Below are positions 1 through 64,000 of a stretch of 64,000 nucleotides of DNA, in pieces. Each line of letters starts with the position of its first letter. Position 1 is the stretch's first letter. A model generated the notes under the pieces. That model was not told where the DNA came from. It was given only the letters and a program-made list of their open reading frames with translations, and searched no databases. This stretch comes from an uncultured Bacteroidota bacterium (GTDB taxonomy: Bacteria > Bacteroidota > Bacteroidia > Flavobacteriales_F > PHOS-HE28): contig CADEDY010000002.1 in assembly GCA_902826215.1 (NCBI GenBank), positions 62,001 through 126,000 of the forward strand, given 5' to 3'. The translations under genes and the position numbers were made by a program.

Positions 1-729
1 CATGCGAATGGAAACATCCGGTCCGAACAAGCTCTTGGTGAAATGGTCCAGCGTGCCCTTCAGATCAGCGAAACTCACACCCTTGTCCACATACAACCCC
101 TCCACCTGGTGGAACATGCAATGTGCGCGCGCGCTGATCGCTTCGTTGCGGTAGACCCGCCCAGGCGAGATCGTGCGGATGGGCGGCTGACCGCTTTCCA
201 TCACACGTACTTGAACGCTGCTGGTATGCGTGCGCAGCGCAAGGTCATCGCTTTCCACGAAAAAGGTGTCCTGCATGTCCCGGGCCGGATGGTCCGGCGG
301 GAAGTTGAGCGCACCGAAGTTGTGGTGGTCGTCCTCCACCTCCGGGCCTTGGCTTACGGTATAACCGATGCTTCCGAAAATGTCCACGATACGCTGCCGC
401 ACAATGCTGATCGGGTGCAGGCTGCCCGTGGGCTCGGTGGCTGCCGGGGCGCTCAGGTCAGAACCGGACCCTTGTTCTGTGCGGGCCTCCTCGGTCGCGG
501 CTTTCAACTCGTCGATACGAGCTTGTGCTGCTTGCTTCAGCTGGTTCAGCCGCTGGCCCAAGAGACGTTTTTCCTCGGACGCTATCTGCTTGAAGGCGTC
601 GAACAGCTCTGTTACCGCGCCGTTGCGACCCAACATGGCCACCCTGAACTTTTCGGCCTCCTCGGCCGATCGTGCAGTGGCATTCTTCACTTCCGCCTCC
701 AAGGCGGCAACGCGTTCCAGTAAGCTCAT
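1..729 (-). CDS. pheS: Phenylalanine-tRNA ligase alpha subunit (3' part outside window)
   Basis: PheS charges tRNA-Phe as part of the alpha2beta2 synthetase in the cytoplasm. The 243 visible codons hold the N-terminal coiled coil (about residues 1-75, beginning MSLLERVAALEAEV) and the start of the class II catalytic core: GPEVEDDHHNF, HPARDMQDTFF, RTHTSSVQVR and the motif-2 region RVYRNEAISARAHCMFHQVEG are all clear. The C-terminal third, including motif 3, lies beyond base 1. The ATG at 729 overlaps the TGA of the upstream cyclophilin gene by 4 bases (ATGA), so the two are probably translationally coupled. The identification is secure; only the 3' end is unseen. Confidence 0.95.
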   Translation of the reverse strand, partial: MSLLERVAALEAEVKNATARSAEEAEKFRVAMLGRNGAVTELFDAFKQIASEEKRLLGQRLNQLKQAAQARIDELKAATEEARTEQGSGSDLSAPAATEPTGSLHPISIVRQRIVDIFGSIGYTVSQGPEVEDDHHNFGALNFPPDHPARDMQDTFFVESDDLALRTHTSSVQVRVMESGQPPIRTISPGRVYRNEAISARAHCMFHQVEGLYVDKGVSFADLKGTLDHFTKSLFGPDVSIRM

Positions 730-1448
730 TGTAAGCGGCGCATGAACATTCGGACATCCTCCAACGGACGGTCCCATTCGTTGCAGGGCAGGGCGGCCAA
801 GGTATCCAGCACTTCCCAGCCATCGACGATCTCGCCGAATACGGTGTAGGCGCCATCGAGCCGGGGCAGTCCTCCTTCGGAAGCATAATCCAGTATTTCC
901 GCTTCGGTATAGGTGTAGGGGCGGCCAGATGCAGTGTTCCGTTCGGCAACCGCATCAAGTTCCTCCTTGGTATAGAGGTCGCCCAGCACGAAGAAAAAGC
1001 GGCTACTGTGCGTCCGCCCTGCGCATTCTGGCGTTTCGCCGGCTGGTGCTGCCGATAGAGCTCCCCGCTTGTGGATAAGGCCGGGCGCGATCTCCTCTGC
1101 AAGACCGACCGAGTCCGCGTCCATGCCTAAAGCCGTCCCACGCGGGGCATGCTTACTGGCCATATCACCACCTTCAATGGCGAATCCCCGCACGACGCGG
1201 TGGAAGAGCAGGCTGTCGTACGCTCCATCGTCCACTAGCCCAAGGAATCGGTCCCGATGCGCTGGGGTTTCATTGAAAAGGGCCACGATCAGGTTCCCTG
1301 CACTGGTCCGGATCTCAACCAAAGGGCGTTTAAGGGCGGGCGGGGGTTGTGCCACAAGGCCGACAGGCAACCACAGCCCGGCAAGGATGGTCAATGCCCA
1401 GACCACTGGCCGTTGCCGTTGGTGCGTGCGCTTGCTTACATTTGACAT
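726..1448 (-). CDS. Secreted cyclophilin-type peptidyl-prolyl isomerase
   Basis: Predicted PPIase of about 240 residues that would catalyse cis-trans prolyl isomerisation in the cell envelope. A hydrophobic segment at about residues 17-33 ending LVAQ looks like a signal peptide. The cyclophilin fold follows, with VEIRTSAGNLIVALF, FHRVVRGFAIEGGD and a late SRFFFVLGD / YTVFGEIVDGWEVLD block. Part of the middle (DAVAERNTASG... region) is an insertion relative to minimal cyclophilins. I chose the ATG at 1448 over an upstream in-frame start at 1481, because a TACTTTTG promoter box sits at 1479-1486. Its stop overlaps the pheS start by 4 bases. A second, HEAT-fused cyclophilin lies at 41351-43177. 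Confidence 0.85.
   Translation of the reverse strand: MSNVSKRTHQRQRPVVWALTILAGLWLPVGLVAQPPPALKRPLVEIRTSAGNLIVALFNETPAHRDRFLGLVDDGAYDSLLFHRVVRGFAIEGGDMASKHAPRGTALGMDADSVGLAEEIAPGLIHKRGALSAAPAGETPECAGRTHSSRFFFVLGDLYTKEELDAVAERNTASGRPYTYTEAEILDYASEGGLPRLDGAYTVFGEIVDGWEVLDTLAALPCNEWDRPLEDVRMFMRRLQ
1437..1444 (+). promoter_or_regulatory. Bacteroidota-type -7 box TACATTTG
   Basis: Exact match to TAnnTTTG, 47 nt before the ATG at 1492. A TTG at 1413-1415 lies 21 nt upstream, a spacing compatible with the -33 element of Bacteroidota promoters. It lies inside the 5' end of the divergent cyclophilin gene. Confidence 0.55.
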
Positions 1449-1478
1449 CCTTCCAAAGGCCCTGATCCACAAGGCCCA

Positions 1479-1486
1479 CAAAAGTA
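1479..1486 (-). promoter_or_regulatory. -7 box TACTTTTG for the cyclophilin-pheS pair
   Basis: On the minus strand this reads TACTTTTG, 30 nt upstream of the ATG at 1448. It would drive the cyclophilin gene and, through the ATGA overlap, pheS. Confidence 0.5.
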
Positions 1487-1491
1487 AACCA

Positions 1492-1887
1492 ATGGCTACT
1501 ACCGCATTTCATCGCGTTCTTACCAACGCTCTGCTGGTCACCGCCGTCGTTCTCGGCGCTACGGCTTGCAACAAGGAGAAGCCCACCACGGTGATCATCA
1601 CGGTGAAGGATACCAATGGCGACGTGGTGCCTGATGTTTTGGTGCGTTTGTATGCCAACCCTGCGGTTCCATTGGCCGATGCGTCCCGTCTGAAGATGGA
1701 AGCAACAACATCCGGTGGAGGAAAGGCCGAATTCGATTACACGGACTTCTACGAGCAGGGCCAAGCCGGATTCGCTGTGCTGGATATCCTTGCAGAAAAG
1801 GACACCCTTTCCGGAGAAGGCATCATCAAGATCCTCGAAGAAGAGACCAATGAGGAAACGGTGATCCTGGAGGTGAACCCGGACTGA
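1492..1887 (+). CDS. Small putative lipoprotein with a regulatory-like beta domain
   Basis: A 131-residue protein. The N-terminus has a hydrophobic stretch followed by LGATACNK, a plausible although not ideal lipobox, so it is probably lipid-anchored. The segment TTVIITVKDTNGDVVPDVLV resembles the start of carboxypeptidase-regulatory-like or Ig-like beta domains common in Bacteroidota surface proteins. The rest is acidic and ends EETVILEVNPD. The ATG at 1492 gives the signal-like N-terminus and lies 47 nt after a TACATTTG box. No enzymatic motif is visible and the function is unknown. Confidence 0.75.
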   Translation: MATTAFHRVLTNALLVTAVVLGATACNKEKPTTVIITVKDTNGDVVPDVLVRLYANPAVPLADASRLKMEATTSGGGKAEFDYTDFYEQGQAGFAVLDILAEKDTLSGEGIIKILEEETNEETVILEVNPD

Positions 1888-1891
1888 TCCG

Positions 1892-2227
1892 CTAGGCGGT
1901 TTCGAAATAGGCCAGCACGGCCTCCTTCATCAATCGTTCTTGCTCTTCCGCGCCCAGTGGAGGCAATTCCTTCGTTCGCTCGAAGTGTGGCCAGCCGTCT
2001 GCGTCACGGCCCAGTTCCTTGTAGTAACCATAAGGGAGTAGCACTACGCAGATCGCGATGTGCATCAGGGCAATTTTCTCGTCCTTCTTGAATTCACGGG
2101 CGTGTTGCCCCAACTCCTGCACCCCAATAAGGAACAGCATGGCGTTGAGGTCCAGCGTTCCAGCGTCGAAGTGCTTGGAAAGAGAGGCGACAAGATCGCG
2201 CCAGCGTTTTTCGAATGCGAGGTCCAC
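1892..2227 (-). CDS. Conserved Bacteroidota hypothetical protein
   Basis: A 111-residue soluble protein with a GTG start at 2227. It is mostly helical in composition. The central segment MLFLIGVQELGQ, followed by FKKDEK and ALMHIAICVVL and then YGYYKELGRDADGWPHFE, resembles a small protein family I recall as widespread and uncharacterised in Flavobacteriales. It has no signal peptide. Its stop lies 4 bp beyond the converging lipoprotein gene, and it is divergent from the CvpA gene. No function is proposed. Confidence 0.72.
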   Translation of the reverse strand: MDLAFEKRWRDLVASLSKHFDAGTLDLNAMLFLIGVQELGQHAREFKKDEKIALMHIAICVVLLPYGYYKELGRDADGWPHFERTKELPPLGAEEQERLMKEAVLAYFETA

Positions 2228-2283
2228 GGTGATGGTTTGGGCGTGCGAAGATCTTCAGAACTTCACCAACTCACACAACGCGC

Positions 2284-2808
2284 ATGAATTGGTTGGATTG
2301 GGGCTTGGTCGTCTTCTTCGCATTTGCTGCATACAAAGGGTTCACAAGGGGCTTCATCATCGAGCTTGCTTCGCTCGTGGCCTTGGTGGCAGGCATCTGG
2401 GCGGGGATACACTTGAGCGATCGGGTCGTCGAAGCTATCGGCCTGGAGACGGACAGTGCAGCCATCGCATTCCTGGTCACCTTTCTCATCGTACTGCTTG
2501 GTGTGCATTTGATCGCGCGATTCCTGACCAAGCTCATCGATATCGCTCAGCTGAGCATTCCCAACAAGTTGGCCGGGATCGCCTTCGGCGTTCTTCGCTC
2601 CGCATTCACGTGGAGCATTGCATTGAACCTGATCGGCAGCTACAGCGACGATGCAGTGCCACCGCAAGAAGTGCGCGAAAGCGCAGTGCTCTACGAACCG
2701 GTCAAGGCGCTTTCACCGATCCTGCTTCCTGCACTGAAGGAGAACAAATGGGTGAAAAGGACCATGAACGAAATGAAGTCCGAGGTCGATCGGGTGATCG
2801 AGCACTGA
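2284..2808 (+). CDS. CvpA family membrane protein
   Basis: A 174-residue inner-membrane protein with four hydrophobic segments and the CvpA-family N-terminal pattern NWLDWGLVVFFAFAAYKGFTRG, that is a short TM helix followed by a KGF-x-RG turn. CvpA was named for its role in colicin V production; homologues are linked to envelope homeostasis, but their biochemical role is unsettled. The C-terminal tail (about residues 140-174) is hydrophilic. The gene is alone on the plus strand between two minus-strand genes. Confidence 0.85.
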   Translation: MNWLDWGLVVFFAFAAYKGFTRGFIIELASLVALVAGIWAGIHLSDRVVEAIGLETDSAAIAFLVTFLIVLLGVHLIARFLTKLIDIAQLSIPNKLAGIAFGVLRSAFTWSIALNLIGSYSDDAVPPQEVRESAVLYEPVKALSPILLPALKENKWVKRTMNEMKSEVDRVIEH

Positions 2809-2826
2809 GTACGATAAGGGGGTAAC

Positions 2827-3273
2827 TCAGCCCTTCCGCACCCGCACGGCGTTCAAGCCACGTGGTCCACGCTCGATCTCGAAGATGACCTTGTCGCCCT
2901 CTTTCAGCTCATCCATCATGCCACTGATGTGAACGAAGTAGCGCTCCCGTGTACCATCCTCGTTGATGAAACCGAAGCCCTTGGAGGTATCGAAGAAATC
3001 GATGCGACCGGTACGGTCCGGTGACGTTTCCTCGTCGGTTCTTTTCGGAACACCCAACTCGATCTCTTCAGCATTCACCTCTTGGCGCTTGGTGGGGTCG
3101 GGTGGTGTATCGGTGATACGACCGAACTCGTCCACGTAGGCGATCATGTTATCCAGACCGCCACCAGAGGAATTCGCTTTGCGCTCTTCTTTACGGAGTC
3201 GCTTCTCTTCCTGTTTCTGTTGGCGCTTCTTTTCCTTTTCGCGCTTATTGAAGGTGCCTGATGATCCTGCCAA
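2827..3273 (-). CDS. Cold-shock-domain protein with a charged N-terminal extension
   Basis: A 148-residue protein. Residues about 1-40 are extremely Lys/Arg/Glu-rich (KREKEKKRQQKQEEKR), probably a coiled or disordered nucleic-acid-contacting tail. A linker with TDTPPDPTKRQEV follows. Residues about 86-148 are a cold-shock domain with the RNP1-like KGFGFINEDG and RNP2-like RYFVHISG motifs. It probably binds single-stranded RNA or DNA. The best-supported start is a TTG at 3273, because no ATG lies upstream in frame and the N-terminus matches the layout I recall for this family. A TACCTTTG box lies 64 nt upstream, allowing a moderately long 5' leader. Confidence 0.85.
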   Translation of the reverse strand: MAGSSGTFNKREKEKKRQQKQEEKRLRKEERKANSSGGGLDNMIAYVDEFGRITDTPPDPTKRQEVNAEEIELGVPKRTDEETSPDRTGRIDFFDTSKGFGFINEDGTRERYFVHISGMMDELKEGDKVIFEIERGPRGLNAVRVRKG

Positions 3274-3337
3274 GTTGTTGAGGTATTCGTGATGTCCTGC
3301 GGGTCAACTGCTTGTGGTGTTCCACCCGAAGACGCGA

Positions 3338-3345
3338 CAAAGGTA
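3338..3345 (-). promoter_or_regulatory. -7 box TACCTTTG for the cold-shock gene
   Basis: The minus strand reads TACCTTTG, an exact TAnnTTTG match in the gap between pgk and the cold-shock gene, 64 nt before the TTG start at 3273. Confidence 0.45.
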
Positions 3346-3385
3346 GCGTTTAGCCTCGGAAGTTCGACCTGCACGGTCGCACGAC

Positions 3386-3404
3386 TGCACGCCGGAGGCG
3401 TGCA
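3386..3404 (-). terminator. Perfect 8-bp hairpin after pgk
   Basis: TGCACGCC and GGCGTGCA pair perfectly around a GGA loop. The hairpin lies 36 bp past the pgk stop and before the cold-shock promoter, where a terminator is expected. No T-tract follows, so it could instead be an mRNA-protecting or regulatory hairpin. Confidence 0.45.
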
Positions 3405-3439
3405 CAGTGATGGCTGATCCTAGGGCCGTGCGGAACGGA

Positions 3440-4630
3440 TCACTGCTGCACCGCGGCGATACCAGGCAACACTTTTCCCTCCAGGTATTCGAGCATGGCG
3501 CCTCCGCCGGTGCTTACGTAGCTGATCTTGTCCGCTAGGCCGAACTGGTTCACGGCCGCAACGCTGTCTCCTCCGCCGACGAGCGAGAAGGCTCCCATAT
3601 CAGTAGCCTCTGCGACCGCATTGGCAACGGCGATGGTGCCTTGTTGGAAGGGCTTCATTTCGAACACGCCCATGGGCCCGTTCCAAAGAATGGTCTTGCT
3701 GCCTAGGATGGCTTTGCGGAATACTTCGATGCTCTTTGGTCCGATGTCCAGCGCCATCCAGCCATCAGGCACTGCGTCGGCAGCACACTGGTCGGTGTTG
3801 GCGTTCTCGGCAAAGGCGTCGGCCACCACGGCATCCGTTGGGATGTGGAGTTTCACCCCTTTGGCCTTGGCCTTTTCGATGATCCCCTTTGCCGTCTCCA
3901 GCAGATCTTCTTCAACCAATGAAGCACCTGTTTGTCCGCCCATCGCTTTCACGAAGGTGTTGGCCATGCCGCCACCGATGATGAGTTCGTCGCAGCTGCT
4001 CAAGAGGTTCTCCAGCACCTCGATCTTACTGCTCACCTTGCTGCCGCCCACAATGGCGATCATGGGTCGCTGCGGGTTACCCAGCACCTTGCCAACGCTG
4101 TCGATCTCGGCCTGCATCAAGTAGCCGAAAAGCTTTGCGCTGGGGAAGAACTTGGCCACGACCGTAGTGCTTGCATGGGCCCGGTGCGCCGTGCCGAAAG
4201 CATCGTTCACGTACACATCGCCCAACTCGCTCAGCGTTCTGCTGAAGGCTTCATCACCGGCCTCTTCTTCCGGGTGGAAGCGCAGGTTCTCCAGGACCAA
4301 TATCTCGCCGGGTTTCAGGGCCGCGGCTTTCGCTTTTGCATCTGGGCCAATACAATCGGTGGCGAAGAGTACGGGCTTACCGAGCAGTCCAGCCAAATGT
4401 TCGGCAACGGGTTCCAAGCTCATCGCCGGGTTCACCTTGCCTTTGGGACGGCCCAAGTGGCTCATGAGGATGGCGCTGCCGCCATCGCCGGTGATCTTGT
4501 TCACGGTGCGTACGATGGCGCGGGCGCGGCTGTCATCGGTGACCCGGCCGTTGGCATCCTGGGGTACGTTGAGGTCCACGCGGACCAGGGCTTTCTTGCC
4601 GGCGAACGAGGTGGTGTCCATGGTGAGCAT
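3440..4630 (-). CDS. pgk: Phosphoglycerate kinase
   Basis: Glycolytic and gluconeogenic enzyme transferring phosphate between 1,3-bisphosphoglycerate and ADP in the cytoplasm. The 396-residue length is normal for the family. Hallmarks are [12 protein letters not shown] near the N-terminus, [29 protein letters not shown] and GGGDSVAAV near the C-terminus. The ATG at 4630 gives the M-x-T-[MV]-D...F-x-GKK pattern of Bacteroidota Pgk N-termini; the ATG at 4621 would lose three residues of it. A TAATTTCG box ends only 4 nt before this ATG, implying a leaderless transcript. Confidence 0.97.
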
Positions 4631-4634
4631 GGCG

Positions 4635-4642
4635 CGAAATTA
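4635..4642 (-). promoter_or_regulatory. -7 box TAATTTCG directly before pgk
   Basis: The minus strand reads TAATTTCG, 4 nt before the pgk ATG at 4630. If used, the transcript would start at or next to the start codon. Confidence 0.45.
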
Positions 4643-4917
4643 GGGGAGCGGTGCCAAGCGGGATGGTCGGCACCCGATCGGGATCAGCTCTTGGGGTGCG
4701 CGCTGTAAGGCGTGGAGGGCATTGAGGAAAGCAATTGCAGATGGTGGGTGCTTTTCGGATCGGTGTGGTTTTGTAGATGATCCATTACACAGCAGGAGAA
4801 CTCACACCCACACGTTCAAATCTCTTATGGACCGCAGGTTCCAACGGTCCTGGCCGGAGATAGGTTTGCCGCCTCTCCCCTATGACTTCGCGGTGATCCC
4901 ATCGAATCCTTGAGCCC
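4643..4917. other. Divergent intergenic region between pgk and the giant adhesin
   Basis: About 275 bp with no credible gene. I find no exact TAnnTTYG box for the plus-strand giant gene. The nearest similar string is a TATGACTTCG at about 4879-4890, whose spacing is two bases too long. The adhesin operon may use another promoter type. Confidence 0.5.
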
Positions 4918-7900
4918 ATGCGCGCACTTCTTTCCGGACTTTTCCTCGTGATCCTCGCCATCCGCACCACCGCACAGGTGGCTGTTTGTGGCACCCCCGG
5001 CATCGATGGTCCTGCGAACGCAGCGGCGGTGATCAACTCGTATTTCGCCATCAACGGTAACCAGTCGGTCCCTGCTGGATCGACATCGTTGGTATTGGGG
5101 GCGGTACCGGCCACGGATGCATCTGGCAATACCTACGGAAGTATCGCCATCGCGCCGGGTGACCTGGTCCTCATCATCCAGATGCAGGATGCGGACATCA
5201 CTACCGCGAACAGCGACCTCTATGGTGGGAATAGCGCAACGGGTGGCCCGGATGGACTTGGGGGTACGGGATACACCGCGCTGAACAGTACCGGTCGTTA
5301 TGAATACCTGGTCGCCACCAACAGTGTGGCGCTCACCGGTGGCACCCTCACCTTCAGGGCTGGAGGAACTGGCGGTGGTACCGTATTCGGCTATGTCAAT
5401 CAGGATGGTACAGCAACGGTATCGCAGAAGCGCTTCCAAGTGGTGCGTGTGCCTCAGTATTCCAATCTGACCTTGACCTCCGACCTGATCTGCCCTCCTT
5501 GGAATGGAAGTGCGGGCGGCGTGCTGGCCTTCGATGTGGCAGGCTCATTCAATTTCGGGGGATTCACGGTGAACGCCAATGCACGCGGTTTCCGGGGCGG
5601 GTACCAGGACCAAGCGGCCTCGGGCGCCAATGTGAGCACCACCTACGTGACCACCTCCCTGACCGAATCCTCCGGAAAAGGGGAGAACATCGCCGGCACA
5701 CCGCGCTACATGTGGAACGGCTTCAATCCGGTGGACCTTGGTGCTACGTGGAACGGCTTTCCTGGGGGCGACTTCGGGCGCGGAGCACCGGGTAACGGAG
5801 GTGGTGGTGGTAACGACCACAATGCGGGTGGCGGTGGCGGTGGTAATGGTGGTGCGGGCGGTGTGGGTGGTTTGGGTTGGCAGGGTGCTGGTGGTACCAA
5901 TCCCAGCGGCGGACGTCCCGGAGTGGGCATTCCCCAAGCCTTGGGTCGACTCTACCTGGGCGGCGGCGGCGGCGGTGGCGATGCGAACAACGCCACCACC
6001 GGTGTAAGAGGCGGTGTAGGCGGTGGTCTGGTCATCATGAACGTGGGCAACATCGTAGGAGCGGGCACCATTACAGCCAATGGCTCCGATGGCGAGCCCG
6101 GCGTGTTCGGAACTGCCCCGGACGGCGCAGGTGGTGGTGGCGGTGCCGGCACCATTTTCGTCAATGCTTCGCAGCCCAGTCCGACCGCCAACCTGACCCT
6201 TCAGGCCAATGGTGGCCGCGGCGGGAATACCCTCAATGATAACGGGTTCGAGCATGGACCCGGCGGCGGCGGCGGTGGTGGTGTGATCTGGTACAACCTG
6301 CCGGGGGCCACGATCAGTGCCGTAGTGACCGGTGGCGCTTCTGGACGAGCGAACAACGGTGCAGGTATCGTACACGGATCAGCAGATGGTCAAGGCGGTA
6401 GTGCCAATGTGTTCGCGTCGGCTTCGCTGCCAACGTACCTGCAGGGTACCAGCGCCAGCTGCCTGCCTACGATGTCCGTCACCAAGACCTCGGCCAGCGC
6501 TACTTCCGGCCTGTCCGTGCCGCAGGGCGCCAACACCACCTATACGTTGGTGGCCTCCAACGCTACTTCGGGTGGCGGTGCAGCGGCCGTGCAGGTGCGT
6601 GACCTGCTTCCCTCTGGCTTCAGCTTCGTATCCGCCACGGCCACCTATGCCAATGGCGCTTCCGGACCGGCCACCCTCACCAATCAGGGTACTGCACAGG
6701 AGCCGGTGTTGGGCGACTTCGCACTTCCCGCTGGTGGGACGGTCACCATTGAGCTGACCGTATCGGTGAATGCCGCCCAGGCACCCGGTGTGTACCACAA
6801 TGGTGCGGAGATCAGTTACCCGGATCCCACACGCACAAGTGCTTCTCCCGATCGACGCATCTCGCCCGCCACCAACGCCTATGCGGGCAGCAACACCACC
6901 TATCAGACCGGTGGGTCCGTTCCTGGAAGCAATTACAGCAATGCCGTCGGCGGCCCTGCTGGTGAGAACGTCTTTGTGCTGGCCATTCCCCGGCCCGGCA
7001 ACGATGCCTTCACCATGAACGAGGATGCCGTGCTGAGCGATGTGCTTAGCACCAACGACAGCGATGCCGATGATCCACTGTCCTCGCTCATCTGGTCCTT
7101 GTTGGACGGAGGTACCGCGGCGGCCAATGGCACCGTGGTGGTGAACGCGAACGGCACCTTCACCTACACGCCGAACCCCAACGTGAACGGCACGTTCGTC
7201 TTCGAGTACAACCTCTGTGACGATGACGGCCTGTGCGGTGTGGGAACGGTGTCGATCACTGTGAACGCCTTGCCTGATGCCCCTGTGGCCAATGACGACA
7301 ACGGTGGCACCCTTACGGAGGACGGCCCCAACGGCTTCGTGAACATCCTGACCAACGACACCGATGCCGATGGTAACCCCAGCGGTCCTACCAATGGTGT
7401 GGGTCAATTCACTGTGGACTTGGACCTGACCACTGCCGGGTTGCAGACCACCATCACCACCGCGCAAGGCACCTGGATCTACAACCCCGCGAACGGAGCC
7501 ATCGACCTGGCATTGGCCGCCAACGTGAACGGCCCGGTCACATTGCCATACCGCCTCTGCGACCCCACGGGACTCTGCGACGATGCCACGATCACCTTCA
7601 CGGTAACCGCCGTGAACGATGTGCCGATCGCCAACAACGATAACGGCGGCACGCTGCAGGAGGATGGACCCAATGGCACCATCAACGTGCTGCTGAACGA
7701 CACCGATGCCGATGGCAACCCCACGGCACCCACCAACAACTTCGGGCAATTCTCGGTGGACCTCGATCCCGACGCGGTAGGGCTGCAGATCATCTTCACC
7801 ACCACCCAGGGCGTATGGACCTACAGCGGCGCCACGGGCGTGGTCACCTTTGATCCGGCGACCGACTTCAATGGCACCGCCACACTCACCTATGTGCTGT

Positions 7901-10900
7901 GCGATCCGGCCTTCGGTTGCGATGATGCGGTGATCACCTTCACGGTGGACCCGGTGAACGACCCGCCGGTGGCGAACAACGATGCGGTGACCATCGCCGA
8001 GGATGGACAGGCCACGTTGAGCGTGGTGACCAATGACAACGACATTGCTGACGGCGGTGCGCTTGACCTCACCTCGCTCACCGTGATCGATGGGCCGAAC
8101 AGCGGTACGGCCGTGGCCAACACCGATGGTACCATCACCTACACGCCGGGGCTCAACTTCACCGGCAACGATACGGTGACCTACCGCATCTGCGACCTGG
8201 GAACGCCGCTGCCCGCCCTCTGCAGCACGGCCATCCTGGTGATCACCGTAACGCCGGTGAACGACGGACCTGTGGCCAACGATGACACCGGTGCATCCTT
8301 GACGGAGGACGGCCCCAACGGTACGGTGAGCATCCTGACGAACGACACCGATGTGGACGGCAACCCTGCCGCACCCACCAATGGACCCGGCCAGTTCACG
8401 GTGGATCTGAACGCAGGCACCGCGGGCATCCAGACCACGGTGACCAATGCACAAGGCGTGTGGACCTACAACGCCACGACCGGTGTGGTCACCTTCGACC
8501 CGGCCGATAATTTCAACGGCACCGCTACGCTCACCTATGTGCTCTGTGATGCTGCGGGCCTCTGCGACAATGCCGTGATCACCTTCGGGGTGACGGCGGT
8601 GAACGATGCGCCAGTGGCCAACGACGATAACGGTGGCTCCATCATCGAGGATGGTGCCAACGGCATCGTGGACATCCTCACCAACGACACCGATGTGGAG
8701 GGCAACCCCACCGCACCCACCAACGGTCCGGGGCAGTTCACCGTGGATATGGACCTCGCCACAGCAGGGGTGCAGGCCACCATCACCACCGCGCAAGGCG
8801 TATGGACCTACAACCCGGCTATCGGCCTGGTGGTCTTCGATCCCGCCAACAACTTCACCGGATCGGCAACCACCTCCTATCGACTCTGCGATGCCGCCGG
8901 ACTCTGCGACGATGCGCTCATCACGTTCACGGTGACCGCGGTGAACGATGCGCCCGTGGCCAACGATGACAACGGTGGCAACCTTGTGGAGGATGGCGCC
9001 AATGGTACGGTGAGCGTGCTGCTCAATGACACCGATGCCGAAGGCAACCCAAGTGCACCCACCAACAACGCAGGACAGTTCTCCGTGGATCTTGATCCCG
9101 CCACGGTAGGCCTGCAGACCAGCTTCACCAATGCACAAGGAGTTTGGACCTACAGCGGCGTGACCGGCGTGGTCACCTTCGATCCCGCCACGCACTTCAC
9201 CGGAACGGCCACGCTCACTTACCAGCTCTGCGATCCAGGTCCGCTCTGCGACAACGCCGTGATCACCTTCGTGGTGGGACCGGTGAACGACCCGCCGGTG
9301 GCCAACGACGATGCGGTGACCATTGCGGAAGGCGCCGTGGCCACCCTCAACGTGCTCACCAACGACAATGACCTGATCGATGGCGGCGGACTGGACCTGT
9401 CCTCGCTCACCGTGATCGATGGGCCGAACAGCGGCACGGCCGTGGCCAATACGGATGGCACCATCACCTACACACCGGGCCCCGACTTCAACGGCAACGA
9501 CACCGTGACCTATCGCATCTGCGACCTGGGAACACCGCTGCCCGCCCTGTGCAGCACGGCCCTCTTCGTGATCACCGTGACACCGGTGAACGATCCGCCG
9601 GTGGCCACCGATGACAACGGCGGCACCCTCACCGAGGATGGCCCCAACGGTACCGTGAGCATCCTGCCCAATGACACCGATGCGGAAGGCAACCCCACCG
9701 CACCCACCAACGGCGTCGGTCAATTCACTGTGGATCTTGCGCCTGGTGCTCCCGGCGTGCAGACCAGCTTCACCAGCCCACAAGGTGTGTGGACCTATGA
9801 TGCCGCCACCGGCGTGGTCACCTTCGACCCAGCCACCAACTTCACCGGCACCGCCACCACCACCTACACCCTCTGCGATCCGCAAGGCCTGTGCGACAAC
9901 GCCGTGATCACCTTCGTGGTGAACCCGGTGAACGATGCGCCCGTGGCCACCGATGACAACGGCGGCAGCATCCTGGAGGACGGCCCCAACGGCACGATCA
10001 ACGTGCTATTGAACGATACCGATCCCGACGGCAATCCCACCGCACCCACCAACGGCGCTGGCCAGTTCACCGTGGACCTGGACGTGAACACCCCGGGCCT
10101 GCAGACCACGGTGACCACCGCACAAGGCGTATGGAGCTACGATGCTGCGACCGGCTTTGTGTCCTTCGATGGCGCTGAACACTTCAACGGCACGGTGAAC
10201 CTCACCTATCAGTTGTGCGATCCGGACGGCCTCTGCGATCCGGCCACCATCACCTTCATTGTGGCGCCCGTGAACGATCCGCCCGTGGCCAACGACGATG
10301 TGGACAACATGCTGCCCAACACCACGCTGATCACCAACGTGTGGGCCAACGACAATGACCTGCTCGATCAGTCGCCGGTGGATGCAGCGAGCATCACCAT
10401 CATCGGCGGACCGGACAACGGTACGGCCGTGGCCAACCCCGATGGCACCATCTCCTACACGCCTACTGCGAACTACGTGGGTAATGACACGATCACCTAC
10501 CGTATCTGCGACCTCGGTGTGCCCGCGCCTGCCCTGTGCGATACGGCCATCCTGGTGATCACAGTTACCAATGCATTCCCCCTCGCGGTGGATGACAACG
10601 TGCTCCTGAACGAGGACGCCTTCGTGGTGATCACCGTGCTGCAGAACGATGACGCCGTGAGCGGGGTGCTCGTGCCCAGCTCGGTGCAGGTGACCGTGGC
10701 GCCGGTGAACGGCACCGCCGTGGCCAACGCCGATGGCACCGTCACCTACACCCCGGGCCCGAACTTCAACGGCACCGATGTCTTCAATTACACCGTGTGC
10801 AACGACCAGGGCTTCTGCTCCATCGCTACGGTACTGATCGCGGTGAACGCCGTGAACGATGTACCGGTGGTCAATGACGACGCAGCCACCACCGACGAGG

Positions 10901-13900
10901 ATACGCCGGTGACCATCGCCGTGCTGGCCAACGACAACGATGCCATTGACAACAGTGGCATGGACCCCGCCTCGGTGATCGTGATCGATGGACCCGCCAA
11001 CGGCACCACCAGCGTGAACCCCGATGGTACCGTGAACTACACGCCAGCGACCGACTTCACCGGAACGGACACCTTCACTTATGTGGCCTGCGACCTGGGC
11101 GTGCCGCTGCCGGCCCTGTGTGACACCGCCGTGGTGGTGATCAATGTGCAATCCCTGGTGGATGCGCCCGTGGCCGTGAACGATGACGGTGGCGAACTCA
11201 TTGAAGATGGAGCCGATGGAACGGTGAACATCCTCACCAACGACACCGATGTGGATGGCAACCCAAGCGCACCCACCAACGGCGCTGGGCAGTTCACCGT
11301 GGACCTGGACCTGGGTACCACCGGCCTGCAGACCTCCTTCACCAATGCACAGGGTGAATGGACCTACGATACCGCCACAGGTGTGGTCACCTTCAACCCG
11401 GCCGACAACGTCAACGGGGTGATCTCCATCTCCTACCAACTCTGCGATCCCACTGCGCTCTGCGACAACGCCACCATCAGCTTCAACGTGCTGCCGGTGA
11501 ACGATGTGCCCCTGGCCAACGATGATGCGGCAAGCACCGAGGAGGACACTGACGTGACCATCGATGTGCTGGGCAACGACAACGATGACACCGACAACAG
11601 TGGACTGGATGTGGGCTCGGTGAACGTGATCGATGGTCCGAACAACGGTACGGCCACGGTGAACGGCGATGGCAGCATCACCTACACCCCGGCTGCGAAC
11701 TATGCCGGCACTGACACGCTGACCTATGTGGTGTGCGACCTCGGTGTGCCGCTGCCTGCGCTCTGCGACACCGCCATCGTGGTCATCACTGTGGATCCGC
11801 TGAACGATGCGCCCATCATCACCGATGGAAATGGCATCCCGGTGGATAGCGCCACGGCCGCTACGCCCGAAGACCAAGCCATCATCCTCTGCCTGAGCGT
11901 GACCGATGCGGATGGTGACGTGGTGGATGTGACCGGCGTCCTGAATGGTCCGGCCTTCGGTACCATCAGCGGACTGAACGACAACGACACCTGCTTCACC
12001 TATACACCGGACGTCAACTTCTTCGGCACGGACAGCTTGCTCGTGGTGGTGTGCGATGTGAACGGCGCTTGCGACACGGTCTATGTGGGCATCACGGTGA
12101 CCCCGGTGAATGACGCCCCGCTTGCGGTGGATGATGCGGCGAGCACCGATGAGGACACTGATGTGACCGTCGATGTGCTGGGCAACGACAACGACGATGC
12201 GGACAACAGCGGGCTGGATGTTGGCTCGGTGAGTGTGATCGACGGACCGAACAACGGCAACGCTACGGTGAATGGCGACGGCAGCATCACCTACACACCC
12301 GATCAGAACTTCAACGGTGCTGATACGCTGACCTACGTGGTTTGTGACCTCGGCGTGCCGCTGCCTGCATTGTGCGACACGGCGATCGTGGTGATCACGG
12401 TGATCCCGGTGAACGATGCGCCCTTCATCACGCCTACGGATACCATCTTCACCAGCACCGGTGTGGATACGCCGCTGACCCTGTGCGTGAACGTTACTGA
12501 TGCCGATGGCGACGACCTGGACATCACGAGTGTGTTGCTGGACCCGCTGAACGGTACGCTGAGCGGCCTGGCCGATGGCGACACCTGCTTCACCTACACA
12601 CCGGATCCCGGCTACACCGGTGGTGACACGCTCACGATCAGCATCTGCGACCCCTTCGGTCTGTGCGATACGGTGGTGGTGGTGATCGACGTGATCCCCA
12701 ACCTGCCGCCGGTGATCGTGGATGAGGGTGGCACGCCCATCGACAGCATCGCGATAACAACGCCGGAGGAGGAGGCCATCACCGTGTGCTTGAACGCGAT
12801 CGATCCCGATGGTGACGCGGTGGATGTGACCGGCTTCTTGGACGGCCCGGCCTTCGGAACCATAACGGGGCTGAACGACAATGACACCTGCTTCACCTAC
12901 ACACCGGACGTCAACTTCTTCGGCACGGATAGCGTGCTGGTGGTGGTGTGCGATGTGAACGGCGGCTGCGACACGCTCTACGTGGGTATCACCGTGACGC
13001 CGCTGAACGATGCTCCGCTGGCCGTGGATGATGCAGCAAGCACGGATGAGGATACCGCCATCACCATCGATGTGCTGGGCAACGATAACGATGACGCGGA
13101 TAACAGCGGTCTGGATGTCGGCTCGGTGAGCGTGATCGATGGACCGAGCAACGGCACGGCCACAGTGAACGGCGACGGCAGCATCACCTACACGCCCGAT
13201 CCGAACTTCAGCGGCACCGATACACTGACCTATGTGGTGTGCGACCTCGGTGTGCCGCTGCCAGCGCTGTGCGACACGGCGATCGTGGTGATCACGGTGG
13301 ACCCGGTGAACGATGCGCCGATCATCACCGATGGCAACACCAACCCCACCGACACGCTCTTCACCAGCACGGATGTGAACGTCCCCCTGCTGGTGTGCGT
13401 GAACGTGAGCGATGCGGATGGCGACGACCTGGACATCACCAGTGTGCTGCTGGCCCCACTGAACGGCACGCTGAGCGGCCTGGCCGATGGCGATACCTGC
13501 TTCACCTACACACCGGACCCCGGATATACCGGTGGCGATACGCTCACGATCAGCATCTGCGACCCCTTCGGTCTGTGTGACACGGTGGTGGTGGTGATCA
13601 ACGTGATCCCCAACCTGCCGCCCATCGCGGTGGATGATACAGCGAGTGTGGTCACCGGCAACACGGTCGATATCGATGTGCAGGGCAATGACAGCGATCC
13701 CGAGGGTGGACCACTCACCACCACCAGCGCCACGGCCGACAATGGTACCGTGGTGATCAACGGCAACGGCACCATCACCTACACACCCAACCAAGGCTTC
13801 TGCGGCACGGACACCATCACCTACACCGTATGCGACGATGCGGGCTTCTGCGACAGCGCCATCGTGCTCGTGCAGGTGCTCTGTCCGCCGGTGGCTGTTG

Positions 13901-14715
13901 ATGATGCGGTATCCACCAACGAGGACACCTCCGTGGTGATCGATCCGCTGGATAACGATACCGATGGCAACGGCGATGTGCTCGACATCACCTCCGCCAC
14001 TGCGGGTAACGGTACGGTCACCATCAACGACGATGGCACCATCACCTACGTCCCCAACCCCAACTACTGCGGTACGGACACCATCACCTACACCGTGTGC
14101 GACGGATCCGGCTTGTGCGACACAGGCATCATCTTGGTGACGGTGGTGTGCGTGAACGACCCGCCCATTGCGGTGGATGATGTGGCCAACACCGGCGAAG
14201 GCGATCCGGTGACCGTGGACGTGACGGACAACGATAGCGATGTGGACGGTGACATCCTCACGGTGACCAACGCCTCGGCCGGCAATGGGACGGTGGTGAT
14301 CAACGGCAACGGTACTATCACCTACACACCGAACGAAGGCTTCTGCGGCACGGACACCATCACCTACACCGTGTGCGATCCAGGCCCGCTGTGCGACCAG
14401 GCCATCGTGGTGGTCACTGTGGCCTGCGATCCGGACGAGGTGTTGATCCCGCAGGGCTTCTCGCCCAACGGCGACGGCATCGGTGACACCTGGGTGATCA
14501 CCGGACTGGAACTGTATCCGCAGGCCAGCGTGCAGATCTTCAACCGCTACGGCAACGTGGTCTACGAGGCCACACCCTACGCCAACGACTGGGATGGCAC
14601 CAACACCAACGGCCTCTCCGTGGGTGACCAGCTGCCCATCGGCACCTACTGGTACATCCTCGATCCCGGCAACGGTGAAGAACCGTGGTCCGGCTATGTC
14701 TACCTGAACCGCTGA
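4918..14715 (+). CDS. Giant tandem-module surface protein with type B T9SS (CHU_C) sorting domain
   Basis: A 3265-residue secreted protein. A signal peptide (MRALLSGLFLVILAIRTTAQ) is followed by a cysteine-poor N-terminal region with a very Gly-rich stretch (about 290-490, runs such as GGGGGN). A DUF11-like domain follows at about 519-680 (MSVTKTSASAT..., VRDLLPSGFSF). Then come 24 tandem Ig/cadherin-like 'tandem-95' modules at about 691-3174, most opening VNDxPxAxDD and containing a GTDTxTYxxCDxxGxCD strand pair. The last ~90 residues (VLIPQGFSPNGDG..., QIFNRYGNVVYE, PIGTYWYILD) are a CHU_C/gliding-type sorting domain. It is probably exported by T9SS and held on the surface by the PorP/SprF protein encoded 23 bp downstream. 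The fold and export are well supported; the ligand is unknown. Confidence 0.93.
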   Translation: MRALLSGLFLVILAIRTTAQVAVCGTPGIDGPANAAAVINSYFAINGNQSVPAGSTSLVLGAVPATDASGNTYGSIAIAPGDLVLIIQMQDADITTANSDLYGGNSATGGPDGLGGTGYTALNSTGRYEYLVATNSVALTGGTLTFRAGGTGGGTVFGYVNQDGTATVSQKRFQVVRVPQYSNLTLTSDLICPPWNGSAGGVLAFDVAGSFNFGGFTVNANARGFRGGYQDQAASGANVSTTYVTTSLTESSGKGENIAGTPRYMWNGFNPVDLGATWNGFPGGDFGRGAPGNGGGGGNDHNAGGGGGGNGGAGGVGGLGWQGAGGTNPSGGRPGVGIPQALGRLYLGGGGGGGDANNATTGVRGGVGGGLVIMNVGNIVGAGTITANGSDGEPGVFGTAPDGAGGGGGAGTIFVNASQPSPTANLTLQANGGRGGNTLNDNGFEHGPGGGGGGGVIWYNLPGATISAVVTGGASGRANNGAGIVHGSADGQGGSANVFASASLPTYLQGTSASCLPTMSVTKTSASATSGLSVPQGANTTYTLVASNATSGGGAAAVQVRDLLPSGFSFVSATATYANGASGPATLTNQGTAQEPVLGDFALPAGGTVTIELTVSVNAAQAPGVYHNGAEISYPDPTRTSASPDRRISPATNAYAGSNTTYQTGGSVPGSNYSNAVGGPAGENVFVLAIPRPGNDAFTMNEDAVLSDVLSTNDSDADDPLSSLIWSLLDGGTAAANGTVVVNANGTFTYTPNPNVNGTFVFEYNLCDDDGLCGVGTVSITVNALPDAPVANDDNGGTLTEDGPNGFVNILTNDTDADGNPSGPTNGVGQFTVDLDLTTAGLQTTITTAQGTWIYNPANGAIDLALAANVNGPVTLPYRLCDPTGLCDDATITFTVTAVNDVPIANNDNGGTLQEDGPNGTINVLLNDTDADGNPTAPTNNFGQFSVDLDPDAVGLQIIFTTTQGVWTYSGATGVVTFDPATDFNGTATLTYVLCDPAFGCDDAVITFTVDPVNDPPVANNDAVTIAEDGQATLSVVTNDNDIADGGALDLTSLTVIDGPNSGTAVANTDGTITYTPGLNFTGNDTVTYRICDLGTPLPALCSTAILVITVTPVNDGPVANDDTGASLTEDGPNGTVSILTNDTDVDGNPAAPTNGPGQFTVDLNAGTAGIQTTVTNAQGVWTYNATTGVVTFDPADNFNGTATLTYVLCDAAGLCDNAVITFGVTAVNDAPVANDDNGGSIIEDGANGIVDILTNDTDVEGNPTAPTNGPGQFTVDMDLATAGVQATITTAQGVWTYNPAIGLVVFDPANNFTGSATTSYRLCDAAGLCDDALITFTVTAVNDAPVANDDNGGNLVEDGANGTVSVLLNDTDAEGNPSAPTNNAGQFSVDLDPATVGLQTSFTNAQGVWTYSGVTGVVTFDPATHFTGTATLTYQLCDPGPLCDNAVITFVVGPVNDPPVANDDAVTIAEGAVATLNVLTNDNDLIDGGGLDLSSLTVIDGPNSGTAVANTDGTITYTPGPDFNGNDTVTYRICDLGTPLPALCSTALFVITVTPVNDPPVATDDNGGTLTEDGPNGTVSILPNDTDAEGNPTAPTNGVGQFTVDLAPGAPGVQTSFTSPQGVWTYDAATGVVTFDPATNFTGTATTTYTLCDPQGLCDNAVITFVVNPVNDAPVATDDNGGSILEDGPNGTINVLLNDTDPDGNPTAPTNGAGQFTVDLDVNTPGLQTTVTTAQGVWSYDAATGFVSFDGAEHFNGTVNLTYQLCDPDGLCDPATITFIVAPVNDPPVANDDVDNMLPNTTLITNVWANDNDLLDQSPVDAASITIIGGPDNGTAVANPDGTISYTPTANYVGNDTITYRICDLGVPAPALCDTAILVITVTNAFPLAVDDNVLLNEDAFVVITVLQNDDAVSGVLVPSSVQVTVAPVNGTAVANADGTVTYTPGPNFNGTDVFNYTVCNDQGFCSIATVLIAVNAVNDVPVVNDDAATTDEDTPVTIAVLANDNDAIDNSGMDPASVIVIDGPANGTTSVNPDGTVNYTPATDFTGTDTFTYVACDLGVPLPALCDTAVVVINVQSLVDAPVAVNDDGGELIEDGADGTVNILTNDTDVDGNPSAPTNGAGQFTVDLDLGTTGLQTSFTNAQGEWTYDTATGVVTFNPADNVNGVISISYQLCDPTALCDNATISFNVLPVNDVPLANDDAASTEEDTDVTIDVLGNDNDDTDNSGLDVGSVNVIDGPNNGTATVNGDGSITYTPAANYAGTDTLTYVVCDLGVPLPALCDTAIVVITVDPLNDAPIITDGNGIPVDSATAATPEDQAIILCLSVTDADGDVVDVTGVLNGPAFGTISGLNDNDTCFTYTPDVNFFGTDSLLVVVCDVNGACDTVYVGITVTPVNDAPLAVDDAASTDEDTDVTVDVLGNDNDDADNSGLDVGSVSVIDGPNNGNATVNGDGSITYTPDQNFNGADTLTYVVCDLGVPLPALCDTAIVVITVIPVNDAPFITPTDTIFTSTGVDTPLTLCVNVTDADGDDLDITSVLLDPLNGTLSGLADGDTCFTYTPDPGYTGGDTLTISICDPFGLCDTVVVVIDVIPNLPPVIVDEGGTPIDSIAITTPEEEAITVCLNAIDPDGDAVDVTGFLDGPAFGTITGLNDNDTCFTYTPDVNFFGTDSVLVVVCDVNGGCDTLYVGITVTPLNDAPLAVDDAASTDEDTAITIDVLGNDNDDADNSGLDVGSVSVIDGPSNGTATVNGDGSITYTPDPNFSGTDTLTYVVCDLGVPLPALCDTAIVVITVDPVNDAPIITDGNTNPTDTLFTSTDVNVPLLVCVNVSDADGDDLDITSVLLAPLNGTLSGLADGDTCFTYTPDPGYTGGDTLTISICDPFGLCDTVVVVINVIPNLPPIAVDDTASVVTGNTVDIDVQGNDSDPEGGPLTTTSATADNGTVVINGNGTITYTPNQGFCGTDTITYTVCDDAGFCDSAIVLVQVLCPPVAVDDAVSTNEDTSVVIDPLDNDTDGNGDVLDITSATAGNGTVTINDDGTITYVPNPNYCGTDTITYTVCDGSGLCDTGIILVTVVCVNDPPIAVDDVANTGEGDPVTVDVTDNDSDVDGDILTVTNASAGNGTVVINGNGTITYTPNEGFCGTDTITYTVCDPGPLCDQAIVVVTVACDPDEVLIPQGFSPNGDGIGDTWVITGLELYPQASVQIFNRYGNVVYEATPYANDWDGTNTNGLSVGDQLPIGTYWYILDPGNGEEPWSGYVYLNR
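6991..14439 (+). repeat. 24 tandem ~95-110-residue beta-sandwich modules
   Basis: By hand I count 24 modules of four main types. Eight are type A (DDNGG...EDGPNGT...NDTDADGNP...TNGxGQFTVDLD), seven type B (NDNDxxDxSGLD...VIDGPNNGTA...DLGVPLPALCDTA), four type C (TDADGDxxD...NDTCFTYTPD) and three type D (DNGTVVINGNGTITYTP...GFCGTDTITY), plus two singletons. Types are interleaved rather than blocked, apart from the three D modules at the end. The DNA is repetitive enough to create very long spurious antisense ORFs. Confidence 0.9.
11800..13611 (+). repeat. ~900-bp segmental duplication of a C-B-C module triplet
   Basis: Residues about 2295-2594 (modules 16-18) and 2595-2898 (modules 19-21) are nearly the same three-module block. 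At the DNA level the copies are offset by 897 bp in the first module and 912 bp in the last; long stretches are identical, for example around DVNFFGTDS and LSGLADGDTCFTYTPD. This is the youngest-looking duplication in the protein. Confidence 0.85.
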
Positions 14716-14738
14716 TCGGCCACGAACAACGCAGAACC

Positions 14739-15674
14739 ATGAGCAGCTTCCGCAACCTCTGCACGGCACTGGCCCTCCTTGGCGGCGCCACCGTGACCTT
14801 CGCCCAGCAGGATCCGCAGTACACCATGTACATGTGGAACATGATGGCCATCAACCCCGGCTACACCGGCAGCGCCGACGTGCTGAACATCACCGCCCTC
14901 GCCCGCCAGCAATGGACCGGCCTGGACGGTGCACCCAGCACGCAGTCCATCGCCCTGCACTCGCCCCTGCGCAACGAGAACATCGCTCTGGGCTTCTCCC
15001 TGGTGAACGACCGCATCGGCCCCGTACACACCACCCTGTTCAACGGCAACTTCGCCTACCGCATCCGCACCGGCGAGAACACCCGCCTTTCCTTCGGGCT
15101 GCAGGCCGGGGTGAACATGCTGCAAGCCAAGCTGGGCGAACTCGCCAACGTATCGGCGAACGACCCCGTCTTCGCGCAGAACGTGGCCAATGAGCTGGCG
15201 CCCAACTTCGGCTTCGGGGTGTACTACTGGGGACGCAAGGGCTTCCTCGGCCTCAGCGCACCCAAGCTGCTGGAGAACGACTACGGTACGGTCGTCACCG
15301 CCACCGGCGATGCTTCCACGCTCACCGAACGCCGCCACTACTTCCTCTCCGGCGGCTACCTCTTCCGCCTCTCCGATGCGCTCCACCTCAGGCCCATGTT
15401 CATGACCAAGGTGGTGGAAGGAGCCCCGTTGAGTGTGGACCTCAACGCCATGTTCATCCTGCGCGAGAAGCTCTGGCTCGGTGCCGCCTACCGCAACCAG
15501 GACAGCTTCGCGGCCATCGCCGCCTTCCAGATCACCGACCAGCTGCGCGCCGGCTATTCCTACGACATGACCACGAGCAACCTGCGCCGCTACAACAACG
15601 GCTCGCACGAGCTCATGCTCAGCTACGACCTGCGCTCCAACAAGGACCGCATCCTCACCCCCCGATTCTTCTGA
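14739..15674 (+). CDS. PorP/SprF family T9SS outer-membrane protein
   Basis: A 311-residue outer-membrane beta-barrel protein of the PorP/SprF family. The N-terminus is a signal peptide ending VTFAQQDPQYTMYMWN; the motif QYTMYMWNMMAINPGYTGS is the family signature, followed by ARQQWTGLDGAPSTQ. Alternating aromatic strands run to the C-terminal DRILTPRFF. In Flavobacterium, SprF is needed for surface display of the giant adhesin SprB. Here the gene sits 23 bp after a CHU_C-tagged giant protein and 5 bp before a PorE-like gene, so the same role is likely for its upstream neighbour. The ATG at 14739 is chosen because it begins the signal peptide. Confidence 0.93.
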   Translation: MSSFRNLCTALALLGGATVTFAQQDPQYTMYMWNMMAINPGYTGSADVLNITALARQQWTGLDGAPSTQSIALHSPLRNENIALGFSLVNDRIGPVHTTLFNGNFAYRIRTGENTRLSFGLQAGVNMLQAKLGELANVSANDPVFAQNVANELAPNFGFGVYYWGRKGFLGLSAPKLLENDYGTVVTATGDASTLTERRHYFLSGGYLFRLSDALHLRPMFMTKVVEGAPLSVDLNAMFILREKLWLGAAYRNQDSFAAIAAFQITDQLRAGYSYDMTTSNLRRYNNGSHELMLSYDLRSNKDRILTPRFF

Positions 15675-15679
15675 CCGCG

Positions 15680-17932
15680 ATGCGCCCACTGCACACCTTC
15701 CCGGCCAACGCCACCCTCACCCTGGGTGCCTTCCTGTCGCTGTCCATCGCCGCGGTGGCCCAGAACGGAGCCCTGCGCCGTGCCGATGCCCGCTACGAGG
15801 CCCTCGCCTTTGCTCAAGCCGCACCGCTCTACGAGGAGGCCGCGCTCAAAGGAGCACCGCTCGATCGTGTGGCCCCCAAGCTCGCGGACAGCTACTGGCG
15901 CATGCGCGACCTGTCCCGCGCCAACACCTGGTACGCCCGCCTGGCCACCCGTCCCAACCCCGAACCACTGCACCTGTACCGCTACAGCGAGACCCTCCGC
16001 AGCCTGGGCCGCTTCAGCGCCGCCGACTCGGTGATCCAGCGCTACGAAGCCATCGCCGCCACGGACTCGCGCGCTGAACGCCAGCGCAACGCACAGGCCT
16101 ACGCGGCCCGACTCGAACAGGCCAACGCCTTCGGGGCACGTCTGCTGAACCTCAACATCAACACCGCGCGCTGCGACATGGGCGCCGCCTACCTCGGCGA
16201 CCGCGTCACCTTCGCCTCCGCGCACCGCCAGGCCGCCGCCGACCGCCAGCACACCTGGAACGGCGAGCCCTTCCTGGACCTATACAGCGGCAAGCCCTCC
16301 AGCAGCGGGGCACTGGCCGATGTCAGCTCCCTCGGTGCACCCTTCAACACCCGCTACCACGACAGCAACACCAGCGCCACCACCGACGCGCGCGAAGTGT
16401 GGTTCACCCGCAACAACTACGAAGGCAGCAAGCGCCGCACCGACGACAAGGGAGTGACCCGCTTGAAGATCTTCAGCAGCACCCGCGATGCCCAGGGTGC
16501 CTGGGCCGATGCCAAACCCTTCCCCTACAACAGCGACAGTTACTCCGTGGGCCACCCTGCCCTCAGCGCCGATGGCAAGCGCCTCTACTTCGCCAGCGAC
16601 CGTCCGGGTGGTGTGGGCGGCACCGACATCTGGTATTGCGAGCGCACGGCCACAGGTGGCTGGGCCGAACCGATCAACGCCGGTCGTGCCGTGAACACCG
16701 AAGGCAACGAGCTCTTCCCCTTCGCCGCGCAGGAAGGACTGCTCTTCTTCGCCAGCGATGGACATCAGGGCCTGGGCGGGCTGGATGTGCTGATGACCAC
16801 CGTGAAGGGCTCCTCCTTCGGTGCAGCGCGCAACCCCGGCGCACCCATCAACAGCCGCAGCGATGACTTCTCCTTCGTGCTGGCCGCCGACGGGCTCAAC
16901 GGCTACCTCACCAGCGATCGTCCCGGTGGCAAGGGCGATGACGACATCTATGCCTTCACACTCACGAAGAAGCCCGGCGTGCGCCAACGCATGGAGGGTG
17001 TGGCGCAGGACCCCGTGACCCGTGCGCCGCTGGCCGGTGTGCGCGTGCTGCTCACCAATGCCCAAGGCACACCTGTTGATTCGGTCGTCACCGCTGCTGA
17101 CGGACGCTACAGCTTCGACGTGGAGCACAGCACCACCTACCGCATCAACGGCACCCTCGCCGACCGCCGTCCCGGTAACGCCGAGCTGCCTGCACTGCCC
17201 GAGGCTGACACCCTGGTGGTGCGCGACCTGGAACTGCTGGAGGCCCGCATGTACACCCTGCTCCTGCGCGTGACCGATGCGGCCACCGGCAAGCCCCTCG
17301 AAGGGGTGCACACCATCCTTTCCAAGAAGCCGGTGGGCACGGTACTGGTGGATGCCAACACGAGCGCCACCGGTGAGCTGCGCACCACCCTGGACAATGC
17401 CGCCAAGGGCGATGCGCTGAACATGACCGTGCGCCTGGAGCGGGAAGGCTACGTGAGCAAGAACCTCACCTACAGCGAGTACATCGGCGCCGATCCGGAG
17501 ATCAAGGTACACGGCGCGCTGGACCTCTCCATGCAACCGCTGGAAGTGGGTGCCGACCTGGGCAAGCTCATCGACATCAAGCCCATCTACTTCGACCTCG
17601 GCAAGCACGCCATCCGCAAGGATGCTGCGGCCGAGCTGGACAAGATCGTCGCGGCCATGAAGGAGTATCCCACCATGATCATTGAACTGGGCAGCCACAC
17701 CGACTGCCGCTCCTCCATCGCCTCCAATGCCGCCCTCAGCGACCGTCGTGCCAAGAGCAGCGCCGCCTACATCGTCAGTAAGGGCATCGTCGCTGATCGC
17801 ATCTCCGGCAAAGGCTATGGCGAAAGCAAGCTGATCAACGGCTGTGCCTGCGAAGGCGCCGTGAAGAGCACCTGCTCCGAGGCCGAACACCAGCTGAACC
17901 GGCGTACGGAGTTCATCATTGTGAAGATGTGA
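15680..17932 (+). CDS. PorE-like TPR / PD40 propeller / CRD / OmpA protein
   Basis: A 750-residue periplasmic protein. After a signal peptide (residues 1-29, ...AAVAQ) come TPR-like helices (about 30-150). A PD40 beta-propeller follows (about 180-430), with HPALSADGKRLYFASDRPGG and repeated FASDG / LTSDRPGGKGDDDIY blades. Two carboxypeptidase-regulatory-like beta domains lie at about 438-520 and 535-630, and an OmpA C-terminal domain at about 640-750 (IYFDLGKHAIRKDA, ELGSHTDCRSS, NRRTEFIIVKM). This is the domain order described for PorE of the T9SS, which binds peptidoglycan and tethers outer-membrane components. It follows the PorP/SprF gene by 5 bp. It could serve this adhesin specifically rather than the core secretion machine. 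Confidence 0.9.
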   Translation: MRPLHTFPANATLTLGAFLSLSIAAVAQNGALRRADARYEALAFAQAAPLYEEAALKGAPLDRVAPKLADSYWRMRDLSRANTWYARLATRPNPEPLHLYRYSETLRSLGRFSAADSVIQRYEAIAATDSRAERQRNAQAYAARLEQANAFGARLLNLNINTARCDMGAAYLGDRVTFASAHRQAAADRQHTWNGEPFLDLYSGKPSSSGALADVSSLGAPFNTRYHDSNTSATTDAREVWFTRNNYEGSKRRTDDKGVTRLKIFSSTRDAQGAWADAKPFPYNSDSYSVGHPALSADGKRLYFASDRPGGVGGTDIWYCERTATGGWAEPINAGRAVNTEGNELFPFAAQEGLLFFASDGHQGLGGLDVLMTTVKGSSFGAARNPGAPINSRSDDFSFVLAADGLNGYLTSDRPGGKGDDDIYAFTLTKKPGVRQRMEGVAQDPVTRAPLAGVRVLLTNAQGTPVDSVVTAADGRYSFDVEHSTTYRINGTLADRRPGNAELPALPEADTLVVRDLELLEARMYTLLLRVTDAATGKPLEGVHTILSKKPVGTVLVDANTSATGELRTTLDNAAKGDALNMTVRLEREGYVSKNLTYSEYIGADPEIKVHGALDLSMQPLEVGADLGKLIDIKPIYFDLGKHAIRKDAAAELDKIVAAMKEYPTMIIELGSHTDCRSSIASNAALSDRRAKSSAAYIVSKGIVADRISGKGYGESKLINGCACEGAVKSTCSEAEHQLNRRTEFIIVKM

Positions 17933-18024
17933 TCGCTGCGTGAGTCCGGTAGCCGAATGCCACTGCTTGCTGCATCCGGTAGGTATGGCGATGCGGACAA
18001 GCGCTTAGCTCGTTCCTTTGTGCC

Positions 18025-19152
18025 GTGCTCTTCTCCAAGGTCATCGGACACGCCACGCTGAAGGCGAAGCTCATCGGTAACATCCGCGAGGGGCGCGTGG
18101 CCCATGCCCAGTTGTTCATGGGGCCCCGGGGAGGCGGCAACCTGCCCATGGCCCTGGCCTACGCCCAGTACCTGCTGTGCGAACGGCAAGGCGAGGCCGA
18201 TAGCTGTGGGGAATGTCCCAGTTGCTTGCAAACGGTCAAGCTGGAACACCCGGACCTGCACCTGACCTTCCCGATCTTCCTGGCCGAGAAGCAGAAGTAC
18301 TGCGAACCCTTCGTGTCCGATTGGCGCACTTGCGTGCTGGACCAGCCTTACCTGGACGCCGACCGCTGGCGCGATCACCTGGAAAGCGACAACAAGCAAC
18401 TGCGTATGGGGGTGGACATCGCCCAGGAGATCCAGCGCAAGTTGAGCCTGAAGAGCTTTCGCGGAGGCTACAAGGTGATGCTCATCTGGCTGCCCGAGTT
18501 GATGGACACCGCCGCCGCCAACAAGCTGCTGAAGGTGCTGGAGGAGCCCGAGCCCAACACCGTGTTCCTACTCGTTAGTACCGATGCCGAACAATTGTTG
18601 ACCACCATCCTCAGTCGTGCGCAACTGACCAAGGTGCCCGCCCTTCGACCATCCGATCTGGCGGATGCTTTGTCAGACCGGTTCCCCGGCTTGGCCCTTG
18701 AAGAGGCCTTGGCGATAGCGCTTCGCAGCGAAGGCGATCTGCTTGATGCGGTGGACATGGCGGATCAAGGGGAGGAGGAGCTTTTCGTTTTCTTCCGGGA
18801 TTGGCTTCGGTCCTGTTACAAGCGTGAAGTGGGAGTGGTGTCCGAGTTCGCCGAAGGGTTCCAGAAGTTGGGTCGCGAGCGCCAGAAGTCGTTGATCCGT
18901 TACGGTTTGTACATGATCCGGCAGTGCGCGCTGCAATGGCAAGAAGTGCCCGAACTGGTGCGGGTCCTTGGCCAGGAGCAAGAGTTCGTCCAGAACTTCA
19001 GCAAACTATTGAACGATGCGAATGCCGAGGGTATTCGGCGGGAACTGGAAACGGCGCATGTCCACATCGAGCGCAATGCCAATCCCAAGATCCTATTCAC
19101 CGACCTGAGCTATCGGATGATGGGGTTGTTGCGAATGACCGCTCCAGCATAG
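18025..19152 (+). CDS. holB: DNA polymerase III delta' subunit (clamp-loader ATPase-like)
   Basis: A 375-residue clamp-loader subunit. It opens FSKVIGHATLKAKL and has a degenerate P-loop (GPRGGGNL, lacking the GKT lysine), typical of the non-hydrolysing delta' subunit. A four-cysteine zinc module follows (LLC-x8-C-x2-C-x2-C). The sensor/arginine-finger region includes AANKLLKVLEEPEPNTVFLL and TTILSRAQ. Those motifs and the degenerate P-loop separate it from DnaX. The start is GTG at 18025, with TTCCTTTG (one mismatch to the -7 box) just before it. RicT, GldH and a penicillin-binding protein follow on the same strand. Confidence 0.9.
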   Translation: MLFSKVIGHATLKAKLIGNIREGRVAHAQLFMGPRGGGNLPMALAYAQYLLCERQGEADSCGECPSCLQTVKLEHPDLHLTFPIFLAEKQKYCEPFVSDWRTCVLDQPYLDADRWRDHLESDNKQLRMGVDIAQEIQRKLSLKSFRGGYKVMLIWLPELMDTAAANKLLKVLEEPEPNTVFLLVSTDAEQLLTTILSRAQLTKVPALRPSDLADALSDRFPGLALEEALAIALRSEGDLLDAVDMADQGEEELFVFFRDWLRSCYKREVGVVSEFAEGFQKLGRERQKSLIRYGLYMIRQCALQWQEVPELVRVLGQEQEFVQNFSKLLNDANAEGIRRELETAHVHIERNANPKILFTDLSYRMMGLLRMTAPA

Positions 19153-19174
19153 GCGGCAGCGGGCAGTGGCTTGC

Positions 19175-19182
19175 TATCTTCG
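19175..19182 (+). promoter_or_regulatory. -7 box TATCTTCG before ricT
   Basis: Exact TAnnTTCG match, 30 nt before the ATG at 19213, in the short gap after the delta' gene. Confidence 0.45.
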
Positions 19183-19212
19183 TCCCATTCTCCGGCTTTC
19201 AATAAGCTGGAA

Positions 19213-20661
19213 ATGAGAGATATGTCGTGTACAGGATGCAGCAGTGGAGCCGACGGTAAACCGTCCGGGTGCAAGAGCAACGGCTATTGCAGCACTAGTG
19301 GGTGCAACAAGTTGGGCGTTTTCGATTGGCTCACTGGAGTTCCGATCCCGGGCGGGCAACAGCCCTTCGACGGCGTGGAGGTGCGTTTCAAGAATACCCG
19401 CAAAGCGTATTACCGCAACGCCGGTGGCCTTCAGTTGATGCCCGGTGACCTCGTAACCGTGGATGCCGCCCCGGGGCACGACATCGGTATGGTGAGCCTG
19501 ACCGGCGAGCTGGTGCGAGCGCAGATGGAGCGCAAGAAGATGACCGCTGAGACCTATGATCTGCGCAAGGTGCTGCGCGTATCCACCCAAGAGGATATCG
19601 ATCGCTGGCACGAGGCACGCAAGAAGGAGGACGAGACGATGTTCGCCAGCCGCCAAATGGTGCGTGATGCCCGCTTGGACATGAAGGTGACCGATGTGGA
19701 GTATCAGGGCGACGGCACCAAGGCCATTCTCTACTACACTGCCGAGGAACGCATCGATTTCCGTGGGATCGTGCGCACCATGAGCGACCGGTTCCAAGTG
19801 CGCGTGGAGATGAAACAGATCGGCTCCCGCCAGGAGGCCGGCCGCATCGGTGGCATCGGCAGTTGCGGGCGTGAGTTGTGCTGCAGCACGTGGCTTACTG
19901 ACTTCCGCAGTGTGACCACGAGTGCCGCGCGTTACCAGCAACTCGCACTGAATCCGCAGAAGCTCGCGGGGCAATGCGGCAAGTTGAAGTGCTGCCTCAA
20001 CTACGAGCTCGATATGTACATCGAGGCGATCAAGAGCTACCCCTCGCAGAACGCCAAGCTGAAGACCCAACAGGGTGTCGGTGCCCACATGAAGACGGAC
20101 ATCTTCAGTGGCAAGATGTGGTATGGTTTCAAGCGCCCAGGCGAACCCTTCGTGATGGCTGGTTTCCCCATTGAGGTGGTGCGCGACATCCTCGCCCAGA
20201 ACAAGGAAGGCGTGGAACCGGAGGTGGACCTGAACATGGTGGACGAGCCGAAGGAGACCGTGAAGGCTCCGGATTATGAGAACGTGGTAGGCCAGGATGA
20301 TCTGACCCGCTTCGACAATAAGACGCGCTCCAAGAGCGGAAAGAAACGCAGTCGCGGTGCGCGCGATCGGGGTGATCGCCCACAAGGTGCCACACCTTCG
20401 GGAGGTGACCAACGCGGCCCAAGACCCGAAGGAGGTGCGACGCCCGCCGATCGCGGCCCACGGCCACCGCGCGGCCCACGGCCTGATCGCGGCCCAAGAC
20501 CAGAAGGACCGCGTACCGGTGATCAAGGACCACGGCCTGATCGCGGCCCACGTCCCGAAGGCCCAGGTGGTGATCGTGGTCGTCGGAACCGGGGACGTGG
20601 TCGTCGTAGCGGAGATCGACCGGCAGGCGGAGAAGGCCCACCCAAACCACCAGCTGCGTGA
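19213..20661 (+). CDS. ricT: PSP1-domain protein, RicT/YaaT family
   Basis: RicT family protein of about 482 residues. The N-terminus is Cys-rich (CTGCSSGADG..., CKSNGYCSTSGC), as in Bacteroidota homologues. The PSP1 core follows, with GVEVRFKNTRKAYYRN, IGGIGSCGRELCC and AGQCGKLKCCLNYELDMY; the paired C-x4-CC and C-x5-CC motifs match cysteines that bind Fe-S clusters in Bacillus RicT, a factor in RNA maturation. The last ~90 residues are a disordered Arg/Gly/Pro tail with repeated RGPRP units. I chose the ATG at 19213, giving MRDMSCTGC. Its stop overlaps the gldH GTG start (GTGA), suggesting coupled translation. Confidence 0.9.
   Translation: MRDMSCTGCSSGADGKPSGCKSNGYCSTSGCNKLGVFDWLTGVPIPGGQQPFDGVEVRFKNTRKAYYRNAGGLQLMPGDLVTVDAAPGHDIGMVSLTGELVRAQMERKKMTAETYDLRKVLRVSTQEDIDRWHEARKKEDETMFASRQMVRDARLDMKVTDVEYQGDGTKAILYYTAEERIDFRGIVRTMSDRFQVRVEMKQIGSRQEAGRIGGIGSCGRELCCSTWLTDFRSVTTSAARYQQLALNPQKLAGQCGKLKCCLNYELDMYIEAIKSYPSQNAKLKTQQGVGAHMKTDIFSGKMWYGFKRPGEPFVMAGFPIEVVRDILAQNKEGVEPEVDLNMVDEPKETVKAPDYENVVGQDDLTRFDNKTRSKSGKKRSRGARDRGDRPQGATPSGGDQRGPRPEGGATPADRGPRPPRGPRPDRGPRPEGPRTGDQGPRPDRGPRPEGPGGDRGRRNRGRGRRSGDRPAGGEGPPKPPAA
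20350..20658 (+). repeat. Low-complexity RGPRP-type repeats in the RicT tail
   Basis: Imperfect direct repeats of a gatcgcggccca-like unit encode DRGPRP, RGPRPDRGPRPEGP and RRNRGRGRR. The composition resembles RGG-type RNA-binding tails. Confidence 0.75.
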
Positions 20662-21146
20662 ACCGCGCCTCTATCGCCTTTGCATTGATTCTGGCGAGCG
20701 CTCTCGTAGGGTGCTCCGAACCCCCTGTTTTCCAGGCCGATATGCCTGTCCCGGGTGAGGTGTGGGGTCGCACGTTCAAGCCCACCTTCGCTTTTGACAT
20801 TGCTGACACGGTCAGTCGACACGACCTGTACATCGACGTTCGCCATACCGGCGACTATGCCTACAGCGACCTATTCCTTTTCGTGGACTTGGAAGGCCCT
20901 GGGGGGCGATCCGTGCGCGATACGGTGGAATGCCTTTTGGCGGATCCGACGGGGAATTGGTACGGACGAGGAACAGGTTTCATTCTGGCACGCCGGACCT
21001 TGGATGCCAAGATCCTGTACAAGCTGGGCAATAGATTCCCTGCCTCGGGCCGTTATTCCATCACACTGGAGCAAGCCATGCGCACGGAAGATCTGGCGGG
21101 CGTGATCGATGTGGGCGTGAGCGTGGAGCGCTCGAAGAAGCAATGA
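20658..21146 (+). CDS. gldH: Gliding motility lipoprotein GldH
   Basis: A 162-residue lipoprotein of the GldH family. The signal sequence ends in a good lipobox, SALVGCSEPP. The mature part contains YSDLFLFVDLEGPGG, DPTGNWYGRGTGF and the C-terminal YSITLEQAMRTEDLAGVIDVGVSVE, typical for GldH. GldH is required for gliding in Flavobacterium but is also kept in non-gliding Bacteroidota; its exact mechanism is unsettled. The GTG start overlaps the ricT stop by 4 bases, and a penicillin-binding protein follows 77 bp later. The RicT-GldH-PBP order is one I recall from Flavobacteriales genomes. Confidence 0.9.
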   Translation: MNRASIAFALILASALVGCSEPPVFQADMPVPGEVWGRTFKPTFAFDIADTVSRHDLYIDVRHTGDYAYSDLFLFVDLEGPGGRSVRDTVECLLADPTGNWYGRGTGFILARRTLDAKILYKLGNRFPASGRYSITLEQAMRTEDLAGVIDVGVSVERSKKQ

Positions 21147-21208
21147 TCCCCAGTGGCGTAGGGGAAAACTCGTCAGTGTACCCACAGGACAGAGGCATTC
21201 CTGACGAA

Positions 21209-21216
21209 TAACTTCG
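21209..21216 (+). promoter_or_regulatory. -7 box TAACTTCG before the PBP gene
   Basis: Exact TAnnTTCG match that ends 7 nt before the ATG at 21224, in the gap after gldH. Confidence 0.45.
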
Positions 21217-21223
21217 GCGACCG

Positions 21224-23635
21224 ATGAAGGAAAGCAAACCAGCCCCCAAGCGCAAACGCAGGTTCCTGTGGTGGTTGGTCGTGCTTTCACCGTTGTTGGG
21301 ATTGGGCTTCATGCTCTTTCTCGCTGCGAACAGCGACCTCCCCAGTACCGAGGATCTGGAGGATCCGCGCAGTGACCTAGCGACCGCGATCCTCTTCAGT
21401 GACGGCTCGCAGATGGGCCAGTACTATCGGGAGAACCGGATCCCTGTGGAGTATGCGCAGATCAGTCCGAACGTGGTGCAGGCGCTCATCGCTACCGAAG
21501 ACGAACGCTTCCGGGAGCACAGCGGTGTGGATGTGCGCGGTACGTTGCGGGCAGCCGTATTCTTGGGCAAGAAGGGCGGTGCAAGTACCATCACCCAGCA
21601 GCTGGCCAAGATGCTCTTCACCGAGCGCGCCGACAATTTCATCGAACGTACCTTCCAGAAATTCCAAGAGTGGATAATCAGTGCGCGGTTGGAGCGGCAA
21701 TACACGAAGGACGAGATCATCGCGATGTACCTCAACCGTTTCGACTGGATCAATCAAGCAGTGGGCATCAACAGTGCAGCCCGTGTTTATTTCGATACCA
21801 CCCCCGATTCACTGAAGATCGAACAGGCTGCGATGCTCGTGGGCATGTTGAAGAATCCGGCACTCTTCAACCCGAACCGCGCAAGTCGACTGGATACGGT
21901 GATGCATCGTCGCATGGTCGTGTTCGATCAGATGCGCCGCAATGGGTTCATCACCACTGCACAATACGACTCGTTGAAGGCACTTCCGCTGGGCTTGCGT
22001 TTCCAGCGGATCGACCACACCGAAGGCCTAGCGCCCTACTACCGGGAAGTGCTGCGCTCGAAATTGCAGGCGTTGCTGGCTTCAAAGGATGCAGAAGGGA
22101 ACCTGCGTTACGCGAAGTCCGATGGTACGCCCTACAACATCTACACCGATGGGCTGAAGATCTACACGACGCTGGACCATCGCATGCAGGAGTACGGTGA
22201 GTATGCGGTGAAGCAGCACCTCGGCACGGAGCTCCAAGCAGATTTCTTCAAGGACATCGGCAAGAAGAAGAACAAACCGTTCGACTATCGCGTGAGCCAG
22301 ACCGAGATCGAAGGGATCCTGAACACGGCGATGAAACGCAGTGTGCGTTACAAGGTGCTCACAGGCCAGCAATGCGGGAACTGCGAGCGACCCGCCAAGT
22401 ACATCGAGAAGGTGAAGCACGAAGGCGCTATGCATTACCACTGCAAGCCGGAACTCGGTGGATGTGATACCTATTGGGCGGTGGTGAAGGAAGAGGAGAT
22501 CCCGAAGGTGTTCGACACACCTGCTCCGATGCGCGTTTTCACGTGGCATGGCGAGGTGGATACGGTGATGACACCGATGGATTCGATCCGCTATTACAAG
22601 AGCTTCCTGCAAAGTGGCCTGTTGAGCATGGATCCGCATACGGGCTTCATCAAAGCGTGGGTGGGCGGCATCGATTTCAAGCACTTCCAGTATGACCACG
22701 TGGAACAAGCACGTCGTCAGGTGGGGTCCACCTTCAAGCCCTTCGTATACGCCACCGCCATCCGCGAGGGCATGGAACCTTGTCGCGAATTGCCCAACCA
22801 GAAGGTCTGCTTCGACATGCCTCCGGGTCAGCCGGATTGGTGCCCGGAGAACAGCGATGCCGTGTACGGTGGCATGGTCACGGTGGAGTACGCGTTGGCC
22901 AATTCCATGAACACGATCACGGCGTGGTTGATGAAGCAATACGGCCCCCAAGCAGTCACAGTGCTCGCACGTCACATGGGTGTGCGAAGTCCGTTGGATC
23001 CTGTTCCTTCACTGTGCTTGGGTGTTGCCGACCTTACGCTGATGGAGATGACAGGTGCCTTCTCCACCTTCGCGAATAAGGGGGTGTACATCGAACCGAT
23101 CCTCTTCACGCGCATCGAGGACAAGAACGGGAACACGGTATACGATGTGACACCGACCACGGACGAAGCCTTGGATGAGCGAACGGCCTACGTGATGTTG
23201 GACATGATGAAGGGCGTGACCGATGGTGCCTACAATCCGAGCACGCAGAGGACAGTGGGCACTGGAATGCGTCTTCGCATGGGCTGGGGAAACCGCGCGA
23301 AGTATGCCAACATCAAGTTCCCTACTGCAGGGAAAACAGGCACTACACAGAACAACAGCGACGGATGGTTCATCGGGATCACGCCGGATCTCGTAACCGG
23401 TGTCTGGACCGGTGCTGACGATCGAAGTGTGCGTTTCAGCACCACGGACAAGGGCCAAGGCGCTAACATGGCGTTGCCGATCTATGGGTACTACATGAAC
23501 AAGGTGTACGCTGACCCGAGCATTGAGATCAGTACGGGGGATTTCGAACGTCCTGGCGGGGATCTGGGCGTGGAGATCGATTGCCGCAAGAAGGGCAATG
23601 TGATCAACGGCGCGCAGAAGCCAAATTGGGACTGA
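21224..23635 (+). CDS. Bifunctional penicillin-binding protein 1A (transglycosylase/transpeptidase)
   Basis: An 803-residue class A PBP that polymerises and cross-links peptidoglycan at the inner membrane. A basic cytoplasmic tail and one TM helix (about 17-37) precede the GT51 domain ([41 protein letters not shown]). The transpeptidase domain has STFK (in GSTFKPFVY), SMN ([10 protein letters not shown]) and KTG ([14 protein letters not shown]), so it looks active. An unusual Cys/His-rich insertion lies between the domains: C384-x2-C387, H404-x-H406-C407 and C414, possibly a metal site or disulfides. No truncation is visible. Confidence 0.95.
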
Positions 23636-23692
23636 GGTCCCTTGGTTCTCTGCTTCTCGGATCTGCGACACGTTCGTCCAATGGCATCCCGC

Positions 23693-23700
23693 TATCTTCG
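23693..23700 (+). promoter_or_regulatory. -7 box TATCTTCG before scoA
   Basis: Exact TAnnTTCG match that ends 8 nt before the ATG at 23709. Confidence 0.45.
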
Positions 23701-23708
23701 TCGGCACC

Positions 23709-24407
23709 ATGAACAAGATCGTTGCCAACGCGGATGAAGCCCTGAAAGGGATCCAGGACAACATGACCCTGATGGTCGGCGGCTTCGGGCTGTGCGGCAT
23801 TCCGGAGAAGAGCATCGCTGCACTGGTGCGTACCGGCGCGAAGGGTCTCACCTGCATCAGTAACAATGCGGGGGTGGATGACTTCGGCTTAGGCTTGTTG
23901 TTGCAGACGCGCCAGATCAAGAAAATGATCAGCAGCTACGTGGGCGAGAACGCGGAATTCGAGCGACAGATGTTGAGCGGGGAACTGGAGGTGGACCTGA
24001 TCCCGCAGGGCAGCTTGGCCGAACGTTGCCGTGCTGGTGGCGCTGGTATTCCTGCATTCTACACACCCGCTGGCTATGGCACCGAGGTTGCCGAAGGCAA
24101 GGAAACGCGCGAGTACGACGGGAAGATGTATGTGCTGGAGACCGCGCTGCGCGCCGACTTCGCGCTTGTGAAAGCGTGGAAGGGGGACCGCTTTGGGAAT
24201 TTGGTGTACAAGCGCACGGCCCGCAATTTCAACCCGATGATGGCCATGGCCGGGAAGGTCACCGTGGCCGAGGTGGAGCTGCTCGTGGAGCCGGGCGAAT
24301 TGGATCCGGATGAGATCCATACACCGGGCATTTTCGTGAACCGGATCTTCCAAGGACAGGATTACGAAAAGCGCATCGAGCAACGCACGGTCCGCAAGCG
24401 AGGCTAG
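23709..24407 (+). CDS. scoA: 3-oxoacid CoA-transferase subunit A
   Basis: A 232-residue alpha subunit of a succinyl-CoA:3-ketoacid (or acetoacetate) CoA-transferase, used in ketone-body and short-chain acid metabolism. Family motifs are [48 protein letters not shown] and [11 protein letters not shown]. The length is normal. The B subunit, usually the next gene, is 1.66 kb away at 26069 and separated by an oppositely oriented membrane glycosyltransferase. Substrate specificity cannot be set from sequence alone. Confidence 0.94.
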
Positions 24408-24422
24408 GGGCAGCGCTTGAGA

Positions 24423-25901
24423 TCACTCCGCTGCATCGCTCATCCTGCGCTGAAGGAGTATGGTGTGTGGCCGCTCGAATCGTTGGACCACGTCGTATCC
24501 AGCGGTATCCTGTGGCGTGATGTTCCACTCGATCAGGTAGCGAACATCGTCCTTCGGTGAAAGCCCTTTTCGTGTAGCGCGATCCATCCAATCCAATCCA
24601 CGTTTTATCCGATAGAAGTTGATCGTGGGCTCCATTTCCCAGGAGTTGCCTATCCGAACGCGGCCCTCCTTGCCTTCATGAAGTGCTGTGATCAGCGTGA
24701 TCGCATCATCGGTCTGCACATCGTAGTACCACTCACCGTGCGTCAGCGGGAATGCGCTGCGTCTTGCGCTTTCGATGGAAAGACCAGCCAGTACGAAGAG
24801 GACCGGAACAACCAACCAAAGCCGCCACCCCTTGGCGAATGCGAACAAGAGCTGGATCACGACCAACAGGAAAAGCGGAACCAGGAACAGGGCGAATCGT
24901 GCTTCCAAGTAATCCGTGCCCAATAGGTGGTGTTGAATGATGGTGACCAAGCTGACGCCCACCAATAATCCGGTGCATACAGCGAGTTCTGGTGCTTCAA
25001 CCAGCAACGCTCGCCAGCGCGGGAGCGCGGAGCATGCAACATTGATGAGGGCGAGAGCAACGACCGAGAGGAAGCAGATCTGCCAAAGGATGAGGTCGTC
25101 GCCTGGTATACCGATGCCGGGTGTGATCGCGTAAATGGTGGATCGCAAAGTGGTATCGAAGAAGTTCGTCTTGCCCCCGAAATCGAAAGCATTCCACCGC
25201 ACCACCTGTTGAACAGGTCGGGCGAGGATCTCATAAGCGACGAACAACAAAAGCGCGTTCACCCAAGCGGTTCGTCGCACTATGCGCCAACGCGCGGCAC
25301 CATCGGGTTGTTTGATCAGTAGGAGCGGATAGTACAAGGCCAGAGCGGTCACGTACACATCGAGCTGCGTGAAACTGCTGAGCACGGCACCGATGAATGC
25401 GAAATGCAACCAGATCAAGGTGCGTCTTCTTCCGGTTCGGATGGAGTCGATGAGGAAGTACACCGCCATCAGCATGAATCCGATGGACATGCCGTAGCCT
25501 CGTGCTACCGAAAAGGTGCCGAGCAAGTTGGTGTTCGAAGCAAGAAGGATGAAGGCCGGGACCGCCAAAAGAACGTGCTTACGCATCAACAGCGCCCCGC
25601 AGAAGAACAGATACACCGCGAGCAGGATCAGGTTCGGCAAACGCAAGGCCCATTCCGATGGACCGAACACCCGTTGCGACCACTTCATCCCCACGGAGTT
25701 CAGTAGGTGGTTGTTCGTGTACGGGTCATCCAGCCGGAACAGCCCTTTCGTGCTTCGGAAGATGTAATGAAGGAACGAGAAGCTCTCGTCGTGCGTGAAA
25801 GAGATGTCAACGGCCCGGTATGCGGCATACCCAAGCGCAACCGAACCGATAAGGACCAGTAGAACGATCTTGATGAGGCGAATGGAACGTGGGTCGCTCA
25901 A
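24423..25901 (-). CDS. GT-C-type membrane glycosyltransferase-like protein
   Basis: A multi-pass membrane protein of about 492 residues with roughly ten hydrophobic helices. After the first helix it carries [13 protein letters not shown]; an acidic pair in the first periplasmic loop is the catalytic-site hallmark of GT-C enzymes (GT39/GT87-like). The C-terminal ~100 residues form a soluble domain ([31 protein letters not shown]). I chose the TTG at 25901 ([10 protein letters not shown] follows) over a TTG at 25985 because a TATCTTCG box at 25930-25937 would otherwise lie inside the gene; this start is uncertain. It converges on scoA and separates scoA from scoB. Sugar and acceptor are unknown. 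Confidence 0.8.
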
Positions 25902-25929
25902 GCGCTTGGCCGAATTGGTGGCGATGCGG

Positions 25930-25937
25930 CGAAGATA
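25930..25937 (-). promoter_or_regulatory. -7 box TATCTTCG for the 24423-25901 glycosyltransferase
   Basis: The minus strand reads TATCTTCG, 28 nt upstream of the chosen TTG start at 25901. It argues against the longer upstream start. Confidence 0.42.
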
Positions 25938-26068
25938 GCCGGAGGCGATGCGTGGCCCTTCAACGAGCAACTGCGAACAGACCAAGTCCTACTTTAGCAG
26001 CATCCCTTGCGATCGGGGCCCCTCTGCTTCTTGAGGACCCGCACCCTTCACTTGGAGACCAGGATCAC

Positions 26069-26728
26069 ATGGCACTCACGAAAGAACAGATGGCGCAGCG
26101 CATCGCGCGCGAATTGAAGGACGGATACTACGTGAACCTCGGGATCGGTATTCCCACCTTGGTGGCGAATTATGTTCCGAAAGGGATCAACGTGGTCTTT
26201 CAAAGTGAGAACGGGATCCTCGGCATGGGGCCTTTTCCGTTCGAAGGAGAAGAGGAAGCTGATCTGATCAATGCGGGGAAGCAAACCGTGACCTTGTTGC
26301 CCGGCAGTAGCATCTTCGACAGCAGCACCAGCTTCGCGATGATCCGTGGACAGCATGTGCAACTCACGGTGCTCGGCGCTATGGAAGTGACCGATACCGG
26401 CGACATCGCGAACTGGAAGATCCCCGGAAAGATGGTGAAGGGTATGGGTGGCGCCATGGACCTAGTGGCCAGTGCGGACAACATCATCGTGTGCATGTTG
26501 CATACCAACAAGGCTGGCGAGAGCAAGTTGCTGAAGAAGTGCACCCTCCCACTGACCGGCGTGGCCTGCGTGAAGAAGATCGTGACGGATCTGGGTGTGT
26601 TCGATGTGACCCCCGATGGATTCAAGTTGCTGGAGCGCGCGCCGGGTGTCAGTGTGGATGAGATCAGAGCGAAGACCGAGGGCCGCTTGGTAGTGGCTGA
26701 TGATGTGATCGAAATGGCGATCGCTTAG
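26069..26728 (+). CDS. scoB: 3-oxoacid CoA-transferase subunit B
   Basis: A 219-residue beta subunit of the CoA-transferase. The catalytic-glutamate motif [12 protein letters not shown] is intact. Other family blocks are [59 protein letters not shown] and [16 protein letters not shown]. The ATG at 26069 gives the standard N-terminus [13 protein letters not shown]. It lies 1.66 kb from scoA, so the two subunits probably have separate promoters; a TACTTTAG one-mismatch box lies at 25990-25997. A glycosyltransferase follows 4 bp after the stop and is likely co-transcribed. Confidence 0.95.
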
Positions 26729-26732
26729 CGTT

Positions 26733-28781
26733 ATGACTTCGCTCAGGGGCTTGTTCCGTGCATTTGGTGGGCGGTGGGCCTTCCTGATGGCATTCGCCGC
26801 CATGTGCGCAGTGTATGAGTACGGCCGAGTGCTTCACTTGATGCCTTTGCCCATTCATATTTGGCGACAGGGCGATTGCCTTTCCTTGACCTGGAACTAC
26901 TTCACCGGCGATGCCACGCTCCTCGAACCCGTGATCCATTCGCGTTTTTCAGGCGGCAGTAAGTTGGGTGTGACGGCAGGCGAGTTCCCGATCCTCTATT
27001 GGACCATGGGGCAGATCTGGAAGATCACCGGTCCAAGCGAATTCGCGTACCGTCTCTTCGGTCTGTTGCTGCACGCCCTAGCCTCGTTCATGCTCTTTCT
27101 GACCTTGCGTCGTTTGCTCAAGAGCATCTCGTGGTCCCTGTTGATCAGCTTGTTGTCGTTCACCTCGCCGGTGCTGGTCTACTATTCCGTTTCGTTCCTG
27201 ACCGACGTACCCGCATTCGATCTCGCACTGATCGGGTGGTACGGTGTGGTGCGCTATGGGGAAGACCGAAAAAGGCGCTGGTGGGTATTGGCCATGGTCG
27301 CTATTGCCATGGCCATGCTGCTTAAGGTCACCGCGGGGATGAGCTTCTTGGCCCTCTTCGGTGTGTATGCATTGGCGTGTTGGTTCCCCGGATCCTTCGC
27401 CGCTGTTCGGGATCGGTTGCCGCCCTGGCGTTTCGGTTGGAGTGCCATTGCTGCTGCGTTCGCAGCGATCGCTGCATGGTACATCCACGCTGAGTTGCTC
27501 AATCGCACGCATTTTGGGCGATACACGTTCAATGGACTGTGGCCCATTTGGGAGATGACGCCTGAGCAGATCGATGGAGCAATGACCTATGCGAAGACCA
27601 TCCTTCTCTTCCAGGTCTTCGATACCTCGGTGTGGTTGGTACTTGGTGCAGCGTTCGTCCTGTTACTGCACGATGTGAGAAGGCTCCCATTGGGCCTTTC
27701 CCTGTTGAACGGGTTCTTGCTTCTTGGGACCGTTGTGTACACTTTGTTCTGGTTCCATGCCGTGGATGGTCACGACTACTATTTCATCAATCCCATCATC
27801 ACCCTTTTGGTTCTTTTGACCACCGCAGTATGGTGGCTCCGCGAAGCCTACCCGCAATACTTCACTTCCCGCGCACTGCGATGGTCCTTCTTCGTGCTGC
27901 TCGTGTACAACGTGGCCTATGCACGCACCAACTTGATCATGCGAAGCCAGCCAGGCGGCGCGTTCAGCGAAGAGAACCTTTTGCCCACCTTCCATTGCAA
28001 GGAGCCCGATTATTGGAATGCGATCGCGGATCCTGTTTGGAAGGACTTCTACACACTGGCACCCTACCTCGATCAGATCGGAATTTCACGCGATGAGCTT
28101 GCCATATCGCCGGATGATGTGACGATCAACACCTCGCTGTACATGATGCGCAGGCATGGATTCAGTCACTTCGGCATCCACTGGAACGAGCCGGGCATGA
28201 TGGAACATTTGATCGACCTCGGCGCATCCTTCATGGTGCGGCGGAAGGATCGCATTTCGCCCGATGACCAGTACATGCCGTGGATGCAGGAACCCATGGG
28301 TCGGTATGGGCCTCTGCTGATCTATGACCTGCAAAGGAATGGTCAAGCAAGCACGGATACCGTGGTCCATTTCGAAAAGAACGAAGGCACGCAGCTTCCG
28401 CTGCAACACCGGAACAATGCAGTTCTTTGCGAGGCTGTGGAGGGATGGTGTTTCGGTGGGGAGCAGTACCCGATGGAGATGGAAGATCTCCCTGTGCATC
28501 CGCCGGACCTGAAGTATGCCGAGGTCATCGTCTCTGGAACACTCGTTCAAGAGCCGGGTCATGAAGGGTCTTTCAGCTTCGCTGTTTCGCAGGATCTGGG
28601 TGATCGGCAGTCGGACTTCATGCAACAACGCATTGAGCCCGGGCCGTTCAAGGTCGTATTCAAACTACCTGCATTCGACCCCGATACCCGCAACAAACTC
28701 TATCTGGAGAACAACACCGGATCGCCTTTCCGCCTTACGGATCTGGAGATCCTTGTCGTACGGCATCTGCCATCGCGATGA
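26733..28781 (+). CDS. GT39-like membrane glycosyltransferase with a C-terminal beta domain
   Basis: A 682-residue protein. The N-terminal ~410 residues hold about ten TM helices; the first periplasmic loop has HIWRQGDCLSLTWNYF, the WRQ-x-D motif of GT39/ArnT-like enzymes. A soluble region with RRHGFSHFGIHWNEPGM follows. The last ~120 residues (about 558-680, WCFGGEQYP..., YAEVIVSGTL, EPGPFKVVF, NKLYLENN) form an unnamed domain also found at the end of the 31481-33310 protein. It probably transfers a sugar from a polyprenyl carrier in the periplasm. It lies 4 bp after scoB, an odd partnership. Confidence 0.82.
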   Translation: MTSLRGLFRAFGGRWAFLMAFAAMCAVYEYGRVLHLMPLPIHIWRQGDCLSLTWNYFTGDATLLEPVIHSRFSGGSKLGVTAGEFPILYWTMGQIWKITGPSEFAYRLFGLLLHALASFMLFLTLRRLLKSISWSLLISLLSFTSPVLVYYSVSFLTDVPAFDLALIGWYGVVRYGEDRKRRWWVLAMVAIAMAMLLKVTAGMSFLALFGVYALACWFPGSFAAVRDRLPPWRFGWSAIAAAFAAIAAWYIHAELLNRTHFGRYTFNGLWPIWEMTPEQIDGAMTYAKTILLFQVFDTSVWLVLGAAFVLLLHDVRRLPLGLSLLNGFLLLGTVVYTLFWFHAVDGHDYYFINPIITLLVLLTTAVWWLREAYPQYFTSRALRWSFFVLLVYNVAYARTNLIMRSQPGGAFSEENLLPTFHCKEPDYWNAIADPVWKDFYTLAPYLDQIGISRDELAISPDDVTINTSLYMMRRHGFSHFGIHWNEPGMMEHLIDLGASFMVRRKDRISPDDQYMPWMQEPMGRYGPLLIYDLQRNGQASTDTVVHFEKNEGTQLPLQHRNNAVLCEAVEGWCFGGEQYPMEMEDLPVHPPDLKYAEVIVSGTLVQEPGHEGSFSFAVSQDLGDRQSDFMQQRIEPGPFKVVFKLPAFDPDTRNKLYLENNTGSPFRLTDLEILVVRHLPSR

Positions 28782-28829
28782 ATGCGAGGGGACCATCACC
28801 TTGTTGAGCGGGTCTCCAGTTCGTCGCCG

Positions 28830-29282
28830 TCAGTTCCCCGCTTCCAGCGAGAGCATGTACGCGACATTGTCGCGCAGCGTGGTGTCGATCGGCTCGCGCT
28901 TCCAGAAGGCCTGCCGACGCACCTTGGAGTACCACGCCTCGTCTCGGCGGATCTGGTCGTCGAAGTAGGCCGCGTCCTTTTCCGCAGTGAAGATCCGATG
29001 CCCTTGGATGCGCAGCGAGTCGAACGCGCTGGGGTCGGGTCCGACGGCTACGTCGTATGTGTACAGCCATTTTCCTCGGAACTCCCGGGGTTCGCCGATC
29101 CGCAACACTGTCGGCACTCCTTCGAATGCCAACAACGTATCGGCAAGTAGCACCTTGTCCTGCATCTTACCGGTTCTGCTGAACACGAGCTGACCATGCG
29201 GGTGTTCCCCAAGGAATCCGATCACATCTTCGGCTTTGTACTCTTCGTGCTTCGCGCCGTACATCACGATGGTGTTGGGCAA
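28830..29282 (-). pseudogene. Frameshifted C-terminal fragment of the 29264-30616 glycosyltransferase
   Basis: A 150-codon open frame starting PNTIVMYGAKHEEYK. The preceding gene ends in another frame with the same words, ALPNTIVMYGA, then a short aberrant tail. The cause is a 32-bp tandem duplication at 29253-29318. Removing 32 bp joins the two frames into one 584-residue glycosyltransferase (1755 bp). The fragment holds the soluble C-terminal domain (GQLVFSRTGKMQDKVL, FRGKWLYTYDVAVG, DDQIRRDEAWYSKVRRQAFW). Without a start signal of its own it is unlikely to be made independently. An assembly error is possible. Confidence 0.75.
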
Positions 29283-29318
29283 GGCGCGCCGTACATCACG
29301 ATGGTGTTGGGCAAGGCG
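29253..29318. repeat. 32-bp tandem duplication breaking a glycosyltransferase
   Basis: Bases 29253-29286 recur at 29285-29318 with a period of 32 bp (core cgccgtacatcacgatggtg). Because 32 is not a multiple of 3, it shifts the frame of the minus-strand gene. Confidence 0.92.
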
Positions 29319-30616
29319 TGCAGTGCCACATAGTAGCTGCGGTCCCAGCCGAAGAAATCCAGCATCAGCCCATCACCCGGTACCCCTGCTCCATTGATGG
29401 CCCGGAGAAGATCTTCGGTGTCCGTCCCCTCGATGCGGGGTATGATCTGCAGCTCCCGGTAGTAGCCCATGGCGAGCTCCTCCATGGCTTGGCCGAGCAC
29501 TCCTTCTCCCAGCCGCTTGGTGTAGTGCACCTTGTTCCACAGAAAGGTCATGGGTATCACGGAGATCAAGCCGAGCACCATCAGTACAGTTCGGAAGCGA
29601 AGCCATTTCGTTCCCATGAAGATCACGGGTACGAAGGGCAGGAGAAGGATGAGCCACGTGACGAGGAAGCGGTGGTGGAGCATGAGGGAGCCGTCCCACG
29701 CTTTTTTCTGGAACACGGCAGCCATCACCACGAAAGGAATGAGCCAAATGAGCTGATCCTTGCTCAACCGTTTCTTGATCACGGCCCGGATCAGTGCCAC
29801 AGCAAGAAGTCCCGCAACGATGGGAGAGACGTTCGATCCGAAAGACCATGGAAAGAACAGCACCCGCTTCATTCGTTCGACGGCCGAGACATCATCGTTG
29901 ATGCCCTCTTTCCCCATGTTCCACACATCGTTCTGGTTCACACTGTACAGGAAGTCGCCGTATTCGAAGTGGTTACCGATCATCCAAGCGGCGGGGAACA
30001 ACATGGCGAACGACCAGAACGCGAGCGTGTACCGCCAGCTGCGTTGCAGGAAGACCACCAAGGTGAATGCAGCAATGATCACCCAGGCCTCGTAGCGAAT
30101 GGCCGCGGCGCAGGTCAGGAAGAAGCCGGCGAACATCGCGGTGCGGTATTCGGGCTTGTCCCGAGTTCCCTCGGACAGGGCGTACAACGAAAGCGCTAGG
30201 AAGAACCCGTAGGAAACCTCGGAAAGTGGTTGAAGGCTCGTCCACCAGACAATGGGGCTGAAGACGTACAAAAGCGATGCGAGCAAGGCACCTTTACGCG
30301 AGTTGAACACGTTGATCGCGAATCCATACAACGGGATGGCCGTAAGCGAAGCGCAGAGGATGTTCAGCACGACCGGCCCGGTGACCTTGCCAGGGAAGAT
30401 CAGCATGAAGAGCCCGTTGAGGTAGTGGTGCAATGGCCCCCAATACCCTTCCTTGATGTAATACGGATCGAGCAGCCACTCGTATGCGATGTGGACGCGG
30501 CTCACCGCATCGGCATGCACGGTTTGTGCCCACGGAAGCGCGATGAGCCGGGCGATGATCCCCGCGAGAACAATGAGCAACACATCGCGCTTGTAGGGCT
30601 GCTGGAGGATCTTCAT
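29264..30616 (-). CDS. GT39-like membrane glycosyltransferase, truncated by frameshift
   Basis: A 450-residue open frame with about ten TM helices. The first periplasmic loop reads VHADAVSRVHIAYEWLLDP, with the acidic residue expected for GT-C enzymes, followed by EGYWGPLHHYLNGLFML. A later loop has WWTSLQPLSEVSYGFFLAL. It ends abnormally (APCPTPS) where a 32-bp duplication shifts the frame; the true C-terminus is encoded at 28830-29282. I chose the ATG at 30616 (MKILQQPYKRDVLL) because the longer start only adds a basic tail. The membrane core is complete, so a truncated protein might still fold. Confidence 0.8.
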   Translation of the reverse strand: MKILQQPYKRDVLLIVLAGIIARLIALPWAQTVHADAVSRVHIAYEWLLDPYYIKEGYWGPLHHYLNGLFMLIFPGKVTGPVVLNILCASLTAIPLYGFAINVFNSRKGALLASLLYVFSPIVWWTSLQPLSEVSYGFFLALSLYALSEGTRDKPEYRTAMFAGFFLTCAAAIRYEAWVIIAAFTLVVFLQRSWRYTLAFWSFAMLFPAAWMIGNHFEYGDFLYSVNQNDVWNMGKEGINDDVSAVERMKRVLFFPWSFGSNVSPIVAGLLAVALIRAVIKKRLSKDQLIWLIPFVVMAAVFQKKAWDGSLMLHHRFLVTWLILLLPFVPVIFMGTKWLRFRTVLMVLGLISVIPMTFLWNKVHYTKRLGEGVLGQAMEELAMGYYRELQIIPRIEGTDTEDLLRAINGAGVPGDGLMLDFFGWDRSYYVALHALPNTIVMYGAPCPTPS

Positions 30617-30725
30617 AATAGAGCGGTTGATCGGCCTATTGGACTTGTGTGCCAATGTAGTGCGTGTTTGCAGTACGGCTCTTCCCGAACGGACCACGGC
30701 TCTGGTCCAATTGCCGGTGCCGGGC

Positions 30726-30733
30726 TACCTTCG
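30726..30733 (+). promoter_or_regulatory. -7 box TACCTTCG before the GT2 gene
   Basis: Exact TAnnTTCG match, 23 nt before the ATG at 30757, in the divergent gap with the frameshifted glycosyltransferase. Confidence 0.42.
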
Positions 30734-30756
30734 CCGACATCGGATCCACTCCGCGC

Positions 30757-31476
30757 ATGACGGCCATCACCACGCTTTCCATCATCATTCCCGCGTACAA
30801 CGAAGAGCGGACGATCCATCGCATTCTGGATAAGGTGCGCGATGTGGTGCTACGCGACGGGATCAAGAAGGAGGTGATCATCGTGAATGATGGCTCGACC
30901 GACGCAACGGTGCAGGCCATTGAACGGTACATGGCCGCAGAGCCCGGGATGGGCATCCGCCTGTTCCAACAGCCGCACAACCAAGGAAAGGGCGCGGCGA
31001 TCCACAAGGGGATCGAACTCGCCACGGGCGAATTCCTCATCGTGCAGGATGCCGACCTGGAGTACGACCCGCGAGAGTACAACGAACTGCTACGACCGAT
31101 CTGCGAGGGCTTCGCCGATGTGGTCTTCGGGTCACGCTTCATGGGGCACCATCCGCACCGCATCCTCTTCTTCTGGCACAGCATCGGCAACAAGTTCCTT
31201 ACCCAGCTCTCCAACGCGTTCAACAACTTGAACCTGACGGATATGGAGACCTGTTACAAGCTGATCCGTAGTGACATCGCCAAAGGACTGAAGCTGCAGG
31301 AGAAGCGTTTCGGTTTCGAACCAGAAGTGACCGCCAAGCTCGCACGAGTTAAGGACGTGCGGATCTATGAGGTCGGCATCAGCTACTACGGCCGCACCTA
31401 CGCCGAAGGCAAGAAGATCGGTTGGAAGGATGGTTTCCGAGCGATCTGGTGCATTGTGAAGTACGGACTGGGCTAG
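30757..31476 (+). CDS. Family 2 glycosyltransferase, polyprenyl-phosphate-hexose synthase-like
   Basis: A 239-residue soluble GT2 enzyme resembling dolichol-phosphate-mannose synthase (DPM1). It has [26 protein letters not shown], a DxD in [10 protein letters not shown], and [14 protein letters not shown] followed by [13 protein letters not shown], all typical of the DPM/DPG-like clade; no TM helix is present. It would transfer a hexose from a nucleotide sugar to a polyprenyl phosphate in the cytoplasm. The neighbouring GT-C proteins use such lipid-linked donors, so it is a plausible donor supplier for the island. The next GT starts 4 bp after its stop. The ATG at 30757 is chosen because it directly precedes the first GT2 strand. 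Confidence 0.88.
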
Positions 31477-31480
31477 GAAC

Positions 31481-33310
31481 ATGACAACGACCCAGCGCCC
31501 AGCTCCGGCTTTCTGGTGGGTAGCACTTGCCGCCTTGGCTGTTGTGATCCGGTTGCTTTCCACGGGGATCCTTGAATCGGCTGATGGTGTTGTGCATTTT
31601 CAGATAGCTCGTTTCTCATGGGATAGGCCGCACCTGTTCCTGGATCACTGGGGAAAACCGCTGTACACGCTACTTTCCTCTCCATTCGCACAGCTTGGTC
31701 ATTGGGGCATGACCCTGTTCAATGCCCTCTGTTTCGTGGGAACATGTTGGGCGGCAGATGGTGTCTTGCGTCGTTCGAGCGAGGTTGCTCGCTGGGTGTT
31801 TCCGCCCGTGCTGCTCTTGGTGCCTGAGTATGGCAGTATGGTCTTGGCCGGGATGACGGAGATCCTCTTCGGCATGTTGAGCGTTCTCCTATTCAGGCTG
31901 TTGTGGGTTCAGCGGTATGCTTGGGCAATGGTGGTCGCGTCCTTCATGCCATTCGCACGTCCGGAGTACATCGTGGTGGTTCCATTCGCCGTTGCTTGGG
32001 TCCTGTGGCAGAAACAGTACAAGGCACTTCCTTTCGTGCTCACAGGGCACATCATCTATGGGGTCGTCGGTGTTTTCGTTCACAACGATCCGCTTTGGGC
32101 CTTTCATATGGACCCGTATACCGGTGCCGAGAGCATCTATGGGCGGGGTCCGCTGTTCCATTTCACCGATCAGATCCAACACATCTATGGCGCTCCATTG
32201 GTATGGGCGTGGGCCGTTGCGTTGATCGCCTGTGTCATCCTTTGGATACGGGATCGATTCGTTCGTCCACGTCTATCCTTCTTGATCATCATGGCCATGC
32301 TTCCCGTGTTGTCCATTCTTGTGATACACTCATTCCTGTGGTGGCAAGGACTCAAGGGATCTCTTGGTCTGTGGCGTGTGCTTTCAACCGGAGCCCCGCT
32401 TGCCGTTCTCTTTGCGATCTGGCCACTGGGGAGGCTTGGTGCCGTGCTGCTAGGATCCTCCCGTCAGCGTATCGTCGCATCCGTATTGCTTGGCACCACC
32501 TTCGTGGGGTGGTCCGTAAGCTCCTTCCTTGGTGAACGGACGATCCCGGTCGAGGCGAGCAGCTTTGACCGATGTGTGGAAGAGGTGGGTCACTACGTGA
32601 AGAGTGTGAAGGGTGATTTCGAACGTGTGGTCTACTTCCATCCTCAGGTCGCCCTGTTCGCCGAATTGGACCCGTACGACGACAAGGGCATCGCACAGAG
32701 CGGACAGCCCCGAGCGAACGACCTCATGGTGTGGGACTCCCACTTCGGATTCACCAGCGGGGCAGGTCACCCGGACTCGTTGTTACAAGACCCGGCCCTG
32801 GATGTACTTCGCGTAGTGGCTCCGACGGACAGAGCGATCATGTTGGGTGGCCTACCCTACGAGTTCATCGTGCTCGCCGCTCGACCCTCCACGGTCAGTG
32901 TGCTGCACCGTGTCCCTGTTGTCCAGGATGGTTCGCCATGGACCGTGCAGCACCGTTTGGATACGGTATCGTGCTCCCGAGCGAGCGATGCCTGGTGTTT
33001 CAAAGAGGTGGATTTCCCCTTCGAGATCCAGCCTTTGGACCTAGGGCCGGTCGACAAGGTCTATACGAAAGTGGTCGTATCGGGCGAACTGAATGCGCCG
33101 GCCGCGTTGGTCTTCGAGGAGTGGAGCGAACAAGAGCACTACGCCTATTGGGCTCAGGATCTTGAAGCGGGTCCCTTCAGTGTGGAGTATCTCGTTCCGG
33201 GTCGTCCCGCCAAGACAAGCAACAAACTCTACCTGTGGAATACGAAGCAGCTTGCCATCGAACTTTCGAAGTTCAAGGTCGAATTGGATATCGCTACGCG
33301 AACCCCATAG
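31481..33310 (+). CDS. GT-C-type membrane protein with a shared C-terminal beta domain
   Basis: A 609-residue protein. About ten TM helices occupy residues 10-350; the first loop reads ESADGVVHFQIARFSW, with the acidic residue expected in GT-C enzymes. A soluble region with RVVYFHPQVALFAELDPYDDKG and MVWDSHFGFTSGAGHP follows. The last ~115 residues (about 490-605: WCFKEVDFPFE, YTKVVVSGEL, EAGPFSVEY, NKLYLWN) match the tail of the 26733-28781 protein. It is probably co-transcribed with the GT2 gene 4 bp upstream, which would supply its lipid-linked sugar. The acceptor is unknown. Confidence 0.8.
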   Translation: MTTTQRPAPAFWWVALAALAVVIRLLSTGILESADGVVHFQIARFSWDRPHLFLDHWGKPLYTLLSSPFAQLGHWGMTLFNALCFVGTCWAADGVLRRSSEVARWVFPPVLLLVPEYGSMVLAGMTEILFGMLSVLLFRLLWVQRYAWAMVVASFMPFARPEYIVVVPFAVAWVLWQKQYKALPFVLTGHIIYGVVGVFVHNDPLWAFHMDPYTGAESIYGRGPLFHFTDQIQHIYGAPLVWAWAVALIACVILWIRDRFVRPRLSFLIIMAMLPVLSILVIHSFLWWQGLKGSLGLWRVLSTGAPLAVLFAIWPLGRLGAVLLGSSRQRIVASVLLGTTFVGWSVSSFLGERTIPVEASSFDRCVEEVGHYVKSVKGDFERVVYFHPQVALFAELDPYDDKGIAQSGQPRANDLMVWDSHFGFTSGAGHPDSLLQDPALDVLRVVAPTDRAIMLGGLPYEFIVLAARPSTVSVLHRVPVVQDGSPWTVQHRLDTVSCSRASDAWCFKEVDFPFEIQPLDLGPVDKVYTKVVVSGELNAPAALVFEEWSEQEHYAYWAQDLEAGPFSVEYLVPGRPAKTSNKLYLWNTKQLAIELSKFKVELDIATRTP

Positions 33311-33322
33311 GCCATTGAGCTT

Positions 33323-34600
33323 TCATTCGAGGAAGGCCTGCTCGTAAACCGCACCAAGGCGCTCCCAGGTCCAAGCTTCTCCCTCCCAGGGATACTGGTA
33401 TAGATCGCTCAACCGGATGTTCGAGTAGATCATCAAAGCGAACGCGACAATAAGTGGAATGCTCTTGAACATACGCCCCTGACGTGCGGTATCAACGAGA
33501 GCAGCAAGCGGCACGGCCAAGAACACATAGTATTCGACAAAGCCTCTGTAGCCGAACGCCCCGCCCAACCACCAGCACCACCAACACGCGTATACGTACC
33601 ACACCAGCGCCCATACCACGAGGATGGTCCGTGTTCCTGGCACGTTGCGCCATGCCTGCCAAAGCAGCGCCCCCATCACCAAGGCCATCAAGGGCGTGTA
33701 GATGAACCAACCGTTCTGGTGGCTGAAGAGCACATCGAACAAATGGGGGTCGGCCCAGGTGAAGCCCTCGTCCTTCTTGCCGTACGTGAACACCAACCAC
33801 GAACCCGTGATCCGTTTCCAGTACAAGAGCTGCGGGAGCCATATGAGGATCACGAGCACTACGCCAACGAGCGTTGCTCGCGGGTGGTCCTTTACCCACG
33901 ACAAGCGCAACTTCATTTCGGCGATCGGGTCGGTGCCGTAGAAAAGAAGGACCAACAAGGCCAGCACGTTCAATTGCCGGATCAGGACGAGCAATCCCGC
34001 GCAAAAGAACAGCGCGACCAAGCGATCGCCCCTTGGCTTTTCCCGCATGCGCACCACGAGGTAGAGTCCCCAAGCCATGAGGCAGAAGCTGTACGTGTGC
34101 GACATGCCACCCGAATACACCGTGTAGTAGTAAAGCGTTGTGCCGAACAAGAGCACTACGACGGTACCGAGCGCTGTGGTCCAATGGTACAGGCGACGGA
34201 GCACGGCGAAAACAAGCACGAGGCCGAGTGAGGTATACGTGGAAGTGGCTAACAAGCGAGCGAAGACGAAGGGGAGTTCATAGCCCGTCATGGAGCCACC
34301 GGTGATCTTGCACCAGCCCATGGCAAGCAAGAAGAAGGGTGCTTGCATGATCGCCACGCCTGTGGTGAACAGATTCAGCGAATTGCCATTCTCCAGCGGA
34401 TAGGAATAGCCAAGATGATCCCAAGAGCCATCGATGAACAGCCCGGGCAGGTATTGGTAGTAGCCTAGTGGGTCGCTCGCGCTGGTGAGCACCTGCCACA
34501 TGAACGGCGCGCTCGTATTCCATGCGAACAAGGTGAGCGTACTGGTTAGCGCCACGAACAGCGCAATGGACCAATGCAAAGGGGAAAGGCGCTTCAACAA
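33323..34600 (-). CDS. Multi-pass membrane glycosyltransferase-like protein
   Basis: A 425-residue protein with about eleven hydrophobic helices and no large soluble tail. The first periplasmic loop contains TSASDPLGYYQYLPGLFIDG, with an Asp at the GT-C catalytic position, followed by YPLENGNSLNLFTTGVAIMQAPFFL. The late segment WWCWWLGGAFGYRGFVEYY is characteristic of a Bacteroidota family of unnamed GT39-like proteins. The start is a TTG (34600 or 34597); no ATG precedes it, and a one-mismatch box GATCTTCG lies at 34626-34633. It converges with the 31481-33310 gene, 12 bp apart. Confidence 0.75.
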   Translation of the reverse strand: MLKRLSPLHWSIALFVALTSTLTLFAWNTSAPFMWQVLTSASDPLGYYQYLPGLFIDGSWDHLGYSYPLENGNSLNLFTTGVAIMQAPFFLLAMGWCKITGGSMTGYELPFVFARLLATSTYTSLGLVLVFAVLRRLYHWTTALGTVVVLLFGTTLYYYTVYSGGMSHTYSFCLMAWGLYLVVRMREKPRGDRLVALFFCAGLLVLIRQLNVLALLVLLFYGTDPIAEMKLRLSWVKDHPRATLVGVVLVILIWLPQLLYWKRITGSWLVFTYGKKDEGFTWADPHLFDVLFSHQNGWFIYTPLMALVMGALLWQAWRNVPGTRTILVVWALVWYVYACWWCWWLGGAFGYRGFVEYYVFLAVPLAALVDTARQGRMFKSIPLIVAFALMIYSNIRLSDLYQYPWEGEAWTWERLGAVYEQAFLE

Positions 34601-34651
34601 AACAGGGTGCCGGGCTTCGATGCGGCGAAGATCGCAACTATCACGATGTGA

Positions 34652-35380
34652 TCACACCAAAGTGATATGGCTTTCAGGGATCACGTCCTTCCCGGTCAAC
34701 CGTAAGTACAGCTGTGTTGTGGCCACCACGTCCTTTTTGCAATACGTGGCGATGCGCTCCAGGTCCTTGTCCTCGTAGTAGACGCGTGCTACATCGGCAC
34801 CGGAGATGTCGTCCTTCGGCGTGGGGATGCCAAGTACATGCGTGAGTAGCGCCAGCGAAGTATATGCCTTGCGGTCACCGAAGCTCCACAGGTTCATCGT
34901 GTCCAGGTGCCCGACCTCCCATGGTTTCAGGCCTGCAATGTCCAGCAACTTCGGCAGCTTGATCCGGTTCACCACACACCGCCTCGCGATATAGGGGAAG
35001 TCGAATTCCTTGCCGTTGTGGCCACAGAGCCAATGGTCGTCGGTGTTGAAATGACGACCCAGCAGGTCAACGAAACGGTTGAGCACATCGTATTCGTTGT
35101 CGCCATGGAACGAAGTGACCCGCAACCGCAGATCGGTCCCTTCGCGGTGCAAGCTGCCCACACCGATGCAGATGATCTTTCCGAATTCGGCGAGGATGCC
35201 ACCTTTCTCCCCGTAGATCTCCTCGGCGGACTTTGCGTTCCGTTCCTGCTCGAACCGGGTCTTATCGCTGAAAAGCTGCGCGCTGCGCGGGTCCAGGTCC
35301 TTCCAATCGTAGTGCTGGGGTACGGTCTCAATGTCCAGGAACAGGATCCGGGTAAGGTCGCGGGCACTATCGGGACGCAT
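34652..35380 (-). CDS. Predicted 3'-5' exonuclease, PolB-exonuclease-like (DEDDy)
   Basis: A 242-residue RNase H-fold nuclease. Exo I is LFLDIETVP, Exo II is LCGHNGKEFDFPYIARR and Exo III is IATYCKKDVVATTQLY, giving the D-E-D-D-Y acidic set with the Y-x3-D pattern of the PolB-exonuclease-like family. It probably degrades or proofreads single-stranded DNA or RNA ends; whether it acts alone is unknown. The ATG at 35380 is preferred over an upstream in-frame start at 35452 since a TACCTTCA near-match box lies at 35397-35404. It follows a hypothetical gene and a serine hydrolase on the same strand. Confidence 0.88.
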   Translation of the reverse strand: MRPDSARDLTRILFLDIETVPQHYDWKDLDPRSAQLFSDKTRFEQERNAKSAEEIYGEKGGILAEFGKIICIGVGSLHREGTDLRLRVTSFHGDNEYDVLNRFVDLLGRHFNTDDHWLCGHNGKEFDFPYIARRCVVNRIKLPKLLDIAGLKPWEVGHLDTMNLWSFGDRKAYTSLALLTHVLGIPTPKDDISGADVARVYYEDKDLERIATYCKKDVVATTQLYLRLTGKDVIPESHITLV

Positions 35381-35464
35381 GGCGTTGGATTTACCATGAA
35401 GGTAGCGATCGATCCGGAATGCATGTAGGTTCAGGCAAGCGACGATCAGCACCTGTCGACCGCG

Positions 35465-35869
35465 CTACTCGATCATCACCCCACGTTTCTCCATCAACGG
35501 GATGTTGGTGAAGTTCGTCTCTTCGATGCTGCCGGCGAGGAAGATGTACTTCTTGTCGTGCAGGGTCTTCCCGATATAGAAGCTCACCCAATACTGGTTG
35601 CTCAATGCGAACACGTCCTCCACGATGCGTTCGATCTTCGCCCATCCCTTTGCCTCCAGTGTTGGTAGGTGGTGCCGCAGTTCACTTGTCCTCCGCGTTT
35701 CGCCTTCGATCTCCCCGTAGCCGCGCGAACTCACGAGCACGTTCTCGATGGGCGTGTCCTTCTGGTTGATCAAGTACACGAACCAACCTTCTTCACCGTC
35801 TTCGTCCGGTTCGCGCACGACCGCCATGGCAATGCCTTCGACCTTGGGTGGATGGATGTCCTTGCGCAT
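35465..35869 (-). CDS. Conserved hypothetical protein, soluble alpha/beta
   Basis: A 134-residue cytoplasmic protein with no signal peptide. It opens MRKDIHPPKVEGIAMAVV, then EGWFVYLINQKDTPIENVLVSSRGYG, a central helix (TSELRHHLPTLEAKGWAKIERI), and ends with YWVSFYIGKTLHDKKYIFLAGSI. I recall a family of this shape in Bacteroidota but no characterised function. It follows a serine hydrolase by 17 bp, with probable read-through. No catalytic motif is evident. Confidence 0.75.
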   Translation of the reverse strand: MRKDIHPPKVEGIAMAVVREPDEDGEEGWFVYLINQKDTPIENVLVSSRGYGEIEGETRRTSELRHHLPTLEAKGWAKIERIVEDVFALSNQYWVSFYIGKTLHDKKYIFLAGSIEETNFTNIPLMEKRGVMIE

Positions 35870-35886
35870 GGTTCGAACTACGGGTC

Positions 35887-37053
35887 TTAAGCAGGTCGTG
35901 CCGCCATTTCACGGGCGATCGCGATCCACTTGAACACGTCGGTGGGATGTCCTGTTTCGTTCACTTCCTCCCGTTTCATGCCGGTGCGAACGAAGACGAG
36001 GTCCTCGTTCGGGAGCACCACCACGTATTCACCATGGAAGCCGCGGCAATACCAGACCGGTTGTCCATCCAATTCGGCCAGCCACCAGAAGTAGCCATAA
36101 CGCTCGTTGGGAGTTCCCTTGTCGTCGATGGCTGCCGGGGTGACCGAAGCCTTCCAGTATTCGCGGTCGATGATCTGCTTGCCCTTCCATATGCCGCTGT
36201 CCAGGTACAACTGGCCGATGCGTCCGAAGTCCCGAGCGGTTGCATACAGGCAACAGAAGGCCTTGAAGTCACCGTCCTTGCTGTCCTTCCCCCAATAGGC
36301 TTCATGCTCACACCCGAGCGGTCCCCAGATCTTTTCGCGCACCAATTCATCCAACGGTCGGCCGTACGCCGATTCGAGCACCTCGGCCATGATCTGCGTG
36401 CTTCCGCTGATGTAGTCGAACTCCTTACCCGGCTCTTCGCGGCACGGTTGGTTCAGACTCAACTCACGGACGTCGGTTCCGTAGTAGCCCTTGGCATTGT
36501 CACTGAAAGGGTTCGCACCACTCTCGCTCCAATCCAAGCCGGTGCTCATGGTCTGCAAATGGTACAGGTTCATCTTCGCGTAGCAGCCTTCCTTGTACTC
36601 CGGAATGAAATCACCGACGGGTTGGAAGATGTTCTTGATCACCCCTTCCTTCATGGCAATGCCCGTGAGCAAGCTGATGTAGCTCTTCGCCACACTGAAG
36701 CTGTTGCTCACGCTATCGGCATCCCAGCCGTTCCAGTATTGCTCGAAGATGAGGCTGTCGTGCTGGAACAAGGCGAAGCCCACGGAGTAGAGGTCCTTCA
36801 ATTCCTTTTCTTCCTCGGCGGTCAAGGCCAACTTGCCGTAGCGCTCCCCCTTGGGCCAAGGCTGTGGATCCGCAGCAGGTATGGTCGCGTAGGGGAAGAA
36901 GTCCCGGTCGTCGATCTCGGGACCGTTCCGCCCCATGAGGTAGGTGAACCGAACGCCACGCACCAAGTGGTCGTTTCCGGTGATGTAGGCCAAGGCGATA
37001 AGGCCAACGACAATACCGATGAGCCAGAGGAGGAGCTTGCGGAGGGTGCGCAT
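35887..37053 (-). CDS. Serine hydrolase, class C beta-lactamase-related
   Basis: A 388-residue protein with an N-terminal TM or uncleaved signal anchor (about 5-25). It belongs to the serine beta-lactamase-like superfamily (DD-peptidase/esterase type). The S-x-x-K nucleophile is S120-V-A-K123 in NSFSVAKSYISL. A Y-x-S motif is in EFDYISGSTQIMAEVLE, and HGEYVVVLPNEDLVFVRTG follows the usual H-x-G position. No beta-lactamase-specific features are present; substrates may be peptides or esters in the periplasm. The ATG at 37053 is supported by a TACTTTCG box 15 nt upstream. It lies downstream of lipB but probably has its own promoter. Confidence 0.9.
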   Translation of the reverse strand: MRTLRKLLLWLIGIVVGLIALAYITGNDHLVRGVRFTYLMGRNGPEIDDRDFFPYATIPAADPQPWPKGERYGKLALTAEEEKELKDLYSVGFALFQHDSLIFEQYWNGWDADSVSNSFSVAKSYISLLTGIAMKEGVIKNIFQPVGDFIPEYKEGCYAKMNLYHLQTMSTGLDWSESGANPFSDNAKGYYGTDVRELSLNQPCREEPGKEFDYISGSTQIMAEVLESAYGRPLDELVREKIWGPLGCEHEAYWGKDSKDGDFKAFCCLYATARDFGRIGQLYLDSGIWKGKQIIDREYWKASVTPAAIDDKGTPNERYGYFWWLAELDGQPVWYCRGFHGEYVVVLPNEDLVFVRTGMKREEVNETGHPTDVFKWIAIAREMAARPA

Positions 37054-37068
37054 GGGGATGGTGTTGAG

Positions 37069-37076
37069 CGAAAGTA
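37069..37076 (-). promoter_or_regulatory. -7 box TACTTTCG for the serine hydrolase
   Basis: The minus strand reads TACTTTCG, 15 nt before the ATG at 37053, in the 27-bp gap after lipB. Confidence 0.48.
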
Positions 37077-37080
37077 AAGG

Positions 37081-37785
37081 TCAGCCGATCAGCTCCACAT
37101 CGAACAGATCCGCCAATTCCAACTTCAGCCTGTTCTTCACCGCCTCGATATCGAGCAACCCGCCAAGTTCCTTCGCCATGCAGGTCACGCCTTTGTCGGT
37201 GATGCCGCAGGGTACGATGTTCTCGAAATAACTCAGGTCGGTGTTCACGTTAAAGGCGAAGCCGTGCATGGTCACCCAGCGACTGGCGCGGATGCCGAAG
37301 GCACAGATCTTCCGGGCCTTGAACGGATCCGCCCGGTCGAGCCATACGCCGGTGAGGCCGTCGATGCGACCGGCTTTGATGTTGTAGGCTTCCAGCGTGC
37401 CGATCACCGCTTCTTCCAAGGTGCGCAGGAATCGGTGGATGTCCGTGAAATGGTGGTCCATGTCGAAGATCGGGTAGCCCACGATCTGCCCCGGCCCATG
37501 ATAGGTGATGTCTCCGCCACGATCGATCGGGAAGAACTGCACGCCCTTGTCGCGCAGTCCTTGTTCGTTCAATAACAAGTGCGACTCCTTACCGCTCTTT
37601 CCCAAGGTGTAGACATGGGGATGCTCGCAGAACAGCAGGTGGTCCTCGGTGAGGACCTGTTGATCCTCTGGTAAGTTGCGGTTGGCGATCTTCCGATCGA
37701 TGGTCGCTTGGAAGAGCTTGGTCTGATACTCCCACGCGGTGGCGTAGTCGATCAAACCGAGGTCTTGGAAATGGACTTTTCTCAC
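37081..37785 (-). CDS. lipB: Lipoyl(octanoyl) transferase
   Basis: A 234-residue enzyme that moves octanoate from acyl carrier protein to lipoyl domains, the first step of lipoate synthesis. Motifs are RGGDITYHGPGQIVGYPI (89-105), the acyl-site lysine K159 in ARKICAFGIR, SRWVTMHGFAFNVNTDL and the catalytic cysteine C193 in IVPCGI. The length is normal. The start is GTG at 37785 (RKVHFQDLG follows); a one-mismatch box GAACTTTG lies just upstream. No LipA gene is in the window. Confidence 0.95.
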   Translation of the reverse strand: MRKVHFQDLGLIDYATAWEYQTKLFQATIDRKIANRNLPEDQQVLTEDHLLFCEHPHVYTLGKSGKESHLLLNEQGLRDKGVQFFPIDRGGDITYHGPGQIVGYPIFDMDHHFTDIHRFLRTLEEAVIGTLEAYNIKAGRIDGLTGVWLDRADPFKARKICAFGIRASRWVTMHGFAFNVNTDLSYFENIVPCGITDKGVTCMAKELGGLLDIEAVKNRLKLELADLFDVELIG

Positions 37786-37825
37786 GGGTGCAAAGTTCCT
37801 GCAGAAGTGGTGACATTCAACGATA

Positions 37826-37860
37826 CGAGCGGCATGTAGGCCGTCCTATCATGCCGCTCG
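37826..37860 (-). terminator. Perfect 11-bp inverted repeat between the isomerase and lipB
   Basis: CGAGCGGCATG (37826-37836) and CATGCCGCTCG (37850-37860) pair perfectly around a 13-nt loop. It lies 18 bp past the isomerase stop, so a terminator is likely, although no T-run follows. It could also shape the lipB leader. Confidence 0.6.
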
Positions 37861-37878
37861 CAATATGACGTTTGACAT

Positions 37879-38865
37879 TTACTTCACTTCCGCCAGCTTC
37901 CCCTTGAGCATGTTGATCACCGCGATCTCGCTCGGGTCCACACCCTTCTTCTGGGCCCAATAGAGGCTTACCCAGTCGCCCAAGTTGATCAGGAACAGCT
38001 GCCGCGCGAAGGCCGTATCGCCTTGGCTCCAGACCTCGAACACGTTGGGCGTGTACTTCTCGAAGACGCTCTTGTTGATCTCCATGCGCATCTGCGTGCG
38101 CTCATGATCCTCCTTGTGGCGGAAGATCAAAACACCGATGTGCTTGTCACCACCGGCCCACCCCACGAGCTCATTGTGGTTCATCTCCGGAATGGCGTGG
38201 TGCCAGCACAGCTCCTTGCTGTTCTCGTTCACTTGTTGGCGGAAACGGATGCTAACGGCTTCGGTGTTCGCTTCGCTGTAGATCACCAAACGCCTTCCGA
38301 CCAGTTTCTCAGTGAGCTCCATGGCGGACTTCTTGATGTTCTCCTTCTCGTGCTCCAACATCTGCGCGGCCGTCTTGATCGCGCCTTCGAAACCATCACC
38401 GATGATGCCGAAATGGTGCAGGAGGAAGAACTGCTGCACCAGTGAATAGGCCAGCATGGTGCGTGGCGGATTGCCGCCGGGGATCACGATATGGTCCAGG
38501 CCTTTCGCCTTGGCCATCTCCAACATGGTGCCACCGCTGGTGACCACACAAACACGGGCGCCCTTGGCCAACGCCTGCTCCATGGCAGCGATGGTCTCTT
38601 CGGTGTTGCCACTGTAGCTGCACGCGATCACCAAGCTCTTGTGGTTCACGTAGCCCGGCAGGTAGTAGTTGTGGTAGACCTCGATGGGGCACTTGGCCTC
38701 TTTGTGCATCAACTGGGCGGCGATCTTGCCGCCGATGCCACTTCCGCCAAGACCTGTTACCACCACGTTGGCGTACGGGCCGCCCGGTGCTTTCAGTTGC
38801 GCCTTGCGGCCGATCTCCAGGGCTTCTTTGAGTTGTTTCGGAAAGGCTTCGATGAGTTGTTGCAT
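37879..38865 (-). CDS. Bifunctional phosphoglucose/phosphomannose isomerase (SIS domains)
   Basis: A 328-residue enzyme of the archaeal-type bifunctional PGI/PMI family, interconverting fructose-6-phosphate with glucose-6-phosphate or mannose-6-phosphate. The first SIS domain has GLGGSGIGGKIAAQL and ACSYSGNTEET; the second contains ELCWHHAIPEMNHNELVGW, the catalytic His/Glu block, and the C-terminal INLGDWVSLYWAQKKGVDP is a family mark. It may feed mannose-phosphate for the glycosyltransferase genes, although it is not adjacent to them. A TACTTTTG box lies 22 nt before its ATG. Confidence 0.93.
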   Translation of the reverse strand: MQQLIEAFPKQLKEALEIGRKAQLKAPGGPYANVVVTGLGGSGIGGKIAAQLMHKEAKCPIEVYHNYYLPGYVNHKSLVIACSYSGNTEETIAAMEQALAKGARVCVVTSGGTMLEMAKAKGLDHIVIPGGNPPRTMLAYSLVQQFFLLHHFGIIGDGFEGAIKTAAQMLEHEKENIKKSAMELTEKLVGRRLVIYSEANTEAVSIRFRQQVNENSKELCWHHAIPEMNHNELVGWAGGDKHIGVLIFRHKEDHERTQMRMEINKSVFEKYTPNVFEVWSQGDTAFARQLFLINLGDWVSLYWAQKKGVDPSEIAVINMLKGKLAEVK

Positions 38866-38887
38866 GGTCTATGGTCTGGTGCTGGGT

Positions 38888-38895
38888 CAAAAGTA
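38888..38895 (-). promoter_or_regulatory. -7 box TACTTTTG for the sugar isomerase
   Basis: The minus strand reads TACTTTTG, 22 nt before the ATG at 38865. A 10-bp palindrome, CGTGATCACG, lies just beyond it at 38907-38916. Confidence 0.5.
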
Positions 38896-39026
38896 GGCGC
38901 GTGATACGTGATCACGGGTAATAGAGTTAGGCTAGTCGGTTCGGTTGTTCTTTCCGGGCAACCAACAGGCGTAATGGTAGGTTTATCAGAGAGGCGAGTA
39001 TCTTTCAGGTGAACTGGCGGTCAAGC

Positions 39027-39689
39027 ATGCACGATCCCGAGCGAACAACCTTTCGGCGATATCATTCCGACCAGGAGGCACTTGCCATGGTCGACGGACT
39101 CATTGGCGAGAAGTTGGATGCTGAACTCATGGTCAATGCGCCCAATGGTGACCCACTGTTCATTGGCGACGGTCAGACTTGGTACCATGTGATGCTTCCG
39201 AGAGATCAGTTCGAACTAGCCGAACATTACTTGCGTTCTCGGGCGAAGGAGAACCTCGTTGTCATTGAGCCGGATCACCCACTTTGCGGCTTCGACGATC
39301 GCGAATTGATGGACGTACTGGTAAGGCCGGACGAATGGAGTGCCGATGATAGTGAGGTGGCGAAACGACTTTTGTCAGAAAGAGGGAAGCCCGTTTCTGA
39401 GGAAGCCGTGGAGCTGCTTCGAGAAGCACGATTGGACGATATCAGGCAGACCGCCCCATCACAAACTGCGTTCCTCGTTCTTGGGCTGATATCTGCCTTG
39501 GCAGGTGGCTTCTTGGGAATGGCCATCGGGTGGTATATCAATACAGCCAAGAAGACTTTACCCAACGGAGAGCAGGTCTACACTTATCGAAAGGAGGATC
39601 GAAAGCGAGCGGTCATGATCTTCGGTCTAGGCGCGGGGGTTTTTGCAACCCTGCTCATCACCCGGTTCCTAGTAGCGGTCTTCCGCTGA
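39027..39689 (+). CDS. Hypothetical protein with DUF2007-like N-terminus and two TM helices
   Basis: A 220-residue protein. The N-terminal ~75 residues (FRRYHSDQEALAMVDGLIG, DQFELAEHYLRSRAKEN) resemble the small signal-transducing-like DUF2007 domain. A middle helical part (DRELMDVLVRPDEWS, SEVAKRLLSERGKPVSEEAVELLREA) precedes two hydrophobic helices (about 155-175 and 198-218) separated by a short basic loop. It is probably an inner-membrane protein with a cytoplasmic N-terminus. I prefer the ATG at 39027 over a GTG at 39009. TATCTTTC, one base off the promoter box, lies at 38999-39006. Function unknown. Confidence 0.75.
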   Translation: MHDPERTTFRRYHSDQEALAMVDGLIGEKLDAELMVNAPNGDPLFIGDGQTWYHVMLPRDQFELAEHYLRSRAKENLVVIEPDHPLCGFDDRELMDVLVRPDEWSADDSEVAKRLLSERGKPVSEEAVELLREARLDDIRQTAPSQTAFLVLGLISALAGGFLGMAIGWYINTAKKTLPNGEQVYTYRKEDRKRAVMIFGLGAGVFATLLITRFLVAVFR

Positions 39690-39705
39690 AACTCTGGAAA
39701 GTAGG

Positions 39706-39713
39706 TAGTTTCG
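39706..39713 (+). promoter_or_regulatory. -7 box TAGTTTCG before lysS
   Basis: Exact TAnnTTCG match, 20 nt before the lysS ATG at 39734. Confidence 0.48.
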
Positions 39714-39733
39714 CGGCCCATTCAAGGAATTCC

Positions 39734-41269
39734 ATGTCCCACGTCCCATCCGACCAAGAACTCGTTCGTCGCGAAGCACTTACGAAGCTTCGCGCCCTCG
39801 GTATCGAACCCTTCCCGGCTGAAGCATTTCCTGTTTCGCACAGCGTTGAGCAGGTGAAAGAGGCGTTCAAGGAGGTCGGTCACGCCCCGGAAGGAGTGCA
39901 GCCGCCAGCGGACATCGTGTTGGCCGGTCGGCTCATGAGCGTGCGTGTGATGGGCAAGGCCTCGTTCGCGGTGCTGCGCGACGGCACCGGAGACCAGCAG
40001 ATCTACATCAACCGGGATGAGATCGCCCCTGGCGAGGACAAGACCCTGTATAACGAGGTGTTCAAGAAGTTGCTGCACCTCGGTGATTTCATCGGTGTGA
40101 AGGGTTTCATGTTCCGCACACAGACCGGCGAAGTGACCTTGCATGTGAAGGAAATCACTGTGCTCGCGAAAGCCCTACGTCCGTTACCAGTAGTGAAGAC
40201 CGACGAGGACGGCAAGGTGCACGATGCCTTCGTGGATCCGGAGCAGCGCTACCGCATGCGCTATGTGGATCTGATCGTGAATCCTGGCGTGAAGGAGACG
40301 TTCCTGAAACGTACCCGCATCTTCAATGCCATGCGCTCGGCCTTTCAGGATGCGGGGTACTTGGAGGTGGATACACCCGTGCTACAACCCATCCCTGGTG
40401 GCGCTGCTGCACGTCCTTTCGCTACGCACCACAATGCGTTGGATGTGCCATTCTACTTGCGCATCGCGAATGAACTCTATTTGAAGCGCCTCATCGTGGG
40501 CGGCTTCGATGGCGTGTTCGAGTTCAGTCGCAATTTCCGCAACGAGGGCATGGATCGCACCCACAACCCGGAGTTCACCATCATGGAACTTTACGTTGCG
40601 TACAAGGACTACCGTTGGATGATGGACTTCATCGAAGGGGTCTTCAAGAAGGTGGCCATTGCGGCGAATGGCACACCCACGGCACAATTCCAGGACAAGG
40701 CCATCGACTTCGGTGTTCCATTCAAGCGGATCACCATGTGTGGCGCCATACAGGAGAAGACCGGTGTGGATGTGCTGAACGCCGACGAGCAGACCATCGG
40801 CGAACTCTGCAAGAAGCACGGCGTTGAGATCACTGCGGCCATGGGCAAAGGCAAGCTGATCGATGAGCTCTTCAGCGAACTGGTGCAACCCGGCTTGATC
40901 CAACCTACGTTCGTGATGGACTTCCCGCTGGAGATGAGCCCGCTCTGCAAGAAGCACCGCAACGACCCGCGCCTTACCGAGCGCTTCGAACTGTATGTCG
41001 CGGGCTTCGAGGTCGGCAATGCGTACAGCGAATTGAACGACCCGATCGATCAGCGTGAGCGCTTCGAAGAACAATTGAAATTGATGGAGCGCGGCGATGA
41101 CGAGGCCATGTTCATCGACCAGGATTTTCTGCGTGCACTGGAGTACGGCATGCCACCTACCAGTGGCATCGGCATCGGTATGGATCGCTTGGTGATGCTA
41201 CTCACGGACAATCCCGCGATCCAAGAGGTGCTGCTCTTCCCGCAGATGCGGCCGGAGAAATTCGAGTGA
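39734..41269 (+). CDS. lysS: Lysine-tRNA ligase, class II
   Basis: A 511-residue class II LysRS charging tRNA-Lys. The N-terminal OB-fold anticodon-binding domain (about 55-180) has VLAGRLMSVRVMGKASFAVLRDG. Motif 1 is around YLEVDTPVLQPIPGGAAARPF, motif 2 is FSRNFRNEGMDRTHNPEFTIMELY, and motif 3 is SGIGIGMDRLVMLLTDN near the C-terminus. The open frame extends upstream, but the family N-terminus begins at the ATG at 39734 (MSHVPSDQELVRREAL), and a TAGTTTCG box lies 20 nt before it. The length matches bacterial LysRS. Confidence 0.97.
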   Translation: MSHVPSDQELVRREALTKLRALGIEPFPAEAFPVSHSVEQVKEAFKEVGHAPEGVQPPADIVLAGRLMSVRVMGKASFAVLRDGTGDQQIYINRDEIAPGEDKTLYNEVFKKLLHLGDFIGVKGFMFRTQTGEVTLHVKEITVLAKALRPLPVVKTDEDGKVHDAFVDPEQRYRMRYVDLIVNPGVKETFLKRTRIFNAMRSAFQDAGYLEVDTPVLQPIPGGAAARPFATHHNALDVPFYLRIANELYLKRLIVGGFDGVFEFSRNFRNEGMDRTHNPEFTIMELYVAYKDYRWMMDFIEGVFKKVAIAANGTPTAQFQDKAIDFGVPFKRITMCGAIQEKTGVDVLNADEQTIGELCKKHGVEITAAMGKGKLIDELFSELVQPGLIQPTFVMDFPLEMSPLCKKHRNDPRLTERFELYVAGFEVGNAYSELNDPIDQRERFEEQLKLMERGDDEAMFIDQDFLRALEYGMPPTSGIGIGMDRLVMLLTDNPAIQEVLLFPQMRPEKFE

Positions 41270-41317
41270 GTGAATAGGCCGCAGAGGCGCTGAGGCGCAG
41301 AGCGACGCATTATTCGT

Positions 41318-41340
41318 GATTCCGGGCTTGATCCGGGATC
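41318..41340. terminator. Hairpin between converging lysS and the HEAT-cyclophilin gene
   Basis: GATTCCGG pairs with CCGGGATC (one G-T pair) around a 7-nt loop. It sits in the 81-bp gap between the two converging stops and could serve both directions. There is no clear T-tract. Confidence 0.4.
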
Positions 41341-41350
41341 TCGTATCGAC

Positions 41351-43177
41351 CTAGTCGATCCGCCCCACCCGCTCCATCACATCCCCCACCTGAAGCCGCC
41401 ACACCACGTCCATCCCTTCCACCACTTCGCCGAAGCGGGTGTAGCGCCCATCGAGATGCGGGGCGGCACTGTGCGTGATGAAGAATTGACAGCTCTCGGT
41501 ATCGCGCCCCGCTGAGGCAAGACCCACGGAACCCGCCGTGAACAGGTTTCGCCCGATCTCCGTGCGCAGGGTCCACGGCATGCCACCGTAGCCATCGCCG
41601 CGCGGGCAACCGCCCTGCACCACGAAGTTGGGCACCATCCGGTGGAAGGCCTTGCCGTTGTAATAGCCAGCCGTGACCAATGAATCGAAGGCCAAGCTGC
41701 TACCGGGGCATTCGTTCACGTCGGTGGCGATGATGATGCTGCCTTTTGCGGTACTGATCCGGTAGCGCTGGCCTTGGGGAAGGGCGCGGAGCTTGGCTGG
41801 GTCGATGGGGTGGTTGATAGGTATGGATGAGTGCGCCGGAGGGGCTTGACCACGAACGAATGCGATGGTTCGTTCCACGAGCATTTTGGCCTCGAGGTCT
41901 CGTGGCAGTTCAAATGCGGCCAGCTTACTAGTTAGTGCTTCAGCAAAGCCAACGTCGAACCCTCGGTATTTGTCCCGGTCAAGTATCTCTTCGCACAAAA
42001 CCGAGATCAATCCGGGGTCATCCGAGCCGCGTATGACGTCTTCGATCAATTCGACCTGAGCGGTGGTCTTGTCTTTGTAGCAGCCAACTGCAGCACGAAA
42101 GGCCTCGATGCGTTCGATGCTCGAAGGCCCTTGCTTGACGATCGGTATGAGCAGATCGGCCGCGGGGTTCCGGCCCAAGGCATTCACCAAGCCGCGTATG
42201 GCCATGGCCCTGTGGTAGGGCGACCGTGCCATCCTCGCCATTTCCATCAATCGCTCATTCGCTTGTGCTTTGAAGGTGCCGATCGCGTGCTGGAGTTGTA
42301 GGGCGAGTAGACCGATGGTCGTAGCGGTATCGGTGCTGTTCTCAAGGCTTCTGGCGATCATCGCCGGATCCAAGTGTTCGCGGCCCTGCAGCGCTTCCAA
42401 TGCAGCTTGTCCGATGCAGCCCGGGCCTACCCAGAAGAACAACAAGCTATCGCAAGGGGTGGCGTCCAGTTTCCCAAGGGCCCGTATCGCGCTCGGGATG
42501 ATCACCTCCGGCTTGTCGGCATCGGCAGAGAATTGAAGGAGCGAAAGGGCATCCGATGTTCCTACTCGAGCAAGGCCACGGACCAGCATGGCTTCCACTT
42601 CTTTATCCGGCTCATTCTCAAAGAGGGCCAGGTAGTCGGCAGCGAAACCCCGGAGCGTGCTCTCCGGTAAGCGCTGCAGCACATCAGCCGCTCGAACGCG
42701 CTCTTGTCCGGTGTTGCGGTCAAGGAAGTACAGGATCGCATTGGGGTCCTTCAACATGCCGTTGCGCTGCATGGCGAGAAAGGAGGCGCTCAGCAGCGAG
42801 CGTTCTACCGCGGTGTCCTGTTCCAGTATGGCAAGCTCCGCCATGTCCACAACTGCGGTGCTGTCCGCGATGAAGCCCAGCGCGAATGCGGCCGTCGACC
42901 GTACGCGGGCATTGCGGTCCTTCAGTGCGTTCAAGAGGCATGGAATGGAGGCCGTATCCTGTGCCGACGCAAAAGCCAACGCTGCCGCCTCCCGCACGGT
43001 TGTGGAAGAGTCGATCAACAACGCGCAAAGGGCGGGGCTGTCACGGTGTTCCTGCGCCTCGAGTACAGGCCAAAGACGTTCATCGGCCCAGCGGTTCGGC
43101 GAGGGTGTTCCCTGCACGCTCTTCCGCGTGCAACCGAATACGAAGAAGCCAAGAAGGACGAAGAGGAATACTCTCAT
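41351..43177 (-). CDS. HEAT-repeat lipoprotein fused to a cyclophilin domain
   Basis: A 608-residue protein. The signal sequence ends in a lipobox (FFVFGCTRK), so it is anchored in the envelope. Residues about 35-440 are HEAT-like helical repeats (VREAAALAFASAQDTASIPCLLNAL, ARVRSTAAFALGFIAD). Residues about 460-608 form a cyclophilin PPIase domain (RISTAKGSIIIATDVNE, FHRMVPNFVVQGGCPRGDG, SVGLASAGRDTESCQFFITHS, RYTRFGEVVEGMDVV) with the core catalytic arrangement FHRxxxxFxxQGG. HEAT repeats plus PPIase suggest a chaperone-like role on extracytoplasmic substrates. A small DUF1232-like gene ends directly at its start codon. Confidence 0.88.
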   Translation of the reverse strand: MRVFLFVLLGFFVFGCTRKSVQGTPSPNRWADERLWPVLEAQEHRDSPALCALLIDSSTTVREAAALAFASAQDTASIPCLLNALKDRNARVRSTAAFALGFIADSTAVVDMAELAILEQDTAVERSLLSASFLAMQRNGMLKDPNAILYFLDRNTGQERVRAADVLQRLPESTLRGFAADYLALFENEPDKEVEAMLVRGLARVGTSDALSLLQFSADADKPEVIIPSAIRALGKLDATPCDSLLFFWVGPGCIGQAALEALQGREHLDPAMIARSLENSTDTATTIGLLALQLQHAIGTFKAQANERLMEMARMARSPYHRAMAIRGLVNALGRNPAADLLIPIVKQGPSSIERIEAFRAAVGCYKDKTTAQVELIEDVIRGSDDPGLISVLCEEILDRDKYRGFDVGFAEALTSKLAAFELPRDLEAKMLVERTIAFVRGQAPPAHSSIPINHPIDPAKLRALPQGQRYRISTAKGSIIIATDVNECPGSSLAFDSLVTAGYYNGKAFHRMVPNFVVQGGCPRGDGYGGMPWTLRTEIGRNLFTAGSVGLASAGRDTESCQFFITHSAAPHLDGRYTRFGEVVEGMDVVWRLQVGDVMERVGRID

Positions 43178-43402
43178 TCACTGTTCTTTCTTGAAGTCAA
43201 TGGCGGGCTTCTTCATGAACAGTTCGGTGGCGTCCCAGCCGAAATAGCGCAGGGCTGCAAGTAACACCATGGTCGCCGTAGCATCGTCCAGATTGCCAAC
43301 AAGAGGGATGTTGTCGGGGATCAGTTCGAAGATGCCCAAGGTGGGGTTGAGGATGTAAAGGAAGGCAAGGGCGCCTGCTACTCCAACGATAAGGTTCTTC
43401 AT
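43178..43402 (-). CDS. DUF1232-like small membrane protein
   Basis: A 74-residue protein with the DUF1232/YkvA-like signature: a hydrophobic N-terminus (LIVGVAGALAFLYIL) followed by LIPDNIPLVGNLDDATATMVLLAALRYFG. It is probably inserted in the inner membrane; the function of the family is unknown. The ATG at 43402 (MKNLIVG) is preferred to the longer frame. Its stop abuts the ATG of the HEAT-cyclophilin gene, so the two are likely one operon driven from a box at 43474-43481. Confidence 0.78.
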   Translation of the reverse strand: MKNLIVGVAGALAFLYILNPTLGIFELIPDNIPLVGNLDDATATMVLLAALRYFGWDATELFMKKPAIDFKKEQ

Positions 43403-43473
43403 GTTCGGGTCGCCAAGGAACGGCGCAGGAATTGGGGCCACACGAATGTCATACCGACTTCATTCCGGCTTTT

Positions 43474-43481
43474 CGAAGATA
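43474..43481 (-). promoter_or_regulatory. -7 box TATCTTCG for the DUF1232/HEAT-cyclophilin operon
   Basis: The minus strand reads TATCTTCG, 71 nt before the ATG at 43402. It is back-to-back with an identical box on the plus strand at 43491-43498. Confidence 0.45.
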
Positions 43482-43490
43482 GGGCCGAGG

Positions 43491-43498
43491 TATCTTCG
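43491..43498 (+). promoter_or_regulatory. -7 box TATCTTCG before the M28 peptidase
   Basis: Exact TAnnTTCG match that ends 11 nt before the ATG at 43510, implying a very short leader. Confidence 0.48.
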
Positions 43499-43509
43499 CG
43501 GACCATCCC

Positions 43510-45180
43510 ATGAACGCCATCCGTACTTCGCTCATTGCCCTTGCGCTTCTGCCGCAAGTGGTCCTCGCCCAGCTCCGTTCCGACCCCGACGTACTTGATC
43601 AAATGCGCAACGATGTGCGCTACCTCGCTAGCGACCTGCTCGAAGGGCGCGAAGCAGGAACGCCGGGCGAGAAGCTCGCAGTGGATTACATCGCTGCCAA
43701 ATTCGGGAACGTGGGGTTGATGCCGTACGGGGATAGCGCCACCTACCTGCAATCCTTCACGTTCCAAGCCGAGCCTGTACTTGGGCCTGCAAATGGACTT
43801 CAACTCGGCCGTACGACCCTTGCTGTTGAAAAGGATTTCGAGGTGTTGCCGTATTCCGCGACCGGCGTGGTGCGTGGCAAGGTGATGCGCGTTGGATACG
43901 GCATCCAAGCTCCGGACCTCGGCACCGATGATTACAAGGGCCTCGACCCAAAAGGACGGGTGGTCGCGATCTCGGTCAGTTCCCCGGACGGGATCCATCC
44001 GCACAGCAAGTTCTTGGCCTATCACGATCTGCGTGTTCGAGCAGAGAAGGCCGTTGAACTTGGCGCGATCGGTGTGATCTTCTACAACGACGACCCGGCG
44101 GCATCCGCACCGGAGGAGCGGCTCAATGCCAAAGTGAAGAGCTGCGGTGTGCCGGTGCTCTTCTTGAAGGGAGAGCGCTATGCTGAGCTCTTGGTCGAGA
44201 ACAACCCGGTGGTGATCGATGCGGATATCCAACGCACGGAGCGAACAGCCTATAACGTGGTCGGGATGTTGGACTTCGGCAAGCCGGAAATCGTAGTGAT
44301 CGGCGCGCACCTCGATCATTTGGGCTGGGGTGCTGAAGGCTCTTTGTACAGGGGCGAAAAGGCGATCCACAACGGTGCCGATGACAATGCAAGTGGCATT
44401 GCGGTGATGTTGGCACTGGCCAACGACCTAGCCGAAATGGAGCACATGCGCAACAACAACTACCTCTTCATTGCCTTCAGTGGTGAAGAAAAAGGGCTGT
44501 ACGGATCGAACCATTGGACCAAGCACCCCACCTTGCCGATCGCACGACTCAATTACATGATCAACCTCGACATGGTGGGACGACTGGATACGAGCAATGT
44601 GATCGGTGTGAATGGGGTTGGAACATCACCCGCTTGGGCCGAAGTGGACCGCATGAAGGTGGAAGGGTTGATAGCGAAGACGACCACGAGCGGCATCGGC
44701 CCCAGTGACCATACAAGCTTCTATCTGCAAGGCGTTCCGGCCATTCATTTCTTCACCGGCTCCCATGCCGACTACCACAAGCCGAGCGACGACGAGGACA
44801 AGGTGAACTACACGGGCATGCTGCGGATCACGCGCTACATCGAGGCGTTGGTCGCGACGCTGAATGACGATGGCAAGCTCGCCTTCGCGAAGACCGAAGA
44901 AGTGAATACCGAGGACACCCCCCGCTTCAAGGTCACCTTGGGTGTTGTCCCGGATTATCTCTATGACGGTCGTGGCATGCGTATCGACGGCATCACAGAG
45001 GGAAAACCTGCGGCCAATGCAGGCTTGAAGGTCGGCGATGTTGTACTGAAGCTCGGTGCGGTCGAGGTGACCGACATGATGGCCTACATGAAGGGGTTGA
45101 GCCAGTTCAACAAGGGCGACACCACCAAGGTTAAAGTGCTGCGCGACGGAAAGGAGATCGAACAGGATATCACCTTCTGA
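43510..45180 (+). CDS. Secreted M28 family zinc aminopeptidase with PA and PDZ domains
   Basis: A 556-residue exported peptidase. The signal peptide is residues 1-21 (...LLPQVVLAQ). A split catalytic domain carries the M28 zinc ligands in VIGAHLDHLGWG, GADDNASGIAV, FSGEEKGLYGSNHW, NLDMVGRLD and AIHFFTGSHADYHKPSDD. A PA-like insert lies at about 100-220 and a C-terminal PDZ domain at about 455-556 (GMRIDGITEGKPAANAGLKVGDVVLKLG). It probably removes N-terminal amino acids from peptides in the periplasm or outside the cell. The gene is divergent from a DUF1232 operon and followed by gpsA. Confidence 0.93.
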   Translation: MNAIRTSLIALALLPQVVLAQLRSDPDVLDQMRNDVRYLASDLLEGREAGTPGEKLAVDYIAAKFGNVGLMPYGDSATYLQSFTFQAEPVLGPANGLQLGRTTLAVEKDFEVLPYSATGVVRGKVMRVGYGIQAPDLGTDDYKGLDPKGRVVAISVSSPDGIHPHSKFLAYHDLRVRAEKAVELGAIGVIFYNDDPAASAPEERLNAKVKSCGVPVLFLKGERYAELLVENNPVVIDADIQRTERTAYNVVGMLDFGKPEIVVIGAHLDHLGWGAEGSLYRGEKAIHNGADDNASGIAVMLALANDLAEMEHMRNNNYLFIAFSGEEKGLYGSNHWTKHPTLPIARLNYMINLDMVGRLDTSNVIGVNGVGTSPAWAEVDRMKVEGLIAKTTTSGIGPSDHTSFYLQGVPAIHFFTGSHADYHKPSDDEDKVNYTGMLRITRYIEALVATLNDDGKLAFAKTEEVNTEDTPRFKVTLGVVPDYLYDGRGMRIDGITEGKPAANAGLKVGDVVLKLGAVEVTDMMAYMKGLSQFNKGDTTKVKVLRDGKEIEQDITF

Positions 45181-45223
45181 TGGCAGAGATCAGGACAGGG
45201 TTGAAAACCGAACCTCGCTTCGC

Positions 45224-46222
45224 ATGAGCAATGGACAACGCATCGCTGTGGTCGGCGCAGGGTCATGGGGTACGGCTTTGGTGAAGCTCCTATCCACCAC
45301 ACAAGAGCGTGTGGGTTGGTGGGTGCGCAAGCCGACGACCATCGAGCACATCACCAAGTACGGTCACAACCCGGATTACATCAGTGCAGCACAGTTCGAT
45401 GTTGAACGGCTGTCGATGGACAGCGATATCCACAAGGTGGTCCGCGATGCCGATGTACTTGTTCTGGCGGTGCCTAGTGCCTTTTTGAAGGGGGCATTGG
45501 ATCAGCTGGATAATGCGGAGCTCGCTGGAAAGACCGTTTTCAGTGCCGTGAAGGGGATCGTGCCAGAGACCAATCAGATCGTCGGGGAATACCTGTTCCA
45601 GCACTGTGGTGTCGCGGAAACGGATTTCGGTGTGATATGCGGGCCGTGCCACGCCGAGGAAGTAGCTATGGAACGCTTGAGCTACCTCACCATCGCTTGC
45701 CTGCTGAATGATCGGGCCCAAGCCATGGGCGAAGCGCTCAACGGCCGGTTCATGAAGACCACTTTGAGCGACGATATCTACGGCACCGAGTATGCAGCCA
45801 TCCTCAAGAACGTGGTCGCGGTGTGCGCTGGGATCAGCGTAGGCTTGGGCTATGGCGACAATTTCCGCGCAGTGCTCGTGAGCCGGGCCATCCAGGAGAT
45901 CGCGCGGTTCGTGAAGGCGGTGCACCCCATCGACCGTGACATCAACGAGCCGGCTTATCTCGGCGACTTGTTGGTGACGGCCTATTCCACCTTCAGCCGG
46001 AACCGCGAATTCGGCACCATGGTCGGGAAGGGCTACAGCGTGAAGGCCGCCCAAATGGAAATGAACATGGTGGCCGAAGGATACTACGCTGTAAAGTGTG
46101 TGCACGAGATCAACCAGAAGTTGAAGGCGGACATGCCCATCACCGAGGCCACGTACCGCATGCTGTATGAGCGGATGGCACCGGGCATGGAGATGCGCCT
46201 TTTGAGCGACCGCTTGGCTTGA
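45224..46222 (+). CDS. gpsA: Glycerol-3-phosphate dehydrogenase [NAD(P)+]
   Basis: A 332-residue cytoplasmic enzyme reducing dihydroxyacetone phosphate to sn-glycerol-3-phosphate for phospholipid synthesis. The Rossmann motif is GAGSWGTAL (residues 11-19). Other marks are FSAVKGIVPETNQIVGEYL, VICGPCHAEEVAMERLSYL, the catalytic lysine in AAILKNVVAVCAGI, and FGTMVGKGYSVKAAQMEMNMVAEGYY. Length and start are normal. A hairpin at 46233-46260 follows. Confidence 0.95.
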   Translation: MSNGQRIAVVGAGSWGTALVKLLSTTQERVGWWVRKPTTIEHITKYGHNPDYISAAQFDVERLSMDSDIHKVVRDADVLVLAVPSAFLKGALDQLDNAELAGKTVFSAVKGIVPETNQIVGEYLFQHCGVAETDFGVICGPCHAEEVAMERLSYLTIACLLNDRAQAMGEALNGRFMKTTLSDDIYGTEYAAILKNVVAVCAGISVGLGYGDNFRAVLVSRAIQEIARFVKAVHPIDRDINEPAYLGDLLVTAYSTFSRNREFGTMVGKGYSVKAAQMEMNMVAEGYYAVKCVHEINQKLKADMPITEATYRMLYERMAPGMEMRLLSDRLA

Positions 46223-46232
46223 TCGTCAGGAA

Positions 46233-46260
46233 TTTCTGTGGTTCAAGACTACCGCAGAAA
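46233..46260 (+). terminator. Hairpin after gpsA
   Basis: TTTCTGTGGT pairs with ACCGCAGAAA (one wobble pair) around an 8-nt loop, 10 bp past the gpsA stop. There is no downstream T-run; it could alternatively lie in the leader of the next gene. Confidence 0.45.
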
Positions 46261-46271
46261 CCACCACCTGG

Positions 46272-46736
46272 ATGTACCGCTTTCCGCTTGCTTTCCTTTC
46301 TCTTTTTCTCGCTCTGCTCGTTCAGGCGCAAGGCGATCTGAAGCCGTATTACAACGTGGACCCCAAGGGGTTGTGGGTGGAGGGCCATGACCCCGTGGCC
46401 TACCTGCTGGAAGGCAAAGCGCGCGAAGGTGACAAGCGCTATTCCACTTCGTACGATGGGGCGACGTTCCGCTTCGCAAGCCAGGCGCATTTGGACCTGT
46501 TCAAGAAGGAGCCGACGAAATATCTGCCGCAGTATGGTGGTTGGTGCGCCTATGCCATGGGGGCGAACAACGAAAAGGTCGAAGTGGACACCGAAACCTT
46601 CAAGATCATCGATGGCAAGTTGTTCCTGTTCTACAACGCCTTCTTCAACAACACCCTCACGACCTGGAACAAGGATGAAGCACGCCTTCATCGCACGGCC
46701 GATGCGAACTGGGCCAAATTCAAGCACTCCAAATAG
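46272..46736 (+). CDS. Secreted YHS domain protein
   Basis: A 154-residue protein with a signal peptide (MYRFPLAFLSLFLALLVQAQ). The YHS-like domain follows: GLWVEGHDPVAYLLEGKAREGDKRY, TFRFASQAHLDLFKKEPTKYLPQYGGWCAYAM, then DTETFKIIDGKLFLFYN. YHS domains are small, often cysteine-bearing units associated with metal or haem proteins, but no role is established for this family. The gene lies 17 bp before a DoxX-like gene. It could bind a metal; this is a guess. Confidence 0.88.
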   Translation: MYRFPLAFLSLFLALLVQAQGDLKPYYNVDPKGLWVEGHDPVAYLLEGKAREGDKRYSTSYDGATFRFASQAHLDLFKKEPTKYLPQYGGWCAYAMGANNEKVEVDTETFKIIDGKLFLFYNAFFNNTLTTWNKDEARLHRTADANWAKFKHSK

Positions 46737-46753
46737 TTGTTGATCGACCCAGC

Positions 46754-47188
46754 ATGACACACAACTCCGAACCCTCCGGCCTGCGCAAATGGCTCTTTCG
46801 CCTGCCGAACATTGTTGCAGCGGTCATCCTTTTGCAGACCCTCTACTTCAAATTCACCGGTGCGCCTGAATCGGTCTACATCTTCACCAAGTTGGGCATG
46901 GAGCCATGGGGTCGGTATGGCTCGGGTGTCGCAGAATTGATCGCATCCGTCTTGCTGCTGACCCCTCGCCATGCATGGATGGGAGCTGCCATCGCCATCA
47001 GTGTCATGGCAGGAGCTGTCGTCAGTCACCTCACCGAGTTGGGTATTGAAGTGCAGGGAGATGGCGGAACCTTGTTCTTTTTGGCATTGACAGTGATGGT
47101 TCTATCGGTATTCATTCTGTTCCGAGAGCGAGCCGCAGTACTGGATCTCCTTGGATCGGTCATGGGGAAGGGAAGAGCATCACGTTAG
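46754..47188 (+). CDS. DoxX-like four-helix membrane protein
   Basis: A 144-residue inner-membrane protein with four hydrophobic helices (LPNIVAAVILLQTLYFKF, GVAELIASVLLL, MGAAIAISVMAGAVVSHL, LFFLALTVMVLSVFIL) and the DoxX pattern of a first helix followed by FKFTGAPESVYIFTKLGMEPWGRYG. DoxX relatives are linked to quinone redox or thiosulfate metabolism, but many are uncharacterised. It follows the YHS gene by 17 bp, so the two may be co-transcribed. Confidence 0.85.
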   Translation: MTHNSEPSGLRKWLFRLPNIVAAVILLQTLYFKFTGAPESVYIFTKLGMEPWGRYGSGVAELIASVLLLTPRHAWMGAAIAISVMAGAVVSHLTELGIEVQGDGGTLFFLALTVMVLSVFILFRERAAVLDLLGSVMGKGRASR

Positions 47189-47229
47189 ATGTTGGTTGAG
47201 TTTCCTTATTGACCTTTGCGCACCTTACT

Positions 47230-47730
47230 ATGCAACCTCTTATCTCCTACAACATCGATGTTCTTGAGAAGGTCGATGTGATACTCGAACAGTTGACGGC
47301 GGATGAATTCACGGAGAAGCAAGTCTTGCTCTTCGGGTCCAGTATCAGCCAGCACATCCGCCATATTCTGGAGTTCTACGAGTGTCTCTTGGGCAATTTG
47401 GATAAAGGCTACTTCAGCTATGATCACCGCAAACGCGACCTGTTGCTGGAGACCCAGCTGGTTGAAGCGCGTGGATCGGTGAAGCGGAGCGTGAACATGC
47501 TCTCCATGCTGGATCTCGATAAAGACCTTCGCATGGAGAGTGAGCTGCCGGGAGAAGCATGTCACTCAATGCAGTCGACCACCTTGAAGCGCGAGCTCGC
47601 CTATCTGGCGGATCATGGTGTGCATCACTTGGCCATGGTGCGCATCGCTTTGGAGCAGACCCTGCCGCACATCACTTTTCCAGAACAGCTCGGTGTGGCC
47701 GCATCTACGCGCAATCATCGCGCCCACTGA
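47230..47730 (+). CDS. DinB/YfiT-like four-helix protein
   Basis: A 166-residue protein with the DinB-like metal-binding pattern. A His in SISQHIRHILEFYECLL and the pair in YLADHGVHHLAMVRIAL would form the usual three-His metal site. DinB relatives include thiol-dependent transferases and unknown proteins. The ATG at 47230 (MQPLISYNID) is preferred over a TTG at 47209. Its stop is immediately followed by the ATG of the NRDE gene, so translation is probably coupled. Confidence 0.82.
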   Translation: MQPLISYNIDVLEKVDVILEQLTADEFTEKQVLLFGSSISQHIRHILEFYECLLGNLDKGYFSYDHRKRDLLLETQLVEARGSVKRSVNMLSMLDLDKDLRMESELPGEACHSMQSTTLKRELAYLADHGVHHLAMVRIALEQTLPHITFPEQLGVAASTRNHRAH

Positions 47731-48447
47731 ATGTGTACGCTTACCTACTTGCCCCATGGTGATGATTTCGCCATGGTTTCGAGCAGGGATGAACAGCGGT
47801 CACGCGGTGTCATGGGCGCTCCTGTTCCAGACCCGAAGCCCGATGCATTCTACCCAATGGATGTGGCATCCGGTGGTACGTGGTTCCTTGATAAGCCCGG
47901 ATCATTCACCTTGAACGTTCTGAACGGTGGGCATGTCGCGCATCGCCGAACACCGCCGTACAAACACAGCCGGGGTCTGGTTCCGTTGCGGTTCGTGGAG
48001 CTCGGTTCAACGGAACACTTTCTGAGCGAGTACGAATTTGAAGGATTGGAACCCTTCAGCTTGGTCGTGGTGGAGCACGAACCGCGTCGTGTGAGCACCA
48101 TTGTTTGGACAGGAACGATCGTTGATCACATCGAACAGAATCCCGGTGAACCACACATCTGGTCTTCTGCCACCTTGTACGATGAGGCGGCGCGTTCTCG
48201 GCGTGTGGATTGGTTCAAGGCGATGTTGAGCGAGCCGACGAACGAACGGCCCATCGAGCGCTTGCTACGATTCCATCGTTCCGGTGGTTCGCATTGGCCG
48301 GATGGGGCCCAAAGGATCCTGATGCAACGAGGGAATGATCTCGGTACCATTTGTCATGTGGCGGTGGAGCATTCGACTGCGAAGGACCGCATGTACTTCC
48401 ACGACCTCACCGACGGACACGAGCAATGGATCGATCTGCGCGGATAG
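47731..48447 (+). CDS. NRDE (TANGO2-like) family protein
   Basis: A 238-residue protein of the NRDE/TANGO2 family. It starts MCTLTYLP with the conserved Cys2, then VSSRDEQRSRG in place of NRDE, and GGTWFLDKPGSFTLNVLNGG. TANGO2 relatives have been linked to haem handling and to lipid or mitochondrial phenotypes; the bacterial role is uncertain. It begins directly after the DinB stop, and its last 22 bp overlap the start of an ATP-grasp gene, so the three genes form a compact unit. Confidence 0.87.
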   Translation: MCTLTYLPHGDDFAMVSSRDEQRSRGVMGAPVPDPKPDAFYPMDVASGGTWFLDKPGSFTLNVLNGGHVAHRRTPPYKHSRGLVPLRFVELGSTEHFLSEYEFEGLEPFSLVVVEHEPRRVSTIVWTGTIVDHIEQNPGEPHIWSSATLYDEAARSRRVDWFKAMLSEPTNERPIERLLRFHRSGGSHWPDGAQRILMQRGNDLGTICHVAVEHSTAKDRMYFHDLTDGHEQWIDLRG

Positions 48448-49574
48448 TCGAGGGGCGCTTCCCGCAATGGAACCACGAGTATTGGCCGTGGTACTTGATC
48501 TACTTGCCTGTGCTGCCCCTGTTGGTGTGGCATGCCATCCGCGCACGAAGCATCGCGTTCTTCACCAACGTGGATCCAGGCATCGATATGGGCGGCTTCT
48601 TCGGCGAACGCAAGTCAGAGATCTACGCGCTGCTTCCAAAAGGTTCATACCCGACCACATTGCTTGTCGAGACGGGTAGGTTCTGGAATGATATCGAACA
48701 AGAGATCGCCGATACCGGGTTCCGCTTCCCGCTGATCGTAAAGCCCGATGTCGGTGAACGAGGTCAAGGGGTAACGCGTGTGCGTGATCGCGCAGCTTTG
48801 CAACTTGTGTTAGTGAACGCGAAGGAGGCACTGTTGATCCAAGCACTGATACCCGGACAGCACGAGTTCGGGGTGATGTTCGCCAAAGACCCGGAGACCG
48901 ACGAGGTGGAGTTGTTGTCGATCACGGGAAAGCGATTCCTCGCAGTGGAAGGTGATGGAATTGCTTCGGTCGAAGCCTTGCTGGGACGTTCCTATCGAGG
49001 GGCTCGCCAGATCGAACGGCTTCGTGTTTACAAGGCGGACGTGTTAGCAGTCGTACCAGCGAATGGCGAAAGGGTCGTTGTGGAGCCGATCGGCAATCAC
49101 TGTCGCGGAACGACATTCCTGGACGCATCGGCATTGCGCACGACCGCCTTGGAGCGTTCCATTTCAGACCTGATCCGCGCGACGAACGGTGTGTACTACG
49201 GGCGGGTCGATGTACGTGCTGATTCCATTGAGGCCTTTCAAGCTGGGAGTTACAGCGTGGTCGAGTTGAATGGTGTGAGCAGCGAACCCGGCCATATCTA
49301 CGACCCTGCGATGAGCATTTTCGAATGCTGGTCGGAGCTCTTGCGCCATACGAGGTACATTCCGCGGATCAGTCATCAGTTGCGCTCTAGAGGTCATCAA
49401 CCGGTTCCGCTCAAAGTGCTCTTGGAGCGGTGCGAGGAACACTTTGATCCAACTCCGTTCTGGCGCTGGGTGATCCGTACTATCGCAGGACCCCGAAGAG
49501 CCCAAGGCCTACAAGAACACCGCCAACTATCCGGAACATCGTTCGGAGCCGACCCGGTGCAAGGCGCTCGGTGA
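48426..49574 (+). CDS. ATP-grasp family ligase-like protein
   Basis: A 382-residue protein. The N-terminal ~55 residues have one hydrophobic stretch (YWPWYLIYLPVLPLLVW) that may associate with the membrane. The ATP-grasp core has FPLIVKPDVGERGQGV, LLIQALIPGQHEFGVMF and, near the C-terminus, YYGRVDVRADS and SVVELNGVSSEPGHIYDP, where the E-x-N metal-binding motif appears as VELNG. It probably forms an amide, ester or peptide-like bond using ATP; the substrate is unknown. The ATG at 48426 overlaps the NRDE gene by 22 bp. The last 95 bp overlap a convergent LysE-like gene. Confidence 0.85.
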   Translation: MDRSARIVEGRFPQWNHEYWPWYLIYLPVLPLLVWHAIRARSIAFFTNVDPGIDMGGFFGERKSEIYALLPKGSYPTTLLVETGRFWNDIEQEIADTGFRFPLIVKPDVGERGQGVTRVRDRAALQLVLVNAKEALLIQALIPGQHEFGVMFAKDPETDEVELLSITGKRFLAVEGDGIASVEALLGRSYRGARQIERLRVYKADVLAVVPANGERVVVEPIGNHCRGTTFLDASALRTTALERSISDLIRATNGVYYGRVDVRADSIEAFQAGSYSVVELNGVSSEPGHIYDPAMSIFECWSELLRHTRYIPRISHQLRSRGHQPVPLKVLLERCEEHFDPTPFWRWVIRTIAGPRRAQGLQEHRQLSGTSFGADPVQGAR

Positions 49575-50136
49575 GGGTGTTCCCTAACCGAACGAGCACC
49601 AACAGCAGGATCAAGGCGCCGATCATCGCTCCGCCCGCGAAGGCGAACAGTCCAAACGGCCCCGAGATGTTCCAGTCCATCGCATCCACTGAAAGTCGGA
49701 TCCCGCACCAAAAGAGGAGGAGCTGAGGATTCGCCAATCCGAGTAGGAATCCTTTGGTAAAGCCACGAGGCTTTTGTGCGTTCTGGTCCAGATCAGGCAA
49801 ATGCGGATCGAAGATGAATAGAAAGTAGAGTCCGAGCGCGACAAGTATCGAACTCGCTATCAAGGTGACGGTGTGTCTATCCGCTCCGAGTTGGTCTTGC
49901 ACCCACCCCGCGAAAACGAAGGCAATTCCTGCATGAATGAACTCAGGGATCGCACCGCCCAGAGCCATGCGCCTGCCGCTTGCATGACCGAAGCGGACGG
50001 TGGTTGCAAGAACAGCCGTGTTCACGAGGCCCGCTTGAAGCGAACCAATGATGCTCACCGTAGTGGTGAAGAGGAAGAGGAAGATCAGGTCGATATTCAG
50101 TGCTTCGCTGCTTGTCGGCAAGATATCGCGATGCAT
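49480..50136 (-). CDS. LysE/RhtB family exporter-like protein
   Basis: A 218-residue membrane protein with about six helices: IDLIFLFLFTTTVSIIGSLQAGLVN, a G-rich FIHAGIAFVFAG, IASSILVALGLYFLFIF and LGLANPQLLLFWCGIRL. The N-terminal S-x-G-x-x-N-type segment and LANPQLLLFW are LysE/RhtB hallmarks (amino-acid efflux). The substrate is unknown. I chose the ATG at 50136 (MHRDILPTS) over a TTG at 50154. The 3' end overlaps the converging ATP-grasp gene by 95 bp. Confidence 0.82.
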   Translation of the reverse strand: MHRDILPTSSEALNIDLIFLFLFTTTVSIIGSLQAGLVNTAVLATTVRFGHASGRRMALGGAIPEFIHAGIAFVFAGWVQDQLGADRHTVTLIASSILVALGLYFLFIFDPHLPDLDQNAQKPRGFTKGFLLGLANPQLLLFWCGIRLSVDAMDWNISGPFGLFAFAGGAMIGALILLLVLVRLGNTLTERLAPGRLRTMFRIVGGVLVGLGLFGVLR

Positions 50137-50187
50137 CAGTACATGAGGTATCAAGGATCATTACGGACCTTCGTAGCGCCCTTCATC

Positions 50188-50424
50188 ATGCCACGCCTTC
50201 GCTTCCACTGGGATTTCTTCGGCCCCGACGCGCTCATCACCGCGCAGCATTTCCTCAAGCATCTGGACCAGTTCTGCGACCGCGAGGGAGTCCGTGACTA
50301 CCAGCATGCCATCACGAAGAACCCGGTGCGATGCACGGCCGTGCTAGAGTGCGATGAGCAATACCTGAAAGTGGTACGCGATGCGCTGAAGCCGGTTCGC
50401 GGAGAACGCGTGTTGGAAGAATGA
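50188..50424 (+). CDS. Small conserved hypothetical protein
   Basis: A 78-residue soluble protein, MPRLRFHWDFFGPDALITAQ, then HLDQFCDREG, RCTAVLECDEQYLKVVRDALKPVRGERVLEE. The open frame extends upstream, but only from this ATG does the sequence look protein-like. The layout suggests a small alpha/beta domain common in Bacteroidota. It is divergent from the LysE-like gene and ends 2 bp before the stop of a converging secreted protein gene. Confidence 0.62.
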   Translation: MPRLRFHWDFFGPDALITAQHFLKHLDQFCDREGVRDYQHAITKNPVRCTAVLECDEQYLKVVRDALKPVRGERVLEE

Positions 50425-50426
50425 CC

Positions 50427-52025
50427 TCAGCGAACGAACCGAACTGCGGCGCGCTCTTCTTTAGTGACCCACTCGACGAGGTAGGTACCGCGATCGAGGT
50501 CGCGTACATCGTTGTGCAAGCGCTGGGCTCCTGCGGGCATGCGTGCTGAGAGCAGTTTTCGCACCAGACGGCCGCTGCTGTCCAAAAGGTTCAACTCCCC
50601 GGTCGTAGCATGTTCCAGTTCCAAGGAAATGATGAGCTGTTCACCATTCGGAGAGAGGGAAACGTCCAATGTGTTGGGCTTGTCAGCAGTGGTGATCACG
50701 CCGGTGTTGACATCACGCACCAACAACACGCGGAACACGCGCGTGCTGGCCGCGCTCTGGGTGCCGGTGTTCACGAAGAAGATGTTCGCCGCGCTGCTCT
50801 CGATGCCGCCTACGATGTGGCCCGCCAGCACGGTGTCGCCATCCAACGCATTGAGGTCGATCACATCGTTGAATACCGTGGGTACGCCTGGTGCAGTGAT
50901 GAATTCCGCGCTGGAACCGAGGAGCGCGGGCATGGTGCCGATGGCCGTTTCCAGCATCAAGCCGTCTCCACTCCGTTGCACACGGCTGATGGTATTGACG
51001 AAGGGTACGTTCACATCATCCCAGAGCTGTCCGTTGCCATCGAAGTAGTAACGTCCTATGCCGCCGAAGAACACCGTGCTCATGGTGTTGGACGTGCTAG
51101 CAAACGCCGGTAGGTGCGCGGTGTGATATTGGTTGAGAAGTTGCTCGAATACCGGGACCACGGTATAGCCTGACGCGGTGACGTCCACCGTGTTGAGCCA
51201 CGGAATATTGCTCGTGTACTGGAACACACCGGAGAATGCCGTGAAGCCGAATTCGCCATTCGGGAACACTTGCGGCACGAGGTTGTAATCCCGTCGATGG
51301 AGGTTGTCGGTGTCAATGGTCTCCTCGTAGTCCGTGATCGACAGGTTCGTGCCATCATCCAGGATCCGGAACTTGCGTATGGCGTTGGTGTATTCCTGGA
51401 TGAAGCCCGGTCCGAAGTCCGGCCCCATCGGGTTGTAGCGCCCCATGAAACGCTGACCGCCAACGAGGTAGAATTCATCGTTCATCAGTCCCAAGTATCC
51501 ACCGGTAACGGCCATGCGGCTATCGGCTATCTGTCGGAAATGGGGCGTCAGTGCGGTTCCGTTCTTGATCGCTGTGATCGCGCCGGGTACGTCCACTGCC
51601 GTCAAGCGGCCATGGGTGATGTGGTCGTTCGCCGTTGCAGAGAACCCGTAGCCACCGATGATGTACAGTGTGTTCCCGCGTTGGAAGAACTCCAAGTTGG
51701 TGCATTGCAATTGCTCATACACGGCCGTGGGCAGACTGGAGATGCTCGCGCTCCATACCTCGCTCGTGGATGGGTCCACCACATGGGTCATGGTGTTGTT
51801 GGCCGATGCGAGGAAGGCAGCAAAAGGTTGGCGTTGGTGCAAACCATCTGTGCGACCGCCAAGGAGCAACCATTCATTTCCATCCTGTCCGCAGGCGAAG
51901 GACTGCACACCGGGCATGCCGGGGATGGTCACTTCCTCCAACACGATGCGTCGATCTCCGAGATCCTGTGCGGAAAGGTTCGTGAGACCGGCGGAGAGGA
52001 ATAGAAAGAGTACGGTTCGGCGCAT
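50427..52025 (-). CDS. Secreted protein with a type A T9SS sorting domain
   Basis: A 532-residue protein. The signal peptide (MRRTVLFLFLSAGLTNLSAQ) supports the ATG at 52025 over the longer frame. The body has kelch-like blade fragments (EWLLLGGRTDG, TLYIIGGYGFSA, EFYLVGGQRFMGRYNP, TVFFGGIGRYYFDG), suggesting a beta-propeller. The last ~75 residues (LDVSLSPNGEQLIISLE, GELNLLDSSGRLVRKL, DLDRGTYLVEWV) are a typical Por-type (type A) T9SS C-terminal signal. It is probably exported and either released or anchored. The ligand is unknown. Confidence 0.9.
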   Translation of the reverse strand: MRRTVLFLFLSAGLTNLSAQDLGDRRIVLEEVTIPGMPGVQSFACGQDGNEWLLLGGRTDGLHQRQPFAAFLASANNTMTHVVDPSTSEVWSASISSLPTAVYEQLQCTNLEFFQRGNTLYIIGGYGFSATANDHITHGRLTAVDVPGAITAIKNGTALTPHFRQIADSRMAVTGGYLGLMNDEFYLVGGQRFMGRYNPMGPDFGPGFIQEYTNAIRKFRILDDGTNLSITDYEETIDTDNLHRRDYNLVPQVFPNGEFGFTAFSGVFQYTSNIPWLNTVDVTASGYTVVPVFEQLLNQYHTAHLPAFASTSNTMSTVFFGGIGRYYFDGNGQLWDDVNVPFVNTISRVQRSGDGLMLETAIGTMPALLGSSAEFITAPGVPTVFNDVIDLNALDGDTVLAGHIVGGIESSAANIFFVNTGTQSAASTRVFRVLLVRDVNTGVITTADKPNTLDVSLSPNGEQLIISLELEHATTGELNLLDSSGRLVRKLLSARMPAGAQRLHNDVRDLDRGTYLVEWVTKEERAAVRFVR

Positions 52026-52093
52026 GGATGGAGTGCTTTCCGCAAAGCTGCGCTGAACGGATGGGGACAACGGTGACGAATATCACCGTGGCC

Positions 52094-53473
52094 TCACCGA
52101 AGTAGAACGCGGATGATCCGCTCTTTCCAACTCGAATAGGGTGGGTACTGCACACCGGGGTCGATCAAGGTGCTGGCATGTACGATGCCTTTGTGATGCG
52201 AGAACAGGTCGAAGGTGGCCTTGCCATGGTAGCGCCCCATGCCACTGTTGCCCACACCACCTACCGTGAGATGCGCGTTGCCGAATTGCAGCATGCAATG
52301 GTTGATGCAACCTCCACCGAATGCGATGCGCTCTGTGAAGTAACGCTGGGCGTCCCGATCTTGGCTGAAGACGTACAACGCTAGAGGGTGGGGGTTTCGC
52401 GCCACGATACGGACCACCTCTTCACGCTCCGTCCACGGGATCACCGGAAGCACCGGGCCGAAGATCTCCTCGTGCATGGGAGGGCTGTCTAGTGGAACAT
52501 CGGTGAGGATCGTAGGGGCGATATAACGATCGTCAGCGTCGTGCTGCCCGCCGATATGGATACGTCCATGCTGCAGAAGATCCTTCACTGCATTGAAGCG
52601 TTTGTTGTTCACCAAGCGCGCGTAGTGCGGGCTCTGTTGTGGATCATTGCCGTAGAAGCGCTGCACGTGTTTCGCTGCCGAGGCAAGAAAGCGGTCCATC
52701 ACATCATGGTGGACGAGTGCATGGTCCGCTGCTACACAGGTCTGCCCAGCGTTGAAGAACCGGCTCCATACGATGCGCTGTGCTGCGCGATCCACATCAG
52801 CTGTGTGGTCCACGATCGCAGGGCTTTTCCCGCCAAGCTCCAAGGTGACGGGTGTCAAGTGCGGCGCTGCTATGGCCATGATCCTCTTGCCAACGCCCGG
52901 ACTCCCGGTGAAGAAGATGTGATCGAAACGGAACGGTTCGATCAACTTCGGACCCACTTCGCTGCCCGGCCCCAACACCACGTGCACCTGTTCCGGAGCG
53001 AACACTTCTTGAATCATGCGTTGCACCACAGCTGCAGTAGCCGGGGCTTGGTCACTTGGTTTCACCACCGCACAATTGCCCGCTGCGATCGCGCCGATCA
53101 AGGGAGAGAGCAACAGTTGCACGGGATAGTTCCACGGGGCGATGATCAACACTACACCGAGCGGTTCCACGCGTACTTCACTGCTTGCCAGTTGCAGGGC
53201 CAGCGGGGTGGGGCGCCGTTCCGTTCGCATCCATTCCTTCAGGTGCTTCAGGGTGTGGTCGATCTCCGCGTAGACCAAGCCAATGTCCGCGAGATAGGCT
53301 TCGAAGCGCGGCTTGCGCATGTCTGTATGCATGGCCGCGAGGAGCTCCTCGTCATGCTTCTTCAGCGAGGAGCGCAGACCGATGAGGGCGTTGCGTCGCG
53401 CAGCGAATGGACGGGTAGCCCCATTTTCGAAATGGGTGCGCATAGCGCTCAAGGACGTGCTGTGATCTTCCAC
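52094..53473 (-). CDS. Aldehyde dehydrogenase, class 3-like
   Basis: A 459-residue NAD(P)-dependent aldehyde dehydrogenase. Catalytic Cys is in NAGQTCVAADH, general base Glu in VTLELGGKSP; the cofactor region has APWNYPVQLLLSPLIGAI, VVKPSDQAPATAAV and FFTGSPGVGKRIMAIA. The short length and the C-terminal FDLFSHHKGIV resemble ALDH3-type fatty-aldehyde enzymes. The start is a GTG at 53473, kept because the first ten residues align with family N-termini; an ATG at 53443 is possible. A 7-bp inverted repeat lies at its start. Confidence 0.93.
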   Translation of the reverse strand: MEDHSTSLSAMRTHFENGATRPFAARRNALIGLRSSLKKHDEELLAAMHTDMRKPRFEAYLADIGLVYAEIDHTLKHLKEWMRTERRPTPLALQLASSEVRVEPLGVVLIIAPWNYPVQLLLSPLIGAIAAGNCAVVKPSDQAPATAAVVQRMIQEVFAPEQVHVVLGPGSEVGPKLIEPFRFDHIFFTGSPGVGKRIMAIAAPHLTPVTLELGGKSPAIVDHTADVDRAAQRIVWSRFFNAGQTCVAADHALVHHDVMDRFLASAAKHVQRFYGNDPQQSPHYARLVNNKRFNAVKDLLQHGRIHIGGQHDADDRYIAPTILTDVPLDSPPMHEEIFGPVLPVIPWTEREEVVRIVARNPHPLALYVFSQDRDAQRYFTERIAFGGGCINHCMLQFGNAHLTVGGVGNSGMGRYHGKATFDLFSHHKGIVHASTLIDPGVQYPPYSSWKERIIRVLLR

Positions 53474-53541
53474 GACTGCGAAGGAACGCAGTCCGGAGGG
53501 CTTTCTGATCGGATGTCGGGTCGGGATAAACCTTCAGGGCA

Positions 53542-54387
53542 TCAGCTCACTTGCCAGAACGAGACCGCGAAGAGCAGCGCACGGTAGGCTGTAAGCGCGA
53601 ACTGCAGCCCGAACAACATGGCCACGGCACGCCAAACCGCGCCCGCCAAAGTGCAGCCGAAAAAGCGCCGACCGATGCCGATGGTCACCCACAGGTGCAA
53701 GAGGATCAACGGAACGCTCAGGTAGCTATCCGCATCCATGAAGGCGACCTGCAGGCCAATCGCGTTCAACACCAACATCAACAGCCCGAAAGCCGTGCCC
53801 AAGAAAATGGTGGAGACCCACACGTGGAAGGCCATCAGCTCGAAAGAGGCCGTGATATAGGCACTGAAGTATGCCCGCTTCCGCAGGTAGAACAACGCCA
53901 TGGGCAACACCAATGAAAAGACCATGAGCACTAGCATCAGCTTGGCATTGTTGGCGGAGACCGGTGCGTAGCGTGCCGTGAGCTCCTCCAGGGTCTCGCC
54001 CTTGCGTTCAAGGTGCTGCTCCACTTTCGCATTCGCCCAAGTGCTGTAAGGCATGTAGCGCATGTGTCCGTCCAGCGATGTGTTGAAGGTCTGGAACACC
54101 GGAACAGCGAAGTAGATGAAGTTGGCCAGGAAGAAGAAGGCCACGGGACGCATGTACTTCACGCGCTGTCCGGCCATGTACGCTGTGCTCAATTCACCGG
54201 GCCTTAGCACCACGGCCTTCAATGTGTTCCAGAATTTGCTGTCGGCGAAGGTGAAGGCGTTGAGCAATGCGCCGAGGTAGTGCTTCAGTGTGTGATCGTC
54301 CGGCGTGAGAACCTTCTCGCCACAGGCGGAACAGTAGCGACCGACCACCACGCTTCCGCAGCTCTTGCAGGGGATGGCTTCGCTCAT
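53542..54387 (-). CDS. DUF3667 membrane protein with a zinc ribbon (copy 1)
   Basis: A 281-residue protein. A zinc ribbon at residues 8-25 (CKSCGSVVVGRYCSACG) is followed by HTLKHYLGALLNAFTFADSKFWNTLKAVVLRPGELSTAYMAGQRVKYMRPVAFFFLANF and five or so TM helices, the DUF3667 architecture. The function of the family is unknown. The ATG at 54387 is chosen over a longer frame as it gives the ribbon directly, and a TAGCTTCG box ends 5 nt before it. A second copy lies at 56338-57090. Confidence 0.85.
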   Translation of the reverse strand: MSEAIPCKSCGSVVVGRYCSACGEKVLTPDDHTLKHYLGALLNAFTFADSKFWNTLKAVVLRPGELSTAYMAGQRVKYMRPVAFFFLANFIYFAVPVFQTFNTSLDGHMRYMPYSTWANAKVEQHLERKGETLEELTARYAPVSANNAKLMLVLMVFSLVLPMALFYLRKRAYFSAYITASFELMAFHVWVSTIFLGTAFGLLMLVLNAIGLQVAFMDADSYLSVPLILLHLWVTIGIGRRFFGCTLAGAVWRAVAMLFGLQFALTAYRALLFAVSFWQVS

Positions 54388-54392
54388 GCCGG

Positions 54393-54400
54393 CGAAGCTA
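54393..54400 (-). promoter_or_regulatory. -7 box TAGCTTCG directly before DUF3667 copy 1
   Basis: The minus strand reads TAGCTTCG, 5 nt before the ATG at 54387, so the transcript would be nearly leaderless. Confidence 0.45.
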
Positions 54401-54416
54401 AGCGGGGGCGACCTTA

Positions 54417-55292
54417 CTACCGGACAAGGTCCGCCAGACGCACCAGCTTGTACTCCGGCGAGCAGTTGAACAGGTGCTTCAAAATACCCATATGGCCGGC
54501 CCCGAAGAGCACGAGGATGCGGTCCTCCGGCGAGGTGGTGATGTCCTGGATGTTCCGGAAGATGCGCAGATTTCGGCTGTACCAATGGATGGCATGCACA
54601 TCGGCGCCCCGGTGGCCGGGCAGCTTGAAGTAGCCATTGAGGTAGGCGCCGTAGTCGCGGTCCAGCGCGTGATCGTCGTTCATGGCCAGAAAGATCTCCA
54701 GTAGGCTATGGTGCTTCTTCGCCTTGTCGGTGGCGGCGTACCATGCAGCGTAGCGCTGCGAAAGGACGTCCTCGCCGCCGAAATTCCAGCCCTGATAGAG
54801 GCTGTCCAGCCAAGGCTTGTAGCGCAGGCTGTCCGGGCTGTTGTACAGGTCCACCATAAGAGGGAAAGCATCCACGGCGTACATCGTATCCAGCTTGGCA
54901 CGATCCATCAAGCGGAAGCCGATCTGATAGAACTCGTTGCGGCCCAGCTTGCGCGTCCCACTGCAATACTCCTTGTATTCGTGCATCAGCCAGCCGCCCT
55001 GGGTCTCCACACAGAGCTTGTTCGGTTTGAAGCGCATCACCACATCGAGCAGTTCGTTCAACTCTGGTTGGCGCTGTAGCGAAAGCACGTCCACCCGATC
55101 GTCCTCGGCGGTAACGTGTTTGTCCAGGTCCGGATAACCGAAGTGGAAGGTACCCAAGAGCAGTACTTCCGGAAGTGGGTCGTTGCCGATCAGGATGGGA
55201 TCCGGCTTCGGGAATTCGGGCGTTTGCCCGAGTACGAAATGCCCGGTGAGCAGTAGAGGTAGCAGAAGGAAGTGGCTGGTGCGCGCGGTCAT
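54417..55292 (-). CDS. Exported DUF5694-like protein
   Basis: A 291-residue protein with a signal peptide (residues 1-23, ...LTGHFVLGQ). The mature part opens VLLLGTFHFGYPDLDKH, then PNKLCVETQGGW, a helical region, NDDHALDRDYGAYLN and the end ILVLFGAGHMGILKHLFN. The LLGTFHF and GAGH ends match what I recall of DUF5694, which resembles the TraB/GUMP fold; the conserved His/Glu could be metal ligands. The ATG at 55292 is supported by a TAGTTTTG box 5 nt upstream. Function unknown. Confidence 0.8.
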   Translation of the reverse strand: MTARTSHFLLLPLLLTGHFVLGQTPEFPKPDPILIGNDPLPEVLLLGTFHFGYPDLDKHVTAEDDRVDVLSLQRQPELNELLDVVMRFKPNKLCVETQGGWLMHEYKEYCSGTRKLGRNEFYQIGFRLMDRAKLDTMYAVDAFPLMVDLYNSPDSLRYKPWLDSLYQGWNFGGEDVLSQRYAAWYAATDKAKKHHSLLEIFLAMNDDHALDRDYGAYLNGYFKLPGHRGADVHAIHWYSRNLRIFRNIQDITTSPEDRILVLFGAGHMGILKHLFNCSPEYKLVRLADLVR

Positions 55293-55297
55293 GCCTA

Positions 55298-55305
55298 CAA
55301 AACTA
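55298..55305 (-). promoter_or_regulatory. -7 box TAGTTTTG directly before the DUF5694 gene
   Basis: The minus strand reads TAGTTTTG, 5 nt before the ATG at 55292. It rules against the longer frame beginning at 55319. Confidence 0.48.
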
Positions 55306-55324
55306 GGCAGCGTGCTCATGGTAC

Positions 55325-56323
55325 TTACGCTGCGAGAATGAAGTCCTCCCCTTCGATAAGCCCCCGAGATGCAAGGAATTCCGCGATGCGATCGCCGGTT
55401 CCGCGCTGGCTGATGAAGGAGATCACGAGCGCTTCTCCCGGACCGGGCAATTCATCGTGCGGGATGAAACGATATCCGGCAACCTCGCGCCGGCGCACGT
55501 CCGTGAAGGCATTTATCCGCAGGCCTTCCACTTCCAACAAGCGTGTTCGATCCCGACATAAGGTGCTTGTACCAGCAATGATGATAGGACGTCCGTCATC
55601 GAACTTCCTCTGGTACCACGCGCTGATCCACTTTGCTTTGGTACTGAAGAACGCGTCTACGCTGTAGTTGGCATGTGTGCGGCTCAAGCGCTGAGAATGA
55701 TCGTTCCATGTGAGCAGCTCCTCCGGTAGTTTCGCGAAGCGCACGCTGTAGTGCATCCAGCGCAACCACAACTCGTGGTCCTCGGGTAGCGGCCCGGTGT
55801 CATACGCGCCGTGGTGGTCGATCAGTTCGCGGCGGAAAAGCACCGTGGGATGGGCGAGCGGAGCATCCACGAAACGCTTCACGTAGTGATCGCGGGGTGA
55901 TACGATCACGTTCTGCCAGTTGACGAACCACGCCATGCCGCTGCTCTTCTCAACGGAGGTCTCGAAGCGTGTTCGTGTTCCAACGACCCCGATCTCGGGG
56001 TGTGCATCGAGGAAGTCGACCTGCTTTGCAAGTCGCTCTGGATGACTGATGTCATCTGCATCCATGCGGGCGATGTAGGTTCCGCGTGCATGCTGCAGGC
56101 CCGTGTTCAAAGTATGTGCGATCCCGATGTTCGGCTCTTCGATGAGAATGATGCGCGGATCCCTCTCCGTCCATGCCTTCGCGATAAGAGTGCTGCCATC
56201 CGAGGATGCATTGTCGATCACCAGCAGCTCCCATTCGGCATGGGTCTGTGACGCAATACTGGCGATCGCAGCATCGAGCGTCTTCACCGCATTTCGCACA
56301 GGGAGGAGGACAGAGACGGCCAT
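55325..56323 (-). CDS. Family 2 glycosyltransferase with an unusual C-terminal domain
   Basis: A 332-residue protein. The GT2 domain (about 1-220) has VSVLLPVRNAVKTL, VIDNASSDGS, a DxD in RMDADDISHPERL and LPEDHELWLRW. The last ~90 residues are a separate Rossmann-like domain (RPIIIAGTSTLCRDRTRLLEVEG, EALVISFISQRGTGDRIAEFLAS, EGEDFILAA) found at the end of some GT2 proteins, here lacking a clear GxGxxG. It probably adds a sugar to an envelope glycan. It follows a DUF3667 gene; a GTG at 56341 would overlap that stop, but I chose the ATG at 56323, which starts the first beta strand. Confidence 0.85.
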   Translation of the reverse strand: MAVSVLLPVRNAVKTLDAAIASIASQTHAEWELLVIDNASSDGSTLIAKAWTERDPRIILIEEPNIGIAHTLNTGLQHARGTYIARMDADDISHPERLAKQVDFLDAHPEIGVVGTRTRFETSVEKSSGMAWFVNWQNVIVSPRDHYVKRFVDAPLAHPTVLFRRELIDHHGAYDTGPLPEDHELWLRWMHYSVRFAKLPEELLTWNDHSQRLSRTHANYSVDAFFSTKAKWISAWYQRKFDDGRPIIIAGTSTLCRDRTRLLEVEGLRINAFTDVRRREVAGYRFIPHDELPGPGEALVISFISQRGTGDRIAEFLASRGLIEGEDFILAA

Positions 56324-56337
56324 GACTTGCGAAGGCC

Positions 56338-57090
56338 TCACGACGGCCGAACGAAAACCTGCTCGATGGGTATCCCTAGCATCAAGGCGACCAGTACGGT
56401 GCTCAGCAGCACATAAAGCCAGAAGCTAAGCGGAACCATCACCAAAGCCTTGATCACGTTCCACGCCGAACGCTTGTGCAGTGCGATGCAGGCCCAGATC
56501 ATGATGGAGAAGATGATGATGAAGTTCAGTACTTGAAGTACTGGCCAAAGTCTATTCAACGGCAGCAACGTAGAGGCGGCGAGCAGGTAGGTGCCTGCCG
56601 CGAAGAGATAATGGACCAAACGTTCCACCCAACGCAGCGCTGTTCGTGGATAGAGTGCGCGATCGAACAATGCGATCATCATCAACCACAAGGGCAGGAG
56701 AAGATTCACGTTGTTCGTCATCCAGTGGTTCACCTGCATGGCGGGTGTTTCGATCCCGGCCGCCCCGGTCATGGTCTCCACCGCCGCATCCACCGGGTTC
56801 CAGTCCAGCAACCAGCGCATGATGAAGTAGTAGGCGATGCCGAACAGAAAGTAGCGCACTGGAGGTGTGTACGAAGCGCGTTTACCGGCGAGGAACGAGC
56901 GCGTCAACTGCCCAGGCCCTTTGATGAACTCCCGGAATGTGCGCAGGATCGGCGCATCCACATTGAACAAACCGGACGCGAACTCGCTGATCACTTCGCC
57001 AAGTTGGATGCCCGGCGGCATGCGCTTCTGTCCGCACGAAGGGCAATACGGGCTATCGAACGGGTTGCCGCAGTTCGCGCAGGGATCCAT
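56338..57090 (-). CDS. DUF3667 membrane protein with a zinc ribbon (copy 2)
   Basis: A 250-residue protein. The zinc ribbon CANCGNPFDSPYCPSCG opens it, followed by SGLFNVDAPILRTFREFIKGPGQLTRSFLAGKRASYTPPVRYFLFGIAYY and about five TM helices. The two copies share the G-x-LxxxxxAGxRxxYxxPV block but are otherwise divergent, so they are old paralogues. Function unknown. A one-mismatch box TACCTTTC lies just upstream. GT2 follows immediately. Confidence 0.85.
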   Translation of the reverse strand: MDPCANCGNPFDSPYCPSCGQKRMPPGIQLGEVISEFASGLFNVDAPILRTFREFIKGPGQLTRSFLAGKRASYTPPVRYFLFGIAYYFIMRWLLDWNPVDAAVETMTGAAGIETPAMQVNHWMTNNVNLLLPLWLMMIALFDRALYPRTALRWVERLVHYLFAAGTYLLAASTLLPLNRLWPVLQVLNFIIIFSIMIWACIALHKRSAWNVIKALVMVPLSFWLYVLLSTVLVALMLGIPIEQVFVRPS

Positions 57091-57107
57091 GGTGGGAAAG
57101 GTAGTGG

Positions 57108-58907
57108 CTAGGCGGATGTCAATGCCTTCAACACCACCTCCGCCTTCTTTGCGCCGATCTCGGCTACCACGTCCTGTGGGTCGGCCTCTTTCACGCCTTT
57201 GATGCTACCGAATCGTGTGAGCAATTTCTTCGCGGTACCCGGACCGATACCAGGGATCTCCTCCAAGCCGGTCTTGATCACGCGCTTACTTCGCTTGCTC
57301 CGGTGGTGCGTGATGCCGAAACGGTGTGCTTCATTGCGCATGTGCTGGATCACGCGCAGGCTGCTGCTACGTTTGTCGATGTGCAAGGGGTAGGGGTCTC
57401 CCGGGAAGTAGATCTCCTCCAACTTCTTGGCGATACCGATCACGGCCACCTTGCCGCGCAGACCCAAGCGCTCCATGGCGCTCAGGGCGGCGCTCAGCTG
57501 ACCCTTTCCGCCGTCGATCACGACCAGCTGCGGCAGGTCCTGGCCTTCGGTGACGAGCCTGCTGTAGCGCCGTTCCACTGCTTCCTCCATGCTGGCGAAA
57601 TCATCTGGCCCCTCCACCGTGCGGATGTTGAAATGGCGGTAATCCTTCTTGCTCGGCTTGGCATCCTTGAACACCACGCATGCGCTGACGGGATCGGTGC
57701 CCTGGGTATTGCTGTTGTCGAAGCACTCGATGTGCTTGGGTAATTCGCTCAGGCGCAGGTCCTGCTTCAATTGCTCGAGCACGCGGTTGGTCGCGGCGTC
57801 GGGGTCCACGAGCTTTTCCTGCTTGCGCTTGTCCATCAAGAAGTAGCGCGCGTTGCGTTCGCTGAGGTCCAACAGGGCCTTCTTATCACCGCGCTGCGGA
57901 ATGGTGAACGAGACACCCGGCATGTCGATCTCCGGGTCGAGCGGCAGGATGATCTCCGGCGCATCGCTGCGGAAGCGTTCGCGCAGCTCGGCGATGGCGT
58001 ATTGCAGCAGTTCGGCCTGTGTCTCCTCCAGTTTCGGTTTCAGCTCCACGGTGATCCCATGCACCACAGCACCGTCGATCACGCGCAGGTAGTTCACACA
58101 GCCGCCGCTGGCATCGCTGGCCAAGCTGAACACGTCCACATCGCCGATGTCGGCGTGTACAATGGTGTTCTTGGCCTGATAGCGCTCCAGTTGTTCCACC
58201 TGCACCTTCAATACCTCGGCACGCTCGAAGTCCAAGGCGTCGGCATGCTCGAGCATCTGTTCCTTCAACAATTTCACCACACCGCGCGTACGGCCCCGCA
58301 CGATCTGTCGGATCACTTTGATGTCAGCGTCGTAGTCCGCTTCCTCCACTAAGCCTTCACAGGGTCCCTTGCAGTTGCCCATATGGTATTCCAGGCAGCG
58401 CTTGTACTTGCCGCGCTCCACGTTCTTCGCGCTCAGGTCGTAGTTGCAGTTCCGCAGGTTGTACATGCGGTTCACCAGTTCCACCACAGTGTGCATCACC
58501 CGTGCGCTGGCGTAGGGACCATAGTATTCCGACCCGTCCTTCTCCGGGTTGCGCATACCCTCCACGCGCGGAAAGCGCTCGTTGCGGATGCGGATCCAGG
58601 GATAGCTCTTATCGTCTTTCAGCATCACGTTGTATCGCGGCTGATGCTGTTTGATGAGCGAATTCTCCAGCAACAAGGCATCGAACTCGGTCTCGACCAC
58701 GATCACCTTGAGATCGACGATGTTCGATACCAGCTTGGCGGTCTTCCCCGTATCGTACTTCTGTTTGTTGAAGTAGCTGCTGACCCGGTTACGCAGGTCC
58801 TTGGCCTTGCCGATGTAGATGATGCGGCCGCTGAAGTCGAAGAACTGATAGACCCCCGGTTGATGCGGGAGCAGTCTCACTTTCTCACGGACGTCGAGGT
58901 CGGACAT
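57108..58907 (-). CDS. uvrC: Excinuclease ABC subunit C
   Basis: A 599-residue nucleotide-excision-repair endonuclease making both incisions. The GIY-YIG domain is at the N-terminus (GVYQFFDFSGRIIYIGKAKDLRNRV), the UVR motif at about 200-235, the RNase H-like nuclease with VVIDGGKGQLSAALSAMERLGL at about 460, and a C-terminal helix-hairpin-helix pair (LEEIPGIGPGTAKKLLTRFG). Cysteines in CLEYHMGNCKGPCEG match the Fe-S-binding region. Length is normal. lpxD is divergent, with only 67 bp between them. Confidence 0.97.
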   Translation of the reverse strand: MSDLDVREKVRLLPHQPGVYQFFDFSGRIIYIGKAKDLRNRVSSYFNKQKYDTGKTAKLVSNIVDLKVIVVETEFDALLLENSLIKQHQPRYNVMLKDDKSYPWIRIRNERFPRVEGMRNPEKDGSEYYGPYASARVMHTVVELVNRMYNLRNCNYDLSAKNVERGKYKRCLEYHMGNCKGPCEGLVEEADYDADIKVIRQIVRGRTRGVVKLLKEQMLEHADALDFERAEVLKVQVEQLERYQAKNTIVHADIGDVDVFSLASDASGGCVNYLRVIDGAVVHGITVELKPKLEETQAELLQYAIAELRERFRSDAPEIILPLDPEIDMPGVSFTIPQRGDKKALLDLSERNARYFLMDKRKQEKLVDPDAATNRVLEQLKQDLRLSELPKHIECFDNSNTQGTDPVSACVVFKDAKPSKKDYRHFNIRTVEGPDDFASMEEAVERRYSRLVTEGQDLPQLVVIDGGKGQLSAALSAMERLGLRGKVAVIGIAKKLEEIYFPGDPYPLHIDKRSSSLRVIQHMRNEAHRFGITHHRSKRSKRVIKTGLEEIPGIGPGTAKKLLTRFGSIKGVKEADPQDVVAEIGAKKAEVVLKALTSA

Positions 58908-58974
58908 GCGCTACAAAGATCGACCGATCAGGAGCTTCAACCTACCAAGACGTGCAGCGGAATATCTTGTCCCC

Positions 58975-59988
58975 ATGCAATTCACCGCCACCCAGATCGC
59001 TCAGCTCCTGCAAGGCACCGTTGAAGGAGACGCCAACGCCACCGTGTCCAAACTCTCGAAGATCGAGGAAGGTGGTGCGGGCTCGCTCTCCTTCCTGGCC
59101 AATCCAGCCTATACGCAATACGTGTACGATACCACCGCTTCCGTGGTGATCATCGGAAAAGACCACGAGCTGACCGGACCGGTGAAGACCACTTTGGTGC
59201 GCGTGGCGGATGCGCAGGGGGCGTTCGCCAAGGTGTTGGAGCTTTACAACACGATCAAGCTGGACAAGAAGGGACGCTCACCGCAAGCCGCTATTTCGGA
59301 AAGCACCAAAATGGGTGCTGACTGTTACGTGGGTGCCTTGGCCTTCATCGGCGAGAACGTGACCTTGGGCAACAATGTGAAGATCTATCCGCAGTGCTAC
59401 GTCGGCGATAACGTGACCATTGGTGATAACACCACGCTCTTCGCTGGCGTGAAGATCTACTCGGATTGCGTGGTCGGGAAGAACTGCATCATCCATAGTG
59501 GTACTGTGCTCGGCAGCGATGGTTTCCGTTTCGCGACGGACCCGGATGGCGGACAGAAGATACCGCAGATCGGGAACGTGGTGTTGGAAGATGATGTGGA
59601 GATCGGTGCGAACTGTGCGATCGATCGAGCTACACTTGGATCGACGATCCTGCGCAAGGGTGTCAAATTCGACAACCTGATCCACATCGCGCATAACGTG
59701 GAAGTAGGCGAGAATACGTACTACGCCGCAGGTGGTGTCGTAGCGGGTTCCACCAAGATCGGCAAGAACTGCATGTTCAGTGGACAGGTGGGCATCATCG
59801 GTCACCTGAAGATCGCTGACGGAACGATCATCGCGGCGCAGAGCGGTATAAGCAAGAATACCAAGGCGGGCCAAGGCTACATGGGTTCACCGGCCTTCGA
59901 GGTACAGAAGTACCGCAAGAGCTACATCCACTTCCGGAACTTGGACAAGCTCGTGGAGCGGATCGAGAAGTTGGAGAGTGAGGGATGA
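58975..59988 (+). CDS. lpxD: UDP-3-O-acyl-glucosamine N-acyltransferase
   Basis: A 337-residue trimeric acyltransferase of lipid A synthesis, adding the second acyl chain to UDP-GlcN. Left-handed beta-helix hexapeptide repeats fill about 105-290 (IGENVTLGNNVKIYPQCYVGDNVTIGDNT); the catalytic His is in LIHIAHNVEVGENT. The N-terminal uridine-binding domain has AGSLSFLANPAY. The ATG at 58975 is preferred over the longer frame; TATCTTGT, one base off the box, ends 4 nt before it. It shows that the organism makes LPS. Confidence 0.95.
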   Translation: MQFTATQIAQLLQGTVEGDANATVSKLSKIEEGGAGSLSFLANPAYTQYVYDTTASVVIIGKDHELTGPVKTTLVRVADAQGAFAKVLELYNTIKLDKKGRSPQAAISESTKMGADCYVGALAFIGENVTLGNNVKIYPQCYVGDNVTIGDNTTLFAGVKIYSDCVVGKNCIIHSGTVLGSDGFRFATDPDGGQKIPQIGNVVLEDDVEIGANCAIDRATLGSTILRKGVKFDNLIHIAHNVEVGENTYYAAGGVVAGSTKIGKNCMFSGQVGIIGHLKIADGTIIAAQSGISKNTKAGQGYMGSPAFEVQKYRKSYIHFRNLDKLVERIEKLESEG

Positions 59989-59999
59989 CCTAACCCTCG

Positions 60000-62900
60000 T
60001 CACGGCAGCTGCTCCGAACGTGAATTCGTTGGAATGACGCCACCGATGTTCTGCAGGATCGGATCCCGATCGTTCACCTCGCCGGTGTAGTAGACGACAC
60101 CATCCAAGTTGACGTCCTCGGGGAAGTACCCGCTAACAGAATACGTAGGAACAACGCCCCCGATCTTGGATAGAATGGGATCGCGATCATTGACACTTCC
60201 GGTGTATCGGATCACGCCATCGCCGTTGACATCACCGGCCCACAATGCCGCAATGCTTCCCAGGACCTTGCGTGCGTTGGTTCCGTAAGCAGGGTAAGAC
60301 GGGTTGCTGAGGTCCACGCTCGGCACCGACGCTCCATAGACCTGTGGGTCTAAGGTCATCGCGCCAAGGTGGTTCCGGTGGATAACCACCACGCGATAAG
60401 ATCCTCGCGGTGCGTTTGCGAAGAGCAACGGACCCTTGCCCGAGGCCATGACAACCTTGCCGTTCGCCTGAAGCATCGCTGCGATCTCGTCCACAACCAA
60501 GGTGTTGTTGGCCGGGTCGCGCAGTTGCACAACTATCCAATCGACAGGCTTGGAGCTGCCGTTCCGCTGCATCAACGACACATCTGCATTCATGCCGAAG
60601 CCATATGGGTCGGTTGCAGGAAGAAGTCCGTTCGTCACCAGATCGGTGCGCATGGTGTTCACGACGGTCGGGCCTTCCAAGAAAACGGTGAGGTCCAATT
60701 CCACATCGCCGTCGATGTAGTCGAATATGCCGTCGCTGTCGCGGTCCACACCCGCACGGATCTTGGTGTTCGGGTGCACGATGGTCCATGTGAGCGGTGC
60801 GCTGCCCGATTGCGCGGCAGTGACCAGTTGCGCATGCGTGACCGGTGCAGCACCGTTCAGGTCGGGTTGGTACGTGTCGCTTCCGAGGTAGTAGAAACCA
60901 CGCTGCTCGCCGTTCCAGATGCCCTTCACGATCATGGCGTACTCTGCTGGCTTGTCGTTCACCAAGGTCTTCATGGTCGTAAGTTGCGTCGTACTTCCAA
61001 TGGCACCGTTCAGCGTATGTCGCCAGCCTACTGCGGGCATGGCGTCCTGTACCGGATGCACGCGGTCGAAGGTCAAGCTTTGCGGGCTGTTGACCGCATC
61101 GATGCCTCCGGACCAGCTCAACAGTTCCGGCTCATAGTCGCCGAGGTAGTGCTGCGTACCCGGCTGGTTGAACAAGGTTTCCATGATGCCATCGCTCATC
61201 ATCCCGAAACCACTGGTGCATTCCGTGGTGTTGTAGAAGAATCCGTTCTTCTTGTACACCGATCGAAGGTCCGGTACCATGTTGGTGTTGTTCGTCATCA
61301 CCACCTGTCCGCTGTTGCTGTTCGATCCGTTGCCGGGCAAGTGACCTCGTCCGCTTCCCGATTGATGACAGTGCGAGCAGTTCACGTTCACCGCTACGAA
61401 GAGCTTCACACCTGCTGTGGGCACGGTTTGGAAAGTGGTTCCGGTGAAGCGGATCCGGTTCGGGTTGTTCATCCGTTCCACGGTCGCGGCCACCGAGGTT
61501 TCCGGACGATAGGTCCTATACGGGTTGGGCACATACCAACTGGCGGCAAGGAAGTCGGAGAACTCCTGCATGCCCACCACGTCGAGTGGCGCATCGGTTC
61601 CCTGAAGGTCGGTGAAGGCACCTGCGAAATCGTGGAAGGTCTGCTTGTCCCCGCGCCAGTGCAGTTTGCCGGTGCCGCGATTGATGATGTCGATCAGCGA
61701 TTGGGTGGTCTTCAATCCCTTCATCGGATGATAGGTCTTGTCGCCGGCAGCATCGGCAACGGTGACCATGTTCCCAGCAGGGTTGCCAAGGTCCCATGCA
61801 AGGCGATCCCATTTTCCATCGACGTGGCACGATCCACAGGAGATGTGGCCATGACCGCTACCCAAGTGCGTGTCATACAAGTGCCTGCGACCGGTCTTGA
61901 TGATCAATGGTGTCGGGTCGAAGAAAGTCGTGCGGGCAACTTCCTTGTCCGTGGTGATGTCGATCGTGGAGATCGAGCCATCGAACTTGTTCAGCACGTA
62001 CGCTCTATTGAGCGCTTCGTCCAGCACGATGCCTGTAGGACCTTCTCCGACCTCGATCGGATCAGGCACGGTGCGCGCGCCTGTAGTTCCAATGGTGATC
62101 ACGTTGTTGGATCCCATCCCGGTGACATAGGCCTTGCTGCCATCCGCCTTCCAAACGATACCGCGCGGGTCGCCGATGGAACGCTTGCGTGTTGCAGGTG
62201 GTGACGTGTGTGTGCTGTAGTTGATGTGCGGATTCATGTCCACGATGGTGGGGGTGCCCGCAGGAGTGAAGCGAGAGACGTTCACGCGCAGGAATTTTCC
62301 ACGGAGGTTCGGCTCGAAACGGACCTCGTTGGTTGCATCGGTGCCGATCACATAGACCTCGCCGCTCGGATGCACCGCCATCGACATGAGGATGTTCCCC
62401 AAGGTCTGCTTGTAGGTGACGCCGGCTGTCGTTGGGTTGTTCGCATTGATCATGGCGACGTCGCGATCCGGCATGTCCCAGCCCGCAACGCGCGCGGTGT
62501 TCGGAAGTCCTCCGGTCACCAAATTGGTCCAGTTCGCGCCGTTCGCGTCCATCCATTGACCCGCCGCGTTCTTGCGCACGACCAAGCTGTTGTTGCCCGG
62601 TGGCGGTGGATTGCTTGGGTTCATCGGTGGGTTGAAGCCTGCGCCCGCATTGGGTACCGGAACAATGCCACCATAGGGTCCTGCAGGGTTGGCCACCACA
62701 TTCGGGATGCTGCTGCACGCTCCCGTCTGCACGGAGCAGAAGCCACCGGCATGGAATTCGTTCCCTGGTATCACCGTCGTGCGGTTGCCACTTTCGAAGA
62801 ACGCACAGTAAACGGTGTTCCCATCGGGGCTCACGGCTAGTGCACGCGGTTGTTCGCCCTTCAACAAGACTTGTACAGGAGCGGTGCTCAAATTGGCCGG

Positions 62901-63398
62901 ATCGAAGACCTGGATCATTTCCTGTTCCGCAATGCTCACGAATGCCTTTTGAGGACTACCAGCGAACACCACATCGGCCGGTTCGTTCTCGGTGGTCACA
63001 CTGCGGATGGTTGCTTTCTGGGTCAGGTCCACGATGCTGATGTCGTCGCTCACCGTGTTGATCACCCACGCTTCGTTATTGGTGCGGCAGCGCACCGTCA
63101 CAGGATCCACGCCGACCGGAATGCTGGCGTTGTGGAGAATGCCGCTCGCGCTGATGGTGTACACTTCCAGCGAGTTGTTCCCCGTGTTCACTGCAAGCAG
63201 TTTCGTTCCATCGGGCGTCTTGTCGATCGGATGCACATGCGATGATTCGAAATTGACGAAGTCACTTACCGGCACAGCGGATTTGGCGATCACCGGAGCT
63301 TCATCGCGTTCTGCGGTCCCGAACGCCGAAAAGGTGACCACACCAATGACCGTAAGTAGAATGAGCAAGGTATTCCGGTGGGTAGCGAATGTTCTCAT
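60000..63398 (-). CDS. Secreted YVTN-like beta-propeller / dihaem protein with dockerin-like tail
   Basis: A 1132-residue protein. After a signal-like segment (about 8-28) a YVTN-type propeller runs to ~500 (NNSLEVYTISASGILHN, AFVSIAEQEMIQVFD, DEALNRAYVLNKFDGSIST). A cytochrome-like region carries two CxxCH haem motifs, C521-x2-C524-H525 and C674-x2-C677-H678, as in dihaem peroxidase/MauG-like proteins. The tail has two DVNGDGVIRYTGSVNDRDPIL-type calcium-binding repeats and ends NSRSEQLP, a C-terminal module I recall from Flavobacteriales surface proteins. It is likely an exported redox or oxidase enzyme. I chose the ATG at 63398 since it begins the signal peptide. Confidence 0.82.
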   Translation of the reverse strand: MRTFATHRNTLLILLTVIGVVTFSAFGTAERDEAPVIAKSAVPVSDFVNFESSHVHPIDKTPDGTKLLAVNTGNNSLEVYTISASGILHNASIPVGVDPVTVRCRTNNEAWVINTVSDDISIVDLTQKATIRSVTTENEPADVVFAGSPQKAFVSIAEQEMIQVFDPANLSTAPVQVLLKGEQPRALAVSPDGNTVYCAFFESGNRTTVIPGNEFHAGGFCSVQTGACSSIPNVVANPAGPYGGIVPVPNAGAGFNPPMNPSNPPPPGNNSLVVRKNAAGQWMDANGANWTNLVTGGLPNTARVAGWDMPDRDVAMINANNPTTAGVTYKQTLGNILMSMAVHPSGEVYVIGTDATNEVRFEPNLRGKFLRVNVSRFTPAGTPTIVDMNPHINYSTHTSPPATRKRSIGDPRGIVWKADGSKAYVTGMGSNNVITIGTTGARTVPDPIEVGEGPTGIVLDEALNRAYVLNKFDGSISTIDITTDKEVARTTFFDPTPLIIKTGRRHLYDTHLGSGHGHISCGSCHVDGKWDRLAWDLGNPAGNMVTVADAAGDKTYHPMKGLKTTQSLIDIINRGTGKLHWRGDKQTFHDFAGAFTDLQGTDAPLDVVGMQEFSDFLAASWYVPNPYRTYRPETSVAATVERMNNPNRIRFTGTTFQTVPTAGVKLFVAVNVNCSHCHQSGSGRGHLPGNGSNSNSGQVVMTNNTNMVPDLRSVYKKNGFFYNTTECTSGFGMMSDGIMETLFNQPGTQHYLGDYEPELLSWSGGIDAVNSPQSLTFDRVHPVQDAMPAVGWRHTLNGAIGSTTQLTTMKTLVNDKPAEYAMIVKGIWNGEQRGFYYLGSDTYQPDLNGAAPVTHAQLVTAAQSGSAPLTWTIVHPNTKIRAGVDRDSDGIFDYIDGDVELDLTVFLEGPTVVNTMRTDLVTNGLLPATDPYGFGMNADVSLMQRNGSSKPVDWIVVQLRDPANNTLVVDEIAAMLQANGKVVMASGKGPLLFANAPRGSYRVVVIHRNHLGAMTLDPQVYGASVPSVDLSNPSYPAYGTNARKVLGSIAALWAGDVNGDGVIRYTGSVNDRDPILSKIGGVVPTYSVSGYFPEDVNLDGVVYYTGEVNDRDPILQNIGGVIPTNSRSEQLP

Positions 63399-63538
63399 GG
63401 GAGTGGCTGCTAGTGATGCGGTCCAAGCATTCCTGTGCCCTGGTCTTCGCATGTAAGAATGCCAAGGACCGGCGAAAGGAAAGCCAAACTACTGCATCAG
63501 GTCGGGAATCACAACCCAAGGATCGACCCGTCGATCGA

Positions 63539-64000
63539 TCAGTACACGATCAACCTCGGCTCGGTCATCTCTTCCATGGCATACTTCAGCCCTTCGCGAC
63601 CGAGACCACTGTCCTTCACACCGCCGTACGGCATGCTGTCCACACGGAACCCTGGGACGTTATTGATGATCACACCTCCGACCTCCAATTGGTCGTGGGC
63701 CAGCTTCACGTGGGCGAAGTTGTTCGTGTAGACGCCAGCTTGAAGCCCGTAGGTGCTGTCGTTCACTTTCGCGACCGCATCGCTGAAGTCGGTGGCTTGT
63801 TCAATGACCGCGACAGGACCGAAGACCTCTGCGCAATTCACCTTCATGTCGTGCTTGGTGGAAGTGAGCAATGTGGCTGCGTAGATGTTGCGCTCGGCAT
63901 CGATCGCTTTGCCCCCTACCAATATGTGTGCACCACCTTTTACGGCTTCATCCACCCACGTGGAAATGCGCTCGAAGTGGCCTTTGTCGATGATGGGTCC
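63539..64000 (-). CDS. Aldehyde dehydrogenase (N-terminal part outside window)
   Basis: The C-terminal 153 residues of an NAD(P)-dependent aldehyde dehydrogenase; the gene continues past base 64000. Visible are ILVGGKAIDAERNIYAATLL, AEVFGPVAVIEQATDFSDAV, STYGLQAGVYTNN, VINNVPGFRVDSMPYGGVKDSGLG and the end AMEEMTEPRLIVY. The pattern matches ALDH families that include lactaldehyde or NADP-dependent glyceraldehyde-3-phosphate dehydrogenases. The catalytic Cys lies outside the window. Subfamily is unresolved. Confidence 0.92.
   Translation of the reverse strand, partial: GPIIDKGHFERISTWVDEAVKGGAHILVGGKAIDAERNIYAATLLTSTKHDMKVNCAEVFGPVAVIEQATDFSDAVAKVNDSTYGLQAGVYTNNFAHVKLAHDQLEVGGVIINNVPGFRVDSMPYGGVKDSGLGREGLKYAMEEMTEPRLIVY

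Follow-up and report, generated by a model that had tools for sequence, protein, structure and literature searches.

In the genome of an uncultured Bacteroidota bacterium we found an accessory three-gene cassette of the type B type IX secretion system (T9SS), which most likely displays a single giant adhesin in a static manner, backed by peptidoglycan. It lies in a window of 64,000 nucleotides, by which we mean the whole stretch of DNA analyzed (contig CADEDY010000002.1, positions 62,001 to 126,000). This reading is built on the content, order and spacing of the genes, on the conservation of that order, on peptidoglycan-binding residues, on an empty site in congeners and on a barrel protein that has no Cys tail. 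The idea of such a cassette has already been published in essence (PMC9143113, PMC12618676); the insertion described here, which is absent from congeners, strengthens the cassette interpretation and adds to the published picture.

Table 1. Coordinates of the cassette, of the DNA that contains it and of related fusion genes (L numbers denote loci; all other positions are those of the window).
Feature	Position	Strand	Basis
Giant type B T9SS cargo, 3265 aa	4918..14715	+	ORF and family matches
PorP/SprF family outer-membrane barrel, predicted cargo carrier/anchor, ATG start, C-terminus LTPRFF	14739..15674	+	ORF, family matches
SprF C-terminal T-P-R-F-F codons (PRxF tail)	15657..15671	+	Tail conserved among PorE-linked SprFs
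PorE-like tether, 750 aa, TPR/PD40 propeller/CRD/OmpA, without lipobox	15680..17932	+	ORF, family matches
Extra DNA when compared with congeners at the pgk-holB junction, about 13.4 kb, three genes only	4643..18022	.	blastn breakpoints
SprF-OmpA fusion (TSP3 linker)	L125:3418-5094		
SprF-SPOR fusions	L144:2201-4375; L158:2608-4440; L186:3452-4855		

The first gene encodes a type B T9SS substrate, as judged by its C-terminal CHU_C sorting domain (aa 3177-3264), which in a profile search scored 88.9 bits with CHU_C (cut-off 27) and 62.2 bits with TIGR04131 (cut-off 35). The protein carries about 24 Big_9/tandem-95 stretches of Ig/cadherin-like type and a Gly-rich N-terminal region whose match to the AgmC type is weak, and its N-terminus (MRALLSGLFLVILAIRTTAQ) appeared signal-like by eye. 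The second gene starts 23 bp past the stop of the giant gene, and its product belongs to the PorP/SprF family, with matches to PF11751 (287 bits) and TIGR03519 (280 bits) that both exceed the cut-offs; no solved structure matching it by sequence was found. The third reading frame begins 5 bp after the end of the second gene. The first-pass annotation had described this arrangement correctly to the base.

The domains of the third protein follow the TPR-PD40-CRD-OmpA order of PorE (NF052230), and an AlphaFold2 model of a relative gave TPR helices, a beta-propeller, beta-sandwiches and an OmpA fold in the same order. The PorE model scored 291.6 bits, compared with a curated cut-off of 600 that no gene of the source genome reaches, and we therefore call the protein PorE-like and not PorE; the CHU_0125 OmpA model scored higher (383 bits), with both values below the curated cut-offs. 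The best PDB match of its OmpA domain was 6TOP, the C-terminal domain of PorE bound to peptidoglycan, and in the alignment D675, N683 and R690 fall, at equal spacing, on the three residues with which P. gingivalis PorE contacts peptidoglycan, Asp576, Asn584 and Arg591. There is no Cys in the N-terminus (MRPLHTFPANATLTLGAFLSLSIAAVAQNG) and hence no lipobox of the PorE kind, which by a simple pattern is missing from 91 of 105 PorE-like proteins encoded in such triplets.

Comparison with congeners showed that the cassette occupies a discrete insertion. On the left, blastn similarity ends at about 4642, and it returns at about 18023 on the right, so that the extra DNA amounts to 13.4 kb with exactly three genes. 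It lies between pgk on the left and holB on the right, and beyond holB come a PSP1 gene, gldH and the gene of a class A penicillin-binding protein; within this order to the right of the insertion, the gldH lipoprotein gene occupies 20658-21146. In 16 of the 20 congeners examined at holB, pgk lies within about 0.4 kb of holB, and no SprF, PorE or CHU_C match was found between the two genes in these 16; the gap is 0.7-1.6 kb in two others, and in the last two there is no pgk nearby. The insertion has a GC content of 62-66%, and its flanks 57-58%. No repeat of at least 8 bp common to both ends was found. In sister species whose HolB is 81% identical, the matches to the PorE-like protein reach only 34-37% identity, and the nearest full relatives come from genomes G011 (53%) and G021 (47%). 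Gain of the cassette in the source lineage is the simplest reading, and the clean empty site supports an accessory, movable unit, as the annotation had proposed when it called the genes transferable.

The view of the three genes as one unit also held up, since their order and co-occurrence were seen across many Bacteroidota families. The unit is mostly, but not always, complete: nine plasmids carry SprF, and the three that we inspected have a cargo-SprF pair without PorE, so that the full triplet was not seen moving on plasmids. One such pair, on a Spirosoma oryzicola plasmid (NZ_CP089545.1, 13238-47284), pairs an SdrD B-like gene of ~33 kb, or about 11,000 codons, with a downstream SprF that ends in LTPRYF and has no PorE adjoining. 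Co-divergence of the partners was moderate (Spearman 0.44 for SprF-PorE and 0.27 for SprF-CHU); the triplets within the source genome are too few for a mirror-tree.

Comparing SprF proteins, we observed that their C-terminal tails appear to track the neighbouring genes, a pattern that is new here. We sampled 151 SprFs whose flanks were usable, taken from the source genome and others of the same class, mostly with one genome per family. Tails of the form PR-x-[F/L], to which that of the window SprF belongs, were found in 37, with a PorE-like gene directly downstream in 36 of these and CHU_C directly upstream in 36. All 24 SprFs with NVRFL-type tails lie directly upstream of gldK. CPxF-type tails occur in 33: 19 of these SprFs sit directly before gldJ, seven after CHU_C and five after a PorE-like gene. 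Among the 57 with other tails, PorE is downstream in nine, several of which are near-variants (SPRL, HPRYYY). Overall, PorE is downstream of 36/37 PRxF SprFs and 10/114 of the rest (Fisher p about 2e-24, uncorrected for relatedness). A second, named set (Flavobacteriales, Marinilabiliaceae, Winogradskyella and others) gave PorE downstream in 64 of the 73 PRxF SprFs with room for it; the other nine retain the tail without an adjacent PorE and might be served by one encoded at another site of their genomes. The P, the R and the last F are invariant in 44 diverse PRxF sequences. In four SprFs the barrel is fused to a peptidoglycan-binding domain, OmpA in one and SPOR in three (Table 1).

Several loci show further arrangements. 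CPxF SprFs without a CHU_C neighbour stand directly upstream of gldJ, the gene of a gliding-track lipoprotein, at C10:5161-7926 of the source genome (L028) and at about 18 other loci. In five loci (L021, L152, L185, L187 and L198) a PorE-like gene precedes an SprF that ends in a Cys tail; PorE linkage and Cys tails are therefore not strictly exclusive. Three SprF modules, one with a Cys tail, one with a plain tail and one with a PRYF tail plus PorE, lie clustered side by side in two species of the genus (C2:290k-313k of the source genome and G039:C97:9.5k-30k). In an alignment of 29 GldK sequences (L027), one Cys besides that of the lipobox is kept in all 29 (own context NRQGCFLGNFKP), making it a candidate for bonding SprF.

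The short conserved tail of the window SprF may thus be a signal to anchor the cargo rather than to move it. Put more generally, and tentatively, the tail could act as an address label, with PRx[F/L]-COOH directing the barrel to a PorE-type tether (static), NVRFL marking the core PorP with GldK/PorK, CPxF directing it to the GldJ/GldK track (mobile), and a fused OmpA or SPOR domain replacing the label. We regard this as a lead and not a result, because most PRxF SprFs belong to a single clade, nine tails have no adjacent PorE and AlphaFold2 leaves the tail disordered. Such clustering in one clade means few independent origins of the tail-PorE association, and phylogenetically independent contrasts between tail and PorE were 3 to 0 at best, which is not significant. 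In the papers searched, we found neither PRYF together with type IX secretion nor the SPOR domain together with SprF.

A rather unlikely but serious alternative is that the PRxF terminus serves the barrel merely as a BAM folding signal and has nothing to do with PorE. Outer-membrane barrels typically end in an aromatic residue, the link to PorE may reflect shared ancestry within the clade, and the nine tails without an adjacent PorE fit this explanation. So does the AlphaFold2 model of an SprF-PorE fusion, in which no confident interface docked the tail (pTM 0.57, tail pLDDT 35-48, disordered); this model used a natural in-frame read-through (L037, 26 fused rows of 62) and is weak evidence on docking, as the free carboxylate is blocked and the signal peptide acts as a linker. 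Against a folding signal, the last predicted strand of the AlphaFold2 barrel model stops 13 residues short of the C-terminus and the tail beyond it is disordered, such an end is absent from many SprFs outside the clade, and in three lineages within it (L102; L111; L148/L164/L184) loss of the PorE neighbour goes along with a broken tail.

For the cassette as a whole, our preferred reading remains static display. The T9SS would export the giant repeat adhesin, and its own SprF barrel would take it over through the CHU_C domain, as binding of a cognate type B CTD is known for SprF-SprB and PorP-PG1035 (PMC9143113). SprF would, by homology, remain bound as the anchor. Its most likely holder on the inner side is the PorE-like protein, which may contact the PRxF tail and would grip peptidoglycan with its OmpA domain. 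The adhesin would thereby be fixed and load-bearing instead of riding the gliding track. Points that weigh against this reading are the score of the PorE-like protein below the PorE threshold, its missing lipid anchor, the merely moderate co-divergence of the genes and the undocked tail of the fusion model. We infer the bridging of adhesin and peptidoglycan from the PorE-PorP-PG1035 complex demonstrated in P. gingivalis (PMC9143113) and from the published structure of PorE with peptidoglycan (PMC7192894). In F. johnsoniae, five or six porP-like genes adjoin porE-like genes, and PorE-linked cargos have been proposed to be static (PMC9143113). Fjoh_3952, from a cargo-SprF-PorE operon, was reported in 2025 to form static foci, and SprB and Fjoh_4750, which have no PorE gene, are mobile (PMC12618676).

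It is improbable that the giant protein is instead an SprB-like mobile adhesin on the GldJ/GldK track, with the PorE-like protein in another role such as envelope integrity (the CHU_0125 family). The genome does encode GldK and GldJ, gldH lies 3 kb downstream, and the third protein matches CHU_0125 better than PorE. However, the Cys in the periplasmic C-tail of SprF that ties a mobile adhesin to GldK (PMC12635249) has no counterpart in the window, where the last 60 residues of SprF contain no Cys and thus lack the twin Cys of the SprB type, and the mobile cargos tested in F. johnsoniae have no PorE-like neighbour.

The source genome (4.16 Mb, 51 contigs) contains 15 SprF genes, 55 CHU_C matches and about a dozen PorE-like genes. 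The order CHU_C-SprF-PorE-like occurs at the window locus and at C2:310k, C24:33k, C3:131k, C13:2k, C13:9k and C5:163k, and at C3:347k a further set is arranged as cargo-PorE-SprF. The core PorP is another SprF copy (C5:93966), which ends in NVRFL and lies directly upstream of gldK (C5:95004), and the best PorE match of the genome (C4:153391, 473 bits) is away from any SprF. Judged by these positions the window triplet is not the core T9SS set, in keeping with the annotation, and we did not find what would have spoken against its proposal, a PorE-like gene that is the sole copy in the genome and conserved where the giant gene is lacking. That the window SprF and PorE-like genes are general core components standing beside the giant gene and serving all substrates, as the single PorP and PorE of P. 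gingivalis serve its whole T9SS (PMC9143113), is very improbable in view of these additional copies, of the congeners without a triplet at the locus and of the low identity of the PorE-like matches in the closest sisters.

These results suggest that a display set for a giant adhesin, complete with its own wall tether, moves as one block. With the tail pattern, the question of why some T9SS surface proteins are static and others ride the gliding track can be tested on five residues. If the address-tail reading is true, display cassettes would switch between static and mobile by tail swapping, and the fate of many uncharacterized Bacteroidota surface proteins could be read from sequence.

The closest known counterpart is Fjoh_3952-3951-3950 of F. 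johnsoniae (type B cargo, SprF-like shuttle and PorE homolog), which has the same families in the same order and whose cargo is static (PMC12618676); the window differs from it in that its cargo is a 3265-aa tandem-95 repeat protein and its cassette an insertion absent from congeners. PG1035-PorP-PorE of P. gingivalis forms a similar chain of cargo, barrel and peptidoglycan tether, which has been shown biochemically there (PMC9143113). In P. gingivalis, PorP and the type B cargo each occur once and PorE is a lipoprotein; in the window the genes are linked, form one of several sets and encode a tether without a lipobox. SprB-SprF of F. johnsoniae likewise pairs a giant CHU_C adhesin with a dedicated SprF, but there is no PorE neighbour, the twin-Cys C-tail of SprF joins GldK, and the cargo is mobile (PMC12635249).
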